A DNA stretch of 64,000 nucleotides from the NCBI RefSeq assembly GCF_039645995.1, contig NZ_CP147920.1:1984001-2048000 (forward strand), in the 5' to 3' direction. This DNA comes from Sulfurimonas sp. HSL3-1 (GTDB lineage Bacteria; Campylobacterota; Campylobacteria; Campylobacterales; Sulfurimonadaceae). Below the pieces are notes generated by a model. It was not told the origin of the DNA. It worked only from the letters and a program-made list of their open reading frames with translations, and searched no databases. Of this stretch, positions 1 through 64,000 are shown piece by piece (position 1 is the first letter of the stretch; every line of letters starts with the position of its first letter). The translations under genes and the position numbers were made by a program.

Positions 1-229
1 TTTCAAAAAAGTGGTCGCGGTAGGGAAGCCGCGGCGCCTTTTCGTAGAGCACCGCATAGAGCTGCGCCGCCGTCGCGTACTGCCCGTGCGCCTCCGCGTC
101 AAGGGCGAACAGGGCGTAGGCATCCTCTTCCTCGAACGCCTTCGTCTGCGGCGACAGTGTCGGTTCTTTCAGGCTGCAGCCTGCGAAAGAGAGCAGCAAA
201 AAGGCCGTGCAGGCAATACGTTTAAACAT
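1..229 (-). CDS. Lipoprotein with probable TPR segment (N-terminal part)
   Basis: The reading frame opens at an ATG that overlaps the last bases of the upstream YkgJ-like gene and runs off the left edge, so only about 76 residues are visible. The N-terminus is a lipoprotein signal: basic MFKRI, a hydrophobic stretch, then lipobox F-A-G-C, so the mature protein should be lipidated at Cys and exported. The following region (FEEEDAYALFAL, then AAQLYAVLYEKAP) looks like the start of helical tetratricopeptide-type repeats. The function cannot be decided from this fragment. Confidence 0.75.
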   Translation of the reverse strand, partial: MFKRIACTAFLLLSFAGCSLKEPTLSPQTKAFEEEDAYALFALDAEAHGQYATAAQLYAVLYEKAPRLPYRDHFFE

Positions 230-602
230 CGACGATCCCCGGGCACTCCCGCTTGAGCTCATCAACGCGGGTCTTATAATACTCCCAGAAGGGAAAAGTG
301 CGGCACTGGGAAGGGCGGGCCGTGTAGACGCGGCAGCCGTTCGTCTCCCGGTCGAAAAAGATGCAGTCATGCGACATCCCGACGATCCGCTCTTTGATCG
401 AGAACTTGTAGCCGCGCTTTTCAAGGTAGGTGAGGCGGAACTCCGTCTCCGCCATTTCCAGGGCCGCGGCCAGCGCCAGGATCTCCTCGGGGGAGACGAA
501 GATATTGCCGCTTTCACCGGTGCAACAGCGTCCGCCGCAGCCGGTGCAGGCGGAGGGGTCGAACGCATAAGGATAGCCGTCTTCTTTTATCATGGGGTGC
601 AT
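222..602 (-). CDS. YkgJ-family cysteine cluster protein
   Basis: A 126-residue soluble protein. Near the N-terminus it carries Cys19, Cys22, Cys26 and Cys27 (CTGCGGRCC), and near the C-terminus the pattern C-x3-FF...GCRVY...RPSQCRTFPFW. These together are the hallmark of the YkgJ/UPF0153 putative zinc- or iron-chelating family. The gene overlaps the end of the methylase gene upstream by 13 bases and its stop overlaps the start of the downstream lipoprotein gene, so the three are probably cotranscribed. Metal binding is inferred from the family; no reaction is known to me. Confidence 0.85.
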   Translation of the reverse strand: MHPMIKEDGYPYAFDPSACTGCGGRCCTGESGNIFVSPEEILALAAALEMAETEFRLTYLEKRGYKFSIKERIVGMSHDCIFFDRETNGCRVYTARPSQCRTFPFWEYYKTRVDELKRECPGIVDV

Positions 603-1285
603 TTTATACTGTGCGTCCTTGCATCGCGGTAGACCTGCAGGCTCTTGGCGGAAAACTCATCTTCGTCAAAGGCGAAAATCGGCGGCCGGACGCGCATGAG
701 CGAACGGGAGTTTTTCCGGGCGTGCAGCATCACCAGGGTCGCATTGCGATCCGGTTTCGAATGAACGAATTGTACATCAACCACTCTTAATTTGGCGCGT
801 TCGCAGGCGGCGCAGAGGTGGGCGAACTGCTGGGGGTCGTAGCAAAGCAGCAGATGTCCCTGGGGGCGCAGAAGTTTTGCCGCGTGGGAGATGAACGCGT
901 CGATGGGCAGGTGCAGGTTGTAGCGCGCCGTGTGCACCATCTCATTCTCCGAACGCGAGGCCCCCTCGTGATAGAAGGGAGGATTGGAAACGATGTAGTC
1001 AAACCCTTCCGGGTCTTTGAAGGCGAGAAAGTCCGTGTGATGGACCCGGTAATCAATCCCGTTCACCTCCGCATTCTTCGAAGCGTACTGCACGAAAACG
1101 TCCTGTTTCTCCACCGCCTCGAGCCGCACTTTCGGATTGTCGCGGGCCACCAGAAGCCCGACGACACCGCAGCCGGCACCCACGTCGAGCATACGGCCCC
1201 GCGGCGCGAAAGAGGAGATGAAATCGTACAGGAAGATCGAGTCGCTGTTGTAACAGTACCCCTCCTGCGGCTGGTAAAGCAGCAT
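590..1285 (-). CDS. TrmN6-like tRNA/protein adenine N6 methyltransferase
   Basis: A 231-residue class I SAM-dependent methyltransferase. Motif I (LDVGAGCGVVG) and the catalytic motif IV (SNPPFYHEG) of N6-adenine methylases are intact. The opening residues (YQPQEGYCYNSDSIFL) resemble the tRNA1(Val) A37 N6-methylase TrmN6 (YfiC). Modification of tRNA adenine is therefore the best guess, although a protein or rRNA target cannot be excluded by sequence alone. It is first in a minus-strand group with the YkgJ-like and lipoprotein genes and shares a divergent promoter region with kdsB. Confidence 0.75.
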   Translation of the reverse strand: MLLYQPQEGYCYNSDSIFLYDFISSFAPRGRMLDVGAGCGVVGLLVARDNPKVRLEAVEKQDVFVQYASKNAEVNGIDYRVHHTDFLAFKDPEGFDYIVSNPPFYHEGASRSENEMVHTARYNLHLPIDAFISHAAKLLRPQGHLLLCYDPQQFAHLCAACERAKLRVVDVQFVHSKPDRNATLVMLHARKNSRSLMRVRPPIFAFDEDEFSAKSLQVYRDARTHSIKCTP

Positions 1286-1301
1286 TTAGTCCCCCCGTCG
1301 A

Positions 1302-1320
1302 TATAATTTCCGTCATTATA
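1302..1320. promoter_or_regulatory. Overlapping face-to-face -10 elements of kdsB and the methylase gene
   Basis: A plus-strand TATAAT at 1302-1307 points to kdsB and a minus-strand TATAAT at 1315-1320 points to the methylase gene. The two hexamers are separated by 7 bases and form an interrupted palindrome. Predicted start points (about 1314 plus, about 1308 minus) would overlap, so the two polymerases should exclude each other. Confidence 0.6.
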
Positions 1321-1358
1321 CAGTGCCGTGGCGTCCTCGCCCAAAAGAAAGGATACAC

Positions 1359-2081
1359 ATGATCATCATCCCCGCCCGTCTGGCCTCCACCCGCTTCCCG
1401 CAAAAAGTCCTGGCGGATATCGGCGGACTGCCGATGGTCGTCCGCACGGCACGGCAGGTGGCCCACCTCGACGACGTCGTCGTCGCGGCCGATGACGAAA
1501 GCATTATCGACGTCTGCAAAGCCCACGGCGTCAAAGCGATGCTCACGTCGACGACGCACAAAAGCGGCACCGACCGCATCAACGAATGCGCCCAGCTGCT
1601 TGATATCCCCGACGATGAACTCGTCATCAACATCCAGGCCGACGAGCCCTTTATCGAGCCGGAGGTCCTGACCCTGCTGATCGACCGCCTGAATGCCCTC
1701 AAGGCGGAGGGTCGTCCCTTTGTCATGGGCAGCTGCTACAACGCCGTCAACGCCGAAGCCGCCGACGACCCGAACCTCGTCAAGGTCGTCGTGAACGCGA
1801 AGCATGACGCCATCTACTTCTCCCGTTCAATGATCCCCTACAACCGGGGCGGCGGGGCCACCTACTTCGGCCATATCGGCATCTACGGCTTCACAAAGAG
1901 GAGCCTCCATGCCTTCTGCGCCCTCGACGACGCGCCGATCGAGGACATCGAAAAGCTCGAACAGCTCCGCGCCGTCCACCACGGGCTGCCCATCAGCATG
2001 GTCAAGGTCGCCAGCACCGGCTTCGGCATCGACACGCCGGAGGATCTGGAACGGGCCAAAGAGATCTTCGGGGTCCAATAA
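1359..2081 (+). CDS. kdsB: 3-deoxy-manno-octulosonate cytidylyltransferase (CMP-KDO synthetase)
   Basis: A 240-residue enzyme that activates KDO with CTP to CMP-KDO for lipopolysaccharide core synthesis in the cytoplasm. Visible family motifs are the N-terminal nucleotide loop IIIPARLASTRFPQK, NIQADEP in the middle (metal/sugar site), YFSRSMIP and GIYGF. The ATG at 1359 is chosen because it begins directly with this motif and follows an AAAGGA ribosome site; an upstream GTG at 1323 would add 12 unrelated residues. The KDO-8-phosphate synthase kdsA is in the same window at 54.0-54.8 kb but not linked. Confidence 0.95.
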   Translation: MIIIPARLASTRFPQKVLADIGGLPMVVRTARQVAHLDDVVVAADDESIIDVCKAHGVKAMLTSTTHKSGTDRINECAQLLDIPDDELVINIQADEPFIEPEVLTLLIDRLNALKAEGRPFVMGSCYNAVNAEAADDPNLVKVVVNAKHDAIYFSRSMIPYNRGGGATYFGHIGIYGFTKRSLHAFCALDDAPIEDIEKLEQLRAVHHGLPISMVKVASTGFGIDTPEDLERAKEIFGVQ

Positions 2082-2181
2082 AACGGATCCGTCACGGATT
2101 AAAAGCCCTGAAACGCCAGCGTACTGCATGGGCATATGCCATGGAGAGTGTTCAAAAAGTAATGTCGGTTGATTGAAAAAG

Positions 2182-2210
2182 TAAAAAAGAGGTCTCCGGC
2201 CGAAGCCGGA
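2182..2210 (-). terminator. Rho-independent terminator after rpsO
   Basis: On the minus strand a 6-bp stem TCCGGC/GCCGGA with a TTCG tetraloop lies just after the rpsO stop and is followed by a run of six U residues. This is a textbook intrinsic terminator. The rest of 2082-2181, between the convergent kdsB and rpsO, shows only a weak ATCCGT/ACGGAT repeat and a 10-bp GGCATATGCC palindrome of unknown meaning. Confidence 0.8.
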
Positions 2211-2224
2211 AAAGTAGAAGCTCG

Positions 2225-2500
2225 TTAGATGTTGTCGCGGATACCGAGATCGGCGACGAGTTTGTCGTATGCTACGCGGTTTGTGCGTTTGAAGTAACGC
2301 ATCAGACGGCGGCGCTGACCGACGAGCTTGAGCAGACCGAGGCGTGACGCGTGGTCTTTCTTGAAAGTTTTGAGGTGTTCAGTCAGTTCAGCGATACGTG
2401 TGCTGAGCAGTGCGATCTGCACTTCTGAAGAACCGGTGTCGTTTTCGTTACGTCCGAATTTTTTAACAATCTCTTGTTTTTTCGCCGCATCCAAAGCCAT
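2225..2500 (-). CDS. rpsO: 30S ribosomal protein S15 (uS15)
   Basis: A 91-residue protein beginning [12 protein letters not shown] with the canonical S15 signatures [12 protein letters not shown] and the [19 protein letters not shown] helix. It binds 16S rRNA at the central domain junction and is an early assembly protein of the small subunit. It is a single-gene unit with its own strong promoter and terminator. A good AGGAGG ribosome site lies 5 bases upstream of the ATG. In E. coli S15 represses its own mRNA; the short leader here (about 48 nt) has a weak GTTC/GAAC hairpin but I cannot claim regulation. Confidence 0.98.
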
Positions 2501-2554
2501 AATAGCCTCCTGAGGGTATAATAAAATTTTCGTTCACAATCGAACAAGGGCGAA

Positions 2555-2583
2555 ATTATAGCGAATGTTTTCTGTTTTGGCAA
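2555..2583 (-). promoter_or_regulatory. rpsO promoter, near-consensus sigma70 type
   Basis: Reading the minus strand, TTGCCA (2583-2578) is followed after exactly 17 bases by TATAAT (2560-2555). Spacing and both hexamers match the vegetative consensus. The predicted mRNA leader to the rpsO ATG is about 48 nt. Confidence 0.8.
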
Positions 2584-2667
2584 TCTTCCCGGACGGCTCG
2601 CAGGCGCTTTTTACTAAACTTCTCCTCTATAGTCGTTTTTTTTGAGCTACGCTTTAGGGTAATCGGA

Positions 2668-2673
2668 TATAAT
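2668..2673 (+). promoter_or_regulatory. Candidate -10 element of the Rrf2-DHH unit
   Basis: A perfect TATAAT lies 51 bases upstream of the chosen Rrf2 start. No well-spaced -35 is visible (a TTGAGC is 20 bases away), so the assignment rests on the -10 hexamer and position only. Confidence 0.4.
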
Positions 2674-2724
2674 TTCTCTTAATTAAACCAGATCTCCTGC
2701 ACCATGGGATCGGAAAGTGACGCC

Positions 2725-3129
2725 ATGCTCATCACCCGTGCCAGCGAATACGCCCTGCTCTCGCTCATCGTCCTGGCCAAGGCCGAGAAGCCCCTCGATG
2801 CCGATACCCTCTCGAAGGAACTCGACATCTCCAAAAGCTTTCTCGCGAAGATCCTCCAGTCGATGGCACGCAACGGTATTCTCAACTCCTTCAAGGGCGC
2901 CAACGGCGGATTCGCCCTGGCCAAGGATATGCACGACATCACCGTCAGGGACATTACCTGCGCCGCCGAGGGGAAAAACCCCTCCGTTTTCGACTGCTCC
3001 AAATCCCAAAAAGACTGCCCCTCCGACAAGGCGACTACCTGCCAGATCTGGCCCGTCGTCAACCGGCTCCAGGACAAGATCGACACTTTCCTCGAGAAAC
3101 TCACCCTCGCCGACCTGATCGAACAGTAA
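2725..3129 (+). CDS. Rrf2-family transcriptional regulator with cysteine cluster
   Basis: A 134-residue winged-helix regulator of the IscR/NsrR/RirA family. The N-terminal MLITRASEYALLSLIVLA and the recognition region (SKSFLAKILQSMARNGIL, then GGFALAK) are typical. Cys91, Cys98 and Cys106 (C-x6-C-x7-C), plus Cys79, suggest an Fe-S cluster sensing iron, oxygen or NO. The ATG at 2725 is preferred over 2704 because a GGAAAG site precedes it by 7 bases and the family start aligns. It precedes a DHH phosphoesterase by 16 bases, so the two are probably cotranscribed. The regulated genes are unknown. Confidence 0.9.
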   Translation: MLITRASEYALLSLIVLAKAEKPLDADTLSKELDISKSFLAKILQSMARNGILNSFKGANGGFALAKDMHDITVRDITCAAEGKNPSVFDCSKSQKDCPSDKATTCQIWPVVNRLQDKIDTFLEKLTLADLIEQ

Positions 3130-3145
3130 CCCAAGAAAGGCCATT

Positions 3146-4213
3146 GTGACCATTTACCATCTTTCCCATATCGACCTCGACGGCTACAGCTGCCAGCTCG
3201 TCATGCAGCACACTCCCCACACCATGCATTTTTACAATGCCAACTACGGCGAGGAGGTCCCCGAGCGCCTGCGCCAGATCGTCGAGGCGATCGCGCACGA
3301 ATCCGAGGCGATGATCCTTGTGACGGACCTGAACCTGACCCCCGACGAATCCCGCTGGCTCGACGCCGAGGTCAAGCGCTTCAACGAATCGGGCAAAAAC
3401 GTCACCCTGCAGCTGCTCGATCACCACGGCAGCGGCAAAGAGAGTGCGGCCCGCTATGCATGGTATACGCTCGACACGGACCGCAGCGCCACGAAGATCA
3501 CCTACGAATTTGCCAAAGAGCACGGCTGGCTGCAGGAAGAACCTGCGTGGATGGAGGCCTATGTCGCCGTCGTCAACGCCGTCGACCTCTGGCTGCAGGA
3601 TGAAAGGGAGAATTTCGAATACGGCAAAGTGCTCATGCGCCTCGTCAGCGAGACGCGCGAGCTGGGGCGCACCCTCTTTGCCGAGCAGGACCGCGCCTAC
3701 AAGCTGAGCCTGCTGACCGAAGCCGCGGCGATGATCGCTTTGCCCGACGCCCCGATCGTACTGGACGAAAAGATCCATCTGATGAAAAAGGGGTTTTTCC
3801 GCGAAGAGGAGAACAACACCCTCGACAACCTGGTGACGAAGTACATCGTCTCCCTGATGGGGGCGAAGCGCAAAGAGATGACGATCTACTACAAAGGGTA
3901 CCGCGGCTTTTTAAGCTATGCCGTCGGCAACACCTCCATCATCGGCAACGGCTTCCTCGTCACCTACCCCGAGTATGACTTCATCGTCGACATCAGCCCC
4001 CGCGGGACGATGAGCCTGCGCGCCAACAACCAGGTCGACGTCTCCCTCATCGCCAAAGAGTGGGCGGGCGGCGGCGGACACCCCAACGCCTCCGGGGGCC
4101 GTATCCAGGGCTTCAAAGAGCAGTTCCGCTACGACAAGGTCAAAGCGCAGATCGAGTCGCTGATCGCCAAGCGCGAATCCGTCTCCGGGAAACTGCCGCA
4201 AAAAAGCGAATAG
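3146..4213 (+). CDS. DHH/DHHA1-family phosphoesterase
   Basis: A 355-residue protein beginning at GTG after an AAGAAAGG ribosome site. Motif I is HIDLDGYS (residues 8-15), motif III is LLDHHGSGK, and the C-terminal DHHA1 substrate-binding domain has GGGGHPNASGGR. These metal-binding aspartates and histidines are those of the RecJ/NrnA/GdpP superfamily, which hydrolyses phosphodiester bonds in short RNA, cyclic dinucleotides or pAp. No transmembrane or PAS domain is fused, so it resembles a soluble NrnA-like enzyme; the exact substrate is not decidable here. It converges on the amidase gene with only 4 bases between stops. Confidence 0.88.
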   Translation: MTIYHLSHIDLDGYSCQLVMQHTPHTMHFYNANYGEEVPERLRQIVEAIAHESEAMILVTDLNLTPDESRWLDAEVKRFNESGKNVTLQLLDHHGSGKESAARYAWYTLDTDRSATKITYEFAKEHGWLQEEPAWMEAYVAVVNAVDLWLQDERENFEYGKVLMRLVSETRELGRTLFAEQDRAYKLSLLTEAAAMIALPDAPIVLDEKIHLMKKGFFREEENNTLDNLVTKYIVSLMGAKRKEMTIYYKGYRGFLSYAVGNTSIIGNGFLVTYPEYDFIVDISPRGTMSLRANNQVDVSLIAKEWAGGGGHPNASGGRIQGFKEQFRYDKVKAQIESLIAKRESVSGKLPQKSE

Positions 4214-4217
4214 GCCC

Positions 4218-5639
4218 CTAGCGGTTCTTCGCGAAATAGCGCTCCACACCCTCCGCCAGGCCCCTGGCAAAATAATCCTGATACGTATTGCTGTGAATCC
4301 GCACCGCCTCTTTGGGGTGGGTGATAAAGCCTATTTCGACGAGGACCGCCGGCATCTGCGCACCGACCAGGACCCAGAAAGGCCCCTCTCTCACGCCGGC
4401 ATCCTTCACCTCTTTGTAGCGAGCCCGCAGCGAAGAGAGCACACTCGACTGCAGGTCTATGGCCAATTTGTGCGACGCAACGATCTTCTCGGAATTGAGG
4501 ACGTTCAGGAAAGTGCTCTTCCCGTAGAAATCCATATCCTCTACTTCCGCCTTGTTCTCCAGGGCCGCGGCGTTCGTCGCCCGCTTTGAACGCGACGGGG
4601 AGAGAAAGTAGGTCTCGATGCCGTACGCTTTTCGCGCCTTGCTTTTGGGTACTGCGTTGGCGTGCAGGGAGATGAAGAGGTCCGCCCGCTTCTTGTTGGC
4701 GTAGCCCGTGCGGTTGCGCAGTTTGATGAACTTGTCCTTGCTGCGGGTCATGTAGACCGTATACCCGCGTTCGCGCAAGCGTGAGGCCGTCTTCACCGCC
4801 AGGGAGAGGACGATCTCTTTTTCCTTGTATCGGTTGTGTCCGACGGCCCCGCCGTCTTTGCCCCCGTGCCCCGGGTCGATCACGATCACCCGCTCCTTGT
4901 TGCGAGCCTGGACCGGGCTCAGCGCCGGCACGCGCTTCGGCGAGGTCACCCCGGAGAGCCCGGCGCGTACGGTCAATGTCTTCTCATGCTTGGCAAAGCG
5001 TACCGGCAGCGCCTGGGAACTTTCAAGGACCAGACGGATCGTGTGCGGTTTGTACTGGGTGAGGCTGATGCGCTTGAGATCGCGGTGGGTCAGCGTGTGG
5101 GACCTGTCCAGTACCGCGTGAATGTCGAGAACGTATCGGTAGCCGTGCTTGCCGCTTTTTTTCAGTTTGAAGAAGTTGACATCCCTGTTCGAGAGCGGTT
5201 TCTCAAAATGGAACACGAGATTGCCGCTGTCCCATTCGACCTCGTCAAGGCGGTTCTGCCCCTTTATACTCGGTGCTTTCACTCTGCTTTTCGAAGCCGG
5301 TTCCGGCTTTGCGACCGGTTCCGGCTCCGTGGCCGGGGCCGGTTTGACGTCCGTTGTCGGCGCCGGCAGTGTTTTGAGCTTGTTGCGGTAGTCGCTGACG
5401 TCGATATGCAGTTTGTTTCCGCTGGCAACAATCCCCTCCAGCGCACGCCGTTTCTTGGCGGCGTCCCCTTCGACCGTTGCGTCCATATAGGCGGACTTGA
5501 ACGTATCGTATGCCTGGAAAATTTCGGATTGTTTATTGGATTGAAGCGCCGTCTCCGCCTGGGAGAGGTTCATCCCACTGAGGGTAGACGCGGTCAGCGT
5601 AAGAGCCGTGACGATTGCGCGGAGCCGCTTCAACGTCAT
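4218..5639 (-). CDS. amiA: N-acetylmuramoyl-L-alanine amidase (AMIN + Amidase_3)
   Basis: A 473-residue exported wall hydrolase that cuts the amide bond between MurNAc and the peptide stem. A signal peptide (residues 1-30, MTLKRLRAIV...) is followed by a linker rich in Pro/Lys, an AMIN-like targeting domain at about 130-235 and a zinc amidase domain from about 250. Zinc ligands and catalytic residues are visible: DPGHGG, KEKEIVLSL, SLHANA and VEIGF. It is the last gene of the pyrH-rpoZ-spoT-tyrS-fabX operon, the same place as H. pylori HP0772 (amiA), and is needed in that organism for daughter-cell separation. Confidence 0.92.
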   Translation of the reverse strand: MTLKRLRAIVTALTLTASTLSGMNLSQAETALQSNKQSEIFQAYDTFKSAYMDATVEGDAAKKRRALEGIVASGNKLHIDVSDYRNKLKTLPAPTTDVKPAPATEPEPVAKPEPASKSRVKAPSIKGQNRLDEVEWDSGNLVFHFEKPLSNRDVNFFKLKKSGKHGYRYVLDIHAVLDRSHTLTHRDLKRISLTQYKPHTIRLVLESSQALPVRFAKHEKTLTVRAGLSGVTSPKRVPALSPVQARNKERVIVIDPGHGGKDGGAVGHNRYKEKEIVLSLAVKTASRLRERGYTVYMTRSKDKFIKLRNRTGYANKKRADLFISLHANAVPKSKARKAYGIETYFLSPSRSKRATNAAALENKAEVEDMDFYGKSTFLNVLNSEKIVASHKLAIDLQSSVLSSLRARYKEVKDAGVREGPFWVLVGAQMPAVLVEIGFITHPKEAVRIHSNTYQDYFARGLAEGVERYFAKNR

Positions 5640-5645
5640 TACGAC

Positions 5646-6737
5646 CTATTCGCCTTCGGTAAGCTTTTTCATCAGGTCGGCGACACTGATGAGTTCGGTG
5701 ATCCGGTAGCCGTTTGTACCGGAGAAGAAGAGGCCCAGCTCCGTGTTCCCCTCATACGCGTCGCTGAGGCGGTCGGCGATGCAGAAACCGACCGCTTTCG
5801 CCTCGACCCCGCGCTCGCAGGGGGCGACACAGTTAGAGATACACTTGATCGCAGGCCCCGTGCGGGTTTCGACCAGGCTGCTCAGGTTCGTGCGCACGCC
5901 TCTGGCCGGGTAGCCGACCGGGGACTTCATGAGGTGAATATCCTCCTCTTTTGCTTCGAGCAGGACCTTCTTGAAGTTCGGGTGGGCGTCGCACTCGTAG
6001 GTCCCGATAAACCGGGTTCCCATCTGTACTCCTTTGGCACCGAGCGCCATCATCTCCTCGATGTCCTTTTTGTCCCAGATACCGCCGGCGGCAATGACGG
6101 GGATATCGCCCCAGCTGGCCGCCTCTTCGACGACCGGAGCGACCAGATTCTCGAGCTGGTGCTCCTCCATGGAACACTGTTCATAGGTAAAGCCCTGGTG
6201 GCCGCCGCTCTTGGGTCCTTCCAGGATCACGGCGTCGGGGAGGCGGTTGTAACGCTTCTCCCAGCGCTTACAGATGATCTTGAGCGCCTTCGGCGAGGAG
6301 ACGATCGGCACGAGGGCGACATCGGGGTACCCTTCGGTGAACTCGGGCATATTCGTCGGCAGCCCCGCTCCCGTGATGATGATGTCGATTCCCGCTTCGC
6401 AGGCGTCCCGTACGACACGGCCGTAGTCGTTGATGGCGTAGAGGATATTGGCAGCCAGGGGGGCATCGCCGCAGATCTTGCGTGCATTGTTGATGATAGC
6501 CGTGAGTCCCTCTTTGGAGTAGAAGTTCTCCACATCCAGCGGGCGTCCGGAGACGAGTTTGTGCGCATGCTCTTTCTGCTCGTAATACCCGGTCCCGACG
6601 GCGCTGATAACGCCGAGGCCGCCCTCTTTGGAGACGGTGCCGGCCAGACGGTCCCAGCTGATGCCGACGCCCATACCGCCCTGAACGATCGGTTTATCAA
6701 TGGTGTATTTGCCGATTTTCAGCGGTTCGAAACTCAT
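5646..6737 (-). CDS. fabX: FabX-type acyl-ACP dehydrogenase/isomerase (NMO-like flavoprotein)
   Basis: A 363-residue TIM-barrel flavoprotein commonly annotated as nitronate monooxygenase. Two features point to FabX instead, the H. pylori HP0773 enzyme that makes cis-unsaturated acyl-ACP without FabA/FabB. First, a four-cysteine motif (C-x3-C-x3-C-x11-C, starting KCISNC) suits the [4Fe-4S] cluster of FabX and is absent from ordinary nitronate monooxygenases. Second, the His in GPKSGGHQGF is residue 180, matching the catalytic His of FabX. The length is the same and the gene lies in the same order between tyrS and the amidase. FMN-binding loops (GGMGVG, GGIWD, MGTRF) are intact. Confidence 0.82.
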   Translation of the reverse strand: MSFEPLKIGKYTIDKPIVQGGMGVGISWDRLAGTVSKEGGLGVISAVGTGYYEQKEHAHKLVSGRPLDVENFYSKEGLTAIINNARKICGDAPLAANILYAINDYGRVVRDACEAGIDIIITGAGLPTNMPEFTEGYPDVALVPIVSSPKALKIICKRWEKRYNRLPDAVILEGPKSGGHQGFTYEQCSMEEHQLENLVAPVVEEAASWGDIPVIAAGGIWDKKDIEEMMALGAKGVQMGTRFIGTYECDAHPNFKKVLLEAKEEDIHLMKSPVGYPARGVRTNLSSLVETRTGPAIKCISNCVAPCERGVEAKAVGFCIADRLSDAYEGNTELGLFFSGTNGYRITELISVADLMKKLTEGE

Positions 6738-7940
6738 CTATTTCACCTTTACGCGTGCAAACTTGCGCTTGCCCACCTGCAGGATGTACTCCCCGGCTTC
6801 GAGCTGAAGCTGTTCGTCATCCACTTTTTGCTGGTCCATTTTAACGGCTCCTTGCTTAAGGTCGCGCCGGGCCTGCGATGTTGAGGGTTCAAGCCCGCAA
6901 TCCTGTAAGGCTTTGGCGATCCAGACCGGTCCGTCAAGCGTAAATTCGGGCATATCGCTGGGGAGTTCGCTCTTGGCGTGGACCCGGTCGAACTCCGCCT
7001 TCGCCGCCTCGGCATCCGTTGCGCTGTGAAAGCGTTCGACGATTTCCATCGCCAGTGCTTCTTTGACCTTTTTCGGGTGGGCTTTGCCCTCTGCGACGTC
7101 AGCCTTGAGCTGCGCGATCTCGGCAAGGCTCTTGTGGCTGAGCAGTTCGTAGTAGCGCCACATCAGGTCGTCCGAGATGCTCAGCATCTTGCCGAACATC
7201 TCCCCCGGGGCTTCGGCGACGCCGATATAGTTGTTAAGGCTCTTGCTCATCTTCTGAACGCCGTCGAGGCCTTCGAGGATCGGCATCATCAGCACCGCCT
7301 GCTCTTTGCCCTTCTCGTAGGCTCGCTGCAGGTGGCGCCCCATCAGGAGGTTGAACTTCTGGTCCGTCCCCCCGATCTCGATATCGCTGTCGAGGTGGAC
7401 GCTGTCGAAGCCCTGAAGCAGCGGGTAGATGAACTCGCTGATGGAGATGGGCGTACCGCTCTTGTAGCGCTTTTCGAAATCGTCGCGCTCAAGCATCCGC
7501 GCGACGTTCATCAGGGTGGTGAGTTCCAGCATCCCCGCCGCGCCGATGGGGTTGATCCAGTCGGCGTTGAAAAGGACCTCCGTCTTTTCAGGGTCAAGGA
7601 TCTTGAAGACCTGCTCCTTGTAGCTCTTGGCATTTTCGGCGATCTGCTCCGGGAGCAGTTTTTTGCGTGTCTCGCTCTTGCCCGTCGGGTCCCCGATCTG
7701 CGCCGTAAAGTCGCCGATGATGAACTGGACGCGTCCGCCGATGCGCTGGAAAGCGGCCAGCTTGTTGAGCAGCACCGTATGCCCCAGGTGCAGGTCCGGC
7801 GCCGTCGGGTCGAAACCCGCCTTGACGCTGAAGGTTTTTCCCTCGTCCAGGGCCGCTTTTACCAGCGTCTCGATACGCTCCTCGTCGATAATCTCCGCCG
7901 TTCCGCGGCGGATCTCAGCCAATGCTTCTGTTACTGTCAT
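6738..7940 (-). CDS. tyrS: Tyrosyl-tRNA synthetase
   Basis: A 400-residue class I aminoacyl-tRNA synthetase charging tRNA-Tyr. The HIGH-type motif appears as HLGH ([12 protein letters not shown]) and the second signature as KMSKS (QKMSKSLNN); an S4-like RNA-binding tail (residues about 340-400) ends the protein. These features fit the TyrS subclass found in Campylobacterota. It lies 16 bases downstream of spoT and its stop is directly followed by the fabX start, so translation may be coupled. Confidence 0.97.
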
Positions 7941-7956
7941 TCTTTCCCTTCACCTC

Positions 7957-10113
7957 TCACACGGAGCGATACGCGTCGTCCGTTCGAATAAACTGTATGA
8001 TATGAATTTTTTGTTCAATTTTAGCGCGGAGGCGGTTAATATCCGCTTCCGAACTCTGGAACTCCAGCTCGCACAGCTGCTGGTGTTCCTGGCGTTCCTT
8101 GCCCAGTTCGATGCTGACGATTTCCGCCCCCAGCTTTGCCAGGAACGTGAGGAAATCCGCCAGGGCTCCCTTGGCGTTGTGCATGCTGACGATCATGTGG
8201 TAATGGAAGATACTCTCCTGCTTCCAGCGCACAAAGAGCATCGGCTCCTCATCCTCGATCAGCGTCGCGGCATGCTGGCACATCTTGTGGTGGATATGCG
8301 CCTTGCCGTTGCTGACGAAACCGACGATCTCGTCCCCGGCTTTGGGGTGGCAGCAGAAATCGAAAACGACGTCCGAGATCGTGTGGTTCGAGAAGAGCTC
8401 GATCGAGCCGAAACGGTAGAGTTTGAGCTTGAAGCGGTGCGACGCCAGGAAGGCGCCGAACTTCTTGTGCGAGCGCAGATCTTTGAGGTAGTGGTGCAGC
8501 ACCTCTCTGAGGTAGTCCACGTCCCGGGCGATCATCCAGGCATTCTGCAGACGGTTGTGTTCGCGCATCCACTCCCGGATGCGGGTCACGTTGAGCTGCA
8601 TGACGCCGCGCATGATCAGCAGACCGCTCCGGCTGTCGATGTCGCGGATGCGGTGGCGGCAGTTGATGCGGATATGCTGTTTCGCCCGGGAGGTCTTGAC
8701 GGCATCCATCCAGCTGCAGCGCAGCAGCTTCTCCTCTGCGGTCATGATCCGGACGATATCGCCGTTATGCAGCTCGGCCAGCAGGCTCTTGCTCTCCTTG
8801 TTTACCAGGCACGACTCCGCCCGATCGCCTATTTCCGTATGGACGGCGTAGGCGAAATCCAGCGCCGTTGCCCCGCGCGGGAGAGTATAGGGTTTGCCTT
8901 TGGGAGAGAAGACGCTGATATCTTCGCTGTAAAGATCGGTCTTGGCCAGTTCGTAGAAGTCCTCGATCGACTCCTCCTGGTACTGCAGGTTCTGCAGCCA
9001 GTCGAGGTTGATATTGTTGCCGCCGCTCTTGTACTTCCAATGCGCCGCGACCCCCAGCTCCGCCGTTTTATGCATCTCGAAGGTACGGATCTGCACCTCG
9101 ATGATGGAGGTGTCGTCGAAGACCGTCGTATGCAGGGTCTGGTAGCCGTTCTCTTTCGGGATCGCGATGTAGTCTTTGAAGCGCGACGTGAGCGGCTGGA
9201 AATGCAGATGCACGAGCCCGAGGACGCTGTAGCACTGTGTCGGGTCGTTGACGAGCACCCTGATCGCCAGCAGGTCCAGCACCTCGTCGATGCTGATCCC
9301 CTTGCGCTGCATCTTGAGGTAGATGGAGTAGTCGTGTTTGATCCGGCTGAGGATCTCGTAACTGCCCGGAATAATCCCCTGACGCTCCATCAGCTTCGCG
9401 ATCTTCTGTCGGAAACCGTTGAGGCGCAGCTCGATGTCGTGGTAGTTCACCTTCAGATAATCGTCGATGCGCTTCTTCTCCTCCGCGAACACGTAGGAAA
9501 AGCTCAGGTCTTCGAGGAAGTTCTTGATATAGGAGATACCGAGGCGGTGGGCAATAGGGGCGTAGACGACGAGCGTCTCCTCGGCGATGCGGCGCTGTTT
9601 GGCCGGCGGCAGCGAGTCGAGGGTCAGCATGTTGTGCAGCCGGTCACAAAGCTTGACGACCAGGACACGGATATCCTTGATGGAAGCGAGCAGCATCTTT
9701 CTAAACGTCAGCGCCGAAACGACAAGCTTCTCGTCCGAGTGGGAGGGAATGAGCTCCTTGTCACGGATCAGGTCGATCTTGGTCAGGCCGTGCACCAGGT
9801 GGGCAACGTCGGAACCGTAGCGCAGTTCCACCGCTTCGATGGTGTTGGGCGTATCCTCGACGACGTCATGCAGCAGCGCGGCGATGACCATGGCCCGGTC
9901 GCCGGTAATGGAGGCCACCAGCGCGGCAACGAGGATCGGGTGGACAACGTAGGGTTCGCCGCTTTTGCGCGTCTGGTGCGCATGGGCATCTTTGGAGAAG
10001 AGCAGTGCATCCTCGATCTGTTCATCGAAGGGGATATTTTCGTGCAGCAGGGCTGTCGCACTTTCAATATCCCGGATGGCGCGGATCTGGTTGATATCAA
10101 AATTGTTTGCCAT
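7957..10113 (-). CDS. spoT: Bifunctional (p)ppGpp synthetase/hydrolase SpoT
   Basis: A 718-residue RelA/SpoT homologue. Domains in order are the HD hydrolase (about 35-190, with HDVVED), the synthetase (about 215-360, with SRFKDYIA and GYQTLHT), TGS (about 395-455, LPRGATALDFAY) and a C-terminal ACT domain. Both the hydrolase HD residues and the synthetase core are present, so it can probably both make and break (p)ppGpp, as the single SpoT of H. pylori and C. jejuni does. It sits between rpoZ and tyrS; the omega subunit encoded upstream is part of the ppGpp binding site in E. coli polymerase, a meaningful pairing. Confidence 0.96.
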   Translation of the reverse strand: MANNFDINQIRAIRDIESATALLHENIPFDEQIEDALLFSKDAHAHQTRKSGEPYVVHPILVAALVASITGDRAMVIAALLHDVVEDTPNTIEAVELRYGSDVAHLVHGLTKIDLIRDKELIPSHSDEKLVVSALTFRKMLLASIKDIRVLVVKLCDRLHNMLTLDSLPPAKQRRIAEETLVVYAPIAHRLGISYIKNFLEDLSFSYVFAEEKKRIDDYLKVNYHDIELRLNGFRQKIAKLMERQGIIPGSYEILSRIKHDYSIYLKMQRKGISIDEVLDLLAIRVLVNDPTQCYSVLGLVHLHFQPLTSRFKDYIAIPKENGYQTLHTTVFDDTSIIEVQIRTFEMHKTAELGVAAHWKYKSGGNNINLDWLQNLQYQEESIEDFYELAKTDLYSEDISVFSPKGKPYTLPRGATALDFAYAVHTEIGDRAESCLVNKESKSLLAELHNGDIVRIMTAEEKLLRCSWMDAVKTSRAKQHIRINCRHRIRDIDSRSGLLIMRGVMQLNVTRIREWMREHNRLQNAWMIARDVDYLREVLHHYLKDLRSHKKFGAFLASHRFKLKLYRFGSIELFSNHTISDVVFDFCCHPKAGDEIVGFVSNGKAHIHHKMCQHAATLIEDEEPMLFVRWKQESIFHYHMIVSMHNAKGALADFLTFLAKLGAEIVSIELGKERQEHQQLCELEFQSSEADINRLRAKIEQKIHIIQFIRTDDAYRSV

Positions 10114-10166
10114 GGCTGCTCTTTGCGGTCAGATGTGGGAGCGCCCGACGGACGCAGGGAGGAAAG

Positions 10167-10391
10167 TTAGGCTTTCTGCTTGAAGCCCTTGATGAGCACG
10201 AGGCCTTCCGCGATTTCCATCAGTGCGAGGTCTGTCGACTTGGTCGTCTTCAGGTCAAGGTTGAGCTTGCTCTGGGCACCGTTCTCGAGCTCTTTCGCAC
10301 GCTGTGCAACGGCAATCGCGAGCTGATAGCGGTCGATGCCGGCAGTGTTGAGGGCTTTGGCAGTGATCTCTTCAAGACGCATAGTTGTCAT
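10167..10391 (-). CDS. rpoZ: RNA polymerase omega subunit
   Basis: A 74-residue protein beginning MTTMRLEEITAKAL with the conserved RYQLAIAVAQRAKEL helix that wraps the beta-prime tail. Omega assists polymerase assembly and, in some bacteria, ppGpp response. It lies 23 bases after pyrH and 53 bases before spoT in the same operon. An AAAGGA ribosome site precedes the ATG; the internal ATG three codons in is a possible alternative. Confidence 0.95.
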   Translation of the reverse strand: MTTMRLEEITAKALNTAGIDRYQLAIAVAQRAKELENGAQSKLNLDLKTTKSTDLALMEIAEGLVLIKGFKQKA

Positions 10392-10414
10392 GGTGTTTTC
10401 CTTTGGTAATTTTC

Positions 10415-11202
<788 letters not shown>

Positions 11203-11231
11203 TTTTACAGTCGCTTTAAAGGAGCTTTAAG

Positions 11232-11257
11232 AAAAGCAAACCCCCGCCGCACGGGGG
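11232..11257 (-). terminator. Intrinsic terminator after the nifJ unit
   Basis: On the minus strand a CCCCCG/CGGGGG stem with a short loop is followed by U-rich sequence (complement of 11232-11240). It lies about 35 bases after the stop of the DHOD-like gene and separates it from the pyrH promoter. Confidence 0.7.
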
Positions 11258-11292
11258 GATAAAAGTTTCGTTAGGAAGCAGCGTATCCGCCG

Positions 11293-12294
11293 TTAAAACC
11301 ACAATTCGTCGCCGTGGCGCAGCAGATCGACGTAATTGGCCCGCTCCAGGGCCGAAGGATTGGGAGCCTTGGCGTAGCTGATGGCGCCGCGCATCTGGTC
11401 GAACGATTCGTACTCATGCTCCGTCATCCAGCGTTCCGCGGCCGCCAGCATCACGGCGGCGTGGGCCTCCCCCCGTTCATGGAAGACCGTCGCGGCCGCC
11501 ACCGTATTCGCTCCGGCCATGACGGCCTTGACGATATCGTTCCCTTCGGTCACCCCGCCCCCGGCGCAAAACTGCAAGGCGCTCTGGCCGTAACAGACGG
11601 CGACGGCGCGCAGGGCCGCGGCGAAATCGGCCGGGGAGCTTTTGGAGAGTGTGCGCGTCCACTCCAGCGCCTCCAGGTCGATATCGCTCTGGTAGAAGCG
11701 GTTGAAGAGCACGGCGGCCGTCGCCCCCGCCTCCTCCGCCGCCTTAAGGAAATGGGGCAGCGCGGTAAACGCAGGGGCCAGCTTGACAGCGAACGGCAGG
11801 GTCGTCTCCCGCCGGACGGAGGCGATCGCCTCAAGGTAGTGCGCCTCGATCTGTTCCGCGGAGGTCCATGCCCTGTTCGCCGGGTAGTAGAGGTTCAACT
11901 CCAGCGCATCCGCGCCGGCGTCTTCGAGCATCTTGGCGTAGGTCGTCCATCCGCCGGTACTGACCCCGTTGAGGCTCGCGATCACGGGGATATCCAGGGC
12001 CGTTTTCAGGGCGCGGAGCCGCCCCAGGTAGTTTTCCATCTCGTAATTCTCGAACGCCCCCTCCGGGAAGAAACTCAGCGCTTCGGAGAAGGCATCCCTG
12101 CCGTGAAAGAGCATATGGTCGACCTCGTGCAGCTCCGCGTTGATCTGCTCTTCGAAAAGCGAATGCATCACGATCGCCGCCGCGCCGTGGTCTTCCAGAG
12201 CGCGGCAGCGGTCGGTATGCTGGCTCATCGGCGACGCCGAAACGATCAAGGGGCTTTTGAGGGTCAGTCCGAGGTATTCGATACTCATTTGCAT
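11293..12294 (-). CDS. Dihydroorotate dehydrogenase-like flavoprotein linked to NifJ
   Basis: A 333-residue FMN TIM-barrel protein resembling class 1/2 dihydroorotate dehydrogenase (PLIVSASPMSQ, VKLAP, LFNRFYQ, CAGGGV). The catalytic-base loop, normally N-x-S-[CS]-P-N in true DHODs, reads NLYYPA, so neither Cys nor Ser is available and pyrimidine synthesis is unlikely. The start overlaps the nifJ stop: ATG at 12294 follows AAGGAG by 5 bases, and a second in-frame ATG at 12288 overlaps the TGA. This tight coupling suggests an electron-transfer role with pyruvate oxidation. The function is unknown to me. Confidence 0.85.
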   Translation of the reverse strand: MQMSIEYLGLTLKSPLIVSASPMSQHTDRCRALEDHGAAAIVMHSLFEEQINAELHEVDHMLFHGRDAFSEALSFFPEGAFENYEMENYLGRLRALKTALDIPVIASLNGVSTGGWTTYAKMLEDAGADALELNLYYPANRAWTSAEQIEAHYLEAIASVRRETTLPFAVKLAPAFTALPHFLKAAEEAGATAAVLFNRFYQSDIDLEALEWTRTLSKSSPADFAAALRAVAVCYGQSALQFCAGGGVTEGNDIVKAVMAGANTVAAATVFHERGEAHAAVMLAAAERWMTEHEYESFDQMRGAISYAKAPNPSALERANYVDLLRHGDELWF

Positions 12295-15200
12295 ACGTTC
12301 TCCTTGCTAAAGGTCAGGTTCCCACTGTCGGCGAGGTCGCGGTAGCGTATCCAGTCCCGCTGCGCCTTGTCCGTTGCCGCCTCCAGGAAAGCACCTGCCC
12401 GTTCGGCATTCATCTTCAGCACCATCTTGAAGCGGGCCTCGTTGTACATGTAGCTCTTGACCGGCGTTTTGGGCTCTTTGTAATCGAGGGAGAAGGGGTT
12501 CTCGTCACTGCCGATCTTTCCGGGGTTGTAGCGCATCAGCGGCCACAGCCCGCTCTCCACCGCCAGCTTCTGCTGCTGCATACCGTAGCGCAGATCATAC
12601 CCGTGGGCGATGCAGTGACTGTAGGCGATGATGATGGAGACCCCCTCGTAGGCTTCAGCCTCCACGAAGGCCTTGAGTGTCTGCGCGTCGTTGGCACCCA
12701 TCGCCACCCGGGCAACGTAGACGTTGCCGTAGCTGAGCGCATGCAGGGCCAGGTCCTTCGCGTCGGCGGGTTTCCCCCCGGCGGAGAACTTCGCCACCGC
12801 GCCTATCGGCGTTGCCTTGGAGGTCTGTCCGCCCGTGTTGGAGTAGACCTGGGTATCCATGACGAGGATGTTGATGTTGCGCCCCGAGGCGAGCACGTGG
12901 TCCAGACCGCCGTAGCCGATGTCGTAGGCCCAGCCGTCGCCCCCCATCGCCCAGACGGATTTGCGGATCAGGTAGGAGCTCACCCCTTCCAGAAGCCGCG
13001 CCTCCTCCCGGTCGATGCCGGCGAGTTTCGCTTCGAGGCTTTTCACGTCCGCACGCTGGCGGGCGATCTCCGCTTCCGTTATCTGCGCATTGCCCGCCAA
13101 CGCATCGGCAAGTTCGGACCCGACCTCATCGCGCAGGGTTTCGAGGAGCTCCCGGGCGAAGTGCGACTGCCTGTCGATGCTCGCGCGCATCCCCAAACCG
13201 AACTCCGCGTTGTCCTCGAAGAGGGAGTTGGACCAGGCCGTCCCCTGCCCCTGCGCGTTTTTCGCCCAAGGGGTCGTCGGAAGGTTGCCGCCGTAGATGG
13301 AGGAGCAGCCTGTCGCGTTGGCGACGATCATCCGGTCGCCGAAGAGCTGGGAAGCGAGTTTGACGTAGGGGGTCTCCCCGCAGCCCGGGCAGGCACCCGA
13401 AAACTCGAAGAGCGGCTGCAGCAGCTGCGCCTCTTTCACCTTGGTACGGTCAAGCCGGCTGCGGTCGACCTCGGGCAGGGAGAGGAAATAGTCCCACTCC
13501 GCCACCGCCGCGTCGTGGATCGGTTCGATCGACGCCATGTTGATCGCTTTTTTGGAGAGATCGGACTTGTTCTTCGCCGGGCACATCTCCACGCAGAGCG
13601 AACACCCCGTACAATCCTCAACGGAGACTTTGATCGTAAAGAGCTCGTGCTCCCCAAAGGTTTTCGATTTCGTCGTGACGGCGCTGAAGCCTTCCGGCGC
13701 CGCCTCCAGCAGCGTATCGTCAAACACCTTTGCCCGGATAACGGCGTGCGGGCAGACCTCCATGCATTTGCCGCACTGGATACAGACGTCCGGGTCCCAG
13801 ACCGGGGCATCCAGGGCGATCTCCCGCTTCTCGTACCTGGTCGTTCCCAGCGGCCAGGTGCCGTCTGCGGGGATGGCGCTGACGGGAACGCTGTCGCCTT
13901 CAAACGCTTCAAGCTTCGCCGTGACATTTTCCAAGAACGGATCGGCGACGTCGAGCTTATAAACCGGCAGCAGGTCCGCCCCGGAGCCGACGGCGTCCGG
14001 CACGCTGATCTCGTGCAGGTTCTCGATCGCCTTGTCGACCCCGCAGAAGTTCATCCGTACAATCATCTCGCCTTTTTTGCCGTAGGTCTTCTCGATACTC
14101 TCCTTGATCTTCGCGACCGCCTGCTCCAGAGGGATCACTTCGGCGATATGGAAGAAGCAGGTCTGCATGATCGTGTTGATCCGCCGCCCCAGTCCGCACT
14201 CTTTGGCCACATCATAGGCATTGATGGTGTAGAGTTTCAGCCCCTTTTCGATGATCCGCTCCTGGGCGATCCGCGGCAGGCGCATCCACACCTCGTCGGC
14301 GTCGTAAGGGGCGTTGATGAGCACTTTCGCCCCCGGCTTCGCCTGCTTGAGAATATCGTATTTGAGAATGAAGACGAACTGGTGCACCCCGACGAAATCC
14401 GCCGTGTCGATAAGGTAGGTCGAACGGATCGGTTCCGGGGAGAAGCGCAGGTGCGAGATCGTCATGGAGCCGGATTTCTTCGAATCATAGACGAAGTACC
14501 CCTGCACATGTTCTCCCGTCTCCCCGATGATCTTGATGGAGTTCTTGTTCGCCCCGACGGTCCCGTCGCTGCCCAGGCCGTAGAAAAGCGCCTGCGTTAC
14601 CCCCTCTGACGGCGTCTCGAAGGGAGCGGCCTCGAGGGAGAGGTGTGTCACGTCGTCGGTGATGCCGACGGTAAAGCGCGGTTTCGACTCCGCTTTTTTC
14701 AATTCGTCGAAGACCGCTTTGACCATGGCCGGCGTAAACTCCTTGGAGGAGAGTCCGTAGCGTCCCCCGATGATACGGGGCATCGATTTGCAGCGTCCCC
14801 TTGCGAAGGCTTCCGCGTAGGCGTGCATCACGTCCGAGAAGAGCGGTTCCGCATACGCCCCCGGCTCCTTTGTACGGTCAAGGACCGCGATCGCCTCGAC
14901 GCTTTTGGGGATCGCTTCGAGCAGGCGCTCGGCATCGAAAGGACGGAAGAGGCGGACGGTCAGGACGCCCGTTTCGTATCCGAGCGTATTGAGCGCATCC
15001 ACCGTTTCGCGCGCCGTCTTCGCGCCGGAGGTCATCAGCACAATCAGCTTTTTCGGGTTGGGACAGCCGTAGTATTCGTACAGACGGTACTGCCTGCCCG
15101 TCAAAGCCGCGAAACGGTCCATCTGCTTCTGGACGATGCCGGGGAAGGCGTCATAGTAGCAGTTGACGCTCTCGCGCCCCTGGAAGTAGACGTCGGGGTT

Positions 15201-15854
15201 CTGGCTCGTTCCCCGAAGGACGGGAGCTTCGGGGTCGAGGGCGCGCGCCTTGTGGGCGTTGACCAGTTCGGTCGAAATCATCGCTTTAAGCACCGCATCG
15301 TCGAGCGTCTCGACGTTCATCAGCTCATGCGACGTTCTAAAGCCGTCGAAAAAGTGCAGCACGGGCAGCCGCCCCTCCAGCGCCGCCGCCTGGGCGATCA
15401 GGGCGAAATCCTGTGCCTCCTGGGCATCGCAGGAGGCAAGCATCGCGAACCCCGTCGGCCGGCACTGCATGACATCGGTGTGGTCCCCGAAGATCGAGAG
15501 CGCCTGCGCCGCCAGCGAACGCGCCGCGACGTGGAAAACGGTCGGGGTGAGCTCCCCGGCGATTTTATGCATGTTCGGGATCATCAGCAGCAGCCCCTGC
15601 GACGCCGTAAAGGTCGTCGTCAGCGCCCCGGCCTGCAGCGCACCGTGGACCGCGCCGCTCGCACCCCCCTCGCTCTGCATCTCCATTACGTCCGGCACGG
15701 TGCCGAAGATGTTTTTCTCCCCATTCTCGGCATATTCGTCGGAGTGTTCCCCCATGGGGGATGAGGGGGTGATGGGATAGATCGCGATCACCTCGTTGGT
15801 TTTGAATGCGACGCGCGCAACCGCTTCGTTGGCGTCCATAACGATGCGTGACAT
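12285..15854 (-). CDS. nifJ: Pyruvate:ferredoxin (flavodoxin) oxidoreductase, single-chain
   Basis: An 1189-residue homodimer-type PFOR, oxidising pyruvate to acetyl-CoA with ferredoxin or flavodoxin as acceptor, or running in reverse for CO2 fixation. From N to C: pyrimidine-binding domain (EVIAIYPITPSSPMGE), gamma and CoA-binding regions, the two-[4Fe-4S] ferredoxin domain (CIQCGKCMEVCP, CTGCSLCVEMCP at about 685-755) and the TPP domain with GACPGCGE and GDGWAYDIGYGG. All cluster cysteines are present. It differs from the four-subunit POR of H. pylori, in keeping with a free-living autotrophic relative using the reductive TCA cycle (inference). Confidence 0.97.
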   Translation of the reverse strand: MSRIVMDANEAVARVAFKTNEVIAIYPITPSSPMGEHSDEYAENGEKNIFGTVPDVMEMQSEGGASGAVHGALQAGALTTTFTASQGLLLMIPNMHKIAGELTPTVFHVAARSLAAQALSIFGDHTDVMQCRPTGFAMLASCDAQEAQDFALIAQAAALEGRLPVLHFFDGFRTSHELMNVETLDDAVLKAMISTELVNAHKARALDPEAPVLRGTSQNPDVYFQGRESVNCYYDAFPGIVQKQMDRFAALTGRQYRLYEYYGCPNPKKLIVLMTSGAKTARETVDALNTLGYETGVLTVRLFRPFDAERLLEAIPKSVEAIAVLDRTKEPGAYAEPLFSDVMHAYAEAFARGRCKSMPRIIGGRYGLSSKEFTPAMVKAVFDELKKAESKPRFTVGITDDVTHLSLEAAPFETPSEGVTQALFYGLGSDGTVGANKNSIKIIGETGEHVQGYFVYDSKKSGSMTISHLRFSPEPIRSTYLIDTADFVGVHQFVFILKYDILKQAKPGAKVLINAPYDADEVWMRLPRIAQERIIEKGLKLYTINAYDVAKECGLGRRINTIMQTCFFHIAEVIPLEQAVAKIKESIEKTYGKKGEMIVRMNFCGVDKAIENLHEISVPDAVGSGADLLPVYKLDVADPFLENVTAKLEAFEGDSVPVSAIPADGTWPLGTTRYEKREIALDAPVWDPDVCIQCGKCMEVCPHAVIRAKVFDDTLLEAAPEGFSAVTTKSKTFGEHELFTIKVSVEDCTGCSLCVEMCPAKNKSDLSKKAINMASIEPIHDAAVAEWDYFLSLPEVDRSRLDRTKVKEAQLLQPLFEFSGACPGCGETPYVKLASQLFGDRMIVANATGCSSIYGGNLPTTPWAKNAQGQGTAWSNSLFEDNAEFGLGMRASIDRQSHFARELLETLRDEVGSELADALAGNAQITEAEIARQRADVKSLEAKLAGIDREEARLLEGVSSYLIRKSVWAMGGDGWAYDIGYGGLDHVLASGRNINILVMDTQVYSNTGGQTSKATPIGAVAKFSAGGKPADAKDLALHALSYGNVYVARVAMGANDAQTLKAFVEAEAYEGVSIIIAYSHCIAHGYDLRYGMQQQKLAVESGLWPLMRYNPGKIGSDENPFSLDYKEPKTPVKSYMYNEARFKMVLKMNAERAGAFLEAATDKAQRDWIRYRDLADSGNLTFSKENVCK

Positions 15855-15892
15855 ACCGGGCTCCTTATCGTAATGCGTTGACGTTTGGACCC

Positions 15893-15898
15893 ATTGTA
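15893..15898 (-). promoter_or_regulatory. Candidate -10 of nifJ
   Basis: A minus-strand TACAAT 38 bases upstream of the nifJ ATG, which itself has an AAGGAG ribosome site. The -35 is not convincing. Confidence 0.4.
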
Positions 15899-15923
15899 CT
15901 CCGACGCACTATAGACAACGATT

Positions 15924-15945
15924 AAAAAAAACGGTTTGCAACCGT
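15924..15945 (-). terminator. Intrinsic terminator of the gap-ATPase-pfkA operon
   Basis: On the minus strand ACGGTT/AACCGT forms a 6-bp stem with a 3-base loop, followed directly by a run of seven U. A second hairpin (CGGGG/CCCCG) lies between it and the pfkA stop. Confidence 0.85.
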
Positions 15946-15992
15946 AAGGAGATTTTCGGGGTGCCGAACCCCGTGAAAATGCGCAGCGGCGC

Positions 15993-16952
15993 TCAGTCGA
16001 TCAGGTTGATGGCGGAGAGCAGTTCGCTGTCGATCGTGTAGGTGTGGGAAACGACGTCATCGATCTCCATGAGGCCGTAGGCCCCGTCGCGGTAGTAGAC
16101 GACCTTGTTGGCGTCGCGGGAGTGCAGGAGGTGGTCGATGGCGTGGATGACGAACTCAAAGGCCATCAGCCTGTCCGTCACCGTCGGATTCCCCCCGCGC
16201 TGGATATGCCCCAGAATACTCACCCTGGTCTCCAGACCGATGGTCGACTCCAGCCACTCGGCGATCTCGGCGGTCTTGCCGGTTCCCTCGGCGACCACCG
16301 CCAGAATGTAGCCGCGCCCGCCGGCCACCTCTTCGAGCAGCTGCTTCTCTGCGACTTTGATATTGAAATCGGCTTCGGGGATAATGCAGATCTCCGCCCC
16401 GCTGGCCAGGGCGGAAACAACGGCAAGATAGCCGCACTCCCGGCCCATCACTTCGACGACGAAAGCCCGGTCAAAGGTCGACGCGGTATCGCGGATCTTG
16501 TCCAGGGCGTCGCGGATGACGTTGAGCGCCGTATCGACGCCGAGGCAGTAGTCCGTGCCGTAGATATCGTTGTCGATCGTCGTCGGAATGCCGACGAAAT
16601 TGAGCGGGAACTCCTCGCTGAAACGCTGCATCGCACGGAAAGAGCCGTCCCCTCCCAGCACGACGAGCCCCGTAATGTCATACTTCTTGAGATTCTCAAA
16701 GGCCTGTTTGCGGTATTCGTATTCGAAAAAGCGTTTGGAACGGGAGGAGCGGATAATGGCACCGCCGCGGTGCAGGATCCCGGCAACGTCACTGTGGGAG
16801 GCTTCGGTGATCTCGCCGTCGATCATCCCCTCGAGGCCGTGGTGAATGAAGTAGTGCTTCTGCCCGCGCTTGAAGGCGTAATCGACAAACTTCTTGATCG
16901 CGGGGTTCATTCCGGGCGCATCGCCGCCCGAACACATGATGGCCAGTGCCAT
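15993..16952 (-). CDS. pfkA: ATP-dependent 6-phosphofructokinase
   Basis: A 319-residue PfkA. The N-terminal nucleotide loop CSGGDAPGMN, LGGDGSF with Gly103 (the residue that marks ATP rather than pyrophosphate use), the catalytic TIDND with Asp127, MGRECGYLA and GHIQRGG are all present and in register with E. coli PfkA. It phosphorylates fructose-6-phosphate in glycolysis. A complete PfkA is notable because many Campylobacterota, including Campylobacter and Helicobacter, lack a working one. It lies 12 bases downstream of an ATPase gene and in the same operon as gap. Confidence 0.95.
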   Translation of the reverse strand: MALAIMCSGGDAPGMNPAIKKFVDYAFKRGQKHYFIHHGLEGMIDGEITEASHSDVAGILHRGGAIIRSSRSKRFFEYEYRKQAFENLKKYDITGLVVLGGDGSFRAMQRFSEEFPLNFVGIPTTIDNDIYGTDYCLGVDTALNVIRDALDKIRDTASTFDRAFVVEVMGRECGYLAVVSALASGAEICIIPEADFNIKVAEKQLLEEVAGGRGYILAVVAEGTGKTAEIAEWLESTIGLETRVSILGHIQRGGNPTVTDRLMAFEFVIHAIDHLLHSRDANKVVYYRDGAYGLMEIDDVVSHTYTIDSELLSAINLID

Positions 16953-16964
16953 GCGCGCTCCTTT

Positions 16965-17684
16965 TTATTCGTCGACGGTGACGACGTCGCTCCGGATATC
17001 GTTGAACAGCAGGGTCTTGTGGTTCATACGACGCTGATAGAAGAACTGGTTGCGCTTCATGTTTTTGAGCTCGGAGGTGTTATAGTAGTTCGCATTGGAA
17101 CAGCGTCCGAGGAAAAGGAAGGTAAACAGCAGTTTGAGCTGGGCATTCTCGAAGATCTCGTGGGGCTGCGACAGGAACGTGAGCCCGAATTTTTTCATAT
17201 TGATCATGCTAAAGATATACATGAGGAAGTCTTCGAACTTCGTGTAAAAGCCGCCGAGCTGTGCGATCTCATGGAAAAAGTAGTAATAGTTGTCCAGCAG
17301 CTCCTGCTTGGAGATCGTCTGTGAGAGCCGGCTTTTCACATCACGCTTGTTGGAGAAGTGGCTCGGGTTGACCGCGAGGTAGATGTGCTTGCGCGCCTCG
17401 ACTGCCTCGTCGAAGGCCGCGTCAAAGGCATCGCTCTCTTCAAACTGCATGTAGAAGAAGTGCTCGTCTTTGTAGCGCGCTTCAACCTCGTCGATGGCGG
17501 GGTCCGAAAAGTCCATGTAGAGCGTCGGGATGCCGCTGGCGATAACGAACTCGCGGATCTTCGAGGCGAGATTCGTTTTACCCGCACCCTCTTCGCCGAG
17601 GATGAGCGTATTCTTGTCAAGAAGGTCTTCGGAGAGTTTCAGTGACGCAATGCTGCTGTTGCAGTGACCGATAATGCTTTTCAT
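16965..17684 (-). CDS. P-loop ATPase of unknown function between gap and pfkA
   Basis: A 239-residue protein with Walker A GEEGAGKT at about residues 30-37, followed by a strand ending YMDFSD that could serve as an early acidic motif. Further on, GLTFLSQPH in a hydrophobic context recalls the sensor strand of FtsK/HerA-type pumping ATPases. It lacks recognisable DNA-binding or membrane domains, and a clear Walker B (hhhhDE) is not seen. It is 9 bases from gap and 12 from pfkA, so it is cotranscribed with glycolytic genes; no role there is known to me. Confidence 0.75.
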   Translation of the reverse strand: MKSIIGHCNSSIASLKLSEDLLDKNTLILGEEGAGKTNLASKIREFVIASGIPTLYMDFSDPAIDEVEARYKDEHFFYMQFEESDAFDAAFDEAVEARKHIYLAVNPSHFSNKRDVKSRLSQTISKQELLDNYYYFFHEIAQLGGFYTKFEDFLMYIFSMINMKKFGLTFLSQPHEIFENAQLKLLFTFLFLGRCSNANYYNTSELKNMKRNQFFYQRRMNHKTLLFNDIRSDVVTVDE

Positions 17685-17693
17685 CCGCGCTCC

Positions 17694-18689
17694 TTAGTGT
17701 TCACCGACGAACTTGGCCATGTCCATCAGACGCTCGGTGTAACCCCACTCGTTGTCGTACCAGGCCAGCACCTTGACGACGGTACCGTCGATGACGCTGA
17801 GCATATCCGGGACGAAGGTACAGCTGTAGGAGGAACCGACGAAGTCGCTGGAGACGCGCTTGTCGTGGTCGACCTCGACACGGCCCGCATATTCGCCCGC
17901 CGCGGCGGCTTCGAAGGCGGCAATGACCTCCTCTTTGGTTGTCGTTTTTTTCAGGTTGACCGTCAGGTCGACGACGGAGACATCCGTCGTCGGGACACGC
18001 ATGGCGTACCCGTTGAGCTTGCCCTGAAGGTGCGGCATGACCAGGCCGATCGCCTTGGCGGCACCGGTTGTCGTCGGGATCATATTGACCGCCGCCGCAC
18101 GGGCACGGCGCATATCTTTTTTATGTTTAACGTCGAGCAGGTTCTGGTCGTTCGTATAGGAGTGGATCGTCGTCATCAGACCGTTCTCAATCCCGAACGT
18201 GTCATCGAGGATCTTCGTCACCGGCGCCAGGGCGTTGGTCGTACAGCTGGCGTTGGAGATGACGGCTTCGCCCTGGTAACTGTCGGTATTGATCCCGATG
18301 ACGTATGTCGGGGTATCGTCCTTCGCCGGTGCGGACATGACGACCTTTTTCACGCTGCCCTTGAGGTGTTTTGAGGCCGTTTCCGTTGTCAGGAAAACGC
18401 CGGTACACTCGACGACGACTTCCGCGCCCGCTTTGCTGAAGTCCAGGGACTCGGGGTCGCGTTCGCTGAACATCATGACCGGTTTGCCGCCGACCTCGAT
18501 GGTATGCTCATCGATCACTTTCGTATCGATCCCCGTGTGAACGGAGTCGTATTTCAGCAGGTACTCCAGCATATCCGGTTTGGCGGTCGTATTGATCGCC
18601 ACCAGTTCCATATCGTCGCGCTGCGCCGCGATCTTGATCGCGATCAGGCCGATCCGTCCCGTTCCGTTTACCGCTACTTTGATTGCCAT
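17694..18689 (-). CDS. gap: Glyceraldehyde-3-phosphate dehydrogenase, type I
   Basis: A 331-residue enzyme of glycolysis/gluconeogenesis. The N-terminal NAD fold reads VAVNGTGRIGLIA (usually GFGRIGR; here T and L replace F and R), the active-site Cys is in SNASCTTN, and DNEWGYTERLMD closes the protein. It leads the operon gap-ATPase-pfkA. A GAGGAAA ribosome site lies upstream. The substituted GTGRIGL loop is unusual but typical residues for NAD binding remain. Confidence 0.96.
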   Translation of the reverse strand: MAIKVAVNGTGRIGLIAIKIAAQRDDMELVAINTTAKPDMLEYLLKYDSVHTGIDTKVIDEHTIEVGGKPVMMFSERDPESLDFSKAGAEVVVECTGVFLTTETASKHLKGSVKKVVMSAPAKDDTPTYVIGINTDSYQGEAVISNASCTTNALAPVTKILDDTFGIENGLMTTIHSYTNDQNLLDVKHKKDMRRARAAAVNMIPTTTGAAKAIGLVMPHLQGKLNGYAMRVPTTDVSVVDLTVNLKKTTTKEEVIAAFEAAAAGEYAGRVEVDHDKRVSSDFVGSSYSCTFVPDMLSVIDGTVVKVLAWYDNEWGYTERLMDMAKFVGEH

Positions 18690-18721
18690 AATGATTTCCT
18701 CGTAGGATAATTTATGCCGCC

Positions 18722-18727
18722 ATTATA
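18722..18727 (-). promoter_or_regulatory. -10 element of gap operon
   Basis: A minus-strand TATAAT 33 bases upstream of the gap ATG. The remaining part of 18690-18978, between gap and the divergent HD-GYP gene, holds no gene that I can support. Confidence 0.6.
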
Positions 18728-18913
18728 GTAGAAATGGTGTATAGATTAGGTTACACCCTTGCATAAATAGTGCCCATACTCCGTCGTCCCCGGGGCTGAA
18801 GAGGCCCTTCGTTGTCGTGGTATCGTGGTTCGCCTTGGTCTATCTTTGCCGGTGCTGCCATGTGACGCGACGAAAGATCCATCTCCGGGTGTCCATCACC
18901 AATACCGATCTTC

Positions 18914-18922
18914 TGCTACAAT
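18914..18922 (+). promoter_or_regulatory. Extended -10 promoter of the HD-GYP gene
   Basis: TGC followed by TACAAT (18917-18922) forms an extended -10 element 56 bases upstream of the ATG at 18979. Confidence 0.5.
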
Positions 18923-18978
18923 AGTTCCGAAACGATTGCTTGCCCGCAGGAACCCACCTGCGTATGCAAAGGGGAGCC

Positions 18979-19596
18979 ATGAACCTTTTCGAATCCCTCC
19001 ACGCCCAGCCGTGCAGCATCGAGGGGCTGCGCGAAAGTCTTCGGCAGCGCCATAGCCAGACCCATGAGCATTGCGAGCGGGTCGTCCTGCTTGCCGACGC
19101 CTTCGGCCGCGCCTGTTCCCTCTCTCCCGACGAGCAGGTTCAGCTGCTCTACAGTGCGATGTTCCATGATATCGGCAAAATCGGCATTCCCGACAGCATC
19201 CTCTTGCACCCGGATGCCCTTGCGCCCGAACAGCGCGAAACAATGCAGTTGCACTCCACCATGGGCGAAGCGATCGTCCGCCTGCTGCAGCTCCCTCAGG
19301 GCGACAGGATCGCCGACCATGTACGGCATCACCACGAACACTTTGACGGCAGCGGCTACCCCGACAGGCTAGAGGGCGAGGCGATCCCCCGCATCGCCCG
19401 GATGCTCTCCATCCTCGACAGCTACGACGCCCTGCGCGAAACGCGCCCCTACCGCGCGGCCATGCCGCACCACGATGCCATTGAGATTATGCAAAACGAA
19501 AGCGGTACCAAGCACGACCCGGAACTGCTGACAATTTTTTTGCAGCTGGAAGTGATGGATATGATTGAAAAACAGTATGGTGCAAATGAAAAGTAG
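18979..19596 (+). CDS. Stand-alone HD-GYP domain protein (c-di-GMP phosphodiesterase family)
   Basis: A 205-residue protein that is almost only the catalytic domain. The full HD-GYP signature is visible: H-x3-E-H in the first helix, HDIGKIGIPD, a single His in LHSTMGEAIV, then HHEHFDGSGYPD and LDSYDALRETRPYR. Such domains hydrolyse cyclic di-GMP to pGpG or GMP using two or three metal ions. No receiver, PAS or membrane domain is attached, so activity control must come from another protein or expression. The ATG at 18979 has an AAGGGGAG ribosome site; an upstream GTG-type start would add 13 poorly fitting residues. Confidence 0.9.
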   Translation: MNLFESLHAQPCSIEGLRESLRQRHSQTHEHCERVVLLADAFGRACSLSPDEQVQLLYSAMFHDIGKIGIPDSILLHPDALAPEQRETMQLHSTMGEAIVRLLQLPQGDRIADHVRHHHEHFDGSGYPDRLEGEAIPRIARMLSILDSYDALRETRPYRAAMPHHDAIEIMQNESGTKHDPELLTIFLQLEVMDMIEKQYGANEK

Positions 19597-19607
19597 TTGA
19601 GAAAGAT

Positions 19608-19974
19608 TGGTGGAGCTGTGGAGAATCGAACTCCAGTCCGAAAACAAGCTACCTGCGGCGTCTACATGCTTAGAGAGGTTGTTTGGTTTAACCGGGCTTC
19701 ACACAACCTGCAAAGCTAGACCGGGCGAGTCTCGAAGTTCTTCTGCAGATGAGACAATCTACAGATATATCTGGAGAAGGGTGATACTTCAAAGTCCTTC
19801 CTATCCAGAGTCGGAAGGCGAAGCAGTCCTAAATTAAGTTAAAACTTACGCTACAGCGTAAGCAGGACGATAATTTGTGTTGTTTGCAGTTATGCAATCT
19901 GAGCCGTATATCGGGATGCTCAGCCCGGCATGCAACCGTAGGCGACCTGCTCCCGTCGAAACCAGGTCAGCCCC
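19608..19974 (-). ncRNA. ssrA: Transfer-messenger RNA (tmRNA)
   Basis: A 367-nt tmRNA on the minus strand. The 5' end GGGGCTGACC...TTCGACGGG and the 3' end ...GTTCGATTC...CAGCTCCACCA pair as a seven-bp alanine-type acceptor stem with a T-arm. The tag reading frame (19887 down to 19846) starts at GCA and encodes ANNTNYRPAYAVA followed by TAA. The beginning ANN and the P-A-Y-A stretch match Campylobacterota tags such as that of C. jejuni. It releases stalled ribosomes and marks the unfinished protein for degradation together with SmpB. Confidence 0.96.
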
Positions 19975-19993
19975 GTGTTTAAGTAAACATTCA

Positions 19994-19999
19994 ATTATA
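19994..19999 (-). promoter_or_regulatory. -10 element of ssrA
   Basis: A minus-strand TATAAT (preceded by TGG, an extended -10) 19 bases upstream of the mature tmRNA 5' end. A short 5' leader removed by RNase P is therefore likely. Confidence 0.65.
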
Positions 20000-20055
20000 C
20001 CATAATTCCGGAGACGCCGGAGAAAACGGCGCACCGGCAGGTGTGAAGCGGCTCC

Positions 20056-21330
20056 TTATTTCAGCAGCCAGACTTCGATGCGGCGGTTCGCCGCGCGGCC
20101 CTCTTTGGTACCATTGTCGGCGATCGGCTGGGACTCGCCCTTGCCTTCGGCGATGATACGATCTTCGGAGATGCCGTTGGCAATCAGGAGTGTTCTGACG
20201 CTGTTCGCACGTGCTTCGGAAAGTCCCTGGTTGTACTTGTCGCTGCCGCGGCTGTCCGTGTGGCCGAGAATCTTCACGTTGTATGCAGGGCTCTCTTTGA
20301 GGAACTCTGCGAATTCAACGACTTTGCCTTCGGACTCTTTTGCGATGACGGCAGAAGCTGTCTCGTAGCGGATCTTCAGCGTCTTGACAACAGGGCAGCC
20401 GACCATATCAACCTTGAAGCCTTCCGGCGTGTTCGGACAGTTGTCTTTCAGGTCGCTGACACCGTCGCCGTCGCTGTCTACCGCACATCCAAGCTCATCC
20501 ACGCTGGCGCCTTTCGGGGTGTCGGGGCATTTATCGGAAGCATCGACCACACCGTCATGGTCGCCGTCAAGCTGGCATCCCATAGCATCGACTGTCGCGC
20601 CTGCAGGGGTATCCGGGCACTTGTCCGTCCCGTCGACCACGCCGTCGCTGTCACTGTCGAGTGCGCATCCGTTCGCATCAACGCTCACGCCGGCTGCCGT
20701 GCCGGGACATTTGTCCGCGTCATCTGCAACCCCGTCGTTGTCGCTGTCCGCCGGTGCATCGGCAACAGCAGGTGCCGGCTCCGGTGCAGGTTCCGCCGCC
20801 GGTTCGGAAGCGCCGAAAGCAACATTCACACCGGCAAGAACGGCCAGATTGTTATCCCAGCGGTCGTCATTGTATTTCAGCATATAGAGTGCTTCGAGTT
20901 TCAATGCAACCTCTTCGGCGATCGGGAACTTGAATCCGAGGCCGGCGTCGGCCATCACGCTGTCTTCATTGTCATACTTCAGCTTGGTCATATTTTCATA
21001 CCCCAGACCGGCTTTCATATAGGGGATCGCCGTTCCGAGCGGGCCGTATTCATGGACACCGTTGAGCATGACACGGGTAATCGTCGTCTCGCCCCCTGCT
21101 TTTTTGTAGACGACATCCGGCGAATAGAGCAGCTCAAGCTCGGGCTTGATACTCTCAAAGATCGCATTGAACTGGACCGCTGCACCGATCGTCCCCTGCT
21201 TGTTCATCTCCAGATTGCCCTCCGGGATCACCCCTCCGACAATCGCAGTCACTTCATAATCTCCGGCTGTGGCAGTCGATGCAAGGACTGCAGCGGTAAC
21301 CGTAGACATGAAAAACCCTAATTTGCGCAT
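20056..21330 (-). CDS. OmpA-family outer membrane protein with thrombospondin type-3 repeats
   Basis: A 424-residue outer-membrane protein. A signal peptide ends at STATA (about residue 23), a beta-barrel-like region covers about 25-170, an Ala/Glu/Pro linker follows, then four calcium-binding TSP3 repeats (D-x-D-x-D-G-V pattern alternating with K-C-P-x-T-P) at about 190-310, and an OmpA peptidoglycan-binding domain with GHTDSRGSDKYN and NRRIEVWL at the C-terminus. This is the OprF-type layout that anchors the outer membrane to the wall. An AAAGGAG site precedes the ATG. It is monocistronic. Confidence 0.93.
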   Translation of the reverse strand: MRKLGFFMSTVTAAVLASTATAGDYEVTAIVGGVIPEGNLEMNKQGTIGAAVQFNAIFESIKPELELLYSPDVVYKKAGGETTITRVMLNGVHEYGPLGTAIPYMKAGLGYENMTKLKYDNEDSVMADAGLGFKFPIAEEVALKLEALYMLKYNDDRWDNNLAVLAGVNVAFGASEPAAEPAPEPAPAVADAPADSDNDGVADDADKCPGTAAGVSVDANGCALDSDSDGVVDGTDKCPDTPAGATVDAMGCQLDGDHDGVVDASDKCPDTPKGASVDELGCAVDSDGDGVSDLKDNCPNTPEGFKVDMVGCPVVKTLKIRYETASAVIAKESEGKVVEFAEFLKESPAYNVKILGHTDSRGSDKYNQGLSEARANSVRTLLIANGISEDRIIAEGKGESQPIADNGTKEGRAANRRIEVWLLK

Positions 21331-21394
21331 TGTTTCTCCTTTAATTTATAACGAAATTTCCCCTCACTTCATGGGAAGTTCGTCATTTTGCTGC

Positions 21395-21400
21395 ATTATA
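21395..21400 (-). promoter_or_regulatory. -10 element of the OmpA gene
   Basis: A minus-strand TATAAT preceded by TGC about 65 bases upstream of the ATG. The roughly 57-nt leader is A-rich near the ribosome site, as for a highly expressed porin. Confidence 0.6.
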
Positions 21401-21506
21401 GCACGTCAAATTCTCATATTTAATGACAAAAACAAAAAAATTGATAGCATTTTGATACAGAGAGGATACAAAAGGAGGAGAGATAAGGATTATTGATACG
21501 GGAGAC

Positions 21507-21520
21507 CGGCCGAAGGGCCG
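21507..21520 (-). other. Stem-loop just after guaA
   Basis: CGGCC-gaag-GGCCG forms a 5-bp GC stem five bases beyond the guaA stop. No U-run follows on the minus strand, so terminator function is doubtful. Confidence 0.35.
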
Positions 21521-21524
21521 ATGC

Positions 21525-23075
21525 TTACTCCCACTCGATCGTTGCGGGCGGCTTGGAGCTGATATCGTAGACGACGCGGTTGATCCCGTCGACTTCATTG
21601 ATAATGCGGCGGCTGATGCGCTCGAGCAGATCGTGCGGCAGATGCGCGAAGGTCGCCGTCATACCGTCGACCGCTTCGACGACGCGGACGCAGACCGTGT
21701 TGTCGTAAGTACGGTTATCCCCCATGACCCCGACGCTCTTGACGTTGAGCAGCACGGCAAACGCCTGCCATGTGCGGGTATAGTAACCGCTCGCCTTGAG
21801 CTCGTCGAGCAGAATGACGTCCGCTTCGCGCAGCAGGTTGAGATCCGGTTTGTTGACGTCGCCCATGATACGGATCGCCAGGCCAGGCCCCGGGAAGGGG
21901 TGGCGGTTGATCATCGACTCGGGGAGTCCCAGTTCGCGCCCCAGTTTGCGGACCTCGTCTTTGAAGAGTTCGCGCAGGGGCTCGATCAGCTCGAAGTCCA
22001 TCCAGTCCGGCAGGCCGCCGACGTTGTGGTGTGACTTGATCGTCTCGGAAGGCCCTTTGACGGAGACGGACTCGATGACGTCCGGGTAAAGGGTTCCCTG
22101 TGCCAGGAACTTGATACCGGAGTGCTTTTTCGCTTCGGCTTCGAAAACCTCGATGAAGGTGTGTCCGATCGTCTTGCGCTTCGTCTCCGGATCGGTCACG
22201 CCAGCCAGGCGCTCCAGGAAGAGCTCGGAAGCGTCCGCCACGACGAGGGGCACTTTCAGGTTGACCTTGAAGACCTCCTCGACCTGTTCGCGCTCGCCCT
22301 TGCGCAGCAGCCCGTTGTCAACGAAGACCGGGATCAGCTGGTCACCGATCGCTTCGTACAGCAGCGCCGCGACGACAGAGGAGTCGACCCCGCCGGAGAG
22401 CCCGCAGAGCACCTTGCCCTCGCCGACCTGCTCTTTGATCTTCGCGATCTGTTCTTTGAGGAAGTGACCCATATCCCACTTCTCGGTCACGCCGCAGATC
22501 TTGCGGGCAAAGTTGCGCAGCATGAGGTACCCCTCTTCGCTGTGCTGGACTTCCGGGTGGTACTGCATGGCGTAGACGCGCTTCTCCTCATTTGCGATCG
22601 CCGCGAAGGGGGAGTTGTCGGAGTACGCGATCGGCGCGAAGCCCTCCGGGAGCACGTCAACGCGGTCGCTATGGCTCATCCAGACGATGCGGCCGTTCTC
22701 GCATGATTCGAACAGCGGGGAGACGTTGCCGTGTTCCTCATTGATATAGAGCTCCGCCTTGCCGTATTCGTGGTGATCGGAGCGGATGACCGAACCGCCG
22801 AAATCGACGGCAATCCGCTGCATCCCGTAACAGATCCCCATCACGGGGAGGCCGAGGTCGTAGATCGCCTTGTCCACTTCATAGGCATCTTCGTCGTACA
22901 CCGAAGCCGGGCCGCCGCTGAGGATGATCCCTTTGGGGTTTTTCGCGGTGATCTCTTCGACTTTGGTGAAGTAGGGAACGATTTCACAGTAGATACGTTC
23001 CTCGCGCAGGCGGCGTGCAATAAGCTGCGTATACTGCGATCCGAAATCCAGTACGATAATGCTGACGTCTTTCAC
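21525..23075 (-). CDS. guaA: GMP synthase (glutamine-hydrolysing)
   Basis: A 516-residue enzyme making GMP from XMP, ATP and glutamine. The N-terminal class I amidotransferase carries GICYGMQ (nucleophile Cys) and [11 protein letters not shown]; the ATP-pyrophosphatase loop is [10 protein letters not shown]; the C-terminal dimerisation domain has [12 protein letters not shown]. The GTG at 23075 is chosen because it follows AAAGG and matches family length; upstream codons as far as 23186 look non-coding. It lies 126 bases downstream of nhaD. Confidence 0.96.
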
Positions 23076-23201
23076 GGTAAGACCTTTATGAATGGTTGAT
23101 TGATAATGAAAGGATAGCTTAAAAGGGGTTAGATTTGGGTTAGTGTCGGGCGGTGCGCCGGAGGGGTGTTCCGCCCCGGCAGGCAACGCCGGAAGACGGG
23201 C

Positions 23202-24509
23202 CTAGTAGAGCCCGAGAATCTCGAACTGGATGTACCAGAGGGCCAACGAGAGGAGATAGCCCGCCAGGATCGTCCAGGCGTATTTCATATGCGCACCGAA
23301 GGTGTAGATTCCGCGCAGACGCCCCATAACGCCGACGCCGGCGGCGGAACCGAAACTGATCAGGCTCCCGCCGATTCCCGCCGTCATCGTGACGAGCATC
23401 CACTGATCCAGCCCCATCTCCGGGCTCGCTTTGAGGATCGCGCTCATCACCGGGACGTTGTCGACGATCGCCGAGAGGAAGCCGACGCCGATGTTCGACG
23501 CCGTCGCACCGATCACCCCGTAGAGATCGTGGATGTAGTTGAGGAAACCGACATAGTGCAGCGCACCGACGGCGGAGAGGATCCCGAAGAAGAAGAGCAG
23601 CGTATCGTTCTCGATCTTCTGCATGTTGACGAAGATATCGAACGAATCGCGCTTCTGCTTCGTCAGACGGAAAGAGTAGAGCTTGAGCAGCGCCAGACCG
23701 AAGACCATGCCCCACATCGCCGGGAAGTGGAAGAACTGGTGTCCCAGGACCGCAATAACGATCGTTGCAGCCCCCAGGTAGACAACCGTCATTCCGCCGT
23801 CGCGCATCTGCGGTGCCGCTTCGCTGCTCGCGTCAAACGCCGGCGCTCCTGCCGGAACGAAACGGGCCAGCAGCCATGCCGTCAGGACCCAGCCGCCGAT
23901 GGAGGGGACAAAGAGGAAAAGGAAGTCGATAAATTCGCCCTTCTGCGCCGTCCACGCCATCAGGGTCGTAATATCTCCAAAGGGACTCCAGGCACCGCCC
24001 GCATTGGCCGCCACAACGATATTGATCGCCCCCGGTACGAGGAACTTGTGATTGTCACGGTCGATCGTGAAGAGTACCGTCGAAAGGATCAGTGCCGTTG
24101 TCAGGTTGTCGGCTACCGGCGAGATGAAGAACGCCAGCAGCCCCGTCAGCCAGAAAAGTTTCTTGTAGCTGTATCCCTTGGAGACGAGCTTGTATTTCAA
24201 GACGTCAAAAACGCCCCGTTCAATCAGGGTCTCGATGAAAGTCATCGCCACGAACAGGAAGAAGAAGATCTCCGCGATCTCCTCGATCAGCGTGCGCATC
24301 TCCTCATGAAGCGGGTCCGGAGAGAGCCCGTTGAGCGCATAATAGATCCCGATCAGCATAAACGAGAACGTTCCGATGAACAGGGCCGGCTTGGCCTTGT
24401 TCAACTCATATTTTTCTTCCGTTGCAATAAAATAATAGCCGATGACAAAGACGGCCAGAACGGCGATCCCGACCCACGTCGAGGTCAGGTCAAGCATGGT
24501 GTCATGCAT
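23202..24509 (-). CDS. nhaD: NhaD-type Na+/H+ antiporter
   Basis: A 435-residue polytopic inner-membrane protein with about 11-12 hydrophobic segments. It carries features of the NhaD/ion-transporter superfamily: LISPVADNLTTALI-type helix hairpin, NIVVAANAGGAWSPFGD and SAIVDNVPVMSAI near the C-terminal half. These Asp/Asn-containing broken helices bind sodium. It probably exports Na+ in exchange for H+, as expected for a marine or brackish organism. It follows nadB by 49 bases on the same strand; the gap contains an ACACC/GGTGT repeat with no U-run. Confidence 0.9.
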   Translation of the reverse strand: MHDTMLDLTSTWVGIAVLAVFVIGYYFIATEEKYELNKAKPALFIGTFSFMLIGIYYALNGLSPDPLHEEMRTLIEEIAEIFFFLFVAMTFIETLIERGVFDVLKYKLVSKGYSYKKLFWLTGLLAFFISPVADNLTTALILSTVLFTIDRDNHKFLVPGAINIVVAANAGGAWSPFGDITTLMAWTAQKGEFIDFLFLFVPSIGGWVLTAWLLARFVPAGAPAFDASSEAAPQMRDGGMTVVYLGAATIVIAVLGHQFFHFPAMWGMVFGLALLKLYSFRLTKQKRDSFDIFVNMQKIENDTLLFFFGILSAVGALHYVGFLNYIHDLYGVIGATASNIGVGFLSAIVDNVPVMSAILKASPEMGLDQWMLVTMTAGIGGSLISFGSAAGVGVMGRLRGIYTFGAHMKYAWTILAGYLLSLALWYIQFEILGLY

Positions 24510-24558
24510 ATAAAACTCCCAATTGAAATATATTTTACACCTCCGACGGTGTTATGAC

Positions 24559-25998
24559 TCAGTTTTCGCGGTAATGGACCCCGACCGACTCTTCCCTGGC
24601 CAGGGCGGCGCGGACGATCTCGTGCGCCGTCAACAAGCGCAATCTCAGCATCCGGCCGATCGGGGAAGCGAGCATGGCGTCGAGCGTGGCCAGTGCTTCC
24701 TGGAGCCCTTCTGTCGTCCGGACAATGGAAACGAATTTCCACATTATACGGCGCAGCTGCTCCTTTTTCTCTTTGTCTCCCTCGACAAACAGGGGCTCAT
24801 CTCCCGGGGCGAAAGGGGTGGAGCAGTTGCTCCCCGGTTCGCTCAGAAGCGCCGCGGTCGCGCGTTTGGCGAAGACCAGCCCCTCCAGCAGCGAGTTGCT
24901 GGCCAGACGGTTGGCGCCGTGGACCCCCGTCGACGCCGCTTCGCCGATGGCATAAAGCCCCTTGACACCGGCAACGTGCCCCTCCAGGTCCGTCTTGATC
25001 CCGCCGATGGCGTAGTGAAACGCCGGGGAGACCGGCACGCGGTCTTTGGGAACGTCAAAACCCATATCCCGCAGGTTGGCGCTGATATTGGGGAAGCGTT
25101 TATGGAAATAGGCCGGATCAAACTCCCGGAAGGAGAGGTAAATCTGCTTTTTCGTCTTGCGGCGGTAGTCGAAAAGCGCCCGGCTGACGATGTCGCGGGG
25201 GGCAAGTTCGCCCCGGGGGTCGTAATCGAAGAGGAAACGGTAGCCGTCTTCATCCTCGACCTGCGCCCCCTCGCCCCGCAGCGCTTCGCTAAGCAGCTGC
25301 TTCTGCACGGACTGGTTACCGAGGTAAACCGTCGGGTGGAACTGCATCATCTCCATATTGTCCAGGGCGATCCCTTTTTCGACACAGATGCCCTGGATAT
25401 CCCCGCTAATGCTGTAGGCGTTCGTGTGGAAGCGGTACAGCGAGCCCACCCCGCCGCTGGCGAGGATCACCTGGTGTGCGAGGATCACTTTGCGCTCGCC
25501 CTTGTAAACGACCTCGACCCCGCAGATCTGCCCCGCTTCGATCAGGAAATCGATGACGGTGGCGTTGGCCAGCATGGGGTGGGGATTATTCAGCAGCAGA
25601 AAGTGGTGGAGATGCCGACCCGTCGCATCGCCGCCCGCATGCAGGATACGGTCGGCGGAGTGCGCCGCCTCTTTGGTATAGAGCAGACGACCGTTCTCCC
25701 CCGTATCGAACTTGAAACCGCGTGCCATCAGGTCACGAACCACGCTCTGCGAGGTTTCGCTCAGCACCCGGACCGCCTCTTCGTTGCACATGCCCGCACC
25801 CGCGTCAAGGGTGTCTTTGATGTGAATGGGGATATCGGCGTCGTTGCGCGCGGTCGTCACGCCGCCCTGGGCGTAATAGGTGTTGCACTCCCAGGGGCGG
25901 GTCTTGTTGATGAGGAGGACTTTTTTATCGGTAGGAATGTTCAGCGCGGCGTAGAGTCCGGCGACCCCGGCACCGATGATGAGGACGTCATACTGCAT
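24559..25998 (-). CDS. nadB: L-aspartate oxidase
   Basis: A 479-residue FAD enzyme converting L-aspartate to iminoaspartate for NAD synthesis; family members can use fumarate as acceptor in the absence of oxygen. The FAD loop LIIGAGVAGLYAAL is at the start, and ARDIVSRA and the GEAASTGVHGANRLASNSLLEG signature follow. The ATG at 25998 is chosen over 26142 because the FAD fold begins there, an AAAGGTG site precedes it, and the longer frame overlaps a small lipoprotein gene in another frame. Confidence 0.94.
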   Translation of the reverse strand: MQYDVLIIGAGVAGLYAALNIPTDKKVLLINKTRPWECNTYYAQGGVTTARNDADIPIHIKDTLDAGAGMCNEEAVRVLSETSQSVVRDLMARGFKFDTGENGRLLYTKEAAHSADRILHAGGDATGRHLHHFLLLNNPHPMLANATVIDFLIEAGQICGVEVVYKGERKVILAHQVILASGGVGSLYRFHTNAYSISGDIQGICVEKGIALDNMEMMQFHPTVYLGNQSVQKQLLSEALRGEGAQVEDEDGYRFLFDYDPRGELAPRDIVSRALFDYRRKTKKQIYLSFREFDPAYFHKRFPNISANLRDMGFDVPKDRVPVSPAFHYAIGGIKTDLEGHVAGVKGLYAIGEAASTGVHGANRLASNSLLEGLVFAKRATAALLSEPGSNCSTPFAPGDEPLFVEGDKEKKEQLRRIMWKFVSIVRTTEGLQEALATLDAMLASPIGRMLRLRLLTAHEIVRAALAREESVGVHYREN

Positions 25999-26087
25999 CA
26001 GCGCACCTTTTGCGGGGCTTCGTAGTAGGGGTTGCCCTTGTAGCCGCATCCAGAAAGGCTTAACAGGCAAACCGCTATAATCATCAT
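25998..26087 (-). CDS. LptM-like micro-lipoprotein
   Basis: A 29-residue open frame: MMIIAVCLLSLSGCGYKGN followed by PYYEAPQKVR. It is a minimal lipoprotein: a short hydrophobic leader, lipobox L-S-G-C, then C-G-x-K-G-x-P-Y. The post-Cys pattern resembles LptM (YifL), the small lipoprotein that helps LptD mature in enterobacteria (there GCGLKGPLY). The TGA overlaps the nadB ATG by one base (TGATG), a strong sign of real, coupled translation. Its start is back to back with the divergent DUF721 gene. A homologous function in LPS export is inference; the C-terminal extension of LptM is missing. Confidence 0.7.
   Translation of the reverse strand: MMIIAVCLLSLSGCGYKGNPYYEAPQKVR
26076..26081 (+). 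promoter_or_regulatory. -10 element directly before the DUF721 gene
   Basis: A perfect TATAAT with only six bases before the ATG at 26088. Transcription would start at or within a base or two of the start codon, predicting a leaderless mRNA. It lies inside the LptM-like frame. Confidence 0.55.
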
Positions 26088-26552
26088 ATGAAAAATGCTT
26101 CGCATATTCTCGCTTCGCTGCGGCAAAAGCCGTCGTTTTCAAAATTGGCGCACTTCGAGTGCATCCGCCGCATCCAGGGGCTTTTCCCCCCGCACCTGCA
26201 GCGGCTCGTGCGGTACGGCTATTTTCACAACAAAATACTCTATTTTGTTCTTAGCCATCCGGGCGCCAAACAGGAGTTCGATAATATCATTGCCTCGATT
26301 AAAGCCCCTTTAAAACTCTATACGCCGCCGGAGTGCCGGGAGCACCTGCCCGAGGACATCCGCGCCTTCGTCACCCACCGCATCGAAGCGGCAAAAAGCG
26401 AAGACACGGGGATGATACGCGACACCGAAGCCCTCTACACCGAACGCTCGGAAGGCGCCTTCGGCAACGAGGCCCACCATCCCGAACTGCACCGGCTCAT
26501 CGAACGGATCAGAGAACACATCCATGCTCGAACAGATTCAGAACCTGCCTGA
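26088..26552 (+). CDS. DUF721/DciA-like protein
   Basis: A 154-residue protein. The first 75 residues (ILASLRQKPSFSKL, IQGLFPPHLQ, KILYFVLSHPGAKQEF) fit the DUF721 fold, whose best-known member DciA loads the replicative helicase DnaB in bacteria lacking DnaC. The C-terminal half is charged and helical. Its 3' end overlaps uvrC by 29 bases, so the two are cotranscribed. Helicase loading here is inference from the family; no upstream ribosome site is visible, see the adjacent -10 element. Confidence 0.75.
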   Translation: MKNASHILASLRQKPSFSKLAHFECIRRIQGLFPPHLQRLVRYGYFHNKILYFVLSHPGAKQEFDNIIASIKAPLKLYTPPECREHLPEDIRAFVTHRIEAAKSEDTGMIRDTEALYTERSEGAFGNEAHHPELHRLIERIREHIHARTDSEPA

Positions 26553-28320
26553 CCGTCCCGGCGTCTACCACTACTACGACGCCGGCGGCCACCTGCTCTA
26601 TGTCGGCAAGGCCAAGAGCCTGAAGAAAAGGGTGAAGAGCTATTTCCGCTTTACCCCCGTGCTCGCCCCCAACCCGACCCTTTCCCCCCGCATCCGCAAG
26701 ATGCTCGGCGAAACGGTCTCGCTGAACTATATCGTCGTCGAAAGCGAACACGACGCCCTGATCCTGGAAAACTCCCTGATCAAGCAGCTCAAGCCCAAAT
26801 ACAACATCCTGCTGCGCGACGACAAGACCTATCCCTATATCTATATCGACCGCGCGCTCCCCTTCCCCCGTTTCGAGATCACGCGCAAAGTCATTACCGG
26901 CAGCAGTATCGAATATTTCGGCCCCTATTCCGTCGGGGCGCGGGACATCCTCGACTCTCTCTACGACCTCGTACCGCTCGTGCAGAAGCAGAGCTGCCTG
27001 GCCGGGGGGAAGACCTGCCTTTTCTATCAGATGAAACAGTGCCTCGGTCCCTGCGAGGGGCTGGTGACGCCGGAGGCCTACGCCGACCTTATTGACGAGG
27101 CCAAAAGCCTCATCGATTCCAAACGGAAGCTGCTCTCCCGCCTCGAAGCACGGATGGCTTTTTACGCCGAATCGCTGCGCTTCGAAGAGGCGGCGAAACT
27201 GCGAGACCGGATCGAGCGCATCGAGCGCAGCGAACAGCTCTCCAAGATCGACCTGGCCAACGCCGCAGACTATGATATCTTTGCCGTCGCCCACAACGAT
27301 AAGTATGCCGCCATCGTCCGCCTCTTCATGCGACGGGGTAAGATCGTCTCCTCCGCGTTCGACACGATCCGCGCGGGTGCACTCTTCGACCCCGGCGAAC
27401 TCTACGAACGCACCCTGCTGGAGTTCTACGTCCATGACCAGCCCCCCATCCTCGCCCCCATCCTCGTCGCGGACGATTTCGAGACCCGCGATTGGGTCGC
27501 ATCGGCACTCTCAAAACATCTGGGGCGCAAAGTACAGATTCACGTCCCCCAGCGCGGCGAAAAACGCAAAGTGATCGATACCGCGCGCCTCAATGCCGAG
27601 GAGCTGCTCCAGAAACAGCGGCATACGGGGGCCGAACGGACCGCGGAAGCCCTGCAGGAGCTCTGCGGACTCTCCGCCTTCCCCGAACGCGTCGAGGTCT
27701 TCGACAACTCCCACCTCGCCGGGGTCGCTCCCGTCGGGGCCATGATCGTGGCCGAAAAAGGGACGTTCCTGAAAAAAGCCTACCGCCACTACCACCTCGA
27801 ATCGCGGGATGAGTACGCCCAGATGCGTGAAATGCTGACCCGCCGGATCGAGGGTTTCGGCACCAACCCGCCGCCGGACCTCTGGATCATCGACGGGGGG
27901 CGCACCCTGCTGCTGCTGGCAACGGACCTTCTCGCCTCCGCCGGGGTCAACCTCGACGTCATCGCCGTCAGCAAGGAAAAAATCGATGCCAAGGCACACC
28001 GTGCGAAAGGCAAAGCCGCCGACCTGATCCATACGTTCGAGGAGACCCTCAGACTCCCGACGACCGACCCCCGTCTGCACTGGGTGCAGCGGCTGCGGGA
28101 TGAAGCCCACCGCTTTGCTATCACCTTTCACAAAAAGCAACGAGAAAAGGAGGCAAAAAGCTCAAATCTCCTGCAACTGAAGGGCATTTCTGAGGCCAAG
28201 GTCAAAAAACTTCTCAACCATTTCGGCACCTTTGAAGCCGTTTATGCAGCCCCCGAGGAGGAACTCGCCGCCCTCCTCAACATTGCTGATGCAAAAAAGA
28301 TCAAAAACAGTTATCGATAA
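26524..28320 (+). CDS. uvrC: UvrABC system subunit C (excinuclease)
   Basis: A 598-residue dual-incision nuclease of nucleotide excision repair. Domains in order are GIY-YIG (residues about 8-90, RPGVYHYYDAGGHLLYVGKAKSLKKR), a cysteine-containing middle part (FYQMKQCLGPCEG), the UVR domain that contacts UvrB (about 205-240), the RNase H-like endonuclease (EVFDNSHLAG, LWIIDGGR) and terminal helix-hairpin-helix (GISEAKVKKLLNHFG). All expected catalytic blocks are present. The start lies within the end of the DUF721 gene. Confidence 0.97.
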   Translation: MLEQIQNLPDRPGVYHYYDAGGHLLYVGKAKSLKKRVKSYFRFTPVLAPNPTLSPRIRKMLGETVSLNYIVVESEHDALILENSLIKQLKPKYNILLRDDKTYPYIYIDRALPFPRFEITRKVITGSSIEYFGPYSVGARDILDSLYDLVPLVQKQSCLAGGKTCLFYQMKQCLGPCEGLVTPEAYADLIDEAKSLIDSKRKLLSRLEARMAFYAESLRFEEAAKLRDRIERIERSEQLSKIDLANAADYDIFAVAHNDKYAAIVRLFMRRGKIVSSAFDTIRAGALFDPGELYERTLLEFYVHDQPPILAPILVADDFETRDWVASALSKHLGRKVQIHVPQRGEKRKVIDTARLNAEELLQKQRHTGAERTAEALQELCGLSAFPERVEVFDNSHLAGVAPVGAMIVAEKGTFLKKAYRHYHLESRDEYAQMREMLTRRIEGFGTNPPPDLWIIDGGRTLLLLATDLLASAGVNLDVIAVSKEKIDAKAHRAKGKAADLIHTFEETLRLPTTDPRLHWVQRLRDEAHRFAITFHKKQREKEAKSSNLLQLKGISEAKVKKLLNHFGTFEAVYAAPEEELAALLNIADAKKIKNSYR

Positions 28321-28321
28321 G

Positions 28322-28349
28322 TTGCATTTTGCGGTTAATATGCTATATT
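28322..28349 (+). promoter_or_regulatory. Promoter of the four-gene signalling operon
   Basis: TTGCAT (28322-28327) and TATATT (28344-28349) are separated by 16 bases, 31 bases before the first ATG. An AAGG ribosome site lies between them and the start. Confidence 0.6.
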
Positions 28350-28380
28350 TATCCAGACACAAATTAAAACAAGGTCGACT

Positions 28381-28800
28381 ATGCAGGTAGTAGAACCGAT
28401 AGATGAAGAGTTTAAATTCGAAGGCCGTGCGATCGTGAGTGAAACGGATCTCAATGGGATCATTACCTTCGCCAACCGGAAGTTCTGTGAAATCTCCGGC
28501 TACACCAAAGAGGAGCTGATTGGACAGCCGCACAATATCATCCGCCACCCGGATATGCCGAAAAAGGCCTTTGAGATGATGTGGAATACCATCAAACAGG
28601 GTAATGTGTGGACTGGTCTTGTCAAAAACCTGCGCAAAGACGGACGGTATTACTGGGTCGAAACAACGATCACGCCGATCCAGGACGAGACCGGGGCAAT
28701 CACCAAATATGCCGCAGCGCGCAAAGGGGCCAGCGAAGCGGCCATCGAAGAGGCCGAAACGCTTTACGAACGCCTGCGCGGCGAAGAAGCAGAATCATAA
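28381..28800 (+). CDS. Single-domain PAS protein
   Basis: A 139-residue cytoplasmic protein consisting of one PAS domain (about 15-120) of the Aer-like type: IVSETDLNGIITFANRKFCEISGY, RHPDMPKKAFEMMW, WTGLVKNLRKDGRYYWVETTITPI. The helix after the core (EAAIEEAETLYERL) may be a coiled-coil output. Such proteins bind FAD or heme and sense redox or oxygen. It is the first of four signalling genes and is followed by a PAS-like/HPt protein after 15 bases, so it is likely an input module for that system. Confidence 0.9.
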   Translation: MQVVEPIDEEFKFEGRAIVSETDLNGIITFANRKFCEISGYTKEELIGQPHNIIRHPDMPKKAFEMMWNTIKQGNVWTGLVKNLRKDGRYYWVETTITPIQDETGAITKYAAARKGASEAAIEEAETLYERLRGEEAES

Positions 28801-28815
28801 CCTGAAGGAGGCATT

Positions 28816-30549
28816 GTGCTGATCTACAACCACAACAAAGAATTGGTGGGTATTGACGACGAAACACTACACCATCTCGGATACAAAACCCTTTCCGAAT
28901 TTCTGGCGGAACACAGGGATGTGGCTGAAATGTTCGTCAAGAAACCGGGGTACATCCACAACTTCCAGAACTTCCCCTGGATCGACTTCGTCCTCCATGC
29001 CGACGCCGAAGACACCCGTGCCATTATCCAGAACGACAAGGTCCATTTCTCGTGTACACTGGCCCTGTCACCGATCTTCATGACCGATGCCCCAGACAAC
29101 GAAGGGTATGTCGTTCATCTCAAGCAGGTTAAGGCCCTCAGCGGGGCGATGGAGCCCTTTGAACGTCCCTCCCCGGCAGAAATGCCGGCATTTGAAGAGC
29201 ATCCGGTACGTCCCCACGAACCCGAAGCGCCGATCGTACCGCCTGCACCGGCAGAGGAGTTTGAATTTGAAGAGCTCCCGGCGATCGACCTGCCCGATAT
29301 CAACCTTGACGGATCCCTGAGCGAACCGGAGAGCTTTGAAACCGAAAGCCCCGAACCCGAGCCCTTCGCACTGGAAGAAGAGCCTTATATGCCGGAAACC
29401 TTTGAACCGGTTTCCGCCCCCGAAAAAACCGAACGGCCGATGCTCGGCGATTATATCAACCAGGAAGAGCAGGCCTATCTGGACAACCTGCAGACGGATC
29501 ATGACTACGTTTTCGACCCCAATATCGCTGCAAGCGAACTCGGTCTTCCCGTCGAACTGATCGAGGAGTTCATCGGCGACTTTATCCAGCAGGCCCACGA
29601 ATTCAAAACGGGGCTCTTCAATGCCAACCATGAAGAGGATTTCGACGAAGTTCACCTCCTTTCGCACAAACTCAAGGGGGTCGCGGCCAACCTCCGGATC
29701 GAAGACGCCTTCGAGGTGCTGAGCATCGTCAACGCTTCACGCGACCAGGTCGAGATCGAAGCCAACTTGAAGCAGTTCTACCTTATCGTTGCCAAAATGG
29801 AAGGCAAACCGCTTCCGGAAATGACCGAAGCGGCGGCACCGGCAAGCGAAGTCTTCGAACCTGAGGCCAGTAAACCCGCTGTCTCAGAGCCGGCGGAAGA
29901 GGACGACCTCTATGACTTCGGCGACCTTCTGGGCACTTCCGCACCCGAGGAGTCCCCAGGCTTCAAGGAAGAGCTTAAACCGCCGACCGTCGAAGAGGAG
30001 CCGGCGTCTCTGGAGCTGGGCAGCCTGATGGATGACGATATCGAACTGCCGCCGATCAAAGATGAAAATGCCCCGGCAATCGAGGAGGAACCCCGCGAAC
30101 CCGTCGAGGATGTCGAACCCTTCAGCCTCGACATCATCCCCGAGAAGGAACAGCACCTGATCGACGATGCCGAAGAGGGGGAACACTACCGACAACTCAG
30201 CGGCGAGGCTTCACAAGACACCGCGCTGATGTCTGGTGCCGAAGAGACCAAGCTCCATTACGACCTCACGCGGGCCGCGGCCGAAATCGGTCTGAGCGAA
30301 TCCTTCGTCAAAAGTCTGGTGACAGATTTCGTCGAGGACGCCAAAAAGAAAAAAAGCGAAATCATGCAGGCGATCGATGACGGTAACCTGAAGAAAGTGC
30401 GCTCCGTGGCCTTCGAATTCAAAGGCCTTTCAGACAACCTCCGCATCGAGGACGTCTCCCGCAGCCTGACCAAGCTGCTTAGACATGAGCAGCTTCCGGC
30501 CCTGAAAAAGGAAGCGGAACACTTTTATTCACTCTTGAAACAACTCTAA
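28816..30549 (+). CDS. PAS-like/HPt phosphotransfer protein with a degenerate second HPt
   Basis: A 577-residue soluble protein beginning at GTG with GGAGG upstream. Residues about 1-115 form a PAS-like input domain. A long acidic, Pro/Glu-rich linker follows, then an HPt domain at about 235-330 with the phosphoacceptor in LLSHKLKG (His284). A second acidic linker leads to another HPt-like domain at about 480-575, which shares NLRIED with the first but has AFEFKG, so Phe533 replaces the histidine. The first HPt probably relays phosphate between the hybrid kinase and the response regulator encoded downstream; the second may dock a partner without transfer (inference). Confidence 0.85.
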   Translation: MLIYNHNKELVGIDDETLHHLGYKTLSEFLAEHRDVAEMFVKKPGYIHNFQNFPWIDFVLHADAEDTRAIIQNDKVHFSCTLALSPIFMTDAPDNEGYVVHLKQVKALSGAMEPFERPSPAEMPAFEEHPVRPHEPEAPIVPPAPAEEFEFEELPAIDLPDINLDGSLSEPESFETESPEPEPFALEEEPYMPETFEPVSAPEKTERPMLGDYINQEEQAYLDNLQTDHDYVFDPNIAASELGLPVELIEEFIGDFIQQAHEFKTGLFNANHEEDFDEVHLLSHKLKGVAANLRIEDAFEVLSIVNASRDQVEIEANLKQFYLIVAKMEGKPLPEMTEAAAPASEVFEPEASKPAVSEPAEEDDLYDFGDLLGTSAPEESPGFKEELKPPTVEEEPASLELGSLMDDDIELPPIKDENAPAIEEEPREPVEDVEPFSLDIIPEKEQHLIDDAEEGEHYRQLSGEASQDTALMSGAEETKLHYDLTRAAAEIGLSESFVKSLVTDFVEDAKKKKSEIMQAIDDGNLKKVRSVAFEFKGLSDNLRIEDVSRSLTKLLRHEQLPALKKEAEHFYSLLKQL

Positions 30550-30561
30550 AAAGGAAGCTAT

Positions 30562-33500
30562 ATGAATTTGGGACTTAAAAGCCAGTTGCGTCTGATCAGC
30601 CTCTTGCCGATCCTCCTCCTGCTGAGCCTTGCCAGTTTCTACGTTTATACCTCGTTCAAAGACTACCAGTCCGCGGAAGTCCTCCAAACGAAACTGGCAG
30701 AGAACAAATACCTCAATGAACTCTTTACCAACATTTCCCGCGAACGCGGGATGACCGTTATGTACATGGGTAACCACTCCGAAGCGACGAAAAAATCGTT
30801 GCTGGCCCAGCGCGACATCGTTGACCAGGGCCTGGCACAGCTCAGTGGAACGCTGAACGTCCAGGACAGCACCACGCTGCAAGGAACGGCCAACACCATC
30901 GAAGAGGTCCGTAACGCCGTCGATACCGGCAACGCAGAGTTTGAATCCGTTTATGCCGAAGCCTACGGCAGCCTGCTGACGTCCATCCTCGATATTCTCG
31001 GGCACATCACCCAGATTTCCGACGACAAGGCGCTCTCTTCCAGTGCCTCCGCCTACTACAACCTGCTCCAGTCGGAGTTCTATACCGCTTCCGAACGCGA
31101 CTTCATCTCCTTCATTCTCGCCCGCTCCACCGCGCTTGAGACGGAAGAGGTCAACCGCTGGCTCTCGCTGATCGGCCGGGCCGACGCCATCAGTTACGAT
31201 ACCGCCCTCGACGCCGACCTCAAAGCCGCCATGGACGCTCTCTTCAAGAGCGAGGACAATGTCGAGCTCTTTGAGGATATCACCGCCGAACGCGCCGAGA
31301 TCATCCAGGCCATCAACGACGGGCTCTACTCGACACAGTCCGGTGTCTGGTTCGCGATGCTCTCGGAAAAGACCAACCTTCTTTCCGAAGCCGAAACTGT
31401 TCTGATCGAGGCGATGGACAAACGTGCAGCCGTCGTCCAGACCCAGGCCCTCGAGATCCTGACCGCCGCCGTCGTCATCTGGGCCATCGCGATCATTATT
31501 GCACTGCTGGGCTACTTCCTTGCCAACGATATCGCCCGCAACATCAAGGACCTCGAATCGGTCCTGAAACGTGCGGCAGAGGGTATCGAGACCGAAAGTT
31601 CCGATATCAACCTCGAGACGGCGAAGGGTACGGCGCAGGCCTACGCCCTGCTTGAAGGGGTCATTGAACAGACCCGGATGGATAAGGTCTCCGCCCAGGA
31701 AGCGAGTGAAGCGAAATCGATGTTCCTGGCGAACATGTCCCATGAAATCCGTACGCCGCTCAACGGGATCGTCGGCTTTACGGAACTCCTCAAAGACACC
31801 GACCTCCAGGAAGAGCAGCGCGAGTTCATCGATATCATCGAAAAGAGCTCCGAGAACCTGCTGGAAATTATCAACAACATTCTCGACCTCTCCAAGATCG
31901 AAAGCAACAAGCTCGAGATCGAAGAGATCGCCTTCAACCCCCTCGAAGAGTTCGAGAGTGCCGTCGAAGTCTATGCCGTCCGTGCTTCTGAAAAGCATAT
32001 CGACCTCGGCTGTTTCATCGACCCGAGCCTGGAACGTCCGCTCAAAGGGGACCCGACCAAGATCAAAGAGGTCCTTATCAACCTCCTTTCCAATGCGGTT
32101 AAGTTCACAAACAGCGGCGGCGCGATCAACGTCAATGTCCGCCGCGAAGCATGCGATACGCCAAACCGCGCCCGCATCCGCTTTGACGTCAAAGACAGCG
32201 GGATCGGGGTTACCGCGGAGCAGAAAGCCCGCATCTTCGAGGCCTTCGGTCAGGCGGACACCTCCATTACCCGTAAATACGGCGGTACCGGCCTGGGTCT
32301 GACGATCTCGAGTAGCTTCATCGAGCTGATGGGCGGCAAACTCGATCTTGAAAGCGAACCGGGACAGGGAACCACCTTCTTCTTCACCCTTGAACTCGAA
32401 GAGATCGAGACCCTTAACGAATCGCTTCAAAACAGTTTTACCAATATCAATGCGCTCATTATGAACGATGAAACACGCCAGAAGGCACAGACGGAATACC
32501 TGCTCGAGTACCTCAACTTCTACGGCGTCAAACCTACAACGTTTAATGACCTCCGCGAGCTGCAGCAGCTCCAGGAGAAGGGCAGTTACGACATTCTGAT
32601 CGCCGACTTCGACTATTGTGACGAAGAGGTGCTGCAGAAGGTCAGCGCGACGCCGGAAGCCACCGTCCTGATCACCAAGTCCTACTACATGAAGAAGATC
32701 GAGAGTATGGAGCTTGAGCTTTTCAAGGTCCTCTACGAACCGCTGAACGGTACAAAACTGCAGGCGGTGCTTGAATCCTTCGACGCCGAAGACTACGTCG
32801 TCAAAAAAGCGCAGAAAAAACGTAAAAAAGTCAGCGCCGACAGCCGTTTCGATGCAAAGGTCCTCGTCGCCGAAGACAACATCATCAACCAGAAGCTGAT
32901 CCGCCGTACCCTCGAAGAGCTCGGCCTGGAGATCACCATTGCCAACAACGGTCTCGAAGCCTTCGAGAAACGCAAAAACGGCAACTTCGACCTTATCTTC
33001 ATGGATATCCAGATGCCGGTCCTCGACGGGATGGAAGCCACCATGGAGATCCTCGACTTCGAAGAGGACGAAAATCAGCCGCATGTGCCTATTATCGCCT
33101 TGACGGCCAACGCCCTCAAAGGGGACCGCGAACGTTTCATGGACGTCGGGATGGATGAGTATACAACCAAGCCGCTGGTACGTACCGAAATCCTCAATCT
33201 CCTCAGCCAGTTCATCGGCGACAAGATCGTCGATGTCCGCCAGGTGGAAACCGCCGAGGAGACTCTCCCGGCTGCAGGAGAAGCAGCCCCGGAGGAAACG
33301 GTCGCCGAGACTGCCCCGGAGATAACCTATAGCGCCGATATCCTGCTGGTGAAAAAAGGGATTCTTGAGAGCAAGCTCTTCGGGCAGCTTCTTGCCGATC
33401 TTGGCTTCACGTACGACACCGAAAGCGGTGCCGAAAATATGATGCAGGCCCTCGAAGAGAAGGCCTACAAACTTGTGCTGTTCGACCAGGAGATTGATGG

Positions 33501-33678
33501 GCTTGACTTAGAGAGCCTGCAAAAGACCCTGGAAAGCAAAGGGCATAAAACCGCGACCGTCATGATGGTCGACCCGGGCGTCGAGCCCGATGAATCCACA
33601 CGCAGCCACGTCAACGACGTCATCAAAAACGTCATTAACAAAGACCTTCTGCGTCTGATCTTTGAAAAATACGTATAA
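30562..33678 (+). CDS. Hybrid histidine kinase with NIT-like sensor and three receiver-like modules
   Basis: A 1038-residue inner-membrane kinase. TM1 is at about 11-32; the periplasmic part has ISRERGMTVMYMGN, the mark of nitrate/nitrite-type NIT sensors; TM2 is at about 293-316, then a HAMP-like linker. HisKA has MSHEIRTPLNG with His394, and the ATPase domain has NLLSNAVKF, DSGIGV and GGTGLGL. Three receiver-like domains follow: a diverged one around 620-720 with Asp682, a canonical one with AEDN, Asp815 (FMDIQMP) and a Lys-containing end, and a third (about 925-1035, FDQEIDG with Asp975) that lacks the acidic pocket. It lies 12 bases after the HPt gene. Confidence 0.93.
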   Translation: MNLGLKSQLRLISLLPILLLLSLASFYVYTSFKDYQSAEVLQTKLAENKYLNELFTNISRERGMTVMYMGNHSEATKKSLLAQRDIVDQGLAQLSGTLNVQDSTTLQGTANTIEEVRNAVDTGNAEFESVYAEAYGSLLTSILDILGHITQISDDKALSSSASAYYNLLQSEFYTASERDFISFILARSTALETEEVNRWLSLIGRADAISYDTALDADLKAAMDALFKSEDNVELFEDITAERAEIIQAINDGLYSTQSGVWFAMLSEKTNLLSEAETVLIEAMDKRAAVVQTQALEILTAAVVIWAIAIIIALLGYFLANDIARNIKDLESVLKRAAEGIETESSDINLETAKGTAQAYALLEGVIEQTRMDKVSAQEASEAKSMFLANMSHEIRTPLNGIVGFTELLKDTDLQEEQREFIDIIEKSSENLLEIINNILDLSKIESNKLEIEEIAFNPLEEFESAVEVYAVRASEKHIDLGCFIDPSLERPLKGDPTKIKEVLINLLSNAVKFTNSGGAINVNVRREACDTPNRARIRFDVKDSGIGVTAEQKARIFEAFGQADTSITRKYGGTGLGLTISSSFIELMGGKLDLESEPGQGTTFFFTLELEEIETLNESLQNSFTNINALIMNDETRQKAQTEYLLEYLNFYGVKPTTFNDLRELQQLQEKGSYDILIADFDYCDEEVLQKVSATPEATVLITKSYYMKKIESMELELFKVLYEPLNGTKLQAVLESFDAEDYVVKKAQKKRKKVSADSRFDAKVLVAEDNIINQKLIRRTLEELGLEITIANNGLEAFEKRKNGNFDLIFMDIQMPVLDGMEATMEILDFEEDENQPHVPIIALTANALKGDRERFMDVGMDEYTTKPLVRTEILNLLSQFIGDKIVDVRQVETAEETLPAAGEAAPEETVAETAPEITYSADILLVKKGILESKLFGQLLADLGFTYDTESGAENMMQALEEKAYKLVLFDQEIDGLDLESLQKTLESKGHKTATVMMVDPGVEPDESTRSHVNDVIKNVINKDLLRLIFEKYV

Positions 33679-33695
33679 ACTCTAAAGGAAACTGA

Positions 33696-34073
33696 ATGCC
33701 GAACAAACAACTGAAAGTACTCGCCGTCGATGACGACCTGATCAACCTGAAGCTGCTCAAATCCATGCTGATGAAAACAGGATATGTCGCTGAAGTCATC
33801 GAAGCCAAAAACGGTGCCGATGCCATTGGTGAGCTTAAAAATGCCACAGACATCGACGTCGTACTTCTCGACATTATCATGCCGGTCATGGGCGGCCTGG
33901 ACATGCTTCGTGTCCTGCGTGCGGACGAGAACCTGAAGCAGCCGCCGGTCATCGTACTGACAACGGACGAGACGAAAAAAGCCGAGGCCCTCGAAGCCGG
34001 TGCGAACGGCTTCCTGATGAAACCGGTGCGCGAGAAAGAGCTCAGCGCAAAGATCTCCCAGCTGATCCTCTGA
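33696..34073 (+). CDS. Single-domain response regulator (CheY-like)
   Basis: A 125-residue receiver domain with no output domain. The acidic pair is in AVDDD, the phosphoacceptor Asp is in LLDIIMPVMGG, the Thr is in IVLTTDE, and the Lys is in FLMKPVREKEL, so it should be phosphorylatable. It is the last gene of the PAS-HPt-kinase operon (17 bases after the kinase) and is probably the final acceptor, or a phosphate sink, of this relay. The effector is not encoded nearby. Confidence 0.93.
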   Translation: MPNKQLKVLAVDDDLINLKLLKSMLMKTGYVAEVIEAKNGADAIGELKNATDIDVVLLDIIMPVMGGLDMLRVLRADENLKQPPVIVLTTDETKKAEALEAGANGFLMKPVREKELSAKISQLIL

Positions 34074-34099
34074 TCGGCCGGGCTCCCCCTTCTTTACCT

Positions 34100-34849
34100 C
34101 TACACGCCTGAGAGAACGCGATTGACGGAATAGCGCATATCGTCGTCCAGGTTTTCCATCTTATCCATCATCCACTGCAGATACCCGCGATCATCCGCCG
34201 CGATTTCAAAGAGCGTCTTGCCTTTATACTTGCCAAAACGCATCGGCCCCTTGTAAAAGACGGGTTCCTTCGTCAGTGCGACCATCTTCTCGACAGGGTT
34301 TTCTCCGGGAAAACGCTCCTGGACACGCGCGCGCAGACGGCTCAAAAAGAGTTTCAGCGTCAGGACGTCGCCGATGGCGTCGTGCGCCTTGATCTCGACC
34401 CCCAGTTTCTGCGCTTCTGCCGCTTCCTCTTTGTAGAGCCCCATCTTATAGCGGAAATACTGCAGCCTGTGGGCCTCTTCCTCTTCGAAAACATGGCGGG
34501 CACAGCGCAGGGTATCGATGAGTTTCATGCCATTGGCAAACCCCTCTTTCTCCAGCATTCCCAGGTCAAAAGGGGCGTTGTGGATCACGAGGTAGTTCTC
34601 GTCCCGGTTCAGCGCCATAAGTGCCCGGTACGCCGCCGTCTCGGTACAGAGGGGTTTACCTTCGATCATCTCCGGCGTAATGTGGTGCACTTCCATCGCG
34701 CCGAACGCGATCGGCACTTCCGCGGAACAGAAATCGTTGTAAACCTCCGTCTGCTGTCCCGCTTCCAGGACAATGAACCCGAGCTGGATAATGCGGTCCG
34801 TCTCCCCCGCCCCCGTCGTCTCCGTGTCCAGCAATACGAATTTCGCCAT
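34100..34849 (-). CDS. DnaQ-like 3'-5' exonuclease with DUF3820 tail
   Basis: A 249-residue protein of the DEDDh exonuclease family. Exo I is LLDTETTGAGETDRIIQLG, Exo II is VIHNAPFDLGML and Exo III is AHDAIGDVLTLKLFL, giving all acidic residues and the catalytic His. The C-terminal part (about 195-245, MRFGKYKGKTLFEIA, YLQWM) matches the small DUF3820 domain often fused to such nucleases. It probably trims single-stranded DNA or RNA ends in repair or proofreading. The stop converges with the response regulator gene. Confidence 0.9.
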   Translation of the reverse strand: MAKFVLLDTETTGAGETDRIIQLGFIVLEAGQQTEVYNDFCSAEVPIAFGAMEVHHITPEMIEGKPLCTETAAYRALMALNRDENYLVIHNAPFDLGMLEKEGFANGMKLIDTLRCARHVFEEEEAHRLQYFRYKMGLYKEEAAEAQKLGVEIKAHDAIGDVLTLKLFLSRLRARVQERFPGENPVEKMVALTKEPVFYKGPMRFGKYKGKTLFEIAADDRGYLQWMMDKMENLDDDMRYSVNRVLSGV

Positions 34850-34851
34850 GC

Positions 34852-35160
34852 CTATCGTTCCTCCTCGTCAAAAAGTTCGTTGAAAAGCCGCTCCATATCA
34901 AACACGGCCTTGGGCGTCTTCCACAGCAGATGCGGCAGCAGTTCGAGGAAAAAGTAGCCTACATAGATCATCGGATAGAAGACCTTGACCTCGTAATAGA
35001 GCTGTTTATAGGTGTGGTGCGCACGGATCCATCGCCGTGCCATTTTCGAGCCCCCCATCGCCAGGTTGACCTCGAAGGAGACAATGAAGCCCCAGACGAG
35101 ATAGGTAAGAATCGTCCCGAAGAAGAGGTACCAAAAAGAGAACTGGAGTGAATAAAACAT
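34852..35160 (-). CDS. Small membrane protein of unknown function
   Basis: A protein of about 102 residues beginning MFYSLQFSFWYLFFGTIL, with one long aromatic-rich hydrophobic segment at the N-terminus, a basic loop (KMARRWIRAHHTYKQ) and a second hydrophobic segment (FYPMIYVGYFFLELLPHLLW), ending in an acidic tail. I do not recognise the family. A longer frame to 35220 is possible but would run into the divergent DUF819 promoter. Its stop is 2 bases before the exonuclease start, so the two are coupled. Confidence 0.7.
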   Translation of the reverse strand: MFYSLQFSFWYLFFGTILTYLVWGFIVSFEVNLAMGGSKMARRWIRAHHTYKQLYYEVKVFYPMIYVGYFFLELLPHLLWKTPKAVFDMERLFNELFDEEER

Positions 35161-35205
35161 CCTGTCATTGTGCCATAGCAAACCCGTAACTAACCAAAAA
35201 GTGTC

Positions 35206-35211
35206 TACAAT
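35206..35211 (+). promoter_or_regulatory. Candidate -10 close to the DUF819 start
   Basis: TACAAT with seven bases before the ATG at 35219. If used, the mRNA would be leaderless or nearly so. Confidence 0.4.
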
Positions 35212-35218
35212 GTGTCCC

Positions 35219-36346
35219 ATGATATCAAGCGTCTTCGGTTATCTCGGTATTGTGCTCCTGCTTGGCGGCGGACTCTGGCGGATCGAGACGCGCGCGCCCC
35301 TCAAACTCTTTACCTGGCTGCCCGCCATCGTCCTGATCTACCTCTTTGCCATTGCGCTCTCTCAAAGCGGCCTCTTCGCCCAGAACGCTGCACAGACTTT
35401 CGCCTACAAAGAGGTGAAATCCTGGCTCCTGCCGATGATGCTCTTCATCATGCTGCTCCGGCTGGACCTACATGCATTCCTCACACTGGGCAGCCCCCTG
35501 CTGCTGGCCTACGGCGCTGCCGTCCTCTCCATCGCCGGCGCATTCTTCGGGATCTTTGCCCTCTTTGATTTCGGACCGGAGGCCGCCGGCGTCTTCGGAG
35601 CGCTTGGCGGGAGCTGGACCGGCGGAACGGCCAATATGCTCGCCGTCGCCGCGGCCCTTGGCATCTCCGAAGCCCAGTTGGGGCCGGCGCTGGTCGTCGA
35701 CTCGCTGCTCTATACGCTCTGGGTCAGCGCCCTGCTGCTTGCCGTCCCCTTTGCCCGCCGTTTCGACCGCTGGAACGGTGCCAATCCCATGGAAACGAAT
35801 ACATCAGAAACTTCAGAAGGCGAAAGCAACCTCCGCTCCATCCTCATCCTCACGGCTATCGCACTCCTCATCGCGTCTGCGCTCAGATACATTGCCGCAC
35901 TGCTCCCCCTCCTGCCCGAAAGCACCTGGAGTGTCCTGCTCGCGACGCTTGCGGGTGTCGCGGGCAGTTTCACGCCGATGCGACGCCTGGGGGGCAGCAG
36001 CACGCTCGCTTCCTTTCTGCTCTATCTTCTCGTGGCGCTGATCGGGTCGCATGCCTCCTTGCATGGTTTCTCCGAGGTGCCGCGCTACCTTGCCGCAGCT
36101 GCCTCCATCCTCATCCTTCACGCTTTCTTTATGCTCCTGATCGCACGACTCTTCAGACTCTCGTTCTTCACGATCGGGGTCGCCTCCCTGGCCAATATCG
36201 GAGGGGTCGCTTCGGCCCCCATTCTGGCGGCCGCCTATAACCGTCTACTCATCGGTCCCGCCGTCATCATGGCCGTAATGGGCTATCTGATCGGCACCCT
36301 CGTCGGCCTGTTGATCGCCTCCGGCCTGCAGAGTATCGCCGCATGA
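35219..36346 (+). CDS. DUF819 family membrane protein
   Basis: A polytopic membrane protein of 375 residues with about 10-11 hydrophobic segments. The GALGGSWTGGTANMLAV loop is the signature of DUF819 (YjcL-like) proteins, and the matching second half has SLANIGGVASAPILAAAYN, an inverted-repeat arrangement seen in secondary transporters. The ATG at 35210 (three codons earlier) is an alternative start. The stop overlaps the dipeptide epimerase start (ATGA), and DUF819 genes often accompany such epimerases, suggesting transport of a murein dipeptide or related amino acid (inference). Confidence 0.85.
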   Translation: MISSVFGYLGIVLLLGGGLWRIETRAPLKLFTWLPAIVLIYLFAIALSQSGLFAQNAAQTFAYKEVKSWLLPMMLFIMLLRLDLHAFLTLGSPLLLAYGAAVLSIAGAFFGIFALFDFGPEAAGVFGALGGSWTGGTANMLAVAAALGISEAQLGPALVVDSLLYTLWVSALLLAVPFARRFDRWNGANPMETNTSETSEGESNLRSILILTAIALLIASALRYIAALLPLLPESTWSVLLATLAGVAGSFTPMRRLGGSSTLASFLLYLLVALIGSHASLHGFSEVPRYLAAAASILILHAFFMLLIARLFRLSFFTIGVASLANIGGVASAPILAAAYNRLLIGPAVIMAVMGYLIGTLVGLLIASGLQSIAA

Positions 36347-37374
36347 CCATCAGCAGTACGCGCGTCTATCGCGCATCCATTCCCCTCGCCACGCCCTTTG
36401 TCACGGCGCTTCGGCGTGTTGAGGATGTCACCTTTGTCGTCCTCGAATTACATACGGACAATGGTGCTCGCGCTTACGGCAGCGCACCAGCGACCAAAGC
36501 GATTACCGGCGAAACCCTCGAGAGCATCGAGCAGGCTTTACATACCAAAATCCTTCCGCTTTTACAGGGACGTCCTTTCGAACTGCAAACACTGCTGCAT
36601 ACCGTCGCCACTTGCCTGCCGGGCAACAGCAGTGCCAAGGCGGCGGTTGACATGGCACTCTATATGCTGGCGGCACAGCACGAGGGGCTCCCCCTTTACC
36701 GCTACCTGGGTGCGAAAGAAGCAACGCCCGTCACCACTGCCGTGACCGTCAGCCTCGATACACCCGAAACGATGCGAAACAAAGCCACCGAACTTTTCGA
36801 GTGCGGATACGACATTCTTAAAGTCAAAGTCGGCGGAGGGGACGGATTGGACGCACAGCGCATCAGGGAGATCGCCAATGCCCTCCCCAAAGCGCAGCTG
36901 CTCGTCGATGCGAACCAGGCCTGGAACCTGCAGGAGAGCCTCGCCTTTATTGATGCATGTGCCGATCTGCCCCTCGCTCTGATCGAACAGCCCGTGCCCG
37001 CGCAGGATCTTGAAGCGCTCCGTCAGATCACCGCCCGCTCTCCCTTTCCCCTCCTGGCCGACGAAGCCGTTTTCGATGCCGAAGATGCCCGACGCGTACT
37101 CGATGCCGGTGCGGCCGACCTCATCAATATCAAGCTGATGAAGTGCGGCGGTCTCGCCGGTGCCCTCGCCATCCTGGACGTCTGCCGAACCTACGGGACC
37201 CAATGCATGCTCGGCTCCATGCTCGAAGGTCCCGTCTCGATCACCGCGGCGCTCCACCTCGCCGTCGCCTACCCCGACCGTTTCGCCTGGATTGACCTCG
37301 ACAGTCCCCTGCTCTACCGTACCCTGCCCTCCGACCTGCCGTTCAGCGTCCACGGCAACTGCTATCGCCTATAG
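36343..37374 (+). CDS. L-Ala-D/L-Glu dipeptide epimerase (enolase superfamily)
   Basis: A 343-residue enzyme of the muconate-lactonising subgroup. The first catalytic Lys lies in LKVKVGGG, metal ligands are in LLVDANQAW, IEQPV and LADEAVF, the second Lys in NIKLMKCGG, and the C-terminal GSMLEGPVSITAA loop is typical of dipeptide epimerases such as E. coli YcjG. It would convert L-Ala-D-Glu from recycled peptidoglycan to L-Ala-L-Glu for use as nutrient. Translation is coupled to the DUF819 gene. Substrate specificity within the subgroup is inference. Confidence 0.87.
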   Translation: MTISSTRVYRASIPLATPFVTALRRVEDVTFVVLELHTDNGARAYGSAPATKAITGETLESIEQALHTKILPLLQGRPFELQTLLHTVATCLPGNSSAKAAVDMALYMLAAQHEGLPLYRYLGAKEATPVTTAVTVSLDTPETMRNKATELFECGYDILKVKVGGGDGLDAQRIREIANALPKAQLLVDANQAWNLQESLAFIDACADLPLALIEQPVPAQDLEALRQITARSPFPLLADEAVFDAEDARRVLDAGAADLINIKLMKCGGLAGALAILDVCRTYGTQCMLGSMLEGPVSITAALHLAVAYPDRFAWIDLDSPLLYRTLPSDLPFSVHGNCYRL

Positions 37375-37590
37375 CGCAATTCTTCCATTTCTCTTCACAT
37401 TTCTCCATTTTCAATAATCCATATACATTTCAATAAATTTTTGTCAAAATGAACATTTTATACAGTATCTTTTCATTTTTTTCTGTTTTTAAGTTTTATC
37501 AAAATATTTCGATCTATACTTTGGATTATTTGAATGAAAATATTTAAAAAATAACAGTTTTGTTATCAACTCTATTCGAGGTTGGAAATT
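37375..37590. other. AT-rich leader of the first giant secreted protein gene
   Basis: This 216-base gap is far richer in A/T than its surroundings. Candidate -10 hexamers include TATACT at 37515-37520 and TATACA at 37459-37464, with TTGTCA at 37441, but none is well spaced. No gene or stable hairpin is seen. It most likely holds the promoter and any regulator sites of the downstream gene. Confidence 0.5.
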
Positions 37591-40500
37591 ATGACAAGCA
37601 GTAAATCCATACGTTTGTTTGTCGCAGCTGCCACGACTTTTTTACTTTTCTCCCATGATGGTCATGCGGCGTGTGAAGATCAAAACAATCTAAATCAGTG
37701 CAACCGGACCGGGTATTGTGCCTGGGACACGGATGCTGGGGTCTGTAGAACCGGCATGCAGGAGGACCTCTGTTACGATACGCCGGTGACGGAGTGCTCT
37801 TTGCATGCTGTCGCGGGCAGCGTACTTGATATCGCGACTGATGTCCTGCCCATCCTCACCCCCATCCTTGACAGCCAGGGAATCGTCTACACCGTCGTCG
37901 ACGGTGTCATCTACATCGCCTGCGATGTCGTCGACCTTGTCCAAGGTATTCTGGATGCCATCAATATCAATCTGCTGGGCCTTATCCAGATCAACCTGGG
38001 AGAAGGCATCCAGATCCTGCAAAAAAACACGATCCCGATCAAGCACGCCAATACGGACGGTGACCTTTCCGATGTTCAGGTCATCGCCGACAATTCGCTG
38101 CTCCAATCCCTGGTAGGGCTCGTCGACTTTTGCGGTGTCGACGGGAGCCCCGGAAACTGCCAGCGCGAAAGCGCGCTGCAGCTCAATCTGGGCTACCTCG
38201 GTCTTGTCGATCTCCTTGGCGACGCCATTGTGTACGACATGCCGAACATGGCCGTTGCGGACGGGAACCACTCGGTATTCGCGCTCACAACACTCAACAT
38301 CGATATTCTGGCACTGCTAGGCAACTCATCGTCGCCGCTGCTGTACGGACGCTACGCTAAAAACGGCGAAACGTTCGGCGGCCTCATCGCCAGTTGTTCC
38401 GCCGCGGGAGGAGGAGGGAGCGGAGAGCCCTCCGTCCCCTCGACGGCAGACATCGTCGACACCGACGAATACCCCAATTTTGCGAGCCGCCGGGTTCTGA
38501 AAACGAAGGTGGCGGGGAACCCGCAGACCGCGCTGACGGTTGTCTACCTCGATCCGACGACGCATGCGCCCAAAACGTTCAACAGCAGCGGAGAGTTCAA
38601 ATGGTTGCCGCCTCTTGAAGTTCTGCTTTACCGCACGGACAGCAGCTGTACGGACGAGCTTCCCCTCGCGGCACCGACGACGGGAAACCCCGCGGGCGAA
38701 CCTGTCATCGCCTACATTGAAAGCGGCACGAGCTATGCGGATGCCAATACCTTTACGATGGCTGCCGTCGCCAACAGCAATACCCGTATCCTCGCCAAAT
38801 ACGCGGACTGGGGCGATCTGCTCAACGACCTCGAATCGGCCAGCAGCTGCTTTTTGAACTCCAACTGGGCCGCCAACTTAAACGGCCTTCCACAGTGTCT
38901 GAACAACCTGGGAAGTTCCAGTGGCATTTCACAAGAACTGATCGAGAAATACCCCAATATCGCCACGGTATGTCTCAACCCGCTTTTAACGGGCGAGCAG
39001 CAGCCGTGCAGCTCCTCCGCCTACGATAACAGCGGCTCCAAAGGCTTTATCCTGCCGGAAAAATACAATCACGCCTACGGCTGCCTGGCCTGTATCCTTG
39101 ACAATGCTGCGGATGTGACGGCCTGTTCAAGCGACAATTTTGCCATCCGGCCGTCATCCTACACCTTGGAGCTCAGCGACCCCACTACCCCCAAGATCGC
39201 CGGCATGTCCTATACACTGGCATCCGACGCCCTTTACGTCGGCGGGGGAACGGCACCGACCAGCGGTTATACCACGACGCTTGACAATACCAACGACAAA
39301 AATGCCTCTTTCATTTTCAGTCCTGTAGCTGCCGCGACCAACTGCCCTTACGGCGATCACGGTTTCACGTTCAGCTTCACGGACGGTGTCGGCTCGGGTT
39401 CGATCAGTTACCCGAACGTCGGCGATGTCAATATCACCCTGGCCGATGCAAACTGGACGGGTGTGGATCAGAACAAAGTCGGATGGCAGGAGTGCCTTCC
39501 CGATTCGAACAGGACATCCCCTGACCCCGTAGGCTGTTTGGTAACGGCAAGAGTATCCGAACGTTTCATCCCCGACCATTTCGACGTCAACGCCTCGCTC
39601 GACAACGCCGGCAGCGGCTTCACCTATCTTTATGACATGAACAAAGACAACGACGTCAACCAGACAGGTTATGACTACAACCTCTCAACCGCCTCCCTGG
39701 AAATAGAGGTATCGGCGATGGGTGCGAACGGCATCGGTACCCTGAGCAACTATCTCGACAGCTGTTATGCCCAAGACACCAATATCACGCTGCAGACGGC
39801 GGGAACACAGATCAGCCCGCCGTCGGCGCTGGACTATTTTCTCTATTTCAACCCGACCGAAGCGGATCCGAATGTTTCTAACAGCGGTGAGGGAAAAACC
39901 GCCCTGCCCGCGAACGGTCTATTGAGTTCCCTGCCTATTACCAACGTCACGGCAAGTTTCCCGTCCCGGACGGCGCCGGACGCCAACGGAACGACGTTGA
40001 TCGCATACCGGATCAACTTCGACCGTCGAGTCAATCAGCCTGTCAATCCGTTCCGGCTCTCGTTGTCCAGCGTCGACATTGTGGATACCGACGGTGTTTA
40101 CGGTTCCGACAACAGCCCAAGCCCCGATACTGCCACCTTCCTCTACGGCCGGGTACACGCACCCCGCTACCGTATTGATTGCAGCAGCGCCGCGCTGAGT
40201 TCCTGCTCGTCGACACAACCGCTGCAGCTCTTTTTCGAGTTCTACAGCAGCGATAACAATCTGACGCTCAGACGACAATACGCCCTGGACAACGAGCGAA
40301 GCAAAGATGCGATCCTCTGGTTCCGCAACACGGACCACAGCGCCCTGCTTGAGGGGAACATTACCGTGCTCAGCCACCGCTACAACGGCTATAACCTCTA
40401 TACGACATCGGCACCGCTGCATCAAAACGGCGGCATCGGCACTCCGGCGGCCGGGGCTTCCTCGGTGAGCATCGGTTATGACGGCAGCAGAGGCTATCCC

Positions 40501-40683
40501 TACAAATCATCCATCGGTCTGCATACGCAAAAGTGGCTGAACTACGACCGGTTCAACACGGATCCGGATGTCAACAGCTCTTTCATGATCGAATTCAATG
40601 CCGTCGGCCAGAAGACAGGCGAAGGCAACGTGCCCAATACGGATAGCGGGCCGGCCAATTCGAACAGAAGAATCATGTGGTAG
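37591..40683 (+). CDS. Giant secreted DUF6701/MshQ-like protein, copy 1
   Basis: A 1030-residue exported protein. The signal peptide ends at DGHA (about 29). A Cys-rich motif follows (CNRTGYCAWDTDAGVC), then a hydrophobic helical region (about 75-150, DVLPILTPILDSQG, LDAININLLGLIQINLG) and a Cys-containing middle. From about residue 515 (DNFAIRP) the chain is homologous to the 1189-residue protein at 42.5-46.0 kb, through FIPDHFDVNA, ATFLYGRVHAPRYR, LFFEFYSSDNNLTLRR and the final TDSGPANSNRRIMW. This fits the DUF6701 region of MshQ, associated with MSHA-type pili. No pilin genes follow this copy. The ATG at 37591 is preferred to a TTG at 37582. Confidence 0.8.
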   Translation: MTSSKSIRLFVAAATTFLLFSHDGHAACEDQNNLNQCNRTGYCAWDTDAGVCRTGMQEDLCYDTPVTECSLHAVAGSVLDIATDVLPILTPILDSQGIVYTVVDGVIYIACDVVDLVQGILDAININLLGLIQINLGEGIQILQKNTIPIKHANTDGDLSDVQVIADNSLLQSLVGLVDFCGVDGSPGNCQRESALQLNLGYLGLVDLLGDAIVYDMPNMAVADGNHSVFALTTLNIDILALLGNSSSPLLYGRYAKNGETFGGLIASCSAAGGGGSGEPSVPSTADIVDTDEYPNFASRRVLKTKVAGNPQTALTVVYLDPTTHAPKTFNSSGEFKWLPPLEVLLYRTDSSCTDELPLAAPTTGNPAGEPVIAYIESGTSYADANTFTMAAVANSNTRILAKYADWGDLLNDLESASSCFLNSNWAANLNGLPQCLNNLGSSSGISQELIEKYPNIATVCLNPLLTGEQQPCSSSAYDNSGSKGFILPEKYNHAYGCLACILDNAADVTACSSDNFAIRPSSYTLELSDPTTPKIAGMSYTLASDALYVGGGTAPTSGYTTTLDNTNDKNASFIFSPVAAATNCPYGDHGFTFSFTDGVGSGSISYPNVGDVNITLADANWTGVDQNKVGWQECLPDSNRTSPDPVGCLVTARVSERFIPDHFDVNASLDNAGSGFTYLYDMNKDNDVNQTGYDYNLSTASLEIEVSAMGANGIGTLSNYLDSCYAQDTNITLQTAGTQISPPSALDYFLYFNPTEADPNVSNSGEGKTALPANGLLSSLPITNVTASFPSRTAPDANGTTLIAYRINFDRRVNQPVNPFRLSLSSVDIVDTDGVYGSDNSPSPDTATFLYGRVHAPRYRIDCSSAALSSCSSTQPLQLFFEFYSSDNNLTLRRQYALDNERSKDAILWFRNTDHSALLEGNITVLSHRYNGYNLYTTSAPLHQNGGIGTPAAGASSVSIGYDGSRGYPYKSSIGLHTQKWLNYDRFNTDPDVNSSFMIEFNAVGQKTGEGNVPNTDSGPANSNRRIMW

Positions 40684-40818
40684 ATTGACCGCTGATCCAT
40701 TTTTCAGCCCGTATAAAGATGCCGCAGGCGACAATGGCCTCATCGGAGCGGCTGTTGCGGTGAGGTCCATCCTGTGACCGAGACCCTTTCCGTGCTGCCC
40801 CCTGTCGGAGGAGATACC

Positions 40819-41067
40819 ATGCCCTATAGCGTCTATATCGTTCAATGCAGCGACGGCACCTACTACACGGGGATCGCTACCGACCTTGAACGACGCCTCA
40901 ACGAGCATAACCACTCTGCCAAAGGGGCCCGTTATACGCGTGCGCGCCGCCCCGTCACCCTCGTCTACACCGAACGCCACCCCGACCGAAGCAGTGCGCA
41001 GAAGCGCGAATACGTCATCAAGCAGATGCCCCGCAGCAAGAAGAGCGCCCTGATCGGGAAAAGCTAA
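40819..41067 (+). CDS. GIY-YIG domain protein (UPF0213/YhbQ-like)
   Basis: An 82-residue protein that is a bare GIY-YIG nuclease fold: YSVYIVQCSDGTYYTGIATDLERRLNEHN and the conserved Arg and Glu (Y-T-E-R-H) later. The ATG at 40819 follows GGAGGAGAT by 4-5 bases. Stand-alone proteins of this group are common in bacteria and several are suspected to act in DNA repair; there is no sign here of a homing endonuclease. It lies alone between the giant protein gene and a small acidic protein. Confidence 0.85.
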   Translation: MPYSVYIVQCSDGTYYTGIATDLERRLNEHNHSAKGARYTRARRPVTLVYTERHPDRSSAQKREYVIKQMPRSKKSALIGKS

Positions 41068-41075
41068 CCTTCAAG

Positions 41076-41091
41076 CCTCTGCCTGCAGAGG
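41076..41091 (+). other. Perfect 7-bp inverted repeat after the GIY-YIG gene
   Basis: CCTCTGC and GCAGAGG flank a 2-base loop, nine bases after the GIY-YIG stop. T-rich sequence follows (TATGTTATAGTTTT), which may act as a weak terminator and also supplies an extended -10 (TATAGT at 41097-41102) for the next gene. Confidence 0.4.
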
Positions 41092-41128
41092 TATGTTATA
41101 GTTTTATAAATATCTTGAAAGGCCCCCA

Positions 41129-41389
41129 ATGACCGAAGCTGAAGACCTTACCGACCTGTTGGAGAACGACGTGATCCCCGAGATCGAGTCCTTCATCGAC
41201 GACCTTTATGAAAAAATTGCCGAAACCAAAAATGCAACAGACGAGGACAAGACGCAGCTGGCCGAACTGCAGGAGCTGAAAAAGGAGTTCGCCCTGCTGC
41301 TTGACGAGGTCAAAAACGGCGAACTGGACGAAGAAGAGTGTCGCGCCGTCATCGACGAGATCGACATGATGCGCGAAGAGGAGGAGTAA
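41129..41389 (+). CDS. Small acidic coiled-coil protein upstream of proC
   Basis: An 86-residue, very acidic protein with no Cys except one near the end. It is predicted helical throughout, with heptad-like spacing in the segment DKTQLAELQELKKEFALLLDEV. I do not recognise a family. It lies 7 bases before proC on the same strand, with GAAAGG upstream of its own ATG, and so is probably cotranscribed with proC. Confidence 0.75.
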   Translation: MTEAEDLTDLLENDVIPEIESFIDDLYEKIAETKNATDEDKTQLAELQELKKEFALLLDEVKNGELDEEECRAVIDEIDMMREEEE

Positions 41390-41396
41390 GCAGGCC

Positions 41397-42158
41397 ATGA
41401 AAAAAACACTGACCTTTATCGGCAACGGCAATATGGCCGTCGCCATGGCCAAAACCCTGAAAGAGCGTTATCTCATCGAGGTGGTCGGCCGGGATCTTGC
41501 GCATCTTGACACCTTTGAAGCCGCCGTCGGTACCGACGTCACCAAGCACCTCCTCAACGACTTCGATATCACCGGGAAGACCCTGCTGCTCTGTGTCAAA
41601 CCGGCCAATATCGTTGAGGTCGGTACCAAACTGCATGGTAAAGCCGAGGCCCTCTACTCCGTCCTTGCCGGCACAAAGGTTGAAATGCTCAAGAGCCACA
41701 TCGCCGCCGCCGGGACCGTCCGCGCCATGCCCAATCTCGCCGCGACCGTCGGCAGATCCATGACGACGCTGACCGGCGACCGCCACCTCGAAGCCGAAGC
41801 CATTTCCCTGTTCGATGCGATCGGGATGACGCTCTGGCTCGGCAGCGAGAAAGAGCTCGATATCGCCACGGGGCTCGCCGGGAGCGGTCCCGCTTACCTC
41901 GCCCTTATCGCCGAAGCGCTCGCTGACGGTGCTGTCAAACAGGGACTTAAGCGCGATGACGCCATGACCGTGATGCGCGGCCTTTTCGCCGGTTTCGGGG
42001 AGCTGATCCAGCACGAACACCCCGCCTTGCTGAAAGACGGCGTTATGAGCCCCGGCGGCACGACGGCGGCCGGCTACAGCGCACTGGAAGCGGCCGGGGT
42101 CAGAAACGGCTGCATCCAGGCCGTGGAGCGTGCTTTTGAGAAGGCACGCTCCTCCTGA
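41397..42158 (+). CDS. proC: Pyrroline-5-carboxylate reductase
   Basis: A 253-residue NAD(P)H enzyme making proline from pyrroline-5-carboxylate. The Rossmann loop reads FIGNGNMAVAMAKTL, the C-terminal signature is GSGPAYLALIAEALADGAVKQGL, and SPGGTTAAGYSALEAAGVR closes the active site. RAMPNLAATVG supplies the nucleotide-phosphate region. All are typical of ProC. It follows the small acidic protein by 7 bases. Confidence 0.95.
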   Translation: MKKTLTFIGNGNMAVAMAKTLKERYLIEVVGRDLAHLDTFEAAVGTDVTKHLLNDFDITGKTLLLCVKPANIVEVGTKLHGKAEALYSVLAGTKVEMLKSHIAAAGTVRAMPNLAATVGRSMTTLTGDRHLEAEAISLFDAIGMTLWLGSEKELDIATGLAGSGPAYLALIAEALADGAVKQGLKRDDAMTVMRGLFAGFGELIQHEHPALLKDGVMSPGGTTAAGYSALEAAGVRNGCIQAVERAFEKARSS

Positions 42159-42460
42159 GCCGTGCGCTTTAGTGCAACCTCCCCGTCTTCTCTCCAGCGC
42201 TCTCTGCGGAACATTACCGACCCTCCAAAAAGGGCACGGTTCAGCGGCAGAGTTGCCCTCTCGTCCGCGGGCCGAAAAACAGCATCATACGCTTTTCATA
42301 ACGGGAGACAGGCGACTCTGTGTCCTTGAGATTGTCCCATTTTTTCTATCTTTTTACTTTAAGAATAAATGAAACTATTTCAAAATACAATAGATGTAAC
42401 AGGTATGAAATGTTTGATTTAAAGTATTTTTCCAAGATTTCAGACAGTAAAAGGACCACG
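42159..42460. other. Intergenic leader before the second giant secreted protein gene
   Basis: The first 150 bases have normal GC with no convincing gene; GGGCA and TGCCC about 22 bases apart near 42232 could form a hairpin. From about 42320 the sequence turns strongly A/T-rich, as before the first giant gene. TTGTCC (42332) with TACTTT 17 bases later, and TACAAT at 42386-42391, are candidate promoter elements. I saw no c-di-GMP riboswitch consensus. Confidence 0.45.
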
Positions 42461-45400
42461 ATGTTTGGAAATGTTATTTTTCATTTTTCCAAAACAGCAA
42501 GCGCAATTTTGCTCTTTTCAATGCTGTTTTTTCTTCCCCAAACCCTTTCGGCGGCTATCACCGGTGTGCCCGGTGACTGTAGCAGCGTCACAGACACCGC
42601 CGTTTTCGATCAGTCCAATCTTTCCTATACGAACCAAACCTACGTGGGGGGAGACTCAGAGAAGTGGGATTATTACTACTTCTCCGTCGATATACCGGGC
42701 GAACTTATTATTACGTTAGAGACGAATTCCAGTCTGGATCTTCTCTACAGCGAATCCTCCTGTAGCACTATGACAGATATCTCCAGCCCCTATAGCATCA
42801 GCTATCTAAACCCGACGGATCTGATGGTCAAGGTCGAATCGGGCTCGGCAAACCAAAAAGATTATATTCTCAAAGTCACCTTTGTACCGGCGCCGCTTTC
42901 TCTCGTGAAAACGAATGTTCCAGGACAGATCCTGCAAAACAGCGCTACCAACGTTGATTATTCACTGATGGGGGTCAACAACCAGGCCTTTGATAGCGGC
43001 AGCATCACCATCACAGATACCCTTCCCTCCGAAGCGAACCTCTCCACATTCAACATCATCGATGACGGCGGCTGTACCTGTACGGCCCCGGATGCCTCCA
43101 GGACCTTCAGCTGTAGCTGTCCGGCACTGGCTGCGGGGGATTATGCGATTGTTGACTTCAACGTCACCCTTTCCGCGGGAGCGGCCCCGGATACGATCAC
43201 GAACAACGCCAGTATGACGGACGGGACACAGAGTGCCGTCACCTCGTCGACCGTCGACGTCGTCGATGGCAAAGGGGTTGTCGAACTGAAAGTGGAAAAA
43301 TTCGCCGAAGCCGATGCCATTCCCGTCGATACCGATTTCTCATACTACATCTTTATCACCAACTACGACAATGCCTACGCCTACGGTGTCCAGATCTGGG
43401 ATCAGATGGACCCCAATATCTATTACACCGGCTACGACACTTCAAGCGGATGGATCTGTACCCCGCCGAACAGTCCCGCCGTCAAAGGAGACTCCTTTAC
43501 GTGTAGCTACGTCGGGACAGACGGCACCGGTGGCATGGGCAAGGGGATCGTGTACCTGAAAATCAACGCGCGCACGGCCAGTGCGCTCGATACCGGCGTC
43601 ACCGCCGACGTCAATGTCAGCACCTGGAACAACGTCGACCTCGCCGCCGCCAATACCCTTCACAACGACTCCATCACACATGCAAGCAGAGAGGTAAATA
43701 TTACGTTGAACGACGTTGCACCGGGCGGCGGGGCCATCGGCGGTGTTTACATGAAAGGGGGGCTCGTCGAGATCTCCGAGAACGATCTTAGCGGCGGCAG
43801 AAACACAGCGCAGATCCGGACAAAAGTGGCTGCCCAAATCGGGAGAGCCAGCGCTTCTTATGCCGCTGGCGAAACGCATATCCCGACCTACTTTCTCAAC
43901 GACAGCAGCGACGGCGCCACACCGACAGCCTATAACCCTACGACTGCCGCCGGCTCCAATCCCATTCCGCTGACGGTTATCATCAGACTCGCGAACGATC
44001 AGTGCCAGGAGGCGAGCCAGACTTACGTCACCTACACAAGCGATCCTGCCGTAAGCGGTGCACCGCTGAGCGCACTTTTCGAACCCGGCGACAATTCGCC
44101 ACGTTATGCAGGCGTCAGCAGCAGCGGCATACCCGGTGATTTCAAACTGCGCAACATCGCGACAAAAAAAGCCCGCTTTATTATGAAGTACGTCAATATC
44201 AACGAGAAAATTGCCGACTCGGATGAAAAGTGTACGCAGACCTCTACAACCAATCCGGGGAACATCAAAGGGCTGCCGCAGTGTATGAACTCCGGCGGCT
44301 CGACAAGCCTTGACAACAACAAATACCTCAATGTCTTCGGAACGTCCGCATTCGTGCGCTGTTTCGGCCAGAACGGCAGCCCCTGCGATTCCAACAATCA
44401 CGGCTTCAGTTGCGGCGAAGGCAATACCAACTGTGTCGGCTACAATGCGGAATACGACCACGAATACGGATGCTACGAGTGTACGGTCGGGGGACTCGGC
44501 TACTGTACGCAAGACAACTTTGCCATCCGTCCCAAAGCTTTTGATTCGAACATCACGACACTTGTCGGCGTCGGCGACCCTGTCAAAGCCGGTCTGGATT
44601 ACGGTCTGGCGTTCAAGGGACTGACGGGCAATACGGCCGATCCGTCCGAAGCGACCCTCCTCTATAACGAGATCGAAGACACCCTGACCGACGGGACAAC
44701 GTTCCAGATCGATCTTAACATCAGCGACCCGACGAAGGTCTGCCCGCAAACCAATGTCAATATGACCCCTGCGGTCCACTTCGTCGACGGCGTGGATTCA
44801 GGCCTCTTCCGCTTCGACAATATCGGCGATATCAATTTCAGCATCCACGAAACGAACGGAACGGAGTTTGCCAAAGTGGATGTGAACGATACGCCTTGGA
44901 GTGACAGACGTATCGAACCATTCAGCATCTCCTTCCGCATCATTCCGGACCATTTCGAGGTCAACGCGACGCTTGACGACTACGGCGACGACTTTACCTA
45001 CCTCTATGACATGAACCTGTACGACGACTACAATGTCTCGACGGCAAAGTTGGCGCTGGACATCAAAGCGATGAGTGCCGACAACAACGTCACGAGCAAC
45101 TATATGGAGACCTGCTACGCCAAAGACACCAATGTCACCCTGCAAATGCATGGCACCGCGATCAAACCGGCCGGTTCCGTAACGGAATTCCTCTATTACA
45201 ACCCGGCGGAAAGTAATGGAACGGCAAACAGCGGGGAAGGTGCATACCTCCTGCCGGGCGGTACGCTGACCACGTTACCAATTGAAAACCTCACAACAAG
45301 CTTCCCGAACGACGCCGTGGACGGCAATGGCACGACCCATATTGAATACAAGCTCAACTTCAACCGAAAAGTCAACAAGGTTGTCGATCCGTTGCGCATC

Positions 45401-46030
45401 GCCCTTACCAAAGTCCAAGTCAACGACACTGAACCATCGCCTTTCACGGTGATCGGCTTCGACGATACGACAGATACGGCCACTTTCCTCTACGGTCGGG
45501 GGCATGCACCGCGTTACCGTGTCAACTGCGGTACAGTCGTCACCGGCCCCTGCCTGTCGCAGGATTTGGAGCTCTTTTTTGAATTCTATGCGGACAACGA
45601 CTCCAACCTGACGCTGCGCAGAGGATATGCTCAAGACAATGAGCGGAGTAAAGATGCTATCATGTGGTTCCGCAACACCAAGCACGATTCCGGGGCGGAC
45701 GGCAATGTCACTCATCTGAGCCACAAGTTCTTCGGCTATGACCTCAACAGCTCGACAAGCCCCCTCTATCAGGGAACGTCGATCACCGCCCCGGGCAACG
45801 GCATCTCAAAGGTGCGGATCGGCTACCGGGGCAGCGACGGTTATCCGTACAAGGCCTCCGTCAATCTTCATACGGATCGATGGCTCAAGTACGACCGTTT
45901 CAACGCCAACCCCGACGTCAATGCGTCGTTCCTGATTGAATTCAACGCCATCGGCGTGGAGGCGGGAGAGGGCAACCTTGACGGTACGGACAGCGGTCCG
46001 GCCAACTCAAATAGGAGAATCCGGTGGTAA
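42461..46030 (+). CDS. Giant secreted DUF6701/MshQ-like protein with DUF11 repeats, copy 2
   Basis: An 1189-residue exported protein. The signal peptide runs to about residue 28 (LFFLPQTLSA). An N-terminal beta domain (about 30-145) is followed by two DUF11-type repeats (SLVKTNVPGQ..., ITDTLPSEANLS...; then VELKVEKFAEAD..., IWDQMDPNIYY) up to about 420, a Cys-rich section (CGEGNTNC, CYECTVGGLGYC), and from about 684 (DNFAIRP) a C-terminal 500 residues closely related to copy 1. It ends TDSGPANSNRRIRW. The TAA overlaps the next prepilin ATG. It is probably a pilus-tip adhesin or assembly factor. The ATG at 42461 has AAAGGA upstream. Confidence 0.85.
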   Translation: MFGNVIFHFSKTASAILLFSMLFFLPQTLSAAITGVPGDCSSVTDTAVFDQSNLSYTNQTYVGGDSEKWDYYYFSVDIPGELIITLETNSSLDLLYSESSCSTMTDISSPYSISYLNPTDLMVKVESGSANQKDYILKVTFVPAPLSLVKTNVPGQILQNSATNVDYSLMGVNNQAFDSGSITITDTLPSEANLSTFNIIDDGGCTCTAPDASRTFSCSCPALAAGDYAIVDFNVTLSAGAAPDTITNNASMTDGTQSAVTSSTVDVVDGKGVVELKVEKFAEADAIPVDTDFSYYIFITNYDNAYAYGVQIWDQMDPNIYYTGYDTSSGWICTPPNSPAVKGDSFTCSYVGTDGTGGMGKGIVYLKINARTASALDTGVTADVNVSTWNNVDLAAANTLHNDSITHASREVNITLNDVAPGGGAIGGVYMKGGLVEISENDLSGGRNTAQIRTKVAAQIGRASASYAAGETHIPTYFLNDSSDGATPTAYNPTTAAGSNPIPLTVIIRLANDQCQEASQTYVTYTSDPAVSGAPLSALFEPGDNSPRYAGVSSSGIPGDFKLRNIATKKARFIMKYVNINEKIADSDEKCTQTSTTNPGNIKGLPQCMNSGGSTSLDNNKYLNVFGTSAFVRCFGQNGSPCDSNNHGFSCGEGNTNCVGYNAEYDHEYGCYECTVGGLGYCTQDNFAIRPKAFDSNITTLVGVGDPVKAGLDYGLAFKGLTGNTADPSEATLLYNEIEDTLTDGTTFQIDLNISDPTKVCPQTNVNMTPAVHFVDGVDSGLFRFDNIGDINFSIHETNGTEFAKVDVNDTPWSDRRIEPFSISFRIIPDHFEVNATLDDYGDDFTYLYDMNLYDDYNVSTAKLALDIKAMSADNNVTSNYMETCYAKDTNVTLQMHGTAIKPAGSVTEFLYYNPAESNGTANSGEGAYLLPGGTLTTLPIENLTTSFPNDAVDGNGTTHIEYKLNFNRKVNKVVDPLRIALTKVQVNDTEPSPFTVIGFDDTTDTATFLYGRGHAPRYRVNCGTVVTGPCLSQDLELFFEFYADNDSNLTLRRGYAQDNERSKDAIMWFRNTKHDSGADGNVTHLSHKFFGYDLNSSTSPLYQGTSITAPGNGISKVRIGYRGSDGYPYKASVNLHTDRWLKYDRFNANPDVNASFLIEFNAIGVEAGEGNLDGTDSGPANSNRRIRW

Positions 46031-46689
46031 TGAAACGCGCATTTACGATGATTGAGATGATCTTCGCGATCATCATTATCGGCATCACGGTTGCCGGCGT
46101 TTCGCAGATCATGACGCGAAGCGGGAATACGATGGAGGGGGCGCTTTCGCAAGAAGCGGTCTTCCTGGCATCCATGGAAGCAGCCAAGATCTTTTCGCAC
46201 CGATGGGACCCTAATTCGAAAGACACCTCGAGCGAACTCGCCTATTCAAAAATTCTCGATACAAACTGGGATGCCAACCACAAACGCACCTGTCTCGACA
46301 CTGCAACGGGTTCGAAATATACGGTCCCGTGTGCTGCCGACGACATCCAGACCGTCCTGCGCTACGGCGGTATCGCCGAGGATAAACACCGCCGTTTCCA
46401 CAGCCAGAGTACCGCCTCCTCACAACCCTATCCTGACGGTGTCCCGGATGGTACGACGGATATCAACATCACCAATGAGCACGGCTACAAACGCACCTAT
46501 CAGGTCGCCGTCAACTCCGGGTATATCGGTACGGCTTTCGCTACGGGGACAGTGGGGGGACCTACCGATATCAAAATGACTGTTGTCTCCATCAATGATA
46601 AGAACAACGGCAACGCCAATCTTGTCCGGATGCGGGTCTATTCATACAATATCGGTGAAATCGACTATGCCAAGAGGACGTTCCAATGA
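46030..46689 (+). CDS. Type IV prepilin-like protein (minor pilin 1)
   Basis: A 219-residue protein with a short class III signal: MKRA then FTMIEMIFAIIIIGITV. Processing would occur between Ala and Phe, and the Glu at +5 needed for pilin assembly is present. The body is globular with two Cys pairs (KRTCLDTAT, YTVPCAAD). The start overlaps the preceding giant gene (TAATG). Together with the next two genes it forms a minor-pilin set as found in MSHA/PilV-W-X loci. Confidence 0.85.
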   Translation: MKRAFTMIEMIFAIIIIGITVAGVSQIMTRSGNTMEGALSQEAVFLASMEAAKIFSHRWDPNSKDTSSELAYSKILDTNWDANHKRTCLDTATGSKYTVPCAADDIQTVLRYGGIAEDKHRRFHSQSTASSQPYPDGVPDGTTDINITNEHGYKRTYQVAVNSGYIGTAFATGTVGGPTDIKMTVVSINDKNNGNANLVRMRVYSYNIGEIDYAKRTFQ

Positions 46690-47525
46690 GAATGTATTAC
46701 AGTAGGCTACGGCGTGCGTTTACGATGATCGAACTGGTCTTTGTCATTGTCATCATGGGTATCCTCGCCAAGTTCGGAGTGGAGATTTTCCTGCAGATCT
46801 ATGAAAGCTATACCCGGACGACCATCGCCGCCTCGCTCTTGAGCAAATCCGAGGCTGCCGTCAGTCAGATCGCCAACCGCCTAACTTATAGGGTCAAAGA
46901 TTCCATCATCGCCAGCAGCGGTGCGGCGGCATCCTTCGTACCGCTCTCCAGCGTCACCGGCAACGAGACCGTCTTTGAATGGATCGGCCTGGACAGCGAC
47001 GGTTGGGATAATGGCGACTTCAGCGGCATCATCGACCTTAATGACGGGAATACCACCTATACCCAGCTTCACAGTCCCGGCACCGCTACGTTACCGGCGA
47101 ACGGCGCACTGCTCTTTATCGGCTCAAAAGTCAATGTACAGAACAGTTTCGGGTGGCATGATACGAATGTCTCTGCGAACAGCCACCAGGATCTTTATGT
47201 CTACGACGGTGTCGCATCGCAGAACATCAACTTTACCACCAACCCTTTTTCGGCAGGTGATGAGATCTTTGAGTTCTATCATGTCGCAGACAGTGCTTAC
47301 GCGCTTGTGCTCGACACTGTCAATCACAAGCTCTATCTCCACCAGAATTACCAACCGTGGCAGGCTGAAATCTATACGGGCACGGGGGACCTGTTGACGG
47401 ATAACGTCAAAACCTTTACGCTGCAAAAAGCGGGGGACATCATCCGAATCGAGCTTTGCCTCAGCAACAAAGATTTTATGGATGAAGGGGAGTATTCAAT
47501 ATGCAAAACAAAAATCGTGTTCTAA
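46686..47525 (+). CDS. Type IV prepilin-like protein (minor pilin 2, MshO/PilW-like)
   Basis: A 279-residue prepilin. The leader is 11 residues (MRMYYSRLRRA), followed by FTMIELVFVIVIMGILAKFG with Glu at +5, so cleavage again after Ala. The large beta-rich C-terminal domain (about 200 residues) suits MshO/PilW-type pseudopilins. The start overlaps the preceding pilin gene by 4 bases and the end overlaps the next gene by 25 bases. Confidence 0.85.
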   Translation: MRMYYSRLRRAFTMIELVFVIVIMGILAKFGVEIFLQIYESYTRTTIAASLLSKSEAAVSQIANRLTYRVKDSIIASSGAAASFVPLSSVTGNETVFEWIGLDSDGWDNGDFSGIIDLNDGNTTYTQLHSPGTATLPANGALLFIGSKVNVQNSFGWHDTNVSANSHQDLYVYDGVASQNINFTTNPFSAGDEIFEFYHVADSAYALVLDTVNHKLYLHQNYQPWQAEIYTGTGDLLTDNVKTFTLQKAGDIIRIELCLSNKDFMDEGEYSICKTKIVF

Positions 47526-47980
47526 AACGGGGCGGCTTTGCCGTCATTGCCGCCGTTTTCATGATGCTGTTGATCACGCTCATGCTGTTGAAGATGCTCT
47601 CGTACTCCACGGACGTCTCTGCGCGTACCAGCAACGACTATCTCAACGAGCAGGCACAGCTGCTGGCGTTCAATGCCACCGAAGACGCCGTCTACCGCAT
47701 CTCGGGAGAAAACCGCGATGCAAACCTGAGCTGTACAACTTCCTTCAATGACACCTACCCTTCAACGGGGACGGCCATGTTCAATATCAACGTGACAATC
47801 CAGTACATCTGGCAAACCGGCATGATCCCCGGCGGCACCGGATGTAACAACATCCTGACAACCGTTTCGACGGATACCCAGCATGGCTCCGCGCTGATCG
47901 ACGTTTATGTTACATCACACGCTTCACTGAATCTGGATGAACCGATCCGATTCCACCGTCGCACGCTGCAAAAACTGTAA
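47501..47980 (+). CDS. PilX/MshP-like minor pilin lacking Glu+5
   Basis: A 159-residue protein with the leader MQNKNRVLKRGG and hydrophobic helix FAVIAAVFMMLLITLMLLKML. Cleavage after Gly would give mature F-A-V-I-A, so the usual Glu at +5 is absent, as in GspK/PilX-type tip pseudopilins that start a pilus. A SYSTDVSARTSNDYLNEQAQLLAFNATEDA stretch (shown here only to its start) resembles the PilX N-terminal helix. It closes the operon that begins with giant protein copy 2. Confidence 0.75.
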   Translation: MQNKNRVLKRGGFAVIAAVFMMLLITLMLLKMLSYSTDVSARTSNDYLNEQAQLLAFNATEDAVYRISGENRDANLSCTTSFNDTYPSTGTAMFNINVTIQYIWQTGMIPGGTGCNNILTTVSTDTQHGSALIDVYVTSHASLNLDEPIRFHRRTLQKL

Positions 47981-47998
47981 ATTGATCTAGAGGGAAGA

Positions 47999-48015
47999 GA
48001 CGGCAGAAAGCCGTC
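47999..48015. terminator. Hairpin between the convergent pilin operon and hpf
   Basis: GACGGC and GCCGTC around a 5-base loop make a 6-bp stem between two converging genes. Neither side has a strong U-run, so a bidirectional terminator is only suggested. Confidence 0.4.
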
Positions 48016-48023
48016 GGAAACGA

Positions 48024-48557
48024 TTAATAGAGACCGAAACGACCGTCGTTTCGTTTGTAGAGAACTCGAGTCTTCCCGTCGTTATCCAGGAAGATCTCAA
48101 ACTGCTTTTCACCCGTTTTCAGCTCATCCAGCACATCGGCGACTTCCCTCGGTTTATAACTCTCCAGTTCAACCGGGATGACTTCGTCCTCCTGTGCTTC
48201 GGCCGCCGCTTTGACGTCTGCCGATTCGCTCTTGGCATCGTTCATACTCTCATGGTGGTGATCGCTCAGCTTGTCGTGCATACGGCGCAGCGCCTTCTGT
48301 GCCCGCTCGATCGCGATGTCGATCGCAGCATACATATCATCGTCACTCTGCTTGATAACAACAGTATTCTTGCCGGCAAGATTGATGGTAAACTCCACCG
48401 AGACACCCTGCTTTTTCCCGATGCTTCGCTTGGCGCAAACCGCCTGTGCCGAAATGATGTCCAGGTTGAACTTCGAGAGCGATGCGATCGCATTTTGCAA
48501 ATACTCTTTAATGGGATCGGTCAACTCGATCGCTCTACCGGTCAGTGAGATATTCAT
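48024..48557 (-). CDS. hpf: Ribosome hibernation promoting factor, long form
   Basis: A 177-residue protein with an N-terminal RaiA/HPF ribosome-binding domain (MNISLTGRAIELTDPIKEYL, about 1-100), an acidic linker, and a C-terminal dimerisation domain (about 120-177, YKPREVADVLDELKTG, NGRFGLY-like end). The long form alone produces 100S ribosome dimers in stationary phase. The ATG at 48557 is preferred (GGAAAGG at 7 bases); a Met one codon earlier is possible. Confidence 0.94.
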   Translation of the reverse strand: MNISLTGRAIELTDPIKEYLQNAIASLSKFNLDIISAQAVCAKRSIGKKQGVSVEFTINLAGKNTVVIKQSDDDMYAAIDIAIERAQKALRRMHDKLSDHHHESMNDAKSESADVKAAAEAQEDEVIPVELESYKPREVADVLDELKTGEKQFEIFLDNDGKTRVLYKRNDGRFGLY

Positions 48558-48607
48558 CATGGAACCTTTCCGGGCCTCGCCCTCTGTGTGAATTGTCGTA
48601 GGCAACG

Positions 48608-48613
48608 ATTATA
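48608..48613 (-). promoter_or_regulatory. -10 element of hpf
   Basis: A minus-strand TATAAT about 50 bases upstream of the hpf start, in the 113-base gap shared with the divergent recG. Confidence 0.6.
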
Positions 48614-48659
48614 ACACAGTAAACATGTCATTTTTCAAGCCGTAAAGCGACAAACGCGC

Positions 48660-48665
48660 TAAAAT
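48660..48665 (+). promoter_or_regulatory. Candidate -10 of recG
   Basis: TAAAAT with five bases before the recG ATG at 48671. Its use would give a leaderless transcript; no ribosome site is visible upstream of the ATG. Confidence 0.4.
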
Positions 48666-48670
48666 ATCCC

Positions 48671-50461
48671 ATGCAAATTGAACAGGCCGATATCGAAAAA
48701 TTTAAAAAACTCGGCGTCTACTCGGCCGCAGAGCTCGCCATTCACGCCCCGGTCCGTTTTGAGGACCGCCGGCTTTACCCCAGGCTTAAAGAGGGCACCG
48801 AGCAGGCGATCGATGCCACCGTCGAATCGATACAACGCTCCCCCCGGACGGTGACCATCTCCCTCTATGTGCACAACTTCGGGCACCGAATCGAGGGGGT
48901 CTTGTTCAATCCGAAACCCTATATGCTGCGTTTTTTTACCGAAGGGGAACGCACCCTTTTCTACGGCCGTATCGACTGCAGACAGGGGCGCTGCCAGATG
49001 AGTCACCCCCAGCGTATCCCCGAGGCGGGCACGCTCACCCCCAAATACAAAACGCCCCTGCGCACCGACGTCATGGCCCGTCTCGCCGCACGCTACATCA
49101 CCCGTGAAAATCTACTGGATGAGGGGCTGCCCCCCGCTGTTGCCGATGCACTGCTCGGGCTGCACTTCCCTAAAGAGGCTCCGCTGAAGGAACCCACACC
49201 GCAACAGCTCTACGCCCTCAAATACACTGAGCTCTACAGTTATATGCGTTCGCTCCAGGGGAAACGACGCTATTTTCATGCGCTGAAAAAACTGGAGGGC
49301 GACTGGCGTGTCTGGGCCATGCGTCTGCCGTTTCTCCTGACCGATGAACAGGCAAAAGCCATCGAGGCGATTGAAGCGGACTTCAAAAAGCCCCATGCCG
49401 CCAAACGGATGGTCGTCGGGGATGTCGGCGCGGGCAAAACGATGGTGATACTGGCGGCGATGCAGATGGCCTCCCCCCACCGCAGCATCCTGATGGCGCC
49501 TACGACCATCCTTGCCAACCAGCTATACGAAGAGGCGCGTAAGTTCCTCCCGGAAAAAAAGATTCTGCTCATCACGAATGCTACCCCGAAAAAAATGCCG
49601 CTGGGGGAGGCCGATGTCCTTATCGGCACCCATGCCCTGCTCTACCGCGACCTCCCCGAAGCCGCGCTCATCATGGTCGATGAGCAGCACCGCTTCGGGA
49701 CCGCGCAGCGCCACCGGCTGGAGAAACTGCTCTCGGAGGGTACCCGTCACCCTCATTACCTGCAGTTCTCCGCCACACCCATTCCCCGTACCCAGGCGAT
49801 GATCGATTCCGCCCATATCGACGTCAGCCTCATTACCAAGACCCCCTTTCAAAAAGACATCTCGACCGCGGTCATCCACAAGCCTGACTTCCCAACCCTG
49901 CTGCAGCACATCCGCGCAGAGATCGCACAAGAGCACCAGGTCCTCATCGTCTACCCCCTTGTCGAAGAGAGCGAGAATTTCGGCTATCAAAGTATTGAAG
50001 AGGCCAGAGGTTACTGGGAAAAACATTTTGAGAACGTCTACGTCACCTACGGCAAAGACAAGGAGAAAGAGGCGATTCTTGAAACGTTCAGGGAGCGAGG
50101 AGACATCCTTCTTGCCACAACCGTCATTGAGGTCGGCATCTCGCTTCCGCGCCTGACGACAGTTGTCATCGTCGGCGCCGAACGCCTCGGGCTGGCTACC
50201 CTTCACCAGTTGCGCGGACGCGTCAGCCGCACAGGCCTCAAAGGATGGTGTTTTCTCTATACGAACTTGAAGGAGAGCGAACGCCTCGATGCCTTCCGCC
50301 AAACGGACAACGGCTTTGACATCGCTGCGCTGGATCTGAAGTACCGCAAAAGCGGCGATCTGCTCAAAGGCAGTATCCAGAGCGGGAAAAAGTTCCTCTG
50401 GGCAGACATCGGCGAAGATGAGGGAATTGTCCGGGAAGTCAAAGCGGCACTATCGCGCTGA
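48671..50461 (+). CDS. recG: ATP-dependent DNA helicase RecG
   Basis: A 596-residue branched-DNA helicase that remodels stalled forks and Holliday junctions. A shortened wedge (OB) domain is at about 50-150, followed by superfamily 2 motifs: GDVGAGKT (Walker A), LMAPTTILANQ, DEQHRFG (Walker B), FSATPIPRT, and ATTVIEVGISLP with LRGRVSRTG at the end. It is about 100 residues shorter than E. coli RecG, as usual in Campylobacterota. Start AUG is well supported by the wedge homology although no ribosome site is seen. Confidence 0.94.
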   Translation: MQIEQADIEKFKKLGVYSAAELAIHAPVRFEDRRLYPRLKEGTEQAIDATVESIQRSPRTVTISLYVHNFGHRIEGVLFNPKPYMLRFFTEGERTLFYGRIDCRQGRCQMSHPQRIPEAGTLTPKYKTPLRTDVMARLAARYITRENLLDEGLPPAVADALLGLHFPKEAPLKEPTPQQLYALKYTELYSYMRSLQGKRRYFHALKKLEGDWRVWAMRLPFLLTDEQAKAIEAIEADFKKPHAAKRMVVGDVGAGKTMVILAAMQMASPHRSILMAPTTILANQLYEEARKFLPEKKILLITNATPKKMPLGEADVLIGTHALLYRDLPEAALIMVDEQHRFGTAQRHRLEKLLSEGTRHPHYLQFSATPIPRTQAMIDSAHIDVSLITKTPFQKDISTAVIHKPDFPTLLQHIRAEIAQEHQVLIVYPLVEESENFGYQSIEEARGYWEKHFENVYVTYGKDKEKEAILETFRERGDILLATTVIEVGISLPRLTTVVIVGAERLGLATLHQLRGRVSRTGLKGWCFLYTNLKESERLDAFRQTDNGFDIAALDLKYRKSGDLLKGSIQSGKKFLWADIGEDEGIVREVKAALSR

Positions 50462-50601
50462 GTAGTGCTAAGTGCCAAGAAGCTTGTCAGCTTCCCTATT
50501 GCTGTCAAGGTCGAAACGTTCATTAGCGGGTCAGGCGGATCACCGGGGAATGGAGTGCCCCGAAAGCGGCAGCCTTTTATCCTTTTTTCTTCCCGGTTCG
50601 G

Positions 50602-50629
50602 CTTCTTTTTTGGATAAGCAAAAAAGAAG
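50602..50629. terminator. Bidirectional A/T-rich terminator hairpin
   Basis: CTTCTTTTTTG and CAAAAAAGAAG form a perfect 11-bp stem around GATAAG, between the convergent recG and M16-like genes. A/U-rich arms allow function in both directions. The surrounding 50462-50646 contains no convincing gene. Confidence 0.55.
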
Positions 50630-50646
50630 GGGAACAAAAAAACCTA

Positions 50647-51942
50647 CTACTCCTCTGTTACAATTGAGAAAGTAAGCTTCTCGATCTCTTTATGCTTCTT
50701 GATAAAGGCGTTTAGCGTGGCAAGATCGAGGGTTTCGATCTGAGCGAGTTCGCGTGCGGACGCGCCGATCCCCTCTCCTTTATAGTACTCCAGGAAGGTA
50801 CGCGAAAGGCGCTGGGAAAGGGTCTCGACCCGCAGCGGTTCGGAACCGAGCAGGAAACGCTTCGCCTGGTCAAGCTCCTCCTGGGTCGCACCCTTTTCTA
50901 TAAACGTGTCGATCACTTCGCGCACGGTTTCAACGGCCTCTTTCTGAGAAGCGATCTTCGTCTGGAGGTAGCCGAAGAAGTAGCTGTTGGAACGGGCGAT
51001 ATTCGCACGGCAATAGGCGGAGTAGGCCAGGCCGCGCTTGACGCGGACCTCCTCCATCATCCGACTGCCGAAGCCGCCGCTGCCGAGGATGAACATGGCG
51101 ACGCGGCTGATGTAGTGCTCGGCGTCCCCCACCTTCATCTCAAAAGGAGCACCGAAATAGACATAGGCCTGTTCCGTTTTTCGCTTGAACAGCTCCGTCT
51201 GTGCCGCCGCGCTGGCCGGGTAGTACCCCAGGCTTTCCAGCGCCCCTTTCGGCAAGGTACTGAGCAGCCGGCGCGCGGCATCCTCCGCGTCCGTTTTGGA
51301 GATATCTCCGCCAATCACGACAATGGCCCGGGAGGCCTGGAGGTGATTTTCGACAAAGGCTTTGACCGTTTTGAGTTCCATCGCCTTGACGCTTTCAACC
51401 GTCCCGGACGCCGGGGACGCCAGCGGCGTATCGGTGAAGAGCATTGCCCTCAGTTCACGGTTGGCGACATAGTCGAAATCATTCTCTTTGCGGCTCAGCG
51501 CGCCGACCATGGTTGTCTTCACCTTCTGAAGGGCCTCTTTACTGAGGTTCGGAGCGGTAAGCAGCTCTTCGAGCAGACCGACCGCTTCACCGAACTCCTC
51601 TTTGAGCGAACCCATTTCAAAGACCATCGTCTCCGTCCCGGCATGAACACTGAGATGGATGGCGCGTGCGTCGAGCGCCTCGGCAAAACCGACGGCCCCA
51701 CGTTTTTGGGTCCCTTCGTTGAGCATTGAGGCACTCACCTTCGCCAGCCCCGCAAGCGCACCGTCCTCGATCGAACCGCTCTGGCGGAAGACCAACTGCA
51801 TGGAGACGATCGGTAACCGGGAATCGTGCTCAAATATCATCGGCACTTTGATGCCGTTTACTTCTACCTGTTCCACCGTCGTTTCAGCCATTACAATCTG
51901 TCCTGTCAAAAAAATGAATAATAGTAGCGCTTTGAGGCTCAC
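50647..51942 (-). CDS. M16-family peptidase-like protein lacking the zinc motif
   Basis: A 431-residue exported protein: signal peptide MSLKALLLFIFLTGQIVMA then two M16 half-domains. The region that should hold H-x-x-E-H (usually GLAHFLEHM) reads GLAKVSASMLNEGT, so both His and Glu ligands are missing. The second half keeps the substrate-binding Arg/Tyr region (GGFGSRMMEEVRVKRGLAYSAY). Such inactive subunits in M16B pair with an active partner. The start overlaps the mqnC stop, the same neighbourhood as H. pylori HP0656/HP0657. Its own peptidase activity is doubtful. Confidence 0.85.
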   Translation of the reverse strand: MSLKALLLFIFLTGQIVMAETTVEQVEVNGIKVPMIFEHDSRLPIVSMQLVFRQSGSIEDGALAGLAKVSASMLNEGTQKRGAVGFAEALDARAIHLSVHAGTETMVFEMGSLKEEFGEAVGLLEELLTAPNLSKEALQKVKTTMVGALSRKENDFDYVANRELRAMLFTDTPLASPASGTVESVKAMELKTVKAFVENHLQASRAIVVIGGDISKTDAEDAARRLLSTLPKGALESLGYYPASAAAQTELFKRKTEQAYVYFGAPFEMKVGDAEHYISRVAMFILGSGGFGSRMMEEVRVKRGLAYSAYCRANIARSNSYFFGYLQTKIASQKEAVETVREVIDTFIEKGATQEELDQAKRFLLGSEPLRVETLSQRLSRTFLEYYKGEGIGASARELAQIETLDLATLNAFIKKHKEIEKLTFSIVTEE

Positions 51943-52988
51943 GCAAAAAGCTCCAGGGTTTCATACGCCGTATTCCGGATCGCCGGGGTCTCGCCGATAT
52001 CGCGGATCAGGCGGACCATTTCATCCTTGGCCATACGGAAGCCCGCCCCCGCACTGCGGACAACGTTCTCCTCCATCATCGTTGAGCCCAGGTCGTTGGC
52101 CCCGAACTGCAGCGCCATCTGACCGATATAAGGCCCCTGGGTCACCCAGGAACTCTGCAGGTTCGGTACGTTGTCCAGGAAGAGACGCGAGACTGCCAAC
52201 AGGCGGAGGTAGCGGTTGGCCGAATGTTTTTTCATCTCGGGGAACTCTTCGAGCAGTTTGGTATTCTCGCCCTGGAACGACCACATGATAAAGGCGCGGA
52301 ACCCCCCGGTTTCGTCCTGCAGGCGGCGGACCATATCCCAGTGCTCGACGATCTCTTCGTCCGTCTCCATCGTTCCGTACATCATCGTCGCCGTCGATTT
52401 GATCCCGAGCTTGTGCGCCTTGCGGTGGATATCGATCCAGACGTCGGCATCGATCTTGCGCGGCGCGATGATGTCGCGGACCCGGTCATTGAGGATCTCC
52501 GCGCCGGCGCCTGGAATGGAGGAGAGTCCCTTGGCCTTCAGCCGGGTCAGGACCTCCTCGACACTGATGCGCGATACCTTGGCGATAAAGTCGATCTCGA
52601 TGGCCGAAAAGCCGTGAATGGTGATCTGCGGGTATTTCGTATGGATATGCTCTACGAGCGCCTCATACCACTCGATTTTCAGTTTCGGATGCACCCCGCC
52701 CTGGAAAAGGATCTGCGTCCCACCGATGGCGAGCAGTTCGTCTATCTTCGCATCGATCTCGTCATAGGTGAGGACGTAGGCATCCTCGTCCTTCTCATGG
52801 CGGTAGAATGCGCAGAACTTGCAATCGACCCAGCAGATGTTCGTGTAGTTGATGTTGCGGTCAACGACAAAAGTCGTGACCCCTTTTGGGTGCAGCGCTT
52901 TTTTGCGGGCCGTCGCCAGCTTCCCGAGGGTTTTGAGGTCGGCGTTGCGGATCAGGTCAACCGCTTCTTCTTTGGTGAGTCTGCTCAT
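51939..52988 (-). CDS. mqnC: Cyclic dehypoxanthinyl futalosine synthase
   Basis: A 349-residue radical SAM enzyme of the futalosine menaquinone pathway. The cluster motif is NICWVDCKFCAF (C-x3-C-x2-C), and MMYGTMETDEEIVEH is characteristic of MqnC as opposed to MqnE. It forms the spiro ring from dehypoxanthine futalosine. All known Campylobacterota make menaquinone this way. It is followed, with overlap, by the M16-like gene; promoter TATACT at 53032-53027 (minus) lies 39 bases upstream. Confidence 0.94.
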   Translation of the reverse strand: MSRLTKEEAVDLIRNADLKTLGKLATARKKALHPKGVTTFVVDRNINYTNICWVDCKFCAFYRHEKDEDAYVLTYDEIDAKIDELLAIGGTQILFQGGVHPKLKIEWYEALVEHIHTKYPQITIHGFSAIEIDFIAKVSRISVEEVLTRLKAKGLSSIPGAGAEILNDRVRDIIAPRKIDADVWIDIHRKAHKLGIKSTATMMYGTMETDEEIVEHWDMVRRLQDETGGFRAFIMWSFQGENTKLLEEFPEMKKHSANRYLRLLAVSRLFLDNVPNLQSSWVTQGPYIGQMALQFGANDLGSTMMEENVVRSAGAGFRMAKDEMVRLIRDIGETPAIRNTAYETLELFA

Positions 52989-53026
52989 AGTGGTTCCACT
53001 CCCTCGTACATGTTGTTCTTGGCCGC

Positions 53027-53032
53027 AGTATA
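53027..53032 (-). promoter_or_regulatory. Candidate -10 of mqnC
   Basis: A minus-strand TATACT 38 bases upstream of the mqnC ATG; no spaced -35 is seen. It lies in the 121-base gap after nusB. Confidence 0.4.
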
Positions 53033-53109
53033 GCCGCTCAAGGTTCAGCTCCGCCCCGCTCTCAGGAAACGGCAGCGTTTAAAAAGATTGATTTAAGCGC
53101 AGGCGGGGC

Positions 53110-53517
53110 TTAGGATGCGGCTTTCTCTTTGGCGATCGCATCGAGCACGCCGTTAATGAACTTGGGAGACTGTTCCGTCCCGAAGGCTTTGGCCACCTCG
53201 ATCGCCTCGTTGATCACGACGGCGGAGTCCAGATCGCTGTGAAGTGCCTCGTAGGCTCCCAGGCGGAGTGTCGCCCGTTCAATGGAGCCCAGACGGTCGA
53301 AATCCCACTCCTTGAGGTGTTTGACGATTGCTTCGTCCACCTCTTCCAGATGCGCCATGACCCCGTCAAAGAGCGTCAGGGCAAAATCTTTCTGCTTGTT
53401 GCGGATCTTCTTCTCTTCGAGGATCTCGTCGGTATGGTCCGCGATCGCCCCATTACCGAGGTCATAGGCATACAGCAGGCTGACGACCGCCATGCGTGCG
53501 TGGTGACGTGTCGCCAT
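53110..53517 (-). CDS. nusB: Transcription antitermination factor NusB
   Basis: A 135-residue all-helical protein ([54 protein letters not shown]). NusB pairs with S10 (NusE) to bind boxA of rRNA operons. Its ATG overlaps the ribH stop by one base. The order kdsA-ribH-nusB is the same as H. pylori HP0003 to HP0001. Confidence 0.95.
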   Translation of the reverse strand: MATRHHARMAVVSLLYAYDLGNGAIADHTDEILEEKKIRNKQKDFALTLFDGVMAHLEEVDEAIVKHLKEWDFDRLGSIERATLRLGAYEALHSDLDSAVVINEAIEVAKAFGTEQSPKFINGVLDAIAKEKAAS

Positions 53518-53987
53518 TACGCCTGGATCTCCGCGTACAGGTTCAGCATCTCGATGACCGTGGTCATCGCTTCGAAACCTTTGTTCCCCGCTTTCGTACC
53601 GGCCCGTTCGATTGCCTGTTCGATCGTATCGGTCGTCAACAGGCCGAACGCAACCGGCTTGGCGTACTTGAGCGACACCGTCGCAATCCCCTTGGTTGCC
53701 TCTGCAGAGACATAATCAAAGTGCGGTGTCGCCCCGCGGATCACGGCACCCAGCGCACAGACGGCATCGTACTTGCCGGTGGCAAGCAGGCGTTCCGTCG
53801 CCATCGGCAGTTCAAACGCGCCCGGGACCAGGACAAGGTCCAGCTCCGCCTCGTTACCGCCGTGGCGTGCATAGGCGTCTTTGGCACCTTCGACCAGGCG
53901 GTCGGTGATCAGGTGGTTGAAACGTGCCGCGATAATGGCAACTTTTTTGTCCGTGGGGACTTGCAGTTTTCCCTCGATTACTTGCAT
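53517..53987 (-). CDS. ribH: 6,7-dimethyl-8-ribityllumazine synthase
   Basis: A 156-residue enzyme of the penultimate step of riboflavin synthesis, forming 60-mer or pentamer shells. Family motifs are [38 protein letters not shown] with the catalytic His, and [12 protein letters not shown]. The ATG at 53987 is chosen because it follows AAGGAG and the fold begins there; a frame extending to 54122 runs antisense-like into kdsA. Confidence 0.96.
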
Positions 53988-54028
53988 CTTTCTTTCTCCT
54001 TGTTTTACTTTCTGCTGTGCCGCTTCGC

Positions 54029-54826
54029 CTAACGGCTGCAGGCCTCGATAGCGAGCAGCGTCTCCGTCAGCTGCTTCAGCCCTTCGAGCGTGACCATGTT
54101 CGGGCCGTCGCTCAGGGCGCACGAAGGGTCGAAGTGGGTTTCAAAGAAGAAACCGTCGACGCCGACGGCGGCCGCCGCTTTTGAGAGGTAGGGCACCATC
54201 GAGCTGTCACCGCCGGTCTTTCCGCCGCCGCTGCCGGGCATCTGTACCGAGTGTGTCGCATCGAAAACGACCGGAGCGAACTCACGCATGATCACCGGGG
54301 AACGCATGTCAACGACGAGGTTGCCGTAGCCGAAACTCGAACCGCGTTCGGTAAGAAGCACCTTGTGCTTTTTGGCGTTTTCATACCCCACCTCATCGCA
54401 GCCGCGGGTCTTAAGCACTTTGAGGACGGAATAGCGCATATCCGCGGGGTTCATGAACTGTCCCTTCTTGATGTTGACGATACGGTCCGTTTTTGCCGCG
54501 GCGACGAGCAGGTCTGTCTGGCGGCAGAGAAACGCCGGGATCTGGATGATGTCCGCGACTTCCGCCGTCGGCGCCACCTGGTAGGACTCATGGACATCGG
54601 TGACGATCTTGTAGCCGAAGTGCTCTTTCACCTTCTGCAGCAATCGGAGCCCCTCTTCCATTCCCGGCCCGCGGTAGCTCTCAAGGGAGGTGCGGTTGGC
54701 CTTGTCGAAACTCGCCTTGAAATAGAAATCGAACCGCGCATCCTCATGGTAGGGCTGCAACGCCTCGGCGATACGGAAAAGGGATGCTTCGCTCTCGATG
54801 ACGCAGGGACCCGCCATTAAAATCAT
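54029..54826 (-). CDS. kdsA: 3-deoxy-8-phosphooctulonate synthase
   Basis: A 265-residue TIM-barrel aldolase joining arabinose-5-phosphate and PEP to give KDO-8-phosphate for LPS. Seen are [50 protein letters not shown] and FDATHSVQ. A Cys in AGPC is at the position of the metal ligand of the metal-dependent class. It precedes ribH by 41 bases and overlaps the upstream small membrane protein gene by 4 bases. Confidence 0.96.
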
Positions 54827-55110
54827 TCGATACTCCCGTTACCCTCGACCATCGCCTTTGATTCGACCGGCCGCATCTGCGGGGAGACGACCCGCTCTTT
54901 GTATTTGCTGTTCCCGACGGCATCGTCAAAATCATCGACTGCCTGCTCGCGGAACTCCGTCAGGGAGTGGCCTGTTTCATGCGAGTAGACGATATATCCC
55001 AAAACAACGAGGACAATAACCATCGTTTTCTTGGCGTTTGTCTGCCACTGCATGTACGCCAGAATCAACAAGACGACGATTGTCGCCGGATAAAGCCATG
55101 ATGCGTCCAT
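54823..55110 (-). CDS. Small membrane protein cotranscribed with kdsA
   Basis: A 95-residue protein with two hydrophobic segments ([17 protein letters not shown] and [15 protein letters not shown]) separated by a short basic turn, then a charged tail with repeated acidic residues. I do not recognise a family. The stop overlaps the kdsA start (ATGA type), so the two are translationally coupled. A strong extended -10 stands about 48 bases upstream. Confidence 0.75.
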
Positions 55111-55157
55111 GATGTACCCTTTTGTGTGCCACGGCCGTGTCGCCGAAAATTAATAGG

Positions 55158-55180
55158 ATTATACCAGAGGTTGTTAACAA
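55158..55180 (-). promoter_or_regulatory. Extended -10 and palindrome upstream of the kdsA-ribH-nusB unit
   Basis: A minus-strand TGG-TATAAT (hexamer 55163-55158) is preceded, in the spacer region, by a perfect 10-bp palindrome TTGTTAACAA at 55171-55180. The palindrome is placed where an operator could block polymerase. Confidence 0.5.
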
Positions 55181-55214
55181 ATCCGGTATTGCGTTGCCGC
55201 CATAAGGCACACGG

Positions 55215-55961
55215 CTACCGCGACGCCTTGATCGTTTCATAAGCAGCATTGATCTGCTGCATCTTCCGCGTGGCCTCGGCCATATACGCTTCATCCGCCC
55301 CTTTGGCTTTCATAAGATCGGGATGGTACTGCTTCACCAAAGCACGGTACTTCTTCTTGATACTCTCCATCGCTTCGCCCTCTTCCGCGCCCAGCAGCGT
55401 GTAGGCCTCTTGCAGACTGGTGCGGGTCGGCCCCGCTTTGTAGATCTGCGCGAACTGGGCCATGATCGCCTCGACCTGTTCCGGGGCGATCTGCAAAAAC
55501 ACCGCGATCTTCGTCAGCAGATTCTCTTCGCTTCGGCTGAGTTCCCCGTCGACAAAGGCGAGATTGACGAGAAACGAGAACATCCCCAGACGCTGCTGAG
55601 GGTGGCGCACCGTTGCATAGGCGAGCCGCTGCGCGATCGCCTCGGCATTGAAGCGCTGCTCCTTTTCACGGTTGAAGATCGCCTTGAGCTCTTCACGGAC
55701 AATCTGCGGATCGGGGAAACTGTTCGCGATGTCCGTAAAGGTGTTGCCGATCAGCTCCGCCTCCAGGGTATCGACCCGGCCGTCGGCCTTGGCCACCTTC
55801 GCCATCAGTGCGACAAAGAGCCCCAGTTCGGAGTTGCGTACGGCCTCGGGGGTGATCGTCCTTCCTCCCGCTGCTTCTGCGCGGTACTGGTAGCGTCCGT
55901 AGCTTCTGAAAACCCAGATAAGGAAGAGCCCCACAAACAGGTAAAAAATCAGTGATCCCAT
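55215..55961 (-). CDS. djlA: DjlA-like membrane co-chaperone (TerB + J domain)
   Basis: A 248-residue protein with the DjlA layout: one N-terminal membrane helix (LIFYLFVGLFLIWVF), a TerB-like helical domain at about 45-165 (ELGLFVALMAKVAKADGRVD, FVDGELSRSEENLL) and a C-terminal J domain with the HPD triad (KQYHPDLMKAKG). It should stimulate DnaK at the cytoplasmic membrane face. It follows a small membrane protein gene with a 13-base overlap. The J domain is slightly extended between helix I and II. Confidence 0.87.
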   Translation of the reverse strand: MGSLIFYLFVGLFLIWVFRSYGRYQYRAEAAGGRTITPEAVRNSELGLFVALMAKVAKADGRVDTLEAELIGNTFTDIANSFPDPQIVREELKAIFNREKEQRFNAEAIAQRLAYATVRHPQQRLGMFSFLVNLAFVDGELSRSEENLLTKIAVFLQIAPEQVEAIMAQFAQIYKAGPTRTSLQEAYTLLGAEEGEAMESIKKKYRALVKQYHPDLMKAKGADEAYMAEATRKMQQINAAYETIKASR

Positions 55962-56443
55962 ACGTTATCTCCCTCCATATCGATCTCGATGCCGACGATC
56001 CGCTCACACGGCACGATGCGCGTCTTTCCGGGCGCGCTGACTACAAAGAACCACCGGCTCTCCGCCATCAGTGCCTCGTCATACTCTCCCGTGCGTTTGA
56101 CATCTTCGGTCTCCATCCGGCGCAGAACAACGCCGACAGTAAATCCCTGACGGTAGGCATCGGCCGCCGTATCGATATCCGCGAACTCCACCCGGTCGGC
56201 GGTGCGGACAAGGCGGCAACGGTTTCGGCGGGCCCAGCCGCGTATACCGAACCAGAGTACCCCCATCCCCAGAAGTGCCGCGCCCCCGGCCGCCGCCGTA
56301 TAGGTGAAGGTGACGGCTGCGACAAGGATCGTCAACGCTCCCCATGCCACAAGCGCCGCCTCGTCGGTTTTTTCGAAAGCGATGACCCGGAATGCCAGTA
56401 CGATCGTCCGCAGATACTGCAGCCACGCCAGCACTTTAGCCAT
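55949..56443 (-). CDS. Membrane protein of unknown function
   Basis: A 164-residue protein beginning MAKVLAWLQYLRTIVLAF, with about two or three hydrophobic stretches (ALTILVAAVTFTYTAAAGGAALLGMGVLWFGI, written here partly) in the first half and a soluble beta-rich second half (WFFVVSAPGKTRIVPCERIVGIEID). I do not recognise it. The start is within the last codons of the phosphoribosyltransferase gene (8 bases overlap), so the three genes to DjlA form one operon. Confidence 0.7.
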   Translation of the reverse strand: MAKVLAWLQYLRTIVLAFRVIAFEKTDEAALVAWGALTILVAAVTFTYTAAAGGAALLGMGVLWFGIRGWARRNRCRLVRTADRVEFADIDTAADAYRQGFTVGVVLRRMETEDVKRTGEYDEALMAESRWFFVVSAPGKTRIVPCERIVGIEIDMEGDNVWDH

Positions 56444-56876
56444 CGAAACGGTCCCAGAAAAATTCGATCCACTCCGTCGCTTCCCGGCAGCTGAAATCGG
56501 GCTGCTCGCAGGCCGTGGGCTTGGACCACGGCGCGGCGCATTTGATCGCACTCTGCGGATAGCGCTCCCGAAGGTAGGCCTTCACCTGCTGCAGGGTTTT
56601 GCCCGAGTCAACAATGTCGTCGACGATCAGGATCCGCCGGAAAGTCCCGTCGGGGCAATCCCCGTCGACGGTGACCGTATCGCGCTGGGAATCATCGTCG
56701 TATGACGCCACCCGCAGCAGGCCGATATTACGGACATCCAGCCCGTAGCCGAGCAGTTGCGCCCCCATCATGCCGCCGCGCGCAAGCGCCACGATCATAT
56801 CCGGCGCATAGGCACGGCAGGCGGGCAGCAGGGAACGCATGTCCGCTTCGAAAGCCTCATAGCTGTAATAATACAT
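56436..56876 (-). CDS. Purine-type phosphoribosyltransferase
   Basis: A 146-residue enzyme with the PRPP-binding signature ILIVDDIVDSGKTL and an upstream ARGGMMGAQLLGY loop, as in xanthine-guanine PRTases (Gpt). A WIEFFWDRF tail is shared with many Gpt-like proteins. It would salvage a purine base with PRPP; which base is not clear. A TATAAT lies only six bases before the ATG. Confidence 0.82.
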   Translation of the reverse strand: MYYYSYEAFEADMRSLLPACRAYAPDMIVALARGGMMGAQLLGYGLDVRNIGLLRVASYDDDSQRDTVTVDGDCPDGTFRRILIVDDIVDSGKTLQQVKAYLRERYPQSAIKCAAPWSKPTACEQPDFSCREATEWIEFFWDRFDG

Positions 56877-56882
56877 GGCCGC

Positions 56883-56888
56883 ATTATA
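56883..56888 (-). promoter_or_regulatory. Extended -10 directly before the phosphoribosyltransferase gene
   Basis: A minus-strand TGG-TATAAT with exactly six bases to the ATG at 56876, the same layout as at 26076-26088. A leaderless transcript is predicted. Confidence 0.55.
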
Positions 56889-56942
56889 CCACTAAAGCCC
56901 CCCTTTACCCATGCATTGCTACCATGACGAAAAGGGAGTTTT

Positions 56943-57887
56943 ATGCGCTTGGATCTCTTGTTTCTTTTAACCGTCACCCTCCTCTTTTCGGGCTGCCTGA
57001 CACCGACTACCCCCGAAGTCCCCGCCTGGGTCGAGCACCCGCCGCCGCCGACGGCGACCACGCTCTACGGTGTCTCCGTGGCCGAAAGCAAAGAGGCCGC
57101 GTATGTCTCCGCCCTCGGCAGTATCGCCTCCACCATGCTCAAGGGTGCGGAACCGCTCCTTGAGCAGCGCGTCCGGGACGTCAATGAGCGCAGCCAGGCT
57201 TCTGCCGCGATGCGCACGGTGCTCCAGGAGATCGACTATCCTGGCGTTGCCGTCAAAGAAGAGGCGGAGATGGGAGAGGACCATGCGGTCTTGATCACCA
57301 TGCCGCGCAGCATCTTCGCGGCACAGATCGATGCCCGCCTCAAAGTGCACCGCCAAACGATCGAAGCGCACCTGCCTCCTGAAGACGCCCCTCTTTTCAC
57401 GCAGTTGGGCAGATTGGGCGCCGCCCATGAAGAGAAACCGATGCTGCTGGCGGAGGTACTGCTCCTCGAAACGGCCGACCCGGCTGCCGACACGAAACCC
57501 TACTACGCGTTTGCAGAAAAGACGGACGCAGCGTACAACGCCCTGAAATTCGGTGTGGCCCTCAGCGTCATCAGCGATGCGGAGGCGATCGTCTACGTTG
57601 ATACCGTGGAACAGGCTCTGCGCTCCGAAGGGATGACACCGACGGGCAACCGTATCGGTCTGCTTCTGCTGCATGCCGACAGCCAACAGGAACGGCGTAA
57701 CGGACTCTTTAACGTGACCATGCGCGTCCGACTCGAATCCGTCGCGAAGGGCGAGCGGATTGCGCAAAACGAGTTTTTCCTCGAAGCCGTCTCGCCACAG
57801 AGTTTCAGCGACGCCAAACGCCGCACCGCAGAAGCGCTCAAAACACGTCTGCGGGAGCGGGGCCTGTTCCGTACACTCGGGTTTTAG
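56943..57887 (+). CDS. LPP20-family lipoprotein
   Basis: A 314-residue lipoprotein: leader MRLDLLFLLTVTLLF and lipobox F-S-G-C at residue 19. The following PAWVEHPPPPTATTLYGVSVAESKEAAYVSALGSIAS (quoted in part) is the LPP20 pattern (PxW(V) then YGVG/VA...A) of H. pylori LPP20 and relatives. A large helical/beta body of unknown fold follows. It has AAGGGAG as ribosome site. LPP20 proteins are surface or flagellar-sheath associated in some Campylobacterota; location here is inference. Confidence 0.8.
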   Translation: MRLDLLFLLTVTLLFSGCLTPTTPEVPAWVEHPPPPTATTLYGVSVAESKEAAYVSALGSIASTMLKGAEPLLEQRVRDVNERSQASAAMRTVLQEIDYPGVAVKEEAEMGEDHAVLITMPRSIFAAQIDARLKVHRQTIEAHLPPEDAPLFTQLGRLGAAHEEKPMLLAEVLLLETADPAADTKPYYAFAEKTDAAYNALKFGVALSVISDAEAIVYVDTVEQALRSEGMTPTGNRIGLLLLHADSQQERRNGLFNVTMRVRLESVAKGERIAQNEFFLEAVSPQSFSDAKRRTAEALKTRLRERGLFRTLGF

Positions 57888-57903
57888 TACCCGCCGGCGC
57901 CGT

Positions 57904-58308
57904 TTACTCCTCCGTAAAATAGCGTTCGCGTTCGGGCTCATCTGCCCGAAGACGGTTGAACGCCTCGTCGTTTCCGCTGCTTCGTGCGCTGTTCAGCGCT
58001 TTGCGCCACTCCCGCCAGGCCTGCATGTAAGCGACCCTGGACCGCTGCCGGCTCACACGCCGTTCTGCCGCGACCATGCGGTTATAGCTCCGCTCCTCTT
58101 CCGTAAGCGCAGGCACATCCGTGGACACGTCCGAAAGGATCTGCTCCGGCAAGACGCCTTTTGCCTGCGGGGGCGACGGCGCTACCGTCTCATACGAGGT
58201 CGGCACGGCGAGTCTCCCGTCCACCGGGGCGTTCGGAAGGCCCTCCATCCGTCCCGCTGCCAAGAAGGCAAAAGCTATCACACCTGAGGCCAAAACGATC
58301 CAGCGCAT
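57904..58308 (-). CDS. Exported protein of unknown function with basic coiled region
   Basis: A 134-residue protein with an N-terminal hydrophobic segment (WIVLASGVIAFAFLAAG) acting as a signal or anchor, a Pro-rich stretch, then a charged helical half rich in Arg (RRVSRQRSRVAYMQAWREWR). I do not recognise a family. It starts 12 bases after the stop of the PPC/MopE lipoprotein on the same strand with a GAGGGGGG ribosome site, so they probably work or are expressed together. Confidence 0.65.
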   Translation of the reverse strand: MRWIVLASGVIAFAFLAAGRMEGLPNAPVDGRLAVPTSYETVAPSPPQAKGVLPEQILSDVSTDVPALTEEERSYNRMVAAERRVSRQRSRVAYMQAWREWRKALNSARSSGNDEAFNRLRADEPERERYFTEE

Positions 58309-58320
58309 AGCTGCCCCCCT

Positions 58321-59505
58321 CTAGCTCGTCGGGTCGCCGTCGCAGTCCCAGTCTTTCGGGTCCAGCGGTCTTTCTGTCGCCCCGGGGTAGATCAGTTCGT
58401 TCGTGTCGTCGCAGTCCGGGGACCAGTCTTGGGTATAGAAGCCGTCACCGTCACTGTCGGTGCCGATCGGGACCAGGGCCGGAGCATACCAGGTCGTGGA
58501 CGACCCGTTCTCCGACGTCACCTCAAGGTAATAGGTCTGCGTCGTCGCGATTCCCCCGGCATCCGGCGTACTCATCTCGATGATCCCCCCCGGGCCTTTC
58601 GAATCGGTTATCCCCAGTGCCGCCCCGCCGTTATCGAGCAGTGCGGTCTGTAGCCCCGCGGGCCCCTGGGAATAATCCACGACATAGGCCGCAGCGTGCG
58701 GCGGGAGCGTCACCTTGTAGTAGTCGGTGTCGTTTCCCGGATCGATCGTATGCGCCAGGGTGTAGAGCGCGCTCTGATAGATGATCTCGCCGATGGCGCT
58801 TTTGGTGCTGTAGATCGTTGTCGCGCCTCCCAGCGTTCCGTCCGGCTCGAAACCGTCGGTGCCACTCGGAGCATCCGCCCCCGAACAATCTTCATCGATC
58901 CCGTTACCGGCAATTTCGTTTGCGTACGGGTAGACGGCGTTATTGCTGTCATTGCAGTCATAGGTAGCGGAGTAACCGTCGTTATCACTGTCGACAAAAA
59001 GCCGCACGCCGAGCTGATAGCTGGCCATATCGTAGGCATAATAGGAGTAGACATGGATCAGGTAGTTCCCCGTTTCCGTAATCGTAATCTGATCGATATT
59101 GCTGTCAAAGGAGAGGAAATTGTCATTCGACGCTACCAGCGTCACCCCGTCGGCTTTGTAGAGTTCGATCACGGTATCGGCCGTATAGTTCAGGTTCGTC
59201 GCGAAGAGTTCGTAGGTTTTGCCCGATACCAAGGCAACCTTCACCCAGTCTTCGTCTCCCTGGGGATAGATCGTGCGCGTTTGCAGTCCCCCGACGAGGA
59301 TACTGCTGGGTTGGTCTTTTGTATTGTCGCCGGCGCTGCCTTCAAATCCGTCGGCGGCCGTCGGGAAGGCGGCGGCGATGACAACTCCACCGCCGCCGCC
59401 TCCGCCGCTGCTTGCATCGGCTGTGTCGCTCTTGACCTTGCAGCCTCCGGCCATCAGTGCGATCGCCGCAAGCAGAACGATTCCTTTCTCTTTCATGGTT
59501 TTCAT
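58321..59505 (-). CDS. Lipoprotein with PPC-like and MopE-type calcium/metal motifs
   Basis: A 394-residue lipoprotein (lipobox A-G-G-C at about 22), then a low-complexity Gly run. Two PPC-like beta domains alternate with two Asp-rich putative metal-binding stretches: at about 175-215 (DSDNDGYSATYDCNDSN, NGIDEDCSG) and at about 365-394 (DSDGDGFYTQDW, CDDTNELIYPG). The combination of PPC domain and MopE-type motif is found in surface proteins of many marine bacteria; no enzyme domain is present. The ATG at 59505 has AGGAGGGAG upstream. It precedes the 134-residue exported protein. Confidence 0.8.
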   Translation of the reverse strand: MKTMKEKGIVLLAAIALMAGGCKVKSDTADASSGGGGGGGVVIAAAFPTAADGFEGSAGDNTKDQPSSILVGGLQTRTIYPQGDEDWVKVALVSGKTYELFATNLNYTADTVIELYKADGVTLVASNDNFLSFDSNIDQITITETGNYLIHVYSYYAYDMASYQLGVRLFVDSDNDGYSATYDCNDSNNAVYPYANEIAGNGIDEDCSGADAPSGTDGFEPDGTLGGATTIYSTKSAIGEIIYQSALYTLAHTIDPGNDTDYYKVTLPPHAAAYVVDYSQGPAGLQTALLDNGGAALGITDSKGPGGIIEMSTPDAGGIATTQTYYLEVTSENGSSTTWYAPALVPIGTDSDGDGFYTQDWSPDCDDTNELIYPGATERPLDPKDWDCDGDPTS

Positions 59506-59655
59506 CACTCCCTCCTTCTTATGCTTAACAGGGAAAAACGTGAATTAAAACCATCTTACAACGCGCCGCCTTTCGCTTCACGGCGGAGAAAATAACTAGC
59601 TGTTAAAATTCAAATGCATTAAATAATCACAAAAAATAGTTTTTTTTGAAAAAAA

Positions 59656-60912
59656 TTATTCCTGACCAAAACTCAGCGCCTTGGGGTGGACGAAAGCAAG
59701 GTTTGCCCAGTTCACGCGCGGCTGTTTCAGAATCAGACTGTGGGGCGAGATCGCCCGCGAGAGGGCGACGTAGAACTGCGAGGGGGCGAAGATCTCCGTC
59801 GTGTCGATGACCAGATCGCCGATACTCATCCCCTGGGACTTGTGAATGGTAATGGCGAATGCGAGGACGATCGGGAACTGGTAGAGGGTAAACTGCGGCA
59901 CCTCGACCATCTGCTTCTCCTTCTCGACCGTGCGCTCTTCCCAACGGCTTTTCTCCGTGCCGACGCGTTCGAGTTTGACGACCATACCGTCCTCTTTGCG
60001 GATGTGGACACTGTCCTGTTCAAGCCGCACGACGATACCCCGCTGACCATTCACGTAGTTCCAGCTGTTGCGCGTGAAAAGCACCGGCACACCCACCTTC
60101 AGCTCCAGCACTTCCGGGATGCGGGCATCCGCCATAAAACGCTCCACCTCCCGCTGCTGCGTTTTGGCATCGTGGCAGACGCTTTGGGTTTCAAAGGCGT
60201 AGAGGTCCCCCTCGACCGCATCAAGCTGCTCGCGGTTGTGCTCGAAGGCTGAACGGTTCGTCCCGTAGAGAAAGGTGTATCGCGAGAGGTCATCCCCCGT
60301 CGGTTTGATCAGCTCATGCAGGTAGCAGTGCTCTTCCTCCGTGACCCGGGCATGCCGTACGGCGTTCAGGACACCGTTGAATTCGGCATCCTCACTGCGC
60401 CAGTTGTGCGTCAGCGTCACCGTCTCAAAGGCGAACTGTTCCCAGCTTGGGGCTTCGAAGGCGAAACGGATCGTGCCTTTTGTGACCGGCGGAAGCTGCA
60501 GAAAATCCCCCACGGCCAGGAGCGCGCCGTCAAACCCGCACTGCAGCAGGCGCAGCCGCACCATATCGAGCACTTCGGCACTCACCATCGAGATCTCGTC
60601 AATGACAACGAGGTCCATCGCACGCACCAGTTTGACGATCTTCTTTTTGGGGATGAGCTTCCCCCGGCGTTCGAGGTCGGTTTCGCTGTCGGCGATGCCC
60701 AGGTCGAAAAAACTGTGCAGGGTCTGTCCGCCGATCAGGGCCGCCGCCATGCCCGTCGAAGCGAGCTTGGCGACTTTTTTCCCTTCGGCGCCGTAGGCGG
60801 CGATGATCTGGCGCGTCAGGGTCGTTTTGCCGGTGCCGGCCCCGCCGGTGAGAAAAAGGTTCTGTCCGGATTGCAGGGTATCCAGCAGCGTAGAGAGAGA
60901 GGTCGTTTCCAT
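59656..60912 (-). CDS. Pif1/RecD-like superfamily 1 helicase
   Basis: A 418-residue ATPase with Walker A GGAGTGKTTLTRQ (residues 20-32), Walker B LVVIDEISMV, and the C-terminal SF1B motifs HKSQGMS and FYVALSRA. It matches small bacterial Pif1-type helicases, which unwind DNA 5'-3' and resolve G-quadruplexes or R-loops. It lies 30 bases downstream of pnp. The region just after it (59560-59655) is A/T-rich and contains no gene; an A-run/T-run repeat may end transcription. Confidence 0.9.
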   Translation of the reverse strand: METTSLSTLLDTLQSGQNLFLTGGAGTGKTTLTRQIIAAYGAEGKKVAKLASTGMAAALIGGQTLHSFFDLGIADSETDLERRGKLIPKKKIVKLVRAMDLVVIDEISMVSAEVLDMVRLRLLQCGFDGALLAVGDFLQLPPVTKGTIRFAFEAPSWEQFAFETVTLTHNWRSEDAEFNGVLNAVRHARVTEEEHCYLHELIKPTGDDLSRYTFLYGTNRSAFEHNREQLDAVEGDLYAFETQSVCHDAKTQQREVERFMADARIPEVLELKVGVPVLFTRNSWNYVNGQRGIVVRLEQDSVHIRKEDGMVVKLERVGTEKSRWEERTVEKEKQMVEVPQFTLYQFPIVLAFAITIHKSQGMSIGDLVIDTTEIFAPSQFYVALSRAISPHSLILKQPRVNWANLAFVHPKALSFGQE

Positions 60913-60942
60913 GGGTACGGGCCGCTCCGGCCCCGGGAGGGC

Positions 60943-63120
60943 TTAGGCGGCCGGTGCGCGGCCGAGGCTGATCTTGGTCCCTTTGAACTCGAGGATCTCG
61001 ACGTCGATGTCGTCCCCCTCGCTCAGGACATCGGAAACGTTGCGCACGTGCGAATCGGAGATTTTGGAGATGTGCAGCAGGCCGTCGACGCCGCCGGGCA
61101 GTTCGATGAAGGCGCCGAAATCGACGATCTTCTTGACCCGCCCCTTGACGATGTCACCGACGTGGTACTCGGGTTTTTCCATCTTCGGTACGGAGACGAT
61201 CTGCTCGATATGCTCGCGCGCCCCCTTGACCCCTTCGCGGTTCTTGCCCGTCACCTTCACGTTGCCGGCTTTCTTGTCGATATCAATCGCGACCTCGAAC
61301 TTTTCGATGATCTCTCTGATCGTCTTGCCCGCCTGGCCGATGACATCGGCGACACGGTCGGGATCGATGCTGAAGAAATCGCTGCCGGGCAGTTCCTCGC
61401 TCAGTTCGATCTTGTTCTCGGCGTCGGCCATAATATCGATGATGTGGGCGCGTCCCGCCTTCGCCTGATAGAGGGCCGTTTTGAGCAGTTCCAGGGAGAT
61501 TCCGCCGAGCTTGATGTCCATCTGCAGCGCCGTGATCCCCTCTTTGGAGCCCGCGACCTTGAAGTCCATATCCCCGTCGTGGTCCTCAAGACCGGTAATG
61601 TCGGTCAGGACCATGTGCAGGTCCCCCTCGCTGACCAGCCCCATCGCCACGCCGGCGATCGGATCGGCCGTATCAAGGTCCGCCGCTTTGAGCGCCATGT
61701 AACCGCCGCAGACGGTCGCCATGGAGGAGGAGCCGTTGGACTCGAGAATCTCGGAGACGAGACGGACCGTCTGTCCCGGGGCTTCCAGGACCGGTTCGAG
61801 GGCACGCTTGGCAAGGTTGCCGTGTCCGAGCTCCCGGCGGCGCGGCGGCTGGACCGGTGACGCCTCCCCGACGCTGAAGCCCGGGAAGTTATAGTGCACC
61901 ATAAAGCTCTCGTACTGCGCCGAACTGTCGGTAAGCTCCTCATACATCTGGGCGTCTTTGTTGCCGCCGATGGTCAGTGTCACCAGCGCCTGGGTCTGCC
62001 CCCGGGTAAAGAGGCAGGAGGAGTGGACGGAGGGAAGCACGTTGGTCAGGATGCTGATCGGGCGTACTTCGTCGAGGCGGCGGCCGTCGGCGCGGGTCTG
62101 CGTCTGCAGGACCTGCGTGCGGACCGTCTCGCGCTTGACCGCTTCGATCGCTTTTTTGAGGGCGTGCTCGTCAAACTCCGGTTCCGCGTCGAGGATCTTT
62201 TTACGCAGATTGCGCAGGGCCGTGGAGCGCTCGGTGCGCGCCATTTGAGCGATGGCCGCGGCGATATCGTCGCTGTGGTGTTCTCTGACGTACGCCATCA
62301 GATGCTCGTCCGGCTCCGCGGCGATGCAGGTCAGCTTGAAGGTCTCTTTCTTGAACGGAGCGAACGCCTTTGCATAGGAGCTGTTTGCCGTCGCCAGCAG
62401 CTGCTGGGCTTCGGAAAGCAGGACGATGAAATCATCCTCGCCCATCGCGTTGCTGCGGTAGCGGGCGATGGTCTCGGCGGCGAGCGCCGGATCGACGAGA
62501 GGATCGACCATCATCGTGTCGAGCAGCTCCGTCTCCACCGAACCCTGGACCCGCATCTCGATCATCAGCAGGTCCGACTCCGTTCCCGCGAGGAAAAGGT
62601 CCAGGGTGCTGTTTTTAAGCTGCGGCAGCGTCGGGTTGAATAAGACCTCGCCGTCGACCTTCGCCACGCGGACGGCGCTGACGGGGATGTCGATGTCGAT
62701 GTCGGAGACATACAGGGCCGCCGAAGCGGCGTTGAGGCCGAGCACCTGCAGGTCGGCATCTTCATCCGCGCTGAGGACCATCACGGTAATCTGGACCGGG
62801 TTGGCGAAGCCTTTGGGGAAGAGCGGACGCAGGGAGCGGTCGATGATGCGCGAGGTCAGCGTTTCGAAATCGCTCGGTTTGGCCTCGCGTTTGATGAACC
62901 CGCCCGGGATCTTGCCAGCGGCGTACGCCTTCTCGATGTACTGCACCGTCAGCGGCAGAAACCCCTCTTCGACGAATTCGGTCTCGTCGATGACAACGGT
63001 GGCCAGGACAACCGTGTTGCCGGCCTTGAGCCACGCGCTTCCGTTTGCCTGTCGGGCCACGCTTGTAAGCGCATACTCTTCCGTTCTATTCTCGACGGCT
63101 ACCAGTACATCATAATCCAT
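60943..63120 (-). CDS. pnp: Polyribonucleotide nucleotidyltransferase (PNPase)
   Basis: A 725-residue phosphorolytic 3'-5' exoribonuclease. It has two RNase PH domains (first with IIDRSLRPLFP, second with GGNKDAQMYEEL and the active-site DxxxxD of QMDIKLGG), then KH (DVIGQAGKTIREII) and S1 (GRVKKIVDFGAFIEL) domains. It degrades mRNA together with other RNases. The ATG follows the PRTase-like gene's TAA directly. Order lptD-PRTase-pnp-helicase forms one operon. Confidence 0.97.
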   Translation of the reverse strand: MDYDVLVAVENRTEEYALTSVARQANGSAWLKAGNTVVLATVVIDETEFVEEGFLPLTVQYIEKAYAAGKIPGGFIKREAKPSDFETLTSRIIDRSLRPLFPKGFANPVQITVMVLSADEDADLQVLGLNAASAALYVSDIDIDIPVSAVRVAKVDGEVLFNPTLPQLKNSTLDLFLAGTESDLLMIEMRVQGSVETELLDTMMVDPLVDPALAAETIARYRSNAMGEDDFIVLLSEAQQLLATANSSYAKAFAPFKKETFKLTCIAAEPDEHLMAYVREHHSDDIAAAIAQMARTERSTALRNLRKKILDAEPEFDEHALKKAIEAVKRETVRTQVLQTQTRADGRRLDEVRPISILTNVLPSVHSSCLFTRGQTQALVTLTIGGNKDAQMYEELTDSSAQYESFMVHYNFPGFSVGEASPVQPPRRRELGHGNLAKRALEPVLEAPGQTVRLVSEILESNGSSSMATVCGGYMALKAADLDTADPIAGVAMGLVSEGDLHMVLTDITGLEDHDGDMDFKVAGSKEGITALQMDIKLGGISLELLKTALYQAKAGRAHIIDIMADAENKIELSEELPGSDFFSIDPDRVADVIGQAGKTIREIIEKFEVAIDIDKKAGNVKVTGKNREGVKGAREHIEQIVSVPKMEKPEYHVGDIVKGRVKKIVDFGAFIELPGGVDGLLHISKISDSHVRNVSDVLSEGDDIDVEILEFKGTKISLGRAPAA

Positions 63121-63759
63121 TTAGTCCCCTAGTATCTTAATAATCATTTCATCCGAAACATCTTCTAGTTCTGAATAATAACATGATGTTTCTATATAAT
63201 CCTCCAGCACGTGCGGGCAAAAGAGCGCATCGCAGAGCGGTTCGACGGCCGCATAGACCTCTTTGGGCATCACCGGTGCACAGGCATAGAGGGCATCGGG
63301 CGAGCGCGAAAGGACGGTTTTAATCGCGCACATCAGCTTCAATCCGCTCTCCGCCCCCTGATCGACAAGGAGGACTTTTTTGCCGCGCAGGGTTGTGAGC
63401 GGGCGCCCTTTGCGGTAGTGGTAGATCCGGGAGAGGATCTTCTCTTCGTGCTTGCGGTGCGCCTCGCCGTAGACGTAGTCGTACTGGATGCCGAAGGCCT
63501 TGACGAGGTCGTCGTTGATCACGATCTCCTCGGTCTCGCTCACCCTCCCCAGTTCGCACTGCGGGTTCTGGGGCGCCGTGATCGATTCGCCCAGCAGCCA
63601 ATCGACCTTGAGCTTCATCCGGACGTTGAGCTCCTGGCACAGTGCGATGCCTCCCTCCGAAAGCGCGATCAAAATCCACGATTCGCGCTGCATCTGCGGC
63701 AGCGGCAGCAGCTCATTCAGCGCCGAAACGGCCGCTTTTCTATCTTCAAACAGTTTCAT
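63121..63759 (-). CDS. Phosphoribosyltransferase-like protein with altered PRPP loop
   Basis: A 212-residue protein whose layout (LIALSEGGIALCQELN, VNDDLVKAFG, GKKVLLVDQGAESGLKLM) follows the type I PRTase fold, but the PRPP loop has VDQGAESG where active enzymes have DDxxxTG. Catalysis is therefore questionable; a regulatory role is possible. The ATG at 63759 overlaps the lptD stop by one base (TGATG) and its TAA is followed at once by pnp. The tight link to LPS assembly and RNA decay genes gives no clear function. Confidence 0.8.
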   Translation of the reverse strand: MKLFEDRKAAVSALNELLPLPQMQRESWILIALSEGGIALCQELNVRMKLKVDWLLGESITAPQNPQCELGRVSETEEIVINDDLVKAFGIQYDYVYGEAHRKHEEKILSRIYHYRKGRPLTTLRGKKVLLVDQGAESGLKLMCAIKTVLSRSPDALYACAPVMPKEVYAAVEPLCDALFCPHVLEDYIETSCYYSELEDVSDEMIIKILGD

Positions 63760-64000
63760 CACGAACCATCCAATGCATCACTGAGTTTGTAGTTGACCTC
63801 GGTCCCCCCGATCGGACGGAGTTCGATGGTGAAATAGACATACTTCTCCAGCAGCGAGTCGGCCTGGGCGTTGGTCAGGATCGGTCGGTTGTTCTCGACA
63901 TAACGCATCCCGAATTTCCAACAGCGCTTCGTGTAGTCGAAGCCGATCTCGGAGAACTTCTTCACATTCGCCTCCAGGTCATAGGCGTACCGGCCGAAAT
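63759..64000 (-). CDS. lptD: LPS assembly protein LptD, C-terminal part
   Basis: The frame enters from the right edge and its last 80 residues are visible (FGRYAYDLEANVKKFSEIGFDYTKRCWKFGMRYVENNRPI..., quoted in part; ending IELRPIGG...DALDGS). The aromatic alternation and closing strand YVYFTIELRPIGG are typical of the LptD beta-barrel C-terminus, which inserts LPS in the outer leaflet. The Cys in KRCWKFG matches the position of the C-terminal cysteine of the barrel. It precedes the PRTase-like gene with a one-base overlap. Confidence 0.8.
   Translation of the reverse strand, partial: FGRYAYDLEANVKKFSEIGFDYTKRCWKFGMRYVENNRPILTNAQADSLLEKYVYFTIELRPIGGTEVNYKLSDALDGS

Follow-up and report, generated by a model that had tools for sequence, protein, structure and literature searches.

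The EccC domains D2, D3, and DUF are of the FtsK/SpoIIIE type and, as described in the accessible part of PMC11154593, carry degraded Walker motifs and are retained for regulation or assembly. For DUF4297-HerA, the portion of PMC11291478 available to us assigns the arginine finger to an R-K pair (R455/K456) that precedes the sensor strand. In the packaging NTPase B204 of STIV2, the proposed catalytic glutamate (E49) is not the Walker B glutamate, and a Walker B Glu-to-Ala mutant is said to hydrolyze ATP unaffected (unpublished data mentioned in the available part of PMC4124505).

Gene X, the subject of this study, lies in a stretch of 64,000 nucleotides of DNA from Sulfurimonas sp. HSL3-1 (the window) and encodes a protein whose predicted fold belongs with these ATPases. 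The Sulfurimonadaceae, in which X is strongly conserved, include common sulfur-oxidizing bacteria. A sequence-only reading of the window had found no obvious reason for a P-loop ATPase among sugar enzymes. On comparing relatives, this puzzle dissolves. The puzzle that remains is a conserved domain of predicted HerA-type fold that has neither the Walker B aspartate nor a fixed neighbor.

The gap-X-pfkA locus

The trio is ordered gap-X-pfkA, with intergenic gaps of 9 and 12 bases (Table 1). This arrangement, described in the sequence-only reading, was confirmed by the coordinates and by the Pfam naming of both neighbors. The sequence AAGGAGCG precedes the start codons of both X and pfkA. The trio had also been assigned one promoter and one terminator. 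A terminator-like hairpin does lie downstream of pfkA, and only this position speaks for it, because a scan for hairpins followed by T-runs found 4 sites where 3.2 were expected in shuffled sequence. No promoter was scored ahead of gap on the minus strand. A TATAAT can be seen there at about 18727–18722 but a clear −35 element is absent, so that a single promoter for the trio is plausible.

X is the single match in its own 2.5-Mb genome. It is a real gene, not a chance open reading frame, and is under strong purifying selection: its dN/dS in comparison with four close relatives is 0.032–0.040, against 0.027–0.030 for gap and 0.022–0.043 for pfkA in the same comparison. In a fifth, more distant relative, the dS of X is saturated.

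A recent foreign origin of the gene was considered and rejected. The GC content of X (51.7%) is below that of the window (57.5%), yet its GC3 (0.77) is near that of gap (0.79) and pfkA (0.82), so that composition shows no clear sign of recent foreign origin. A 426-codon open frame on the plus strand (window positions 16044–17324) runs antisense to X and pfkA and is likely a by-product of the high GC3, as are other long antisense frames in the window.

Table 1. Features of the gap-X-pfkA locus, with positions counted from the first letter of the window
Feature	Position	Strand	Description
gap, type I glyceraldehyde-3-phosphate dehydrogenase	17694..18689	minus	First gene of the trio; Pfam Gp_dh_N/C
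X	16965..17684	minus	ATG start, 239 amino acids; single-domain HerA/VirB4-like P-loop protein (predicted fold)
Walker A motif GEEGAGKT, residues 30–37 of X	17574..17597	minus	Intact
Degenerate Walker B motif YYYFFHE, residues 133–139 of X	17268..17288	minus	Strand YYYFF, then H138-E139
pfkA, 6-phosphofructokinase	15993..16952	minus	Last gene of the trio; Pfam PFK
Terminator-like hairpin, then T-run	15931..15945	minus	Downstream of pfkA; supported by position only

Predicted fold and active site

The X proteins collected (94) comprise 85 distinct sequences, 80 of which begin with Met. Alignment A2 holds 76 of these 80 together with the window protein and L005, 78 in all, and alignment A3 consists of 50 proteins drawn from the A2 set.

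X matches no curated family in the libraries tried and is unnamed. Its matches in Pfam and NCBIfam are weak P-loop hits that all stay below the curated cut-offs; PF01935 (HerA central domain) scores 13.6 bits on X, below its cut-off of 23.2. PF01935 is nevertheless the Pfam family touched by most X members (56 of 78, weakly), followed by nSTAND3 (47 of 78) and AAA_22 (45 of 78), also weakly. The best matches in PHROGs (E 0.096) and PADLOC (E 0.0025, the GajA ATPase domain) come from libraries used here without a cut-off. Sequence searches of the PDB returned P-loop stretches, both with the single protein (dynein light intermediate chain first, E 0.12) and with the X profile (Hsp104/Clp, best E 5.1e-6 for two stretches summed). 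Judged from titles and abstract openings, none of the Sulfurimonas papers found in PMC on HerA, FtsK ATPase, or glycolysis concerns X.

With hhalign, X was compared with HerA-type, PilT, ABC, and AAA+ proteins. A HerA-like comparison set, which we take to be YjgR/DUF853, aligned with a probability of 78.5 over 54 columns, in which the hairpin, the P-loop, and the strand-2 Asp line up. With the whole of X, ABC (83.3) and AAA+ (84.5) proteins both scored above this set, through 16 P-loop columns. The C-terminal half of X matched no hhalign profile, those of HerA-type proteins included. Because hhalign does not discriminate and this half is unmatched, the kinship of X rests on predicted folds.

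The AlphaFold2 model of X, built with the 78-protein alignment, has a pLDDT of 83.7 and a pTM of 0.86. As the second model, we used that of a relative sharing 61% identity with X (pLDDT 82.3). Both predicted models contain the core fold of the FtsK-HerA superfamily. We compared them with known structures by VIA-align, counting rows within 1 Z as tied. VirB4 (4ag5) superposes with Z 16.2 (rmsd 3.6, 213 residues aligned) on the first model and Z 16.4 (3.8, 217) on the second, and HerA (4d2i) with Z 16.1 (3.6, 213) and 16.0 (3.7, 214), respectively. The first model's list also contains the C-terminal domain of DndH (7es4; Z 16.6, rmsd 3.4, 213 aligned) and TrwB (Z 13.7); neither is among the best 50 rows for the second model, an absence that excludes nothing. 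Foldseek ranks the VirB4/TrwK chain 8rtb_B first, with FlaH and KaiC next. KaiC opens the rows from outside the superfamily (Z 13.2 and 13.1). FtsK (Z 12.9 and 12.6) does not exceed it, and X is therefore described as VirB4/HerA-like, not FtsK-like. Taken together, the two models support a VirB4/HerA-type motor-domain fold. The likeness to FtsK/HerA ATPases that had been read from a single strand, and for which a structure comparison had been proposed, is borne out by the predicted folds, with VirB4 and HerA as the closer matches and not FtsK in particular.

The sequence-only reading had seen a clear Walker A motif but no clear Walker B motif in X, and both observations extend to the 78 aligned proteins. 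The Walker A motif follows the pattern GxxGxGK[ST], and G35, K36, and T37 are present in all 78 aligned proteins. The presumed Walker B aspartate (position 138) is replaced by His in 63 of these proteins and by Gln in 15, and is never Asp, whereas the presumed Walker B glutamate (position 139) is Asp in 49, Glu in 27, and Val in 2. Because the family lacks the Walker B pattern hhhhDE, we report X as a fold relative and not as a canonical member of the superfamily. The presumed arginine-finger site (position 164, with the register judged by sequence) holds Lys in 60 proteins and Gln in 18 and is followed by the invariant K165. D58 at the end of strand 2, E68, and R219 are likewise invariant, and Q173 is found in 76 of the 78. 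Where the HerA-type proteins compared read, for example, YMDE, later KQARAFG, and then STQ, X reads FFHE, NMKKFG, and LSQ. The Walker B and arginine-finger registers were set by eye, from the positions of the strands; a pattern script failed to match 7 of the 23 proteins compared and picked out other stretches in L173 and L193. In the light of EccC and B204, the loss of these motifs suggests weak hydrolysis without proving it; going by the mutant described for B204, hydrolysis need not stop when Walker B residues are lost.

Distribution and genomic neighbors of X

X was found in 21 of 60 genomes, its own included, and the other 20 copies are 56–95% identical to it. A profile search of the order gave strong matches (E below 1e-100) in 28 of 298 genomes, 24 of them in family f1 and 4 in family f7; 25 further genomes gave weak matches only (E 7e-4 or above). 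In a sample of the phylum, X was present at E 1e-4 in 16 of 249 genomes, all of family f1. We call f1 Sulfurimonadaceae after the class of the nearest named record of the window's genus. A scan with one genome per species found 111 relatives; many of the 80 listed are Sulfurimonas or Sulfuricurvum, and the remaining listed relatives bear other campylobacterial names or none. X is thus lineage-restricted and mainly inherited within the Sulfurimonadaceae, with strong matches in four genomes of a second family. Its neighbors track the X tree (9 neighbor changes along the tree, against a mean of 34.6 after shuffling), so that X looks mostly inherited, with few moves.

In the midpoint-rooted tree, L099, L105, and L075 fall together within a clade of Sulfuricurvum type. 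By its coordinates and contig number, L105 is apparently the f7 genome G160, and the grouping suggests a transfer of X between families. In L099 and L105, residue 139, the presumed catalytic-acid position, is Val, a still more degraded site.

Its narrow distribution would also suit a domesticated viral packaging ATPase (B204/A32/PRD1-P9 type) that entered the Sulfurimonadaceae through a single capture in an ancestor. X is similar in its single-domain size to B204 from STIV and STIV2, of whose 202–207 residues 182–187 align (Z 13.9–14.5 with the first model and up to 14.6 with the second), and an A32-like packaging ATPase is its first match in a viral structure library (E 4.8e-5). However, VirB4 and HerA fit the predicted fold better, and no viral gene was recognized among the X neighbors read by eye. 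Viral contigs, phage records, and plasmid records yielded no relative at the sensitivities used, although a remote one would escape such searches. We consider a viral capture very unlikely.

The place of X between gap and pfkA had implied a tie to glycolysis, which the sequence-only reading itself had made dependent on X being present at the gap-pfkA loci of most relatives. This tie did not survive the synteny survey. Of the 21 genomes with X, 6 show the order gap-X-pfkA. They belong to a single genus, and five of these six, the window's included, are at least 94% identical in X; most relatives carry X with other genes. The six retain the tight spacing, and G002, which is of the same genus, shows the order gap-pgi-X instead. 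Within 2.5 kb of X, the 80 listed named loci contain nnrDE (44 loci), thiG (41), kdsD (39), yaeQ (13), acs (11), yebC (10), gap (3), pfkA (2), and pgi (1), and 9 loci contain none of these nine genes. Both named loci with pfkA (L037 and L038) apparently belong to genomes of the window's own genus. Eight neighbor families were checked in Pfam, and the other neighbor names were read from the sequences by eye.

The occurrence of pfkA points the same way. It was found in 19 of the 21 X-bearing genomes, the exceptions being G002 and G036, which gave no pfkA match. Among 16 family genomes without X, 11 have it. A search for pfkA gave 47 matches, and a locus was obtained for 30. X lies beside pfkA in 6 of these loci and was not seen in the other 24 (flanks of up to 1.5 kb, some ending at contig ends). 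From these counts of co-location and occurrence, X is not tied to glycolysis, and the adjacency to gap or pfkA expected of a dedicated glycolytic partner is not conserved across relatives. Because relatives carry X beside quite different genes, its position among sugar enzymes is probably incidental. The tight spacing in six genomes and the gap-pgi-X order in G002 would fit a protein that senses energy and partners with or regulates GAPDH and PfkA, but such a role is extremely unlikely in view of the few named loci with gap or pfkA compared with nnrDE, the two X-bearing genomes with no pfkA match, and the pfkA genes of X-less genomes.

Two further observations concern the pfkA loci. Five of the 30 (L150, L155, L156, L157, and L162) have a same-strand gap gene ∼1.2 kb upstream of pfkA, which leaves room for one gene between them; no X was detected there. 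In G021 (7% contamination), one pfkA piece (L142, on contig C41) is 99% identical to that of the window and a 55% identical copy lies on another contig; the former may be a stray from the window's genus.

The most frequent neighbors raise the question whether X cooperates with the NAD(P)HX repair protein NnrDE or with ThiG, next to which it lies in most Sulfurimonas loci. In 39 of the 44 loci with nnrDE, X is separated from it by 1–4 bases. GAPDH is a known source of NADHX, which would loosely tie both contexts together. The nnrDE context is, however, confined to one half of the midpoint-rooted X tree (39 of 44 rows, against 0 of 34 in the other half). Furthermore, a search of 12 family genomes that lack X found nnrDE in 10, and G011 and G026 carry it directly beside kdsD with no X between. 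A functional partnership with either protein strikes us as very improbable. In L194 (G264, genus g2; positions 2843–3475), where no X was found, purN lies between kdsD and nnrDE, the place of X in related genomes. Replacement of TsaE, which we take to be the small P-loop ATPase beside nnr in E. coli, was considered as well and rejected: a separate TsaE scores above the cut-off in 38 of 38 genomes, X-bearing ones included.

Proposed role and comparison with known systems

The reading we prefer, and to which we give about even credence, is that X is a stand-alone HerA/VirB4-type P-loop protein that acts as a slow ATP switch and not as a pump, is housed in housekeeping operons, and is not a dedicated glycolytic factor. 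X would bind ATP through its normal Walker A motif. With His or Gln in place of the Walker B Asp, and Lys or Gln followed by Lys in place of the trans-acting arginine, it would probably hydrolyze ATP slowly or only with a partner. Instead of pumping processively, X may then switch its conformation with the bound nucleotide, perhaps in a dimer or ring, and would gate a partner whose gene is not a regular neighbor. Its placement in any housekeeping operon available in the genome would give it steady expression. X is probably cytosolic. The window protein is acidic (pI 5.7, charge −6; family range −10 to +2) and aromatic-rich (14.6%), and it contains no strongly hydrophobic 19-residue stretch (maximum 1.2), which fits a cytosolic protein with protein partners slightly better than a DNA pump.

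Alternatively, X could be an active HerA/FtsK-type DNA translocase that uses another catalytic acid (D58, E68, or D/E139). Its predicted fold matches those of DNA motors, D58, E68, K165, and R219 are invariant and Q173 nearly so, and the glutamate proposed for catalysis in B204 offers a model for an acid outside the Walker B motif. In addition, RarA-like genes (cluster 5) occur 33 times and DnaQ-like exonuclease genes (cluster 17) 11 times within five genes of X, as counted in the uncollapsed table with labels given by eye. However, these genes are never immediate neighbors of X in the 85 distinct loci, and the acidity of the protein and the loss of the Walker B Asp throughout the alignment also speak against a motor. 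We regard an active translocase as unlikely.

More speculatively, and with low confidence, X may found an unnamed clade of stand-alone cellular HerA-type proteins in which Walker A is invariant while His or Gln has taken the place of the Walker B Asp and Lys or Gln that of the trans-acting arginine. Such proteins would form a ring or clamp gated by ATP, differ in their metal and hydrolysis chemistry, and be required for a cell process specific to the Sulfurimonadaceae. As a strongly conserved protein of this family without a curated-family match, X would lend itself to testing what becomes of a HerA-type fold when its Walker B Asp is missing. It also warns against inferring function from a tight operon, since gap-X-pfkA is one of several arrangements.

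Among known systems, the motor domain of the type IV secretion ATPase VirB4/TrwK (4ag5, 8rtb) is the best or tied-best match to the predicted fold and shares the Walker A motif. X differs from it in being a lone domain of 239 residues that lacks the Walker B Asp and is 11–15% identical in sequence, and no secretion gene was recognized among its neighbors read by eye. The hexameric translocase HerA (4d2i, PF01935) matches the predicted fold about equally well, but X has no further domains and carries His or Gln in the Walker B motif and Lys or Gln at the presumed arginine-finger position. B204 of STIV2 is, like X, a single domain of FtsK-HerA fold and similar size (Z up to 14.5, rmsd 3.2, 182–186 residues aligned), whereas X is a cellular protein conserved across a family of bacteria. 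The degenerate domains of EccC are parts of one secretion ATPase, and its DUF has, according to the accessible part of the article on EccC, also lost the Walker A motif; in contrast, X stands alone and its Walker A motif is intact.
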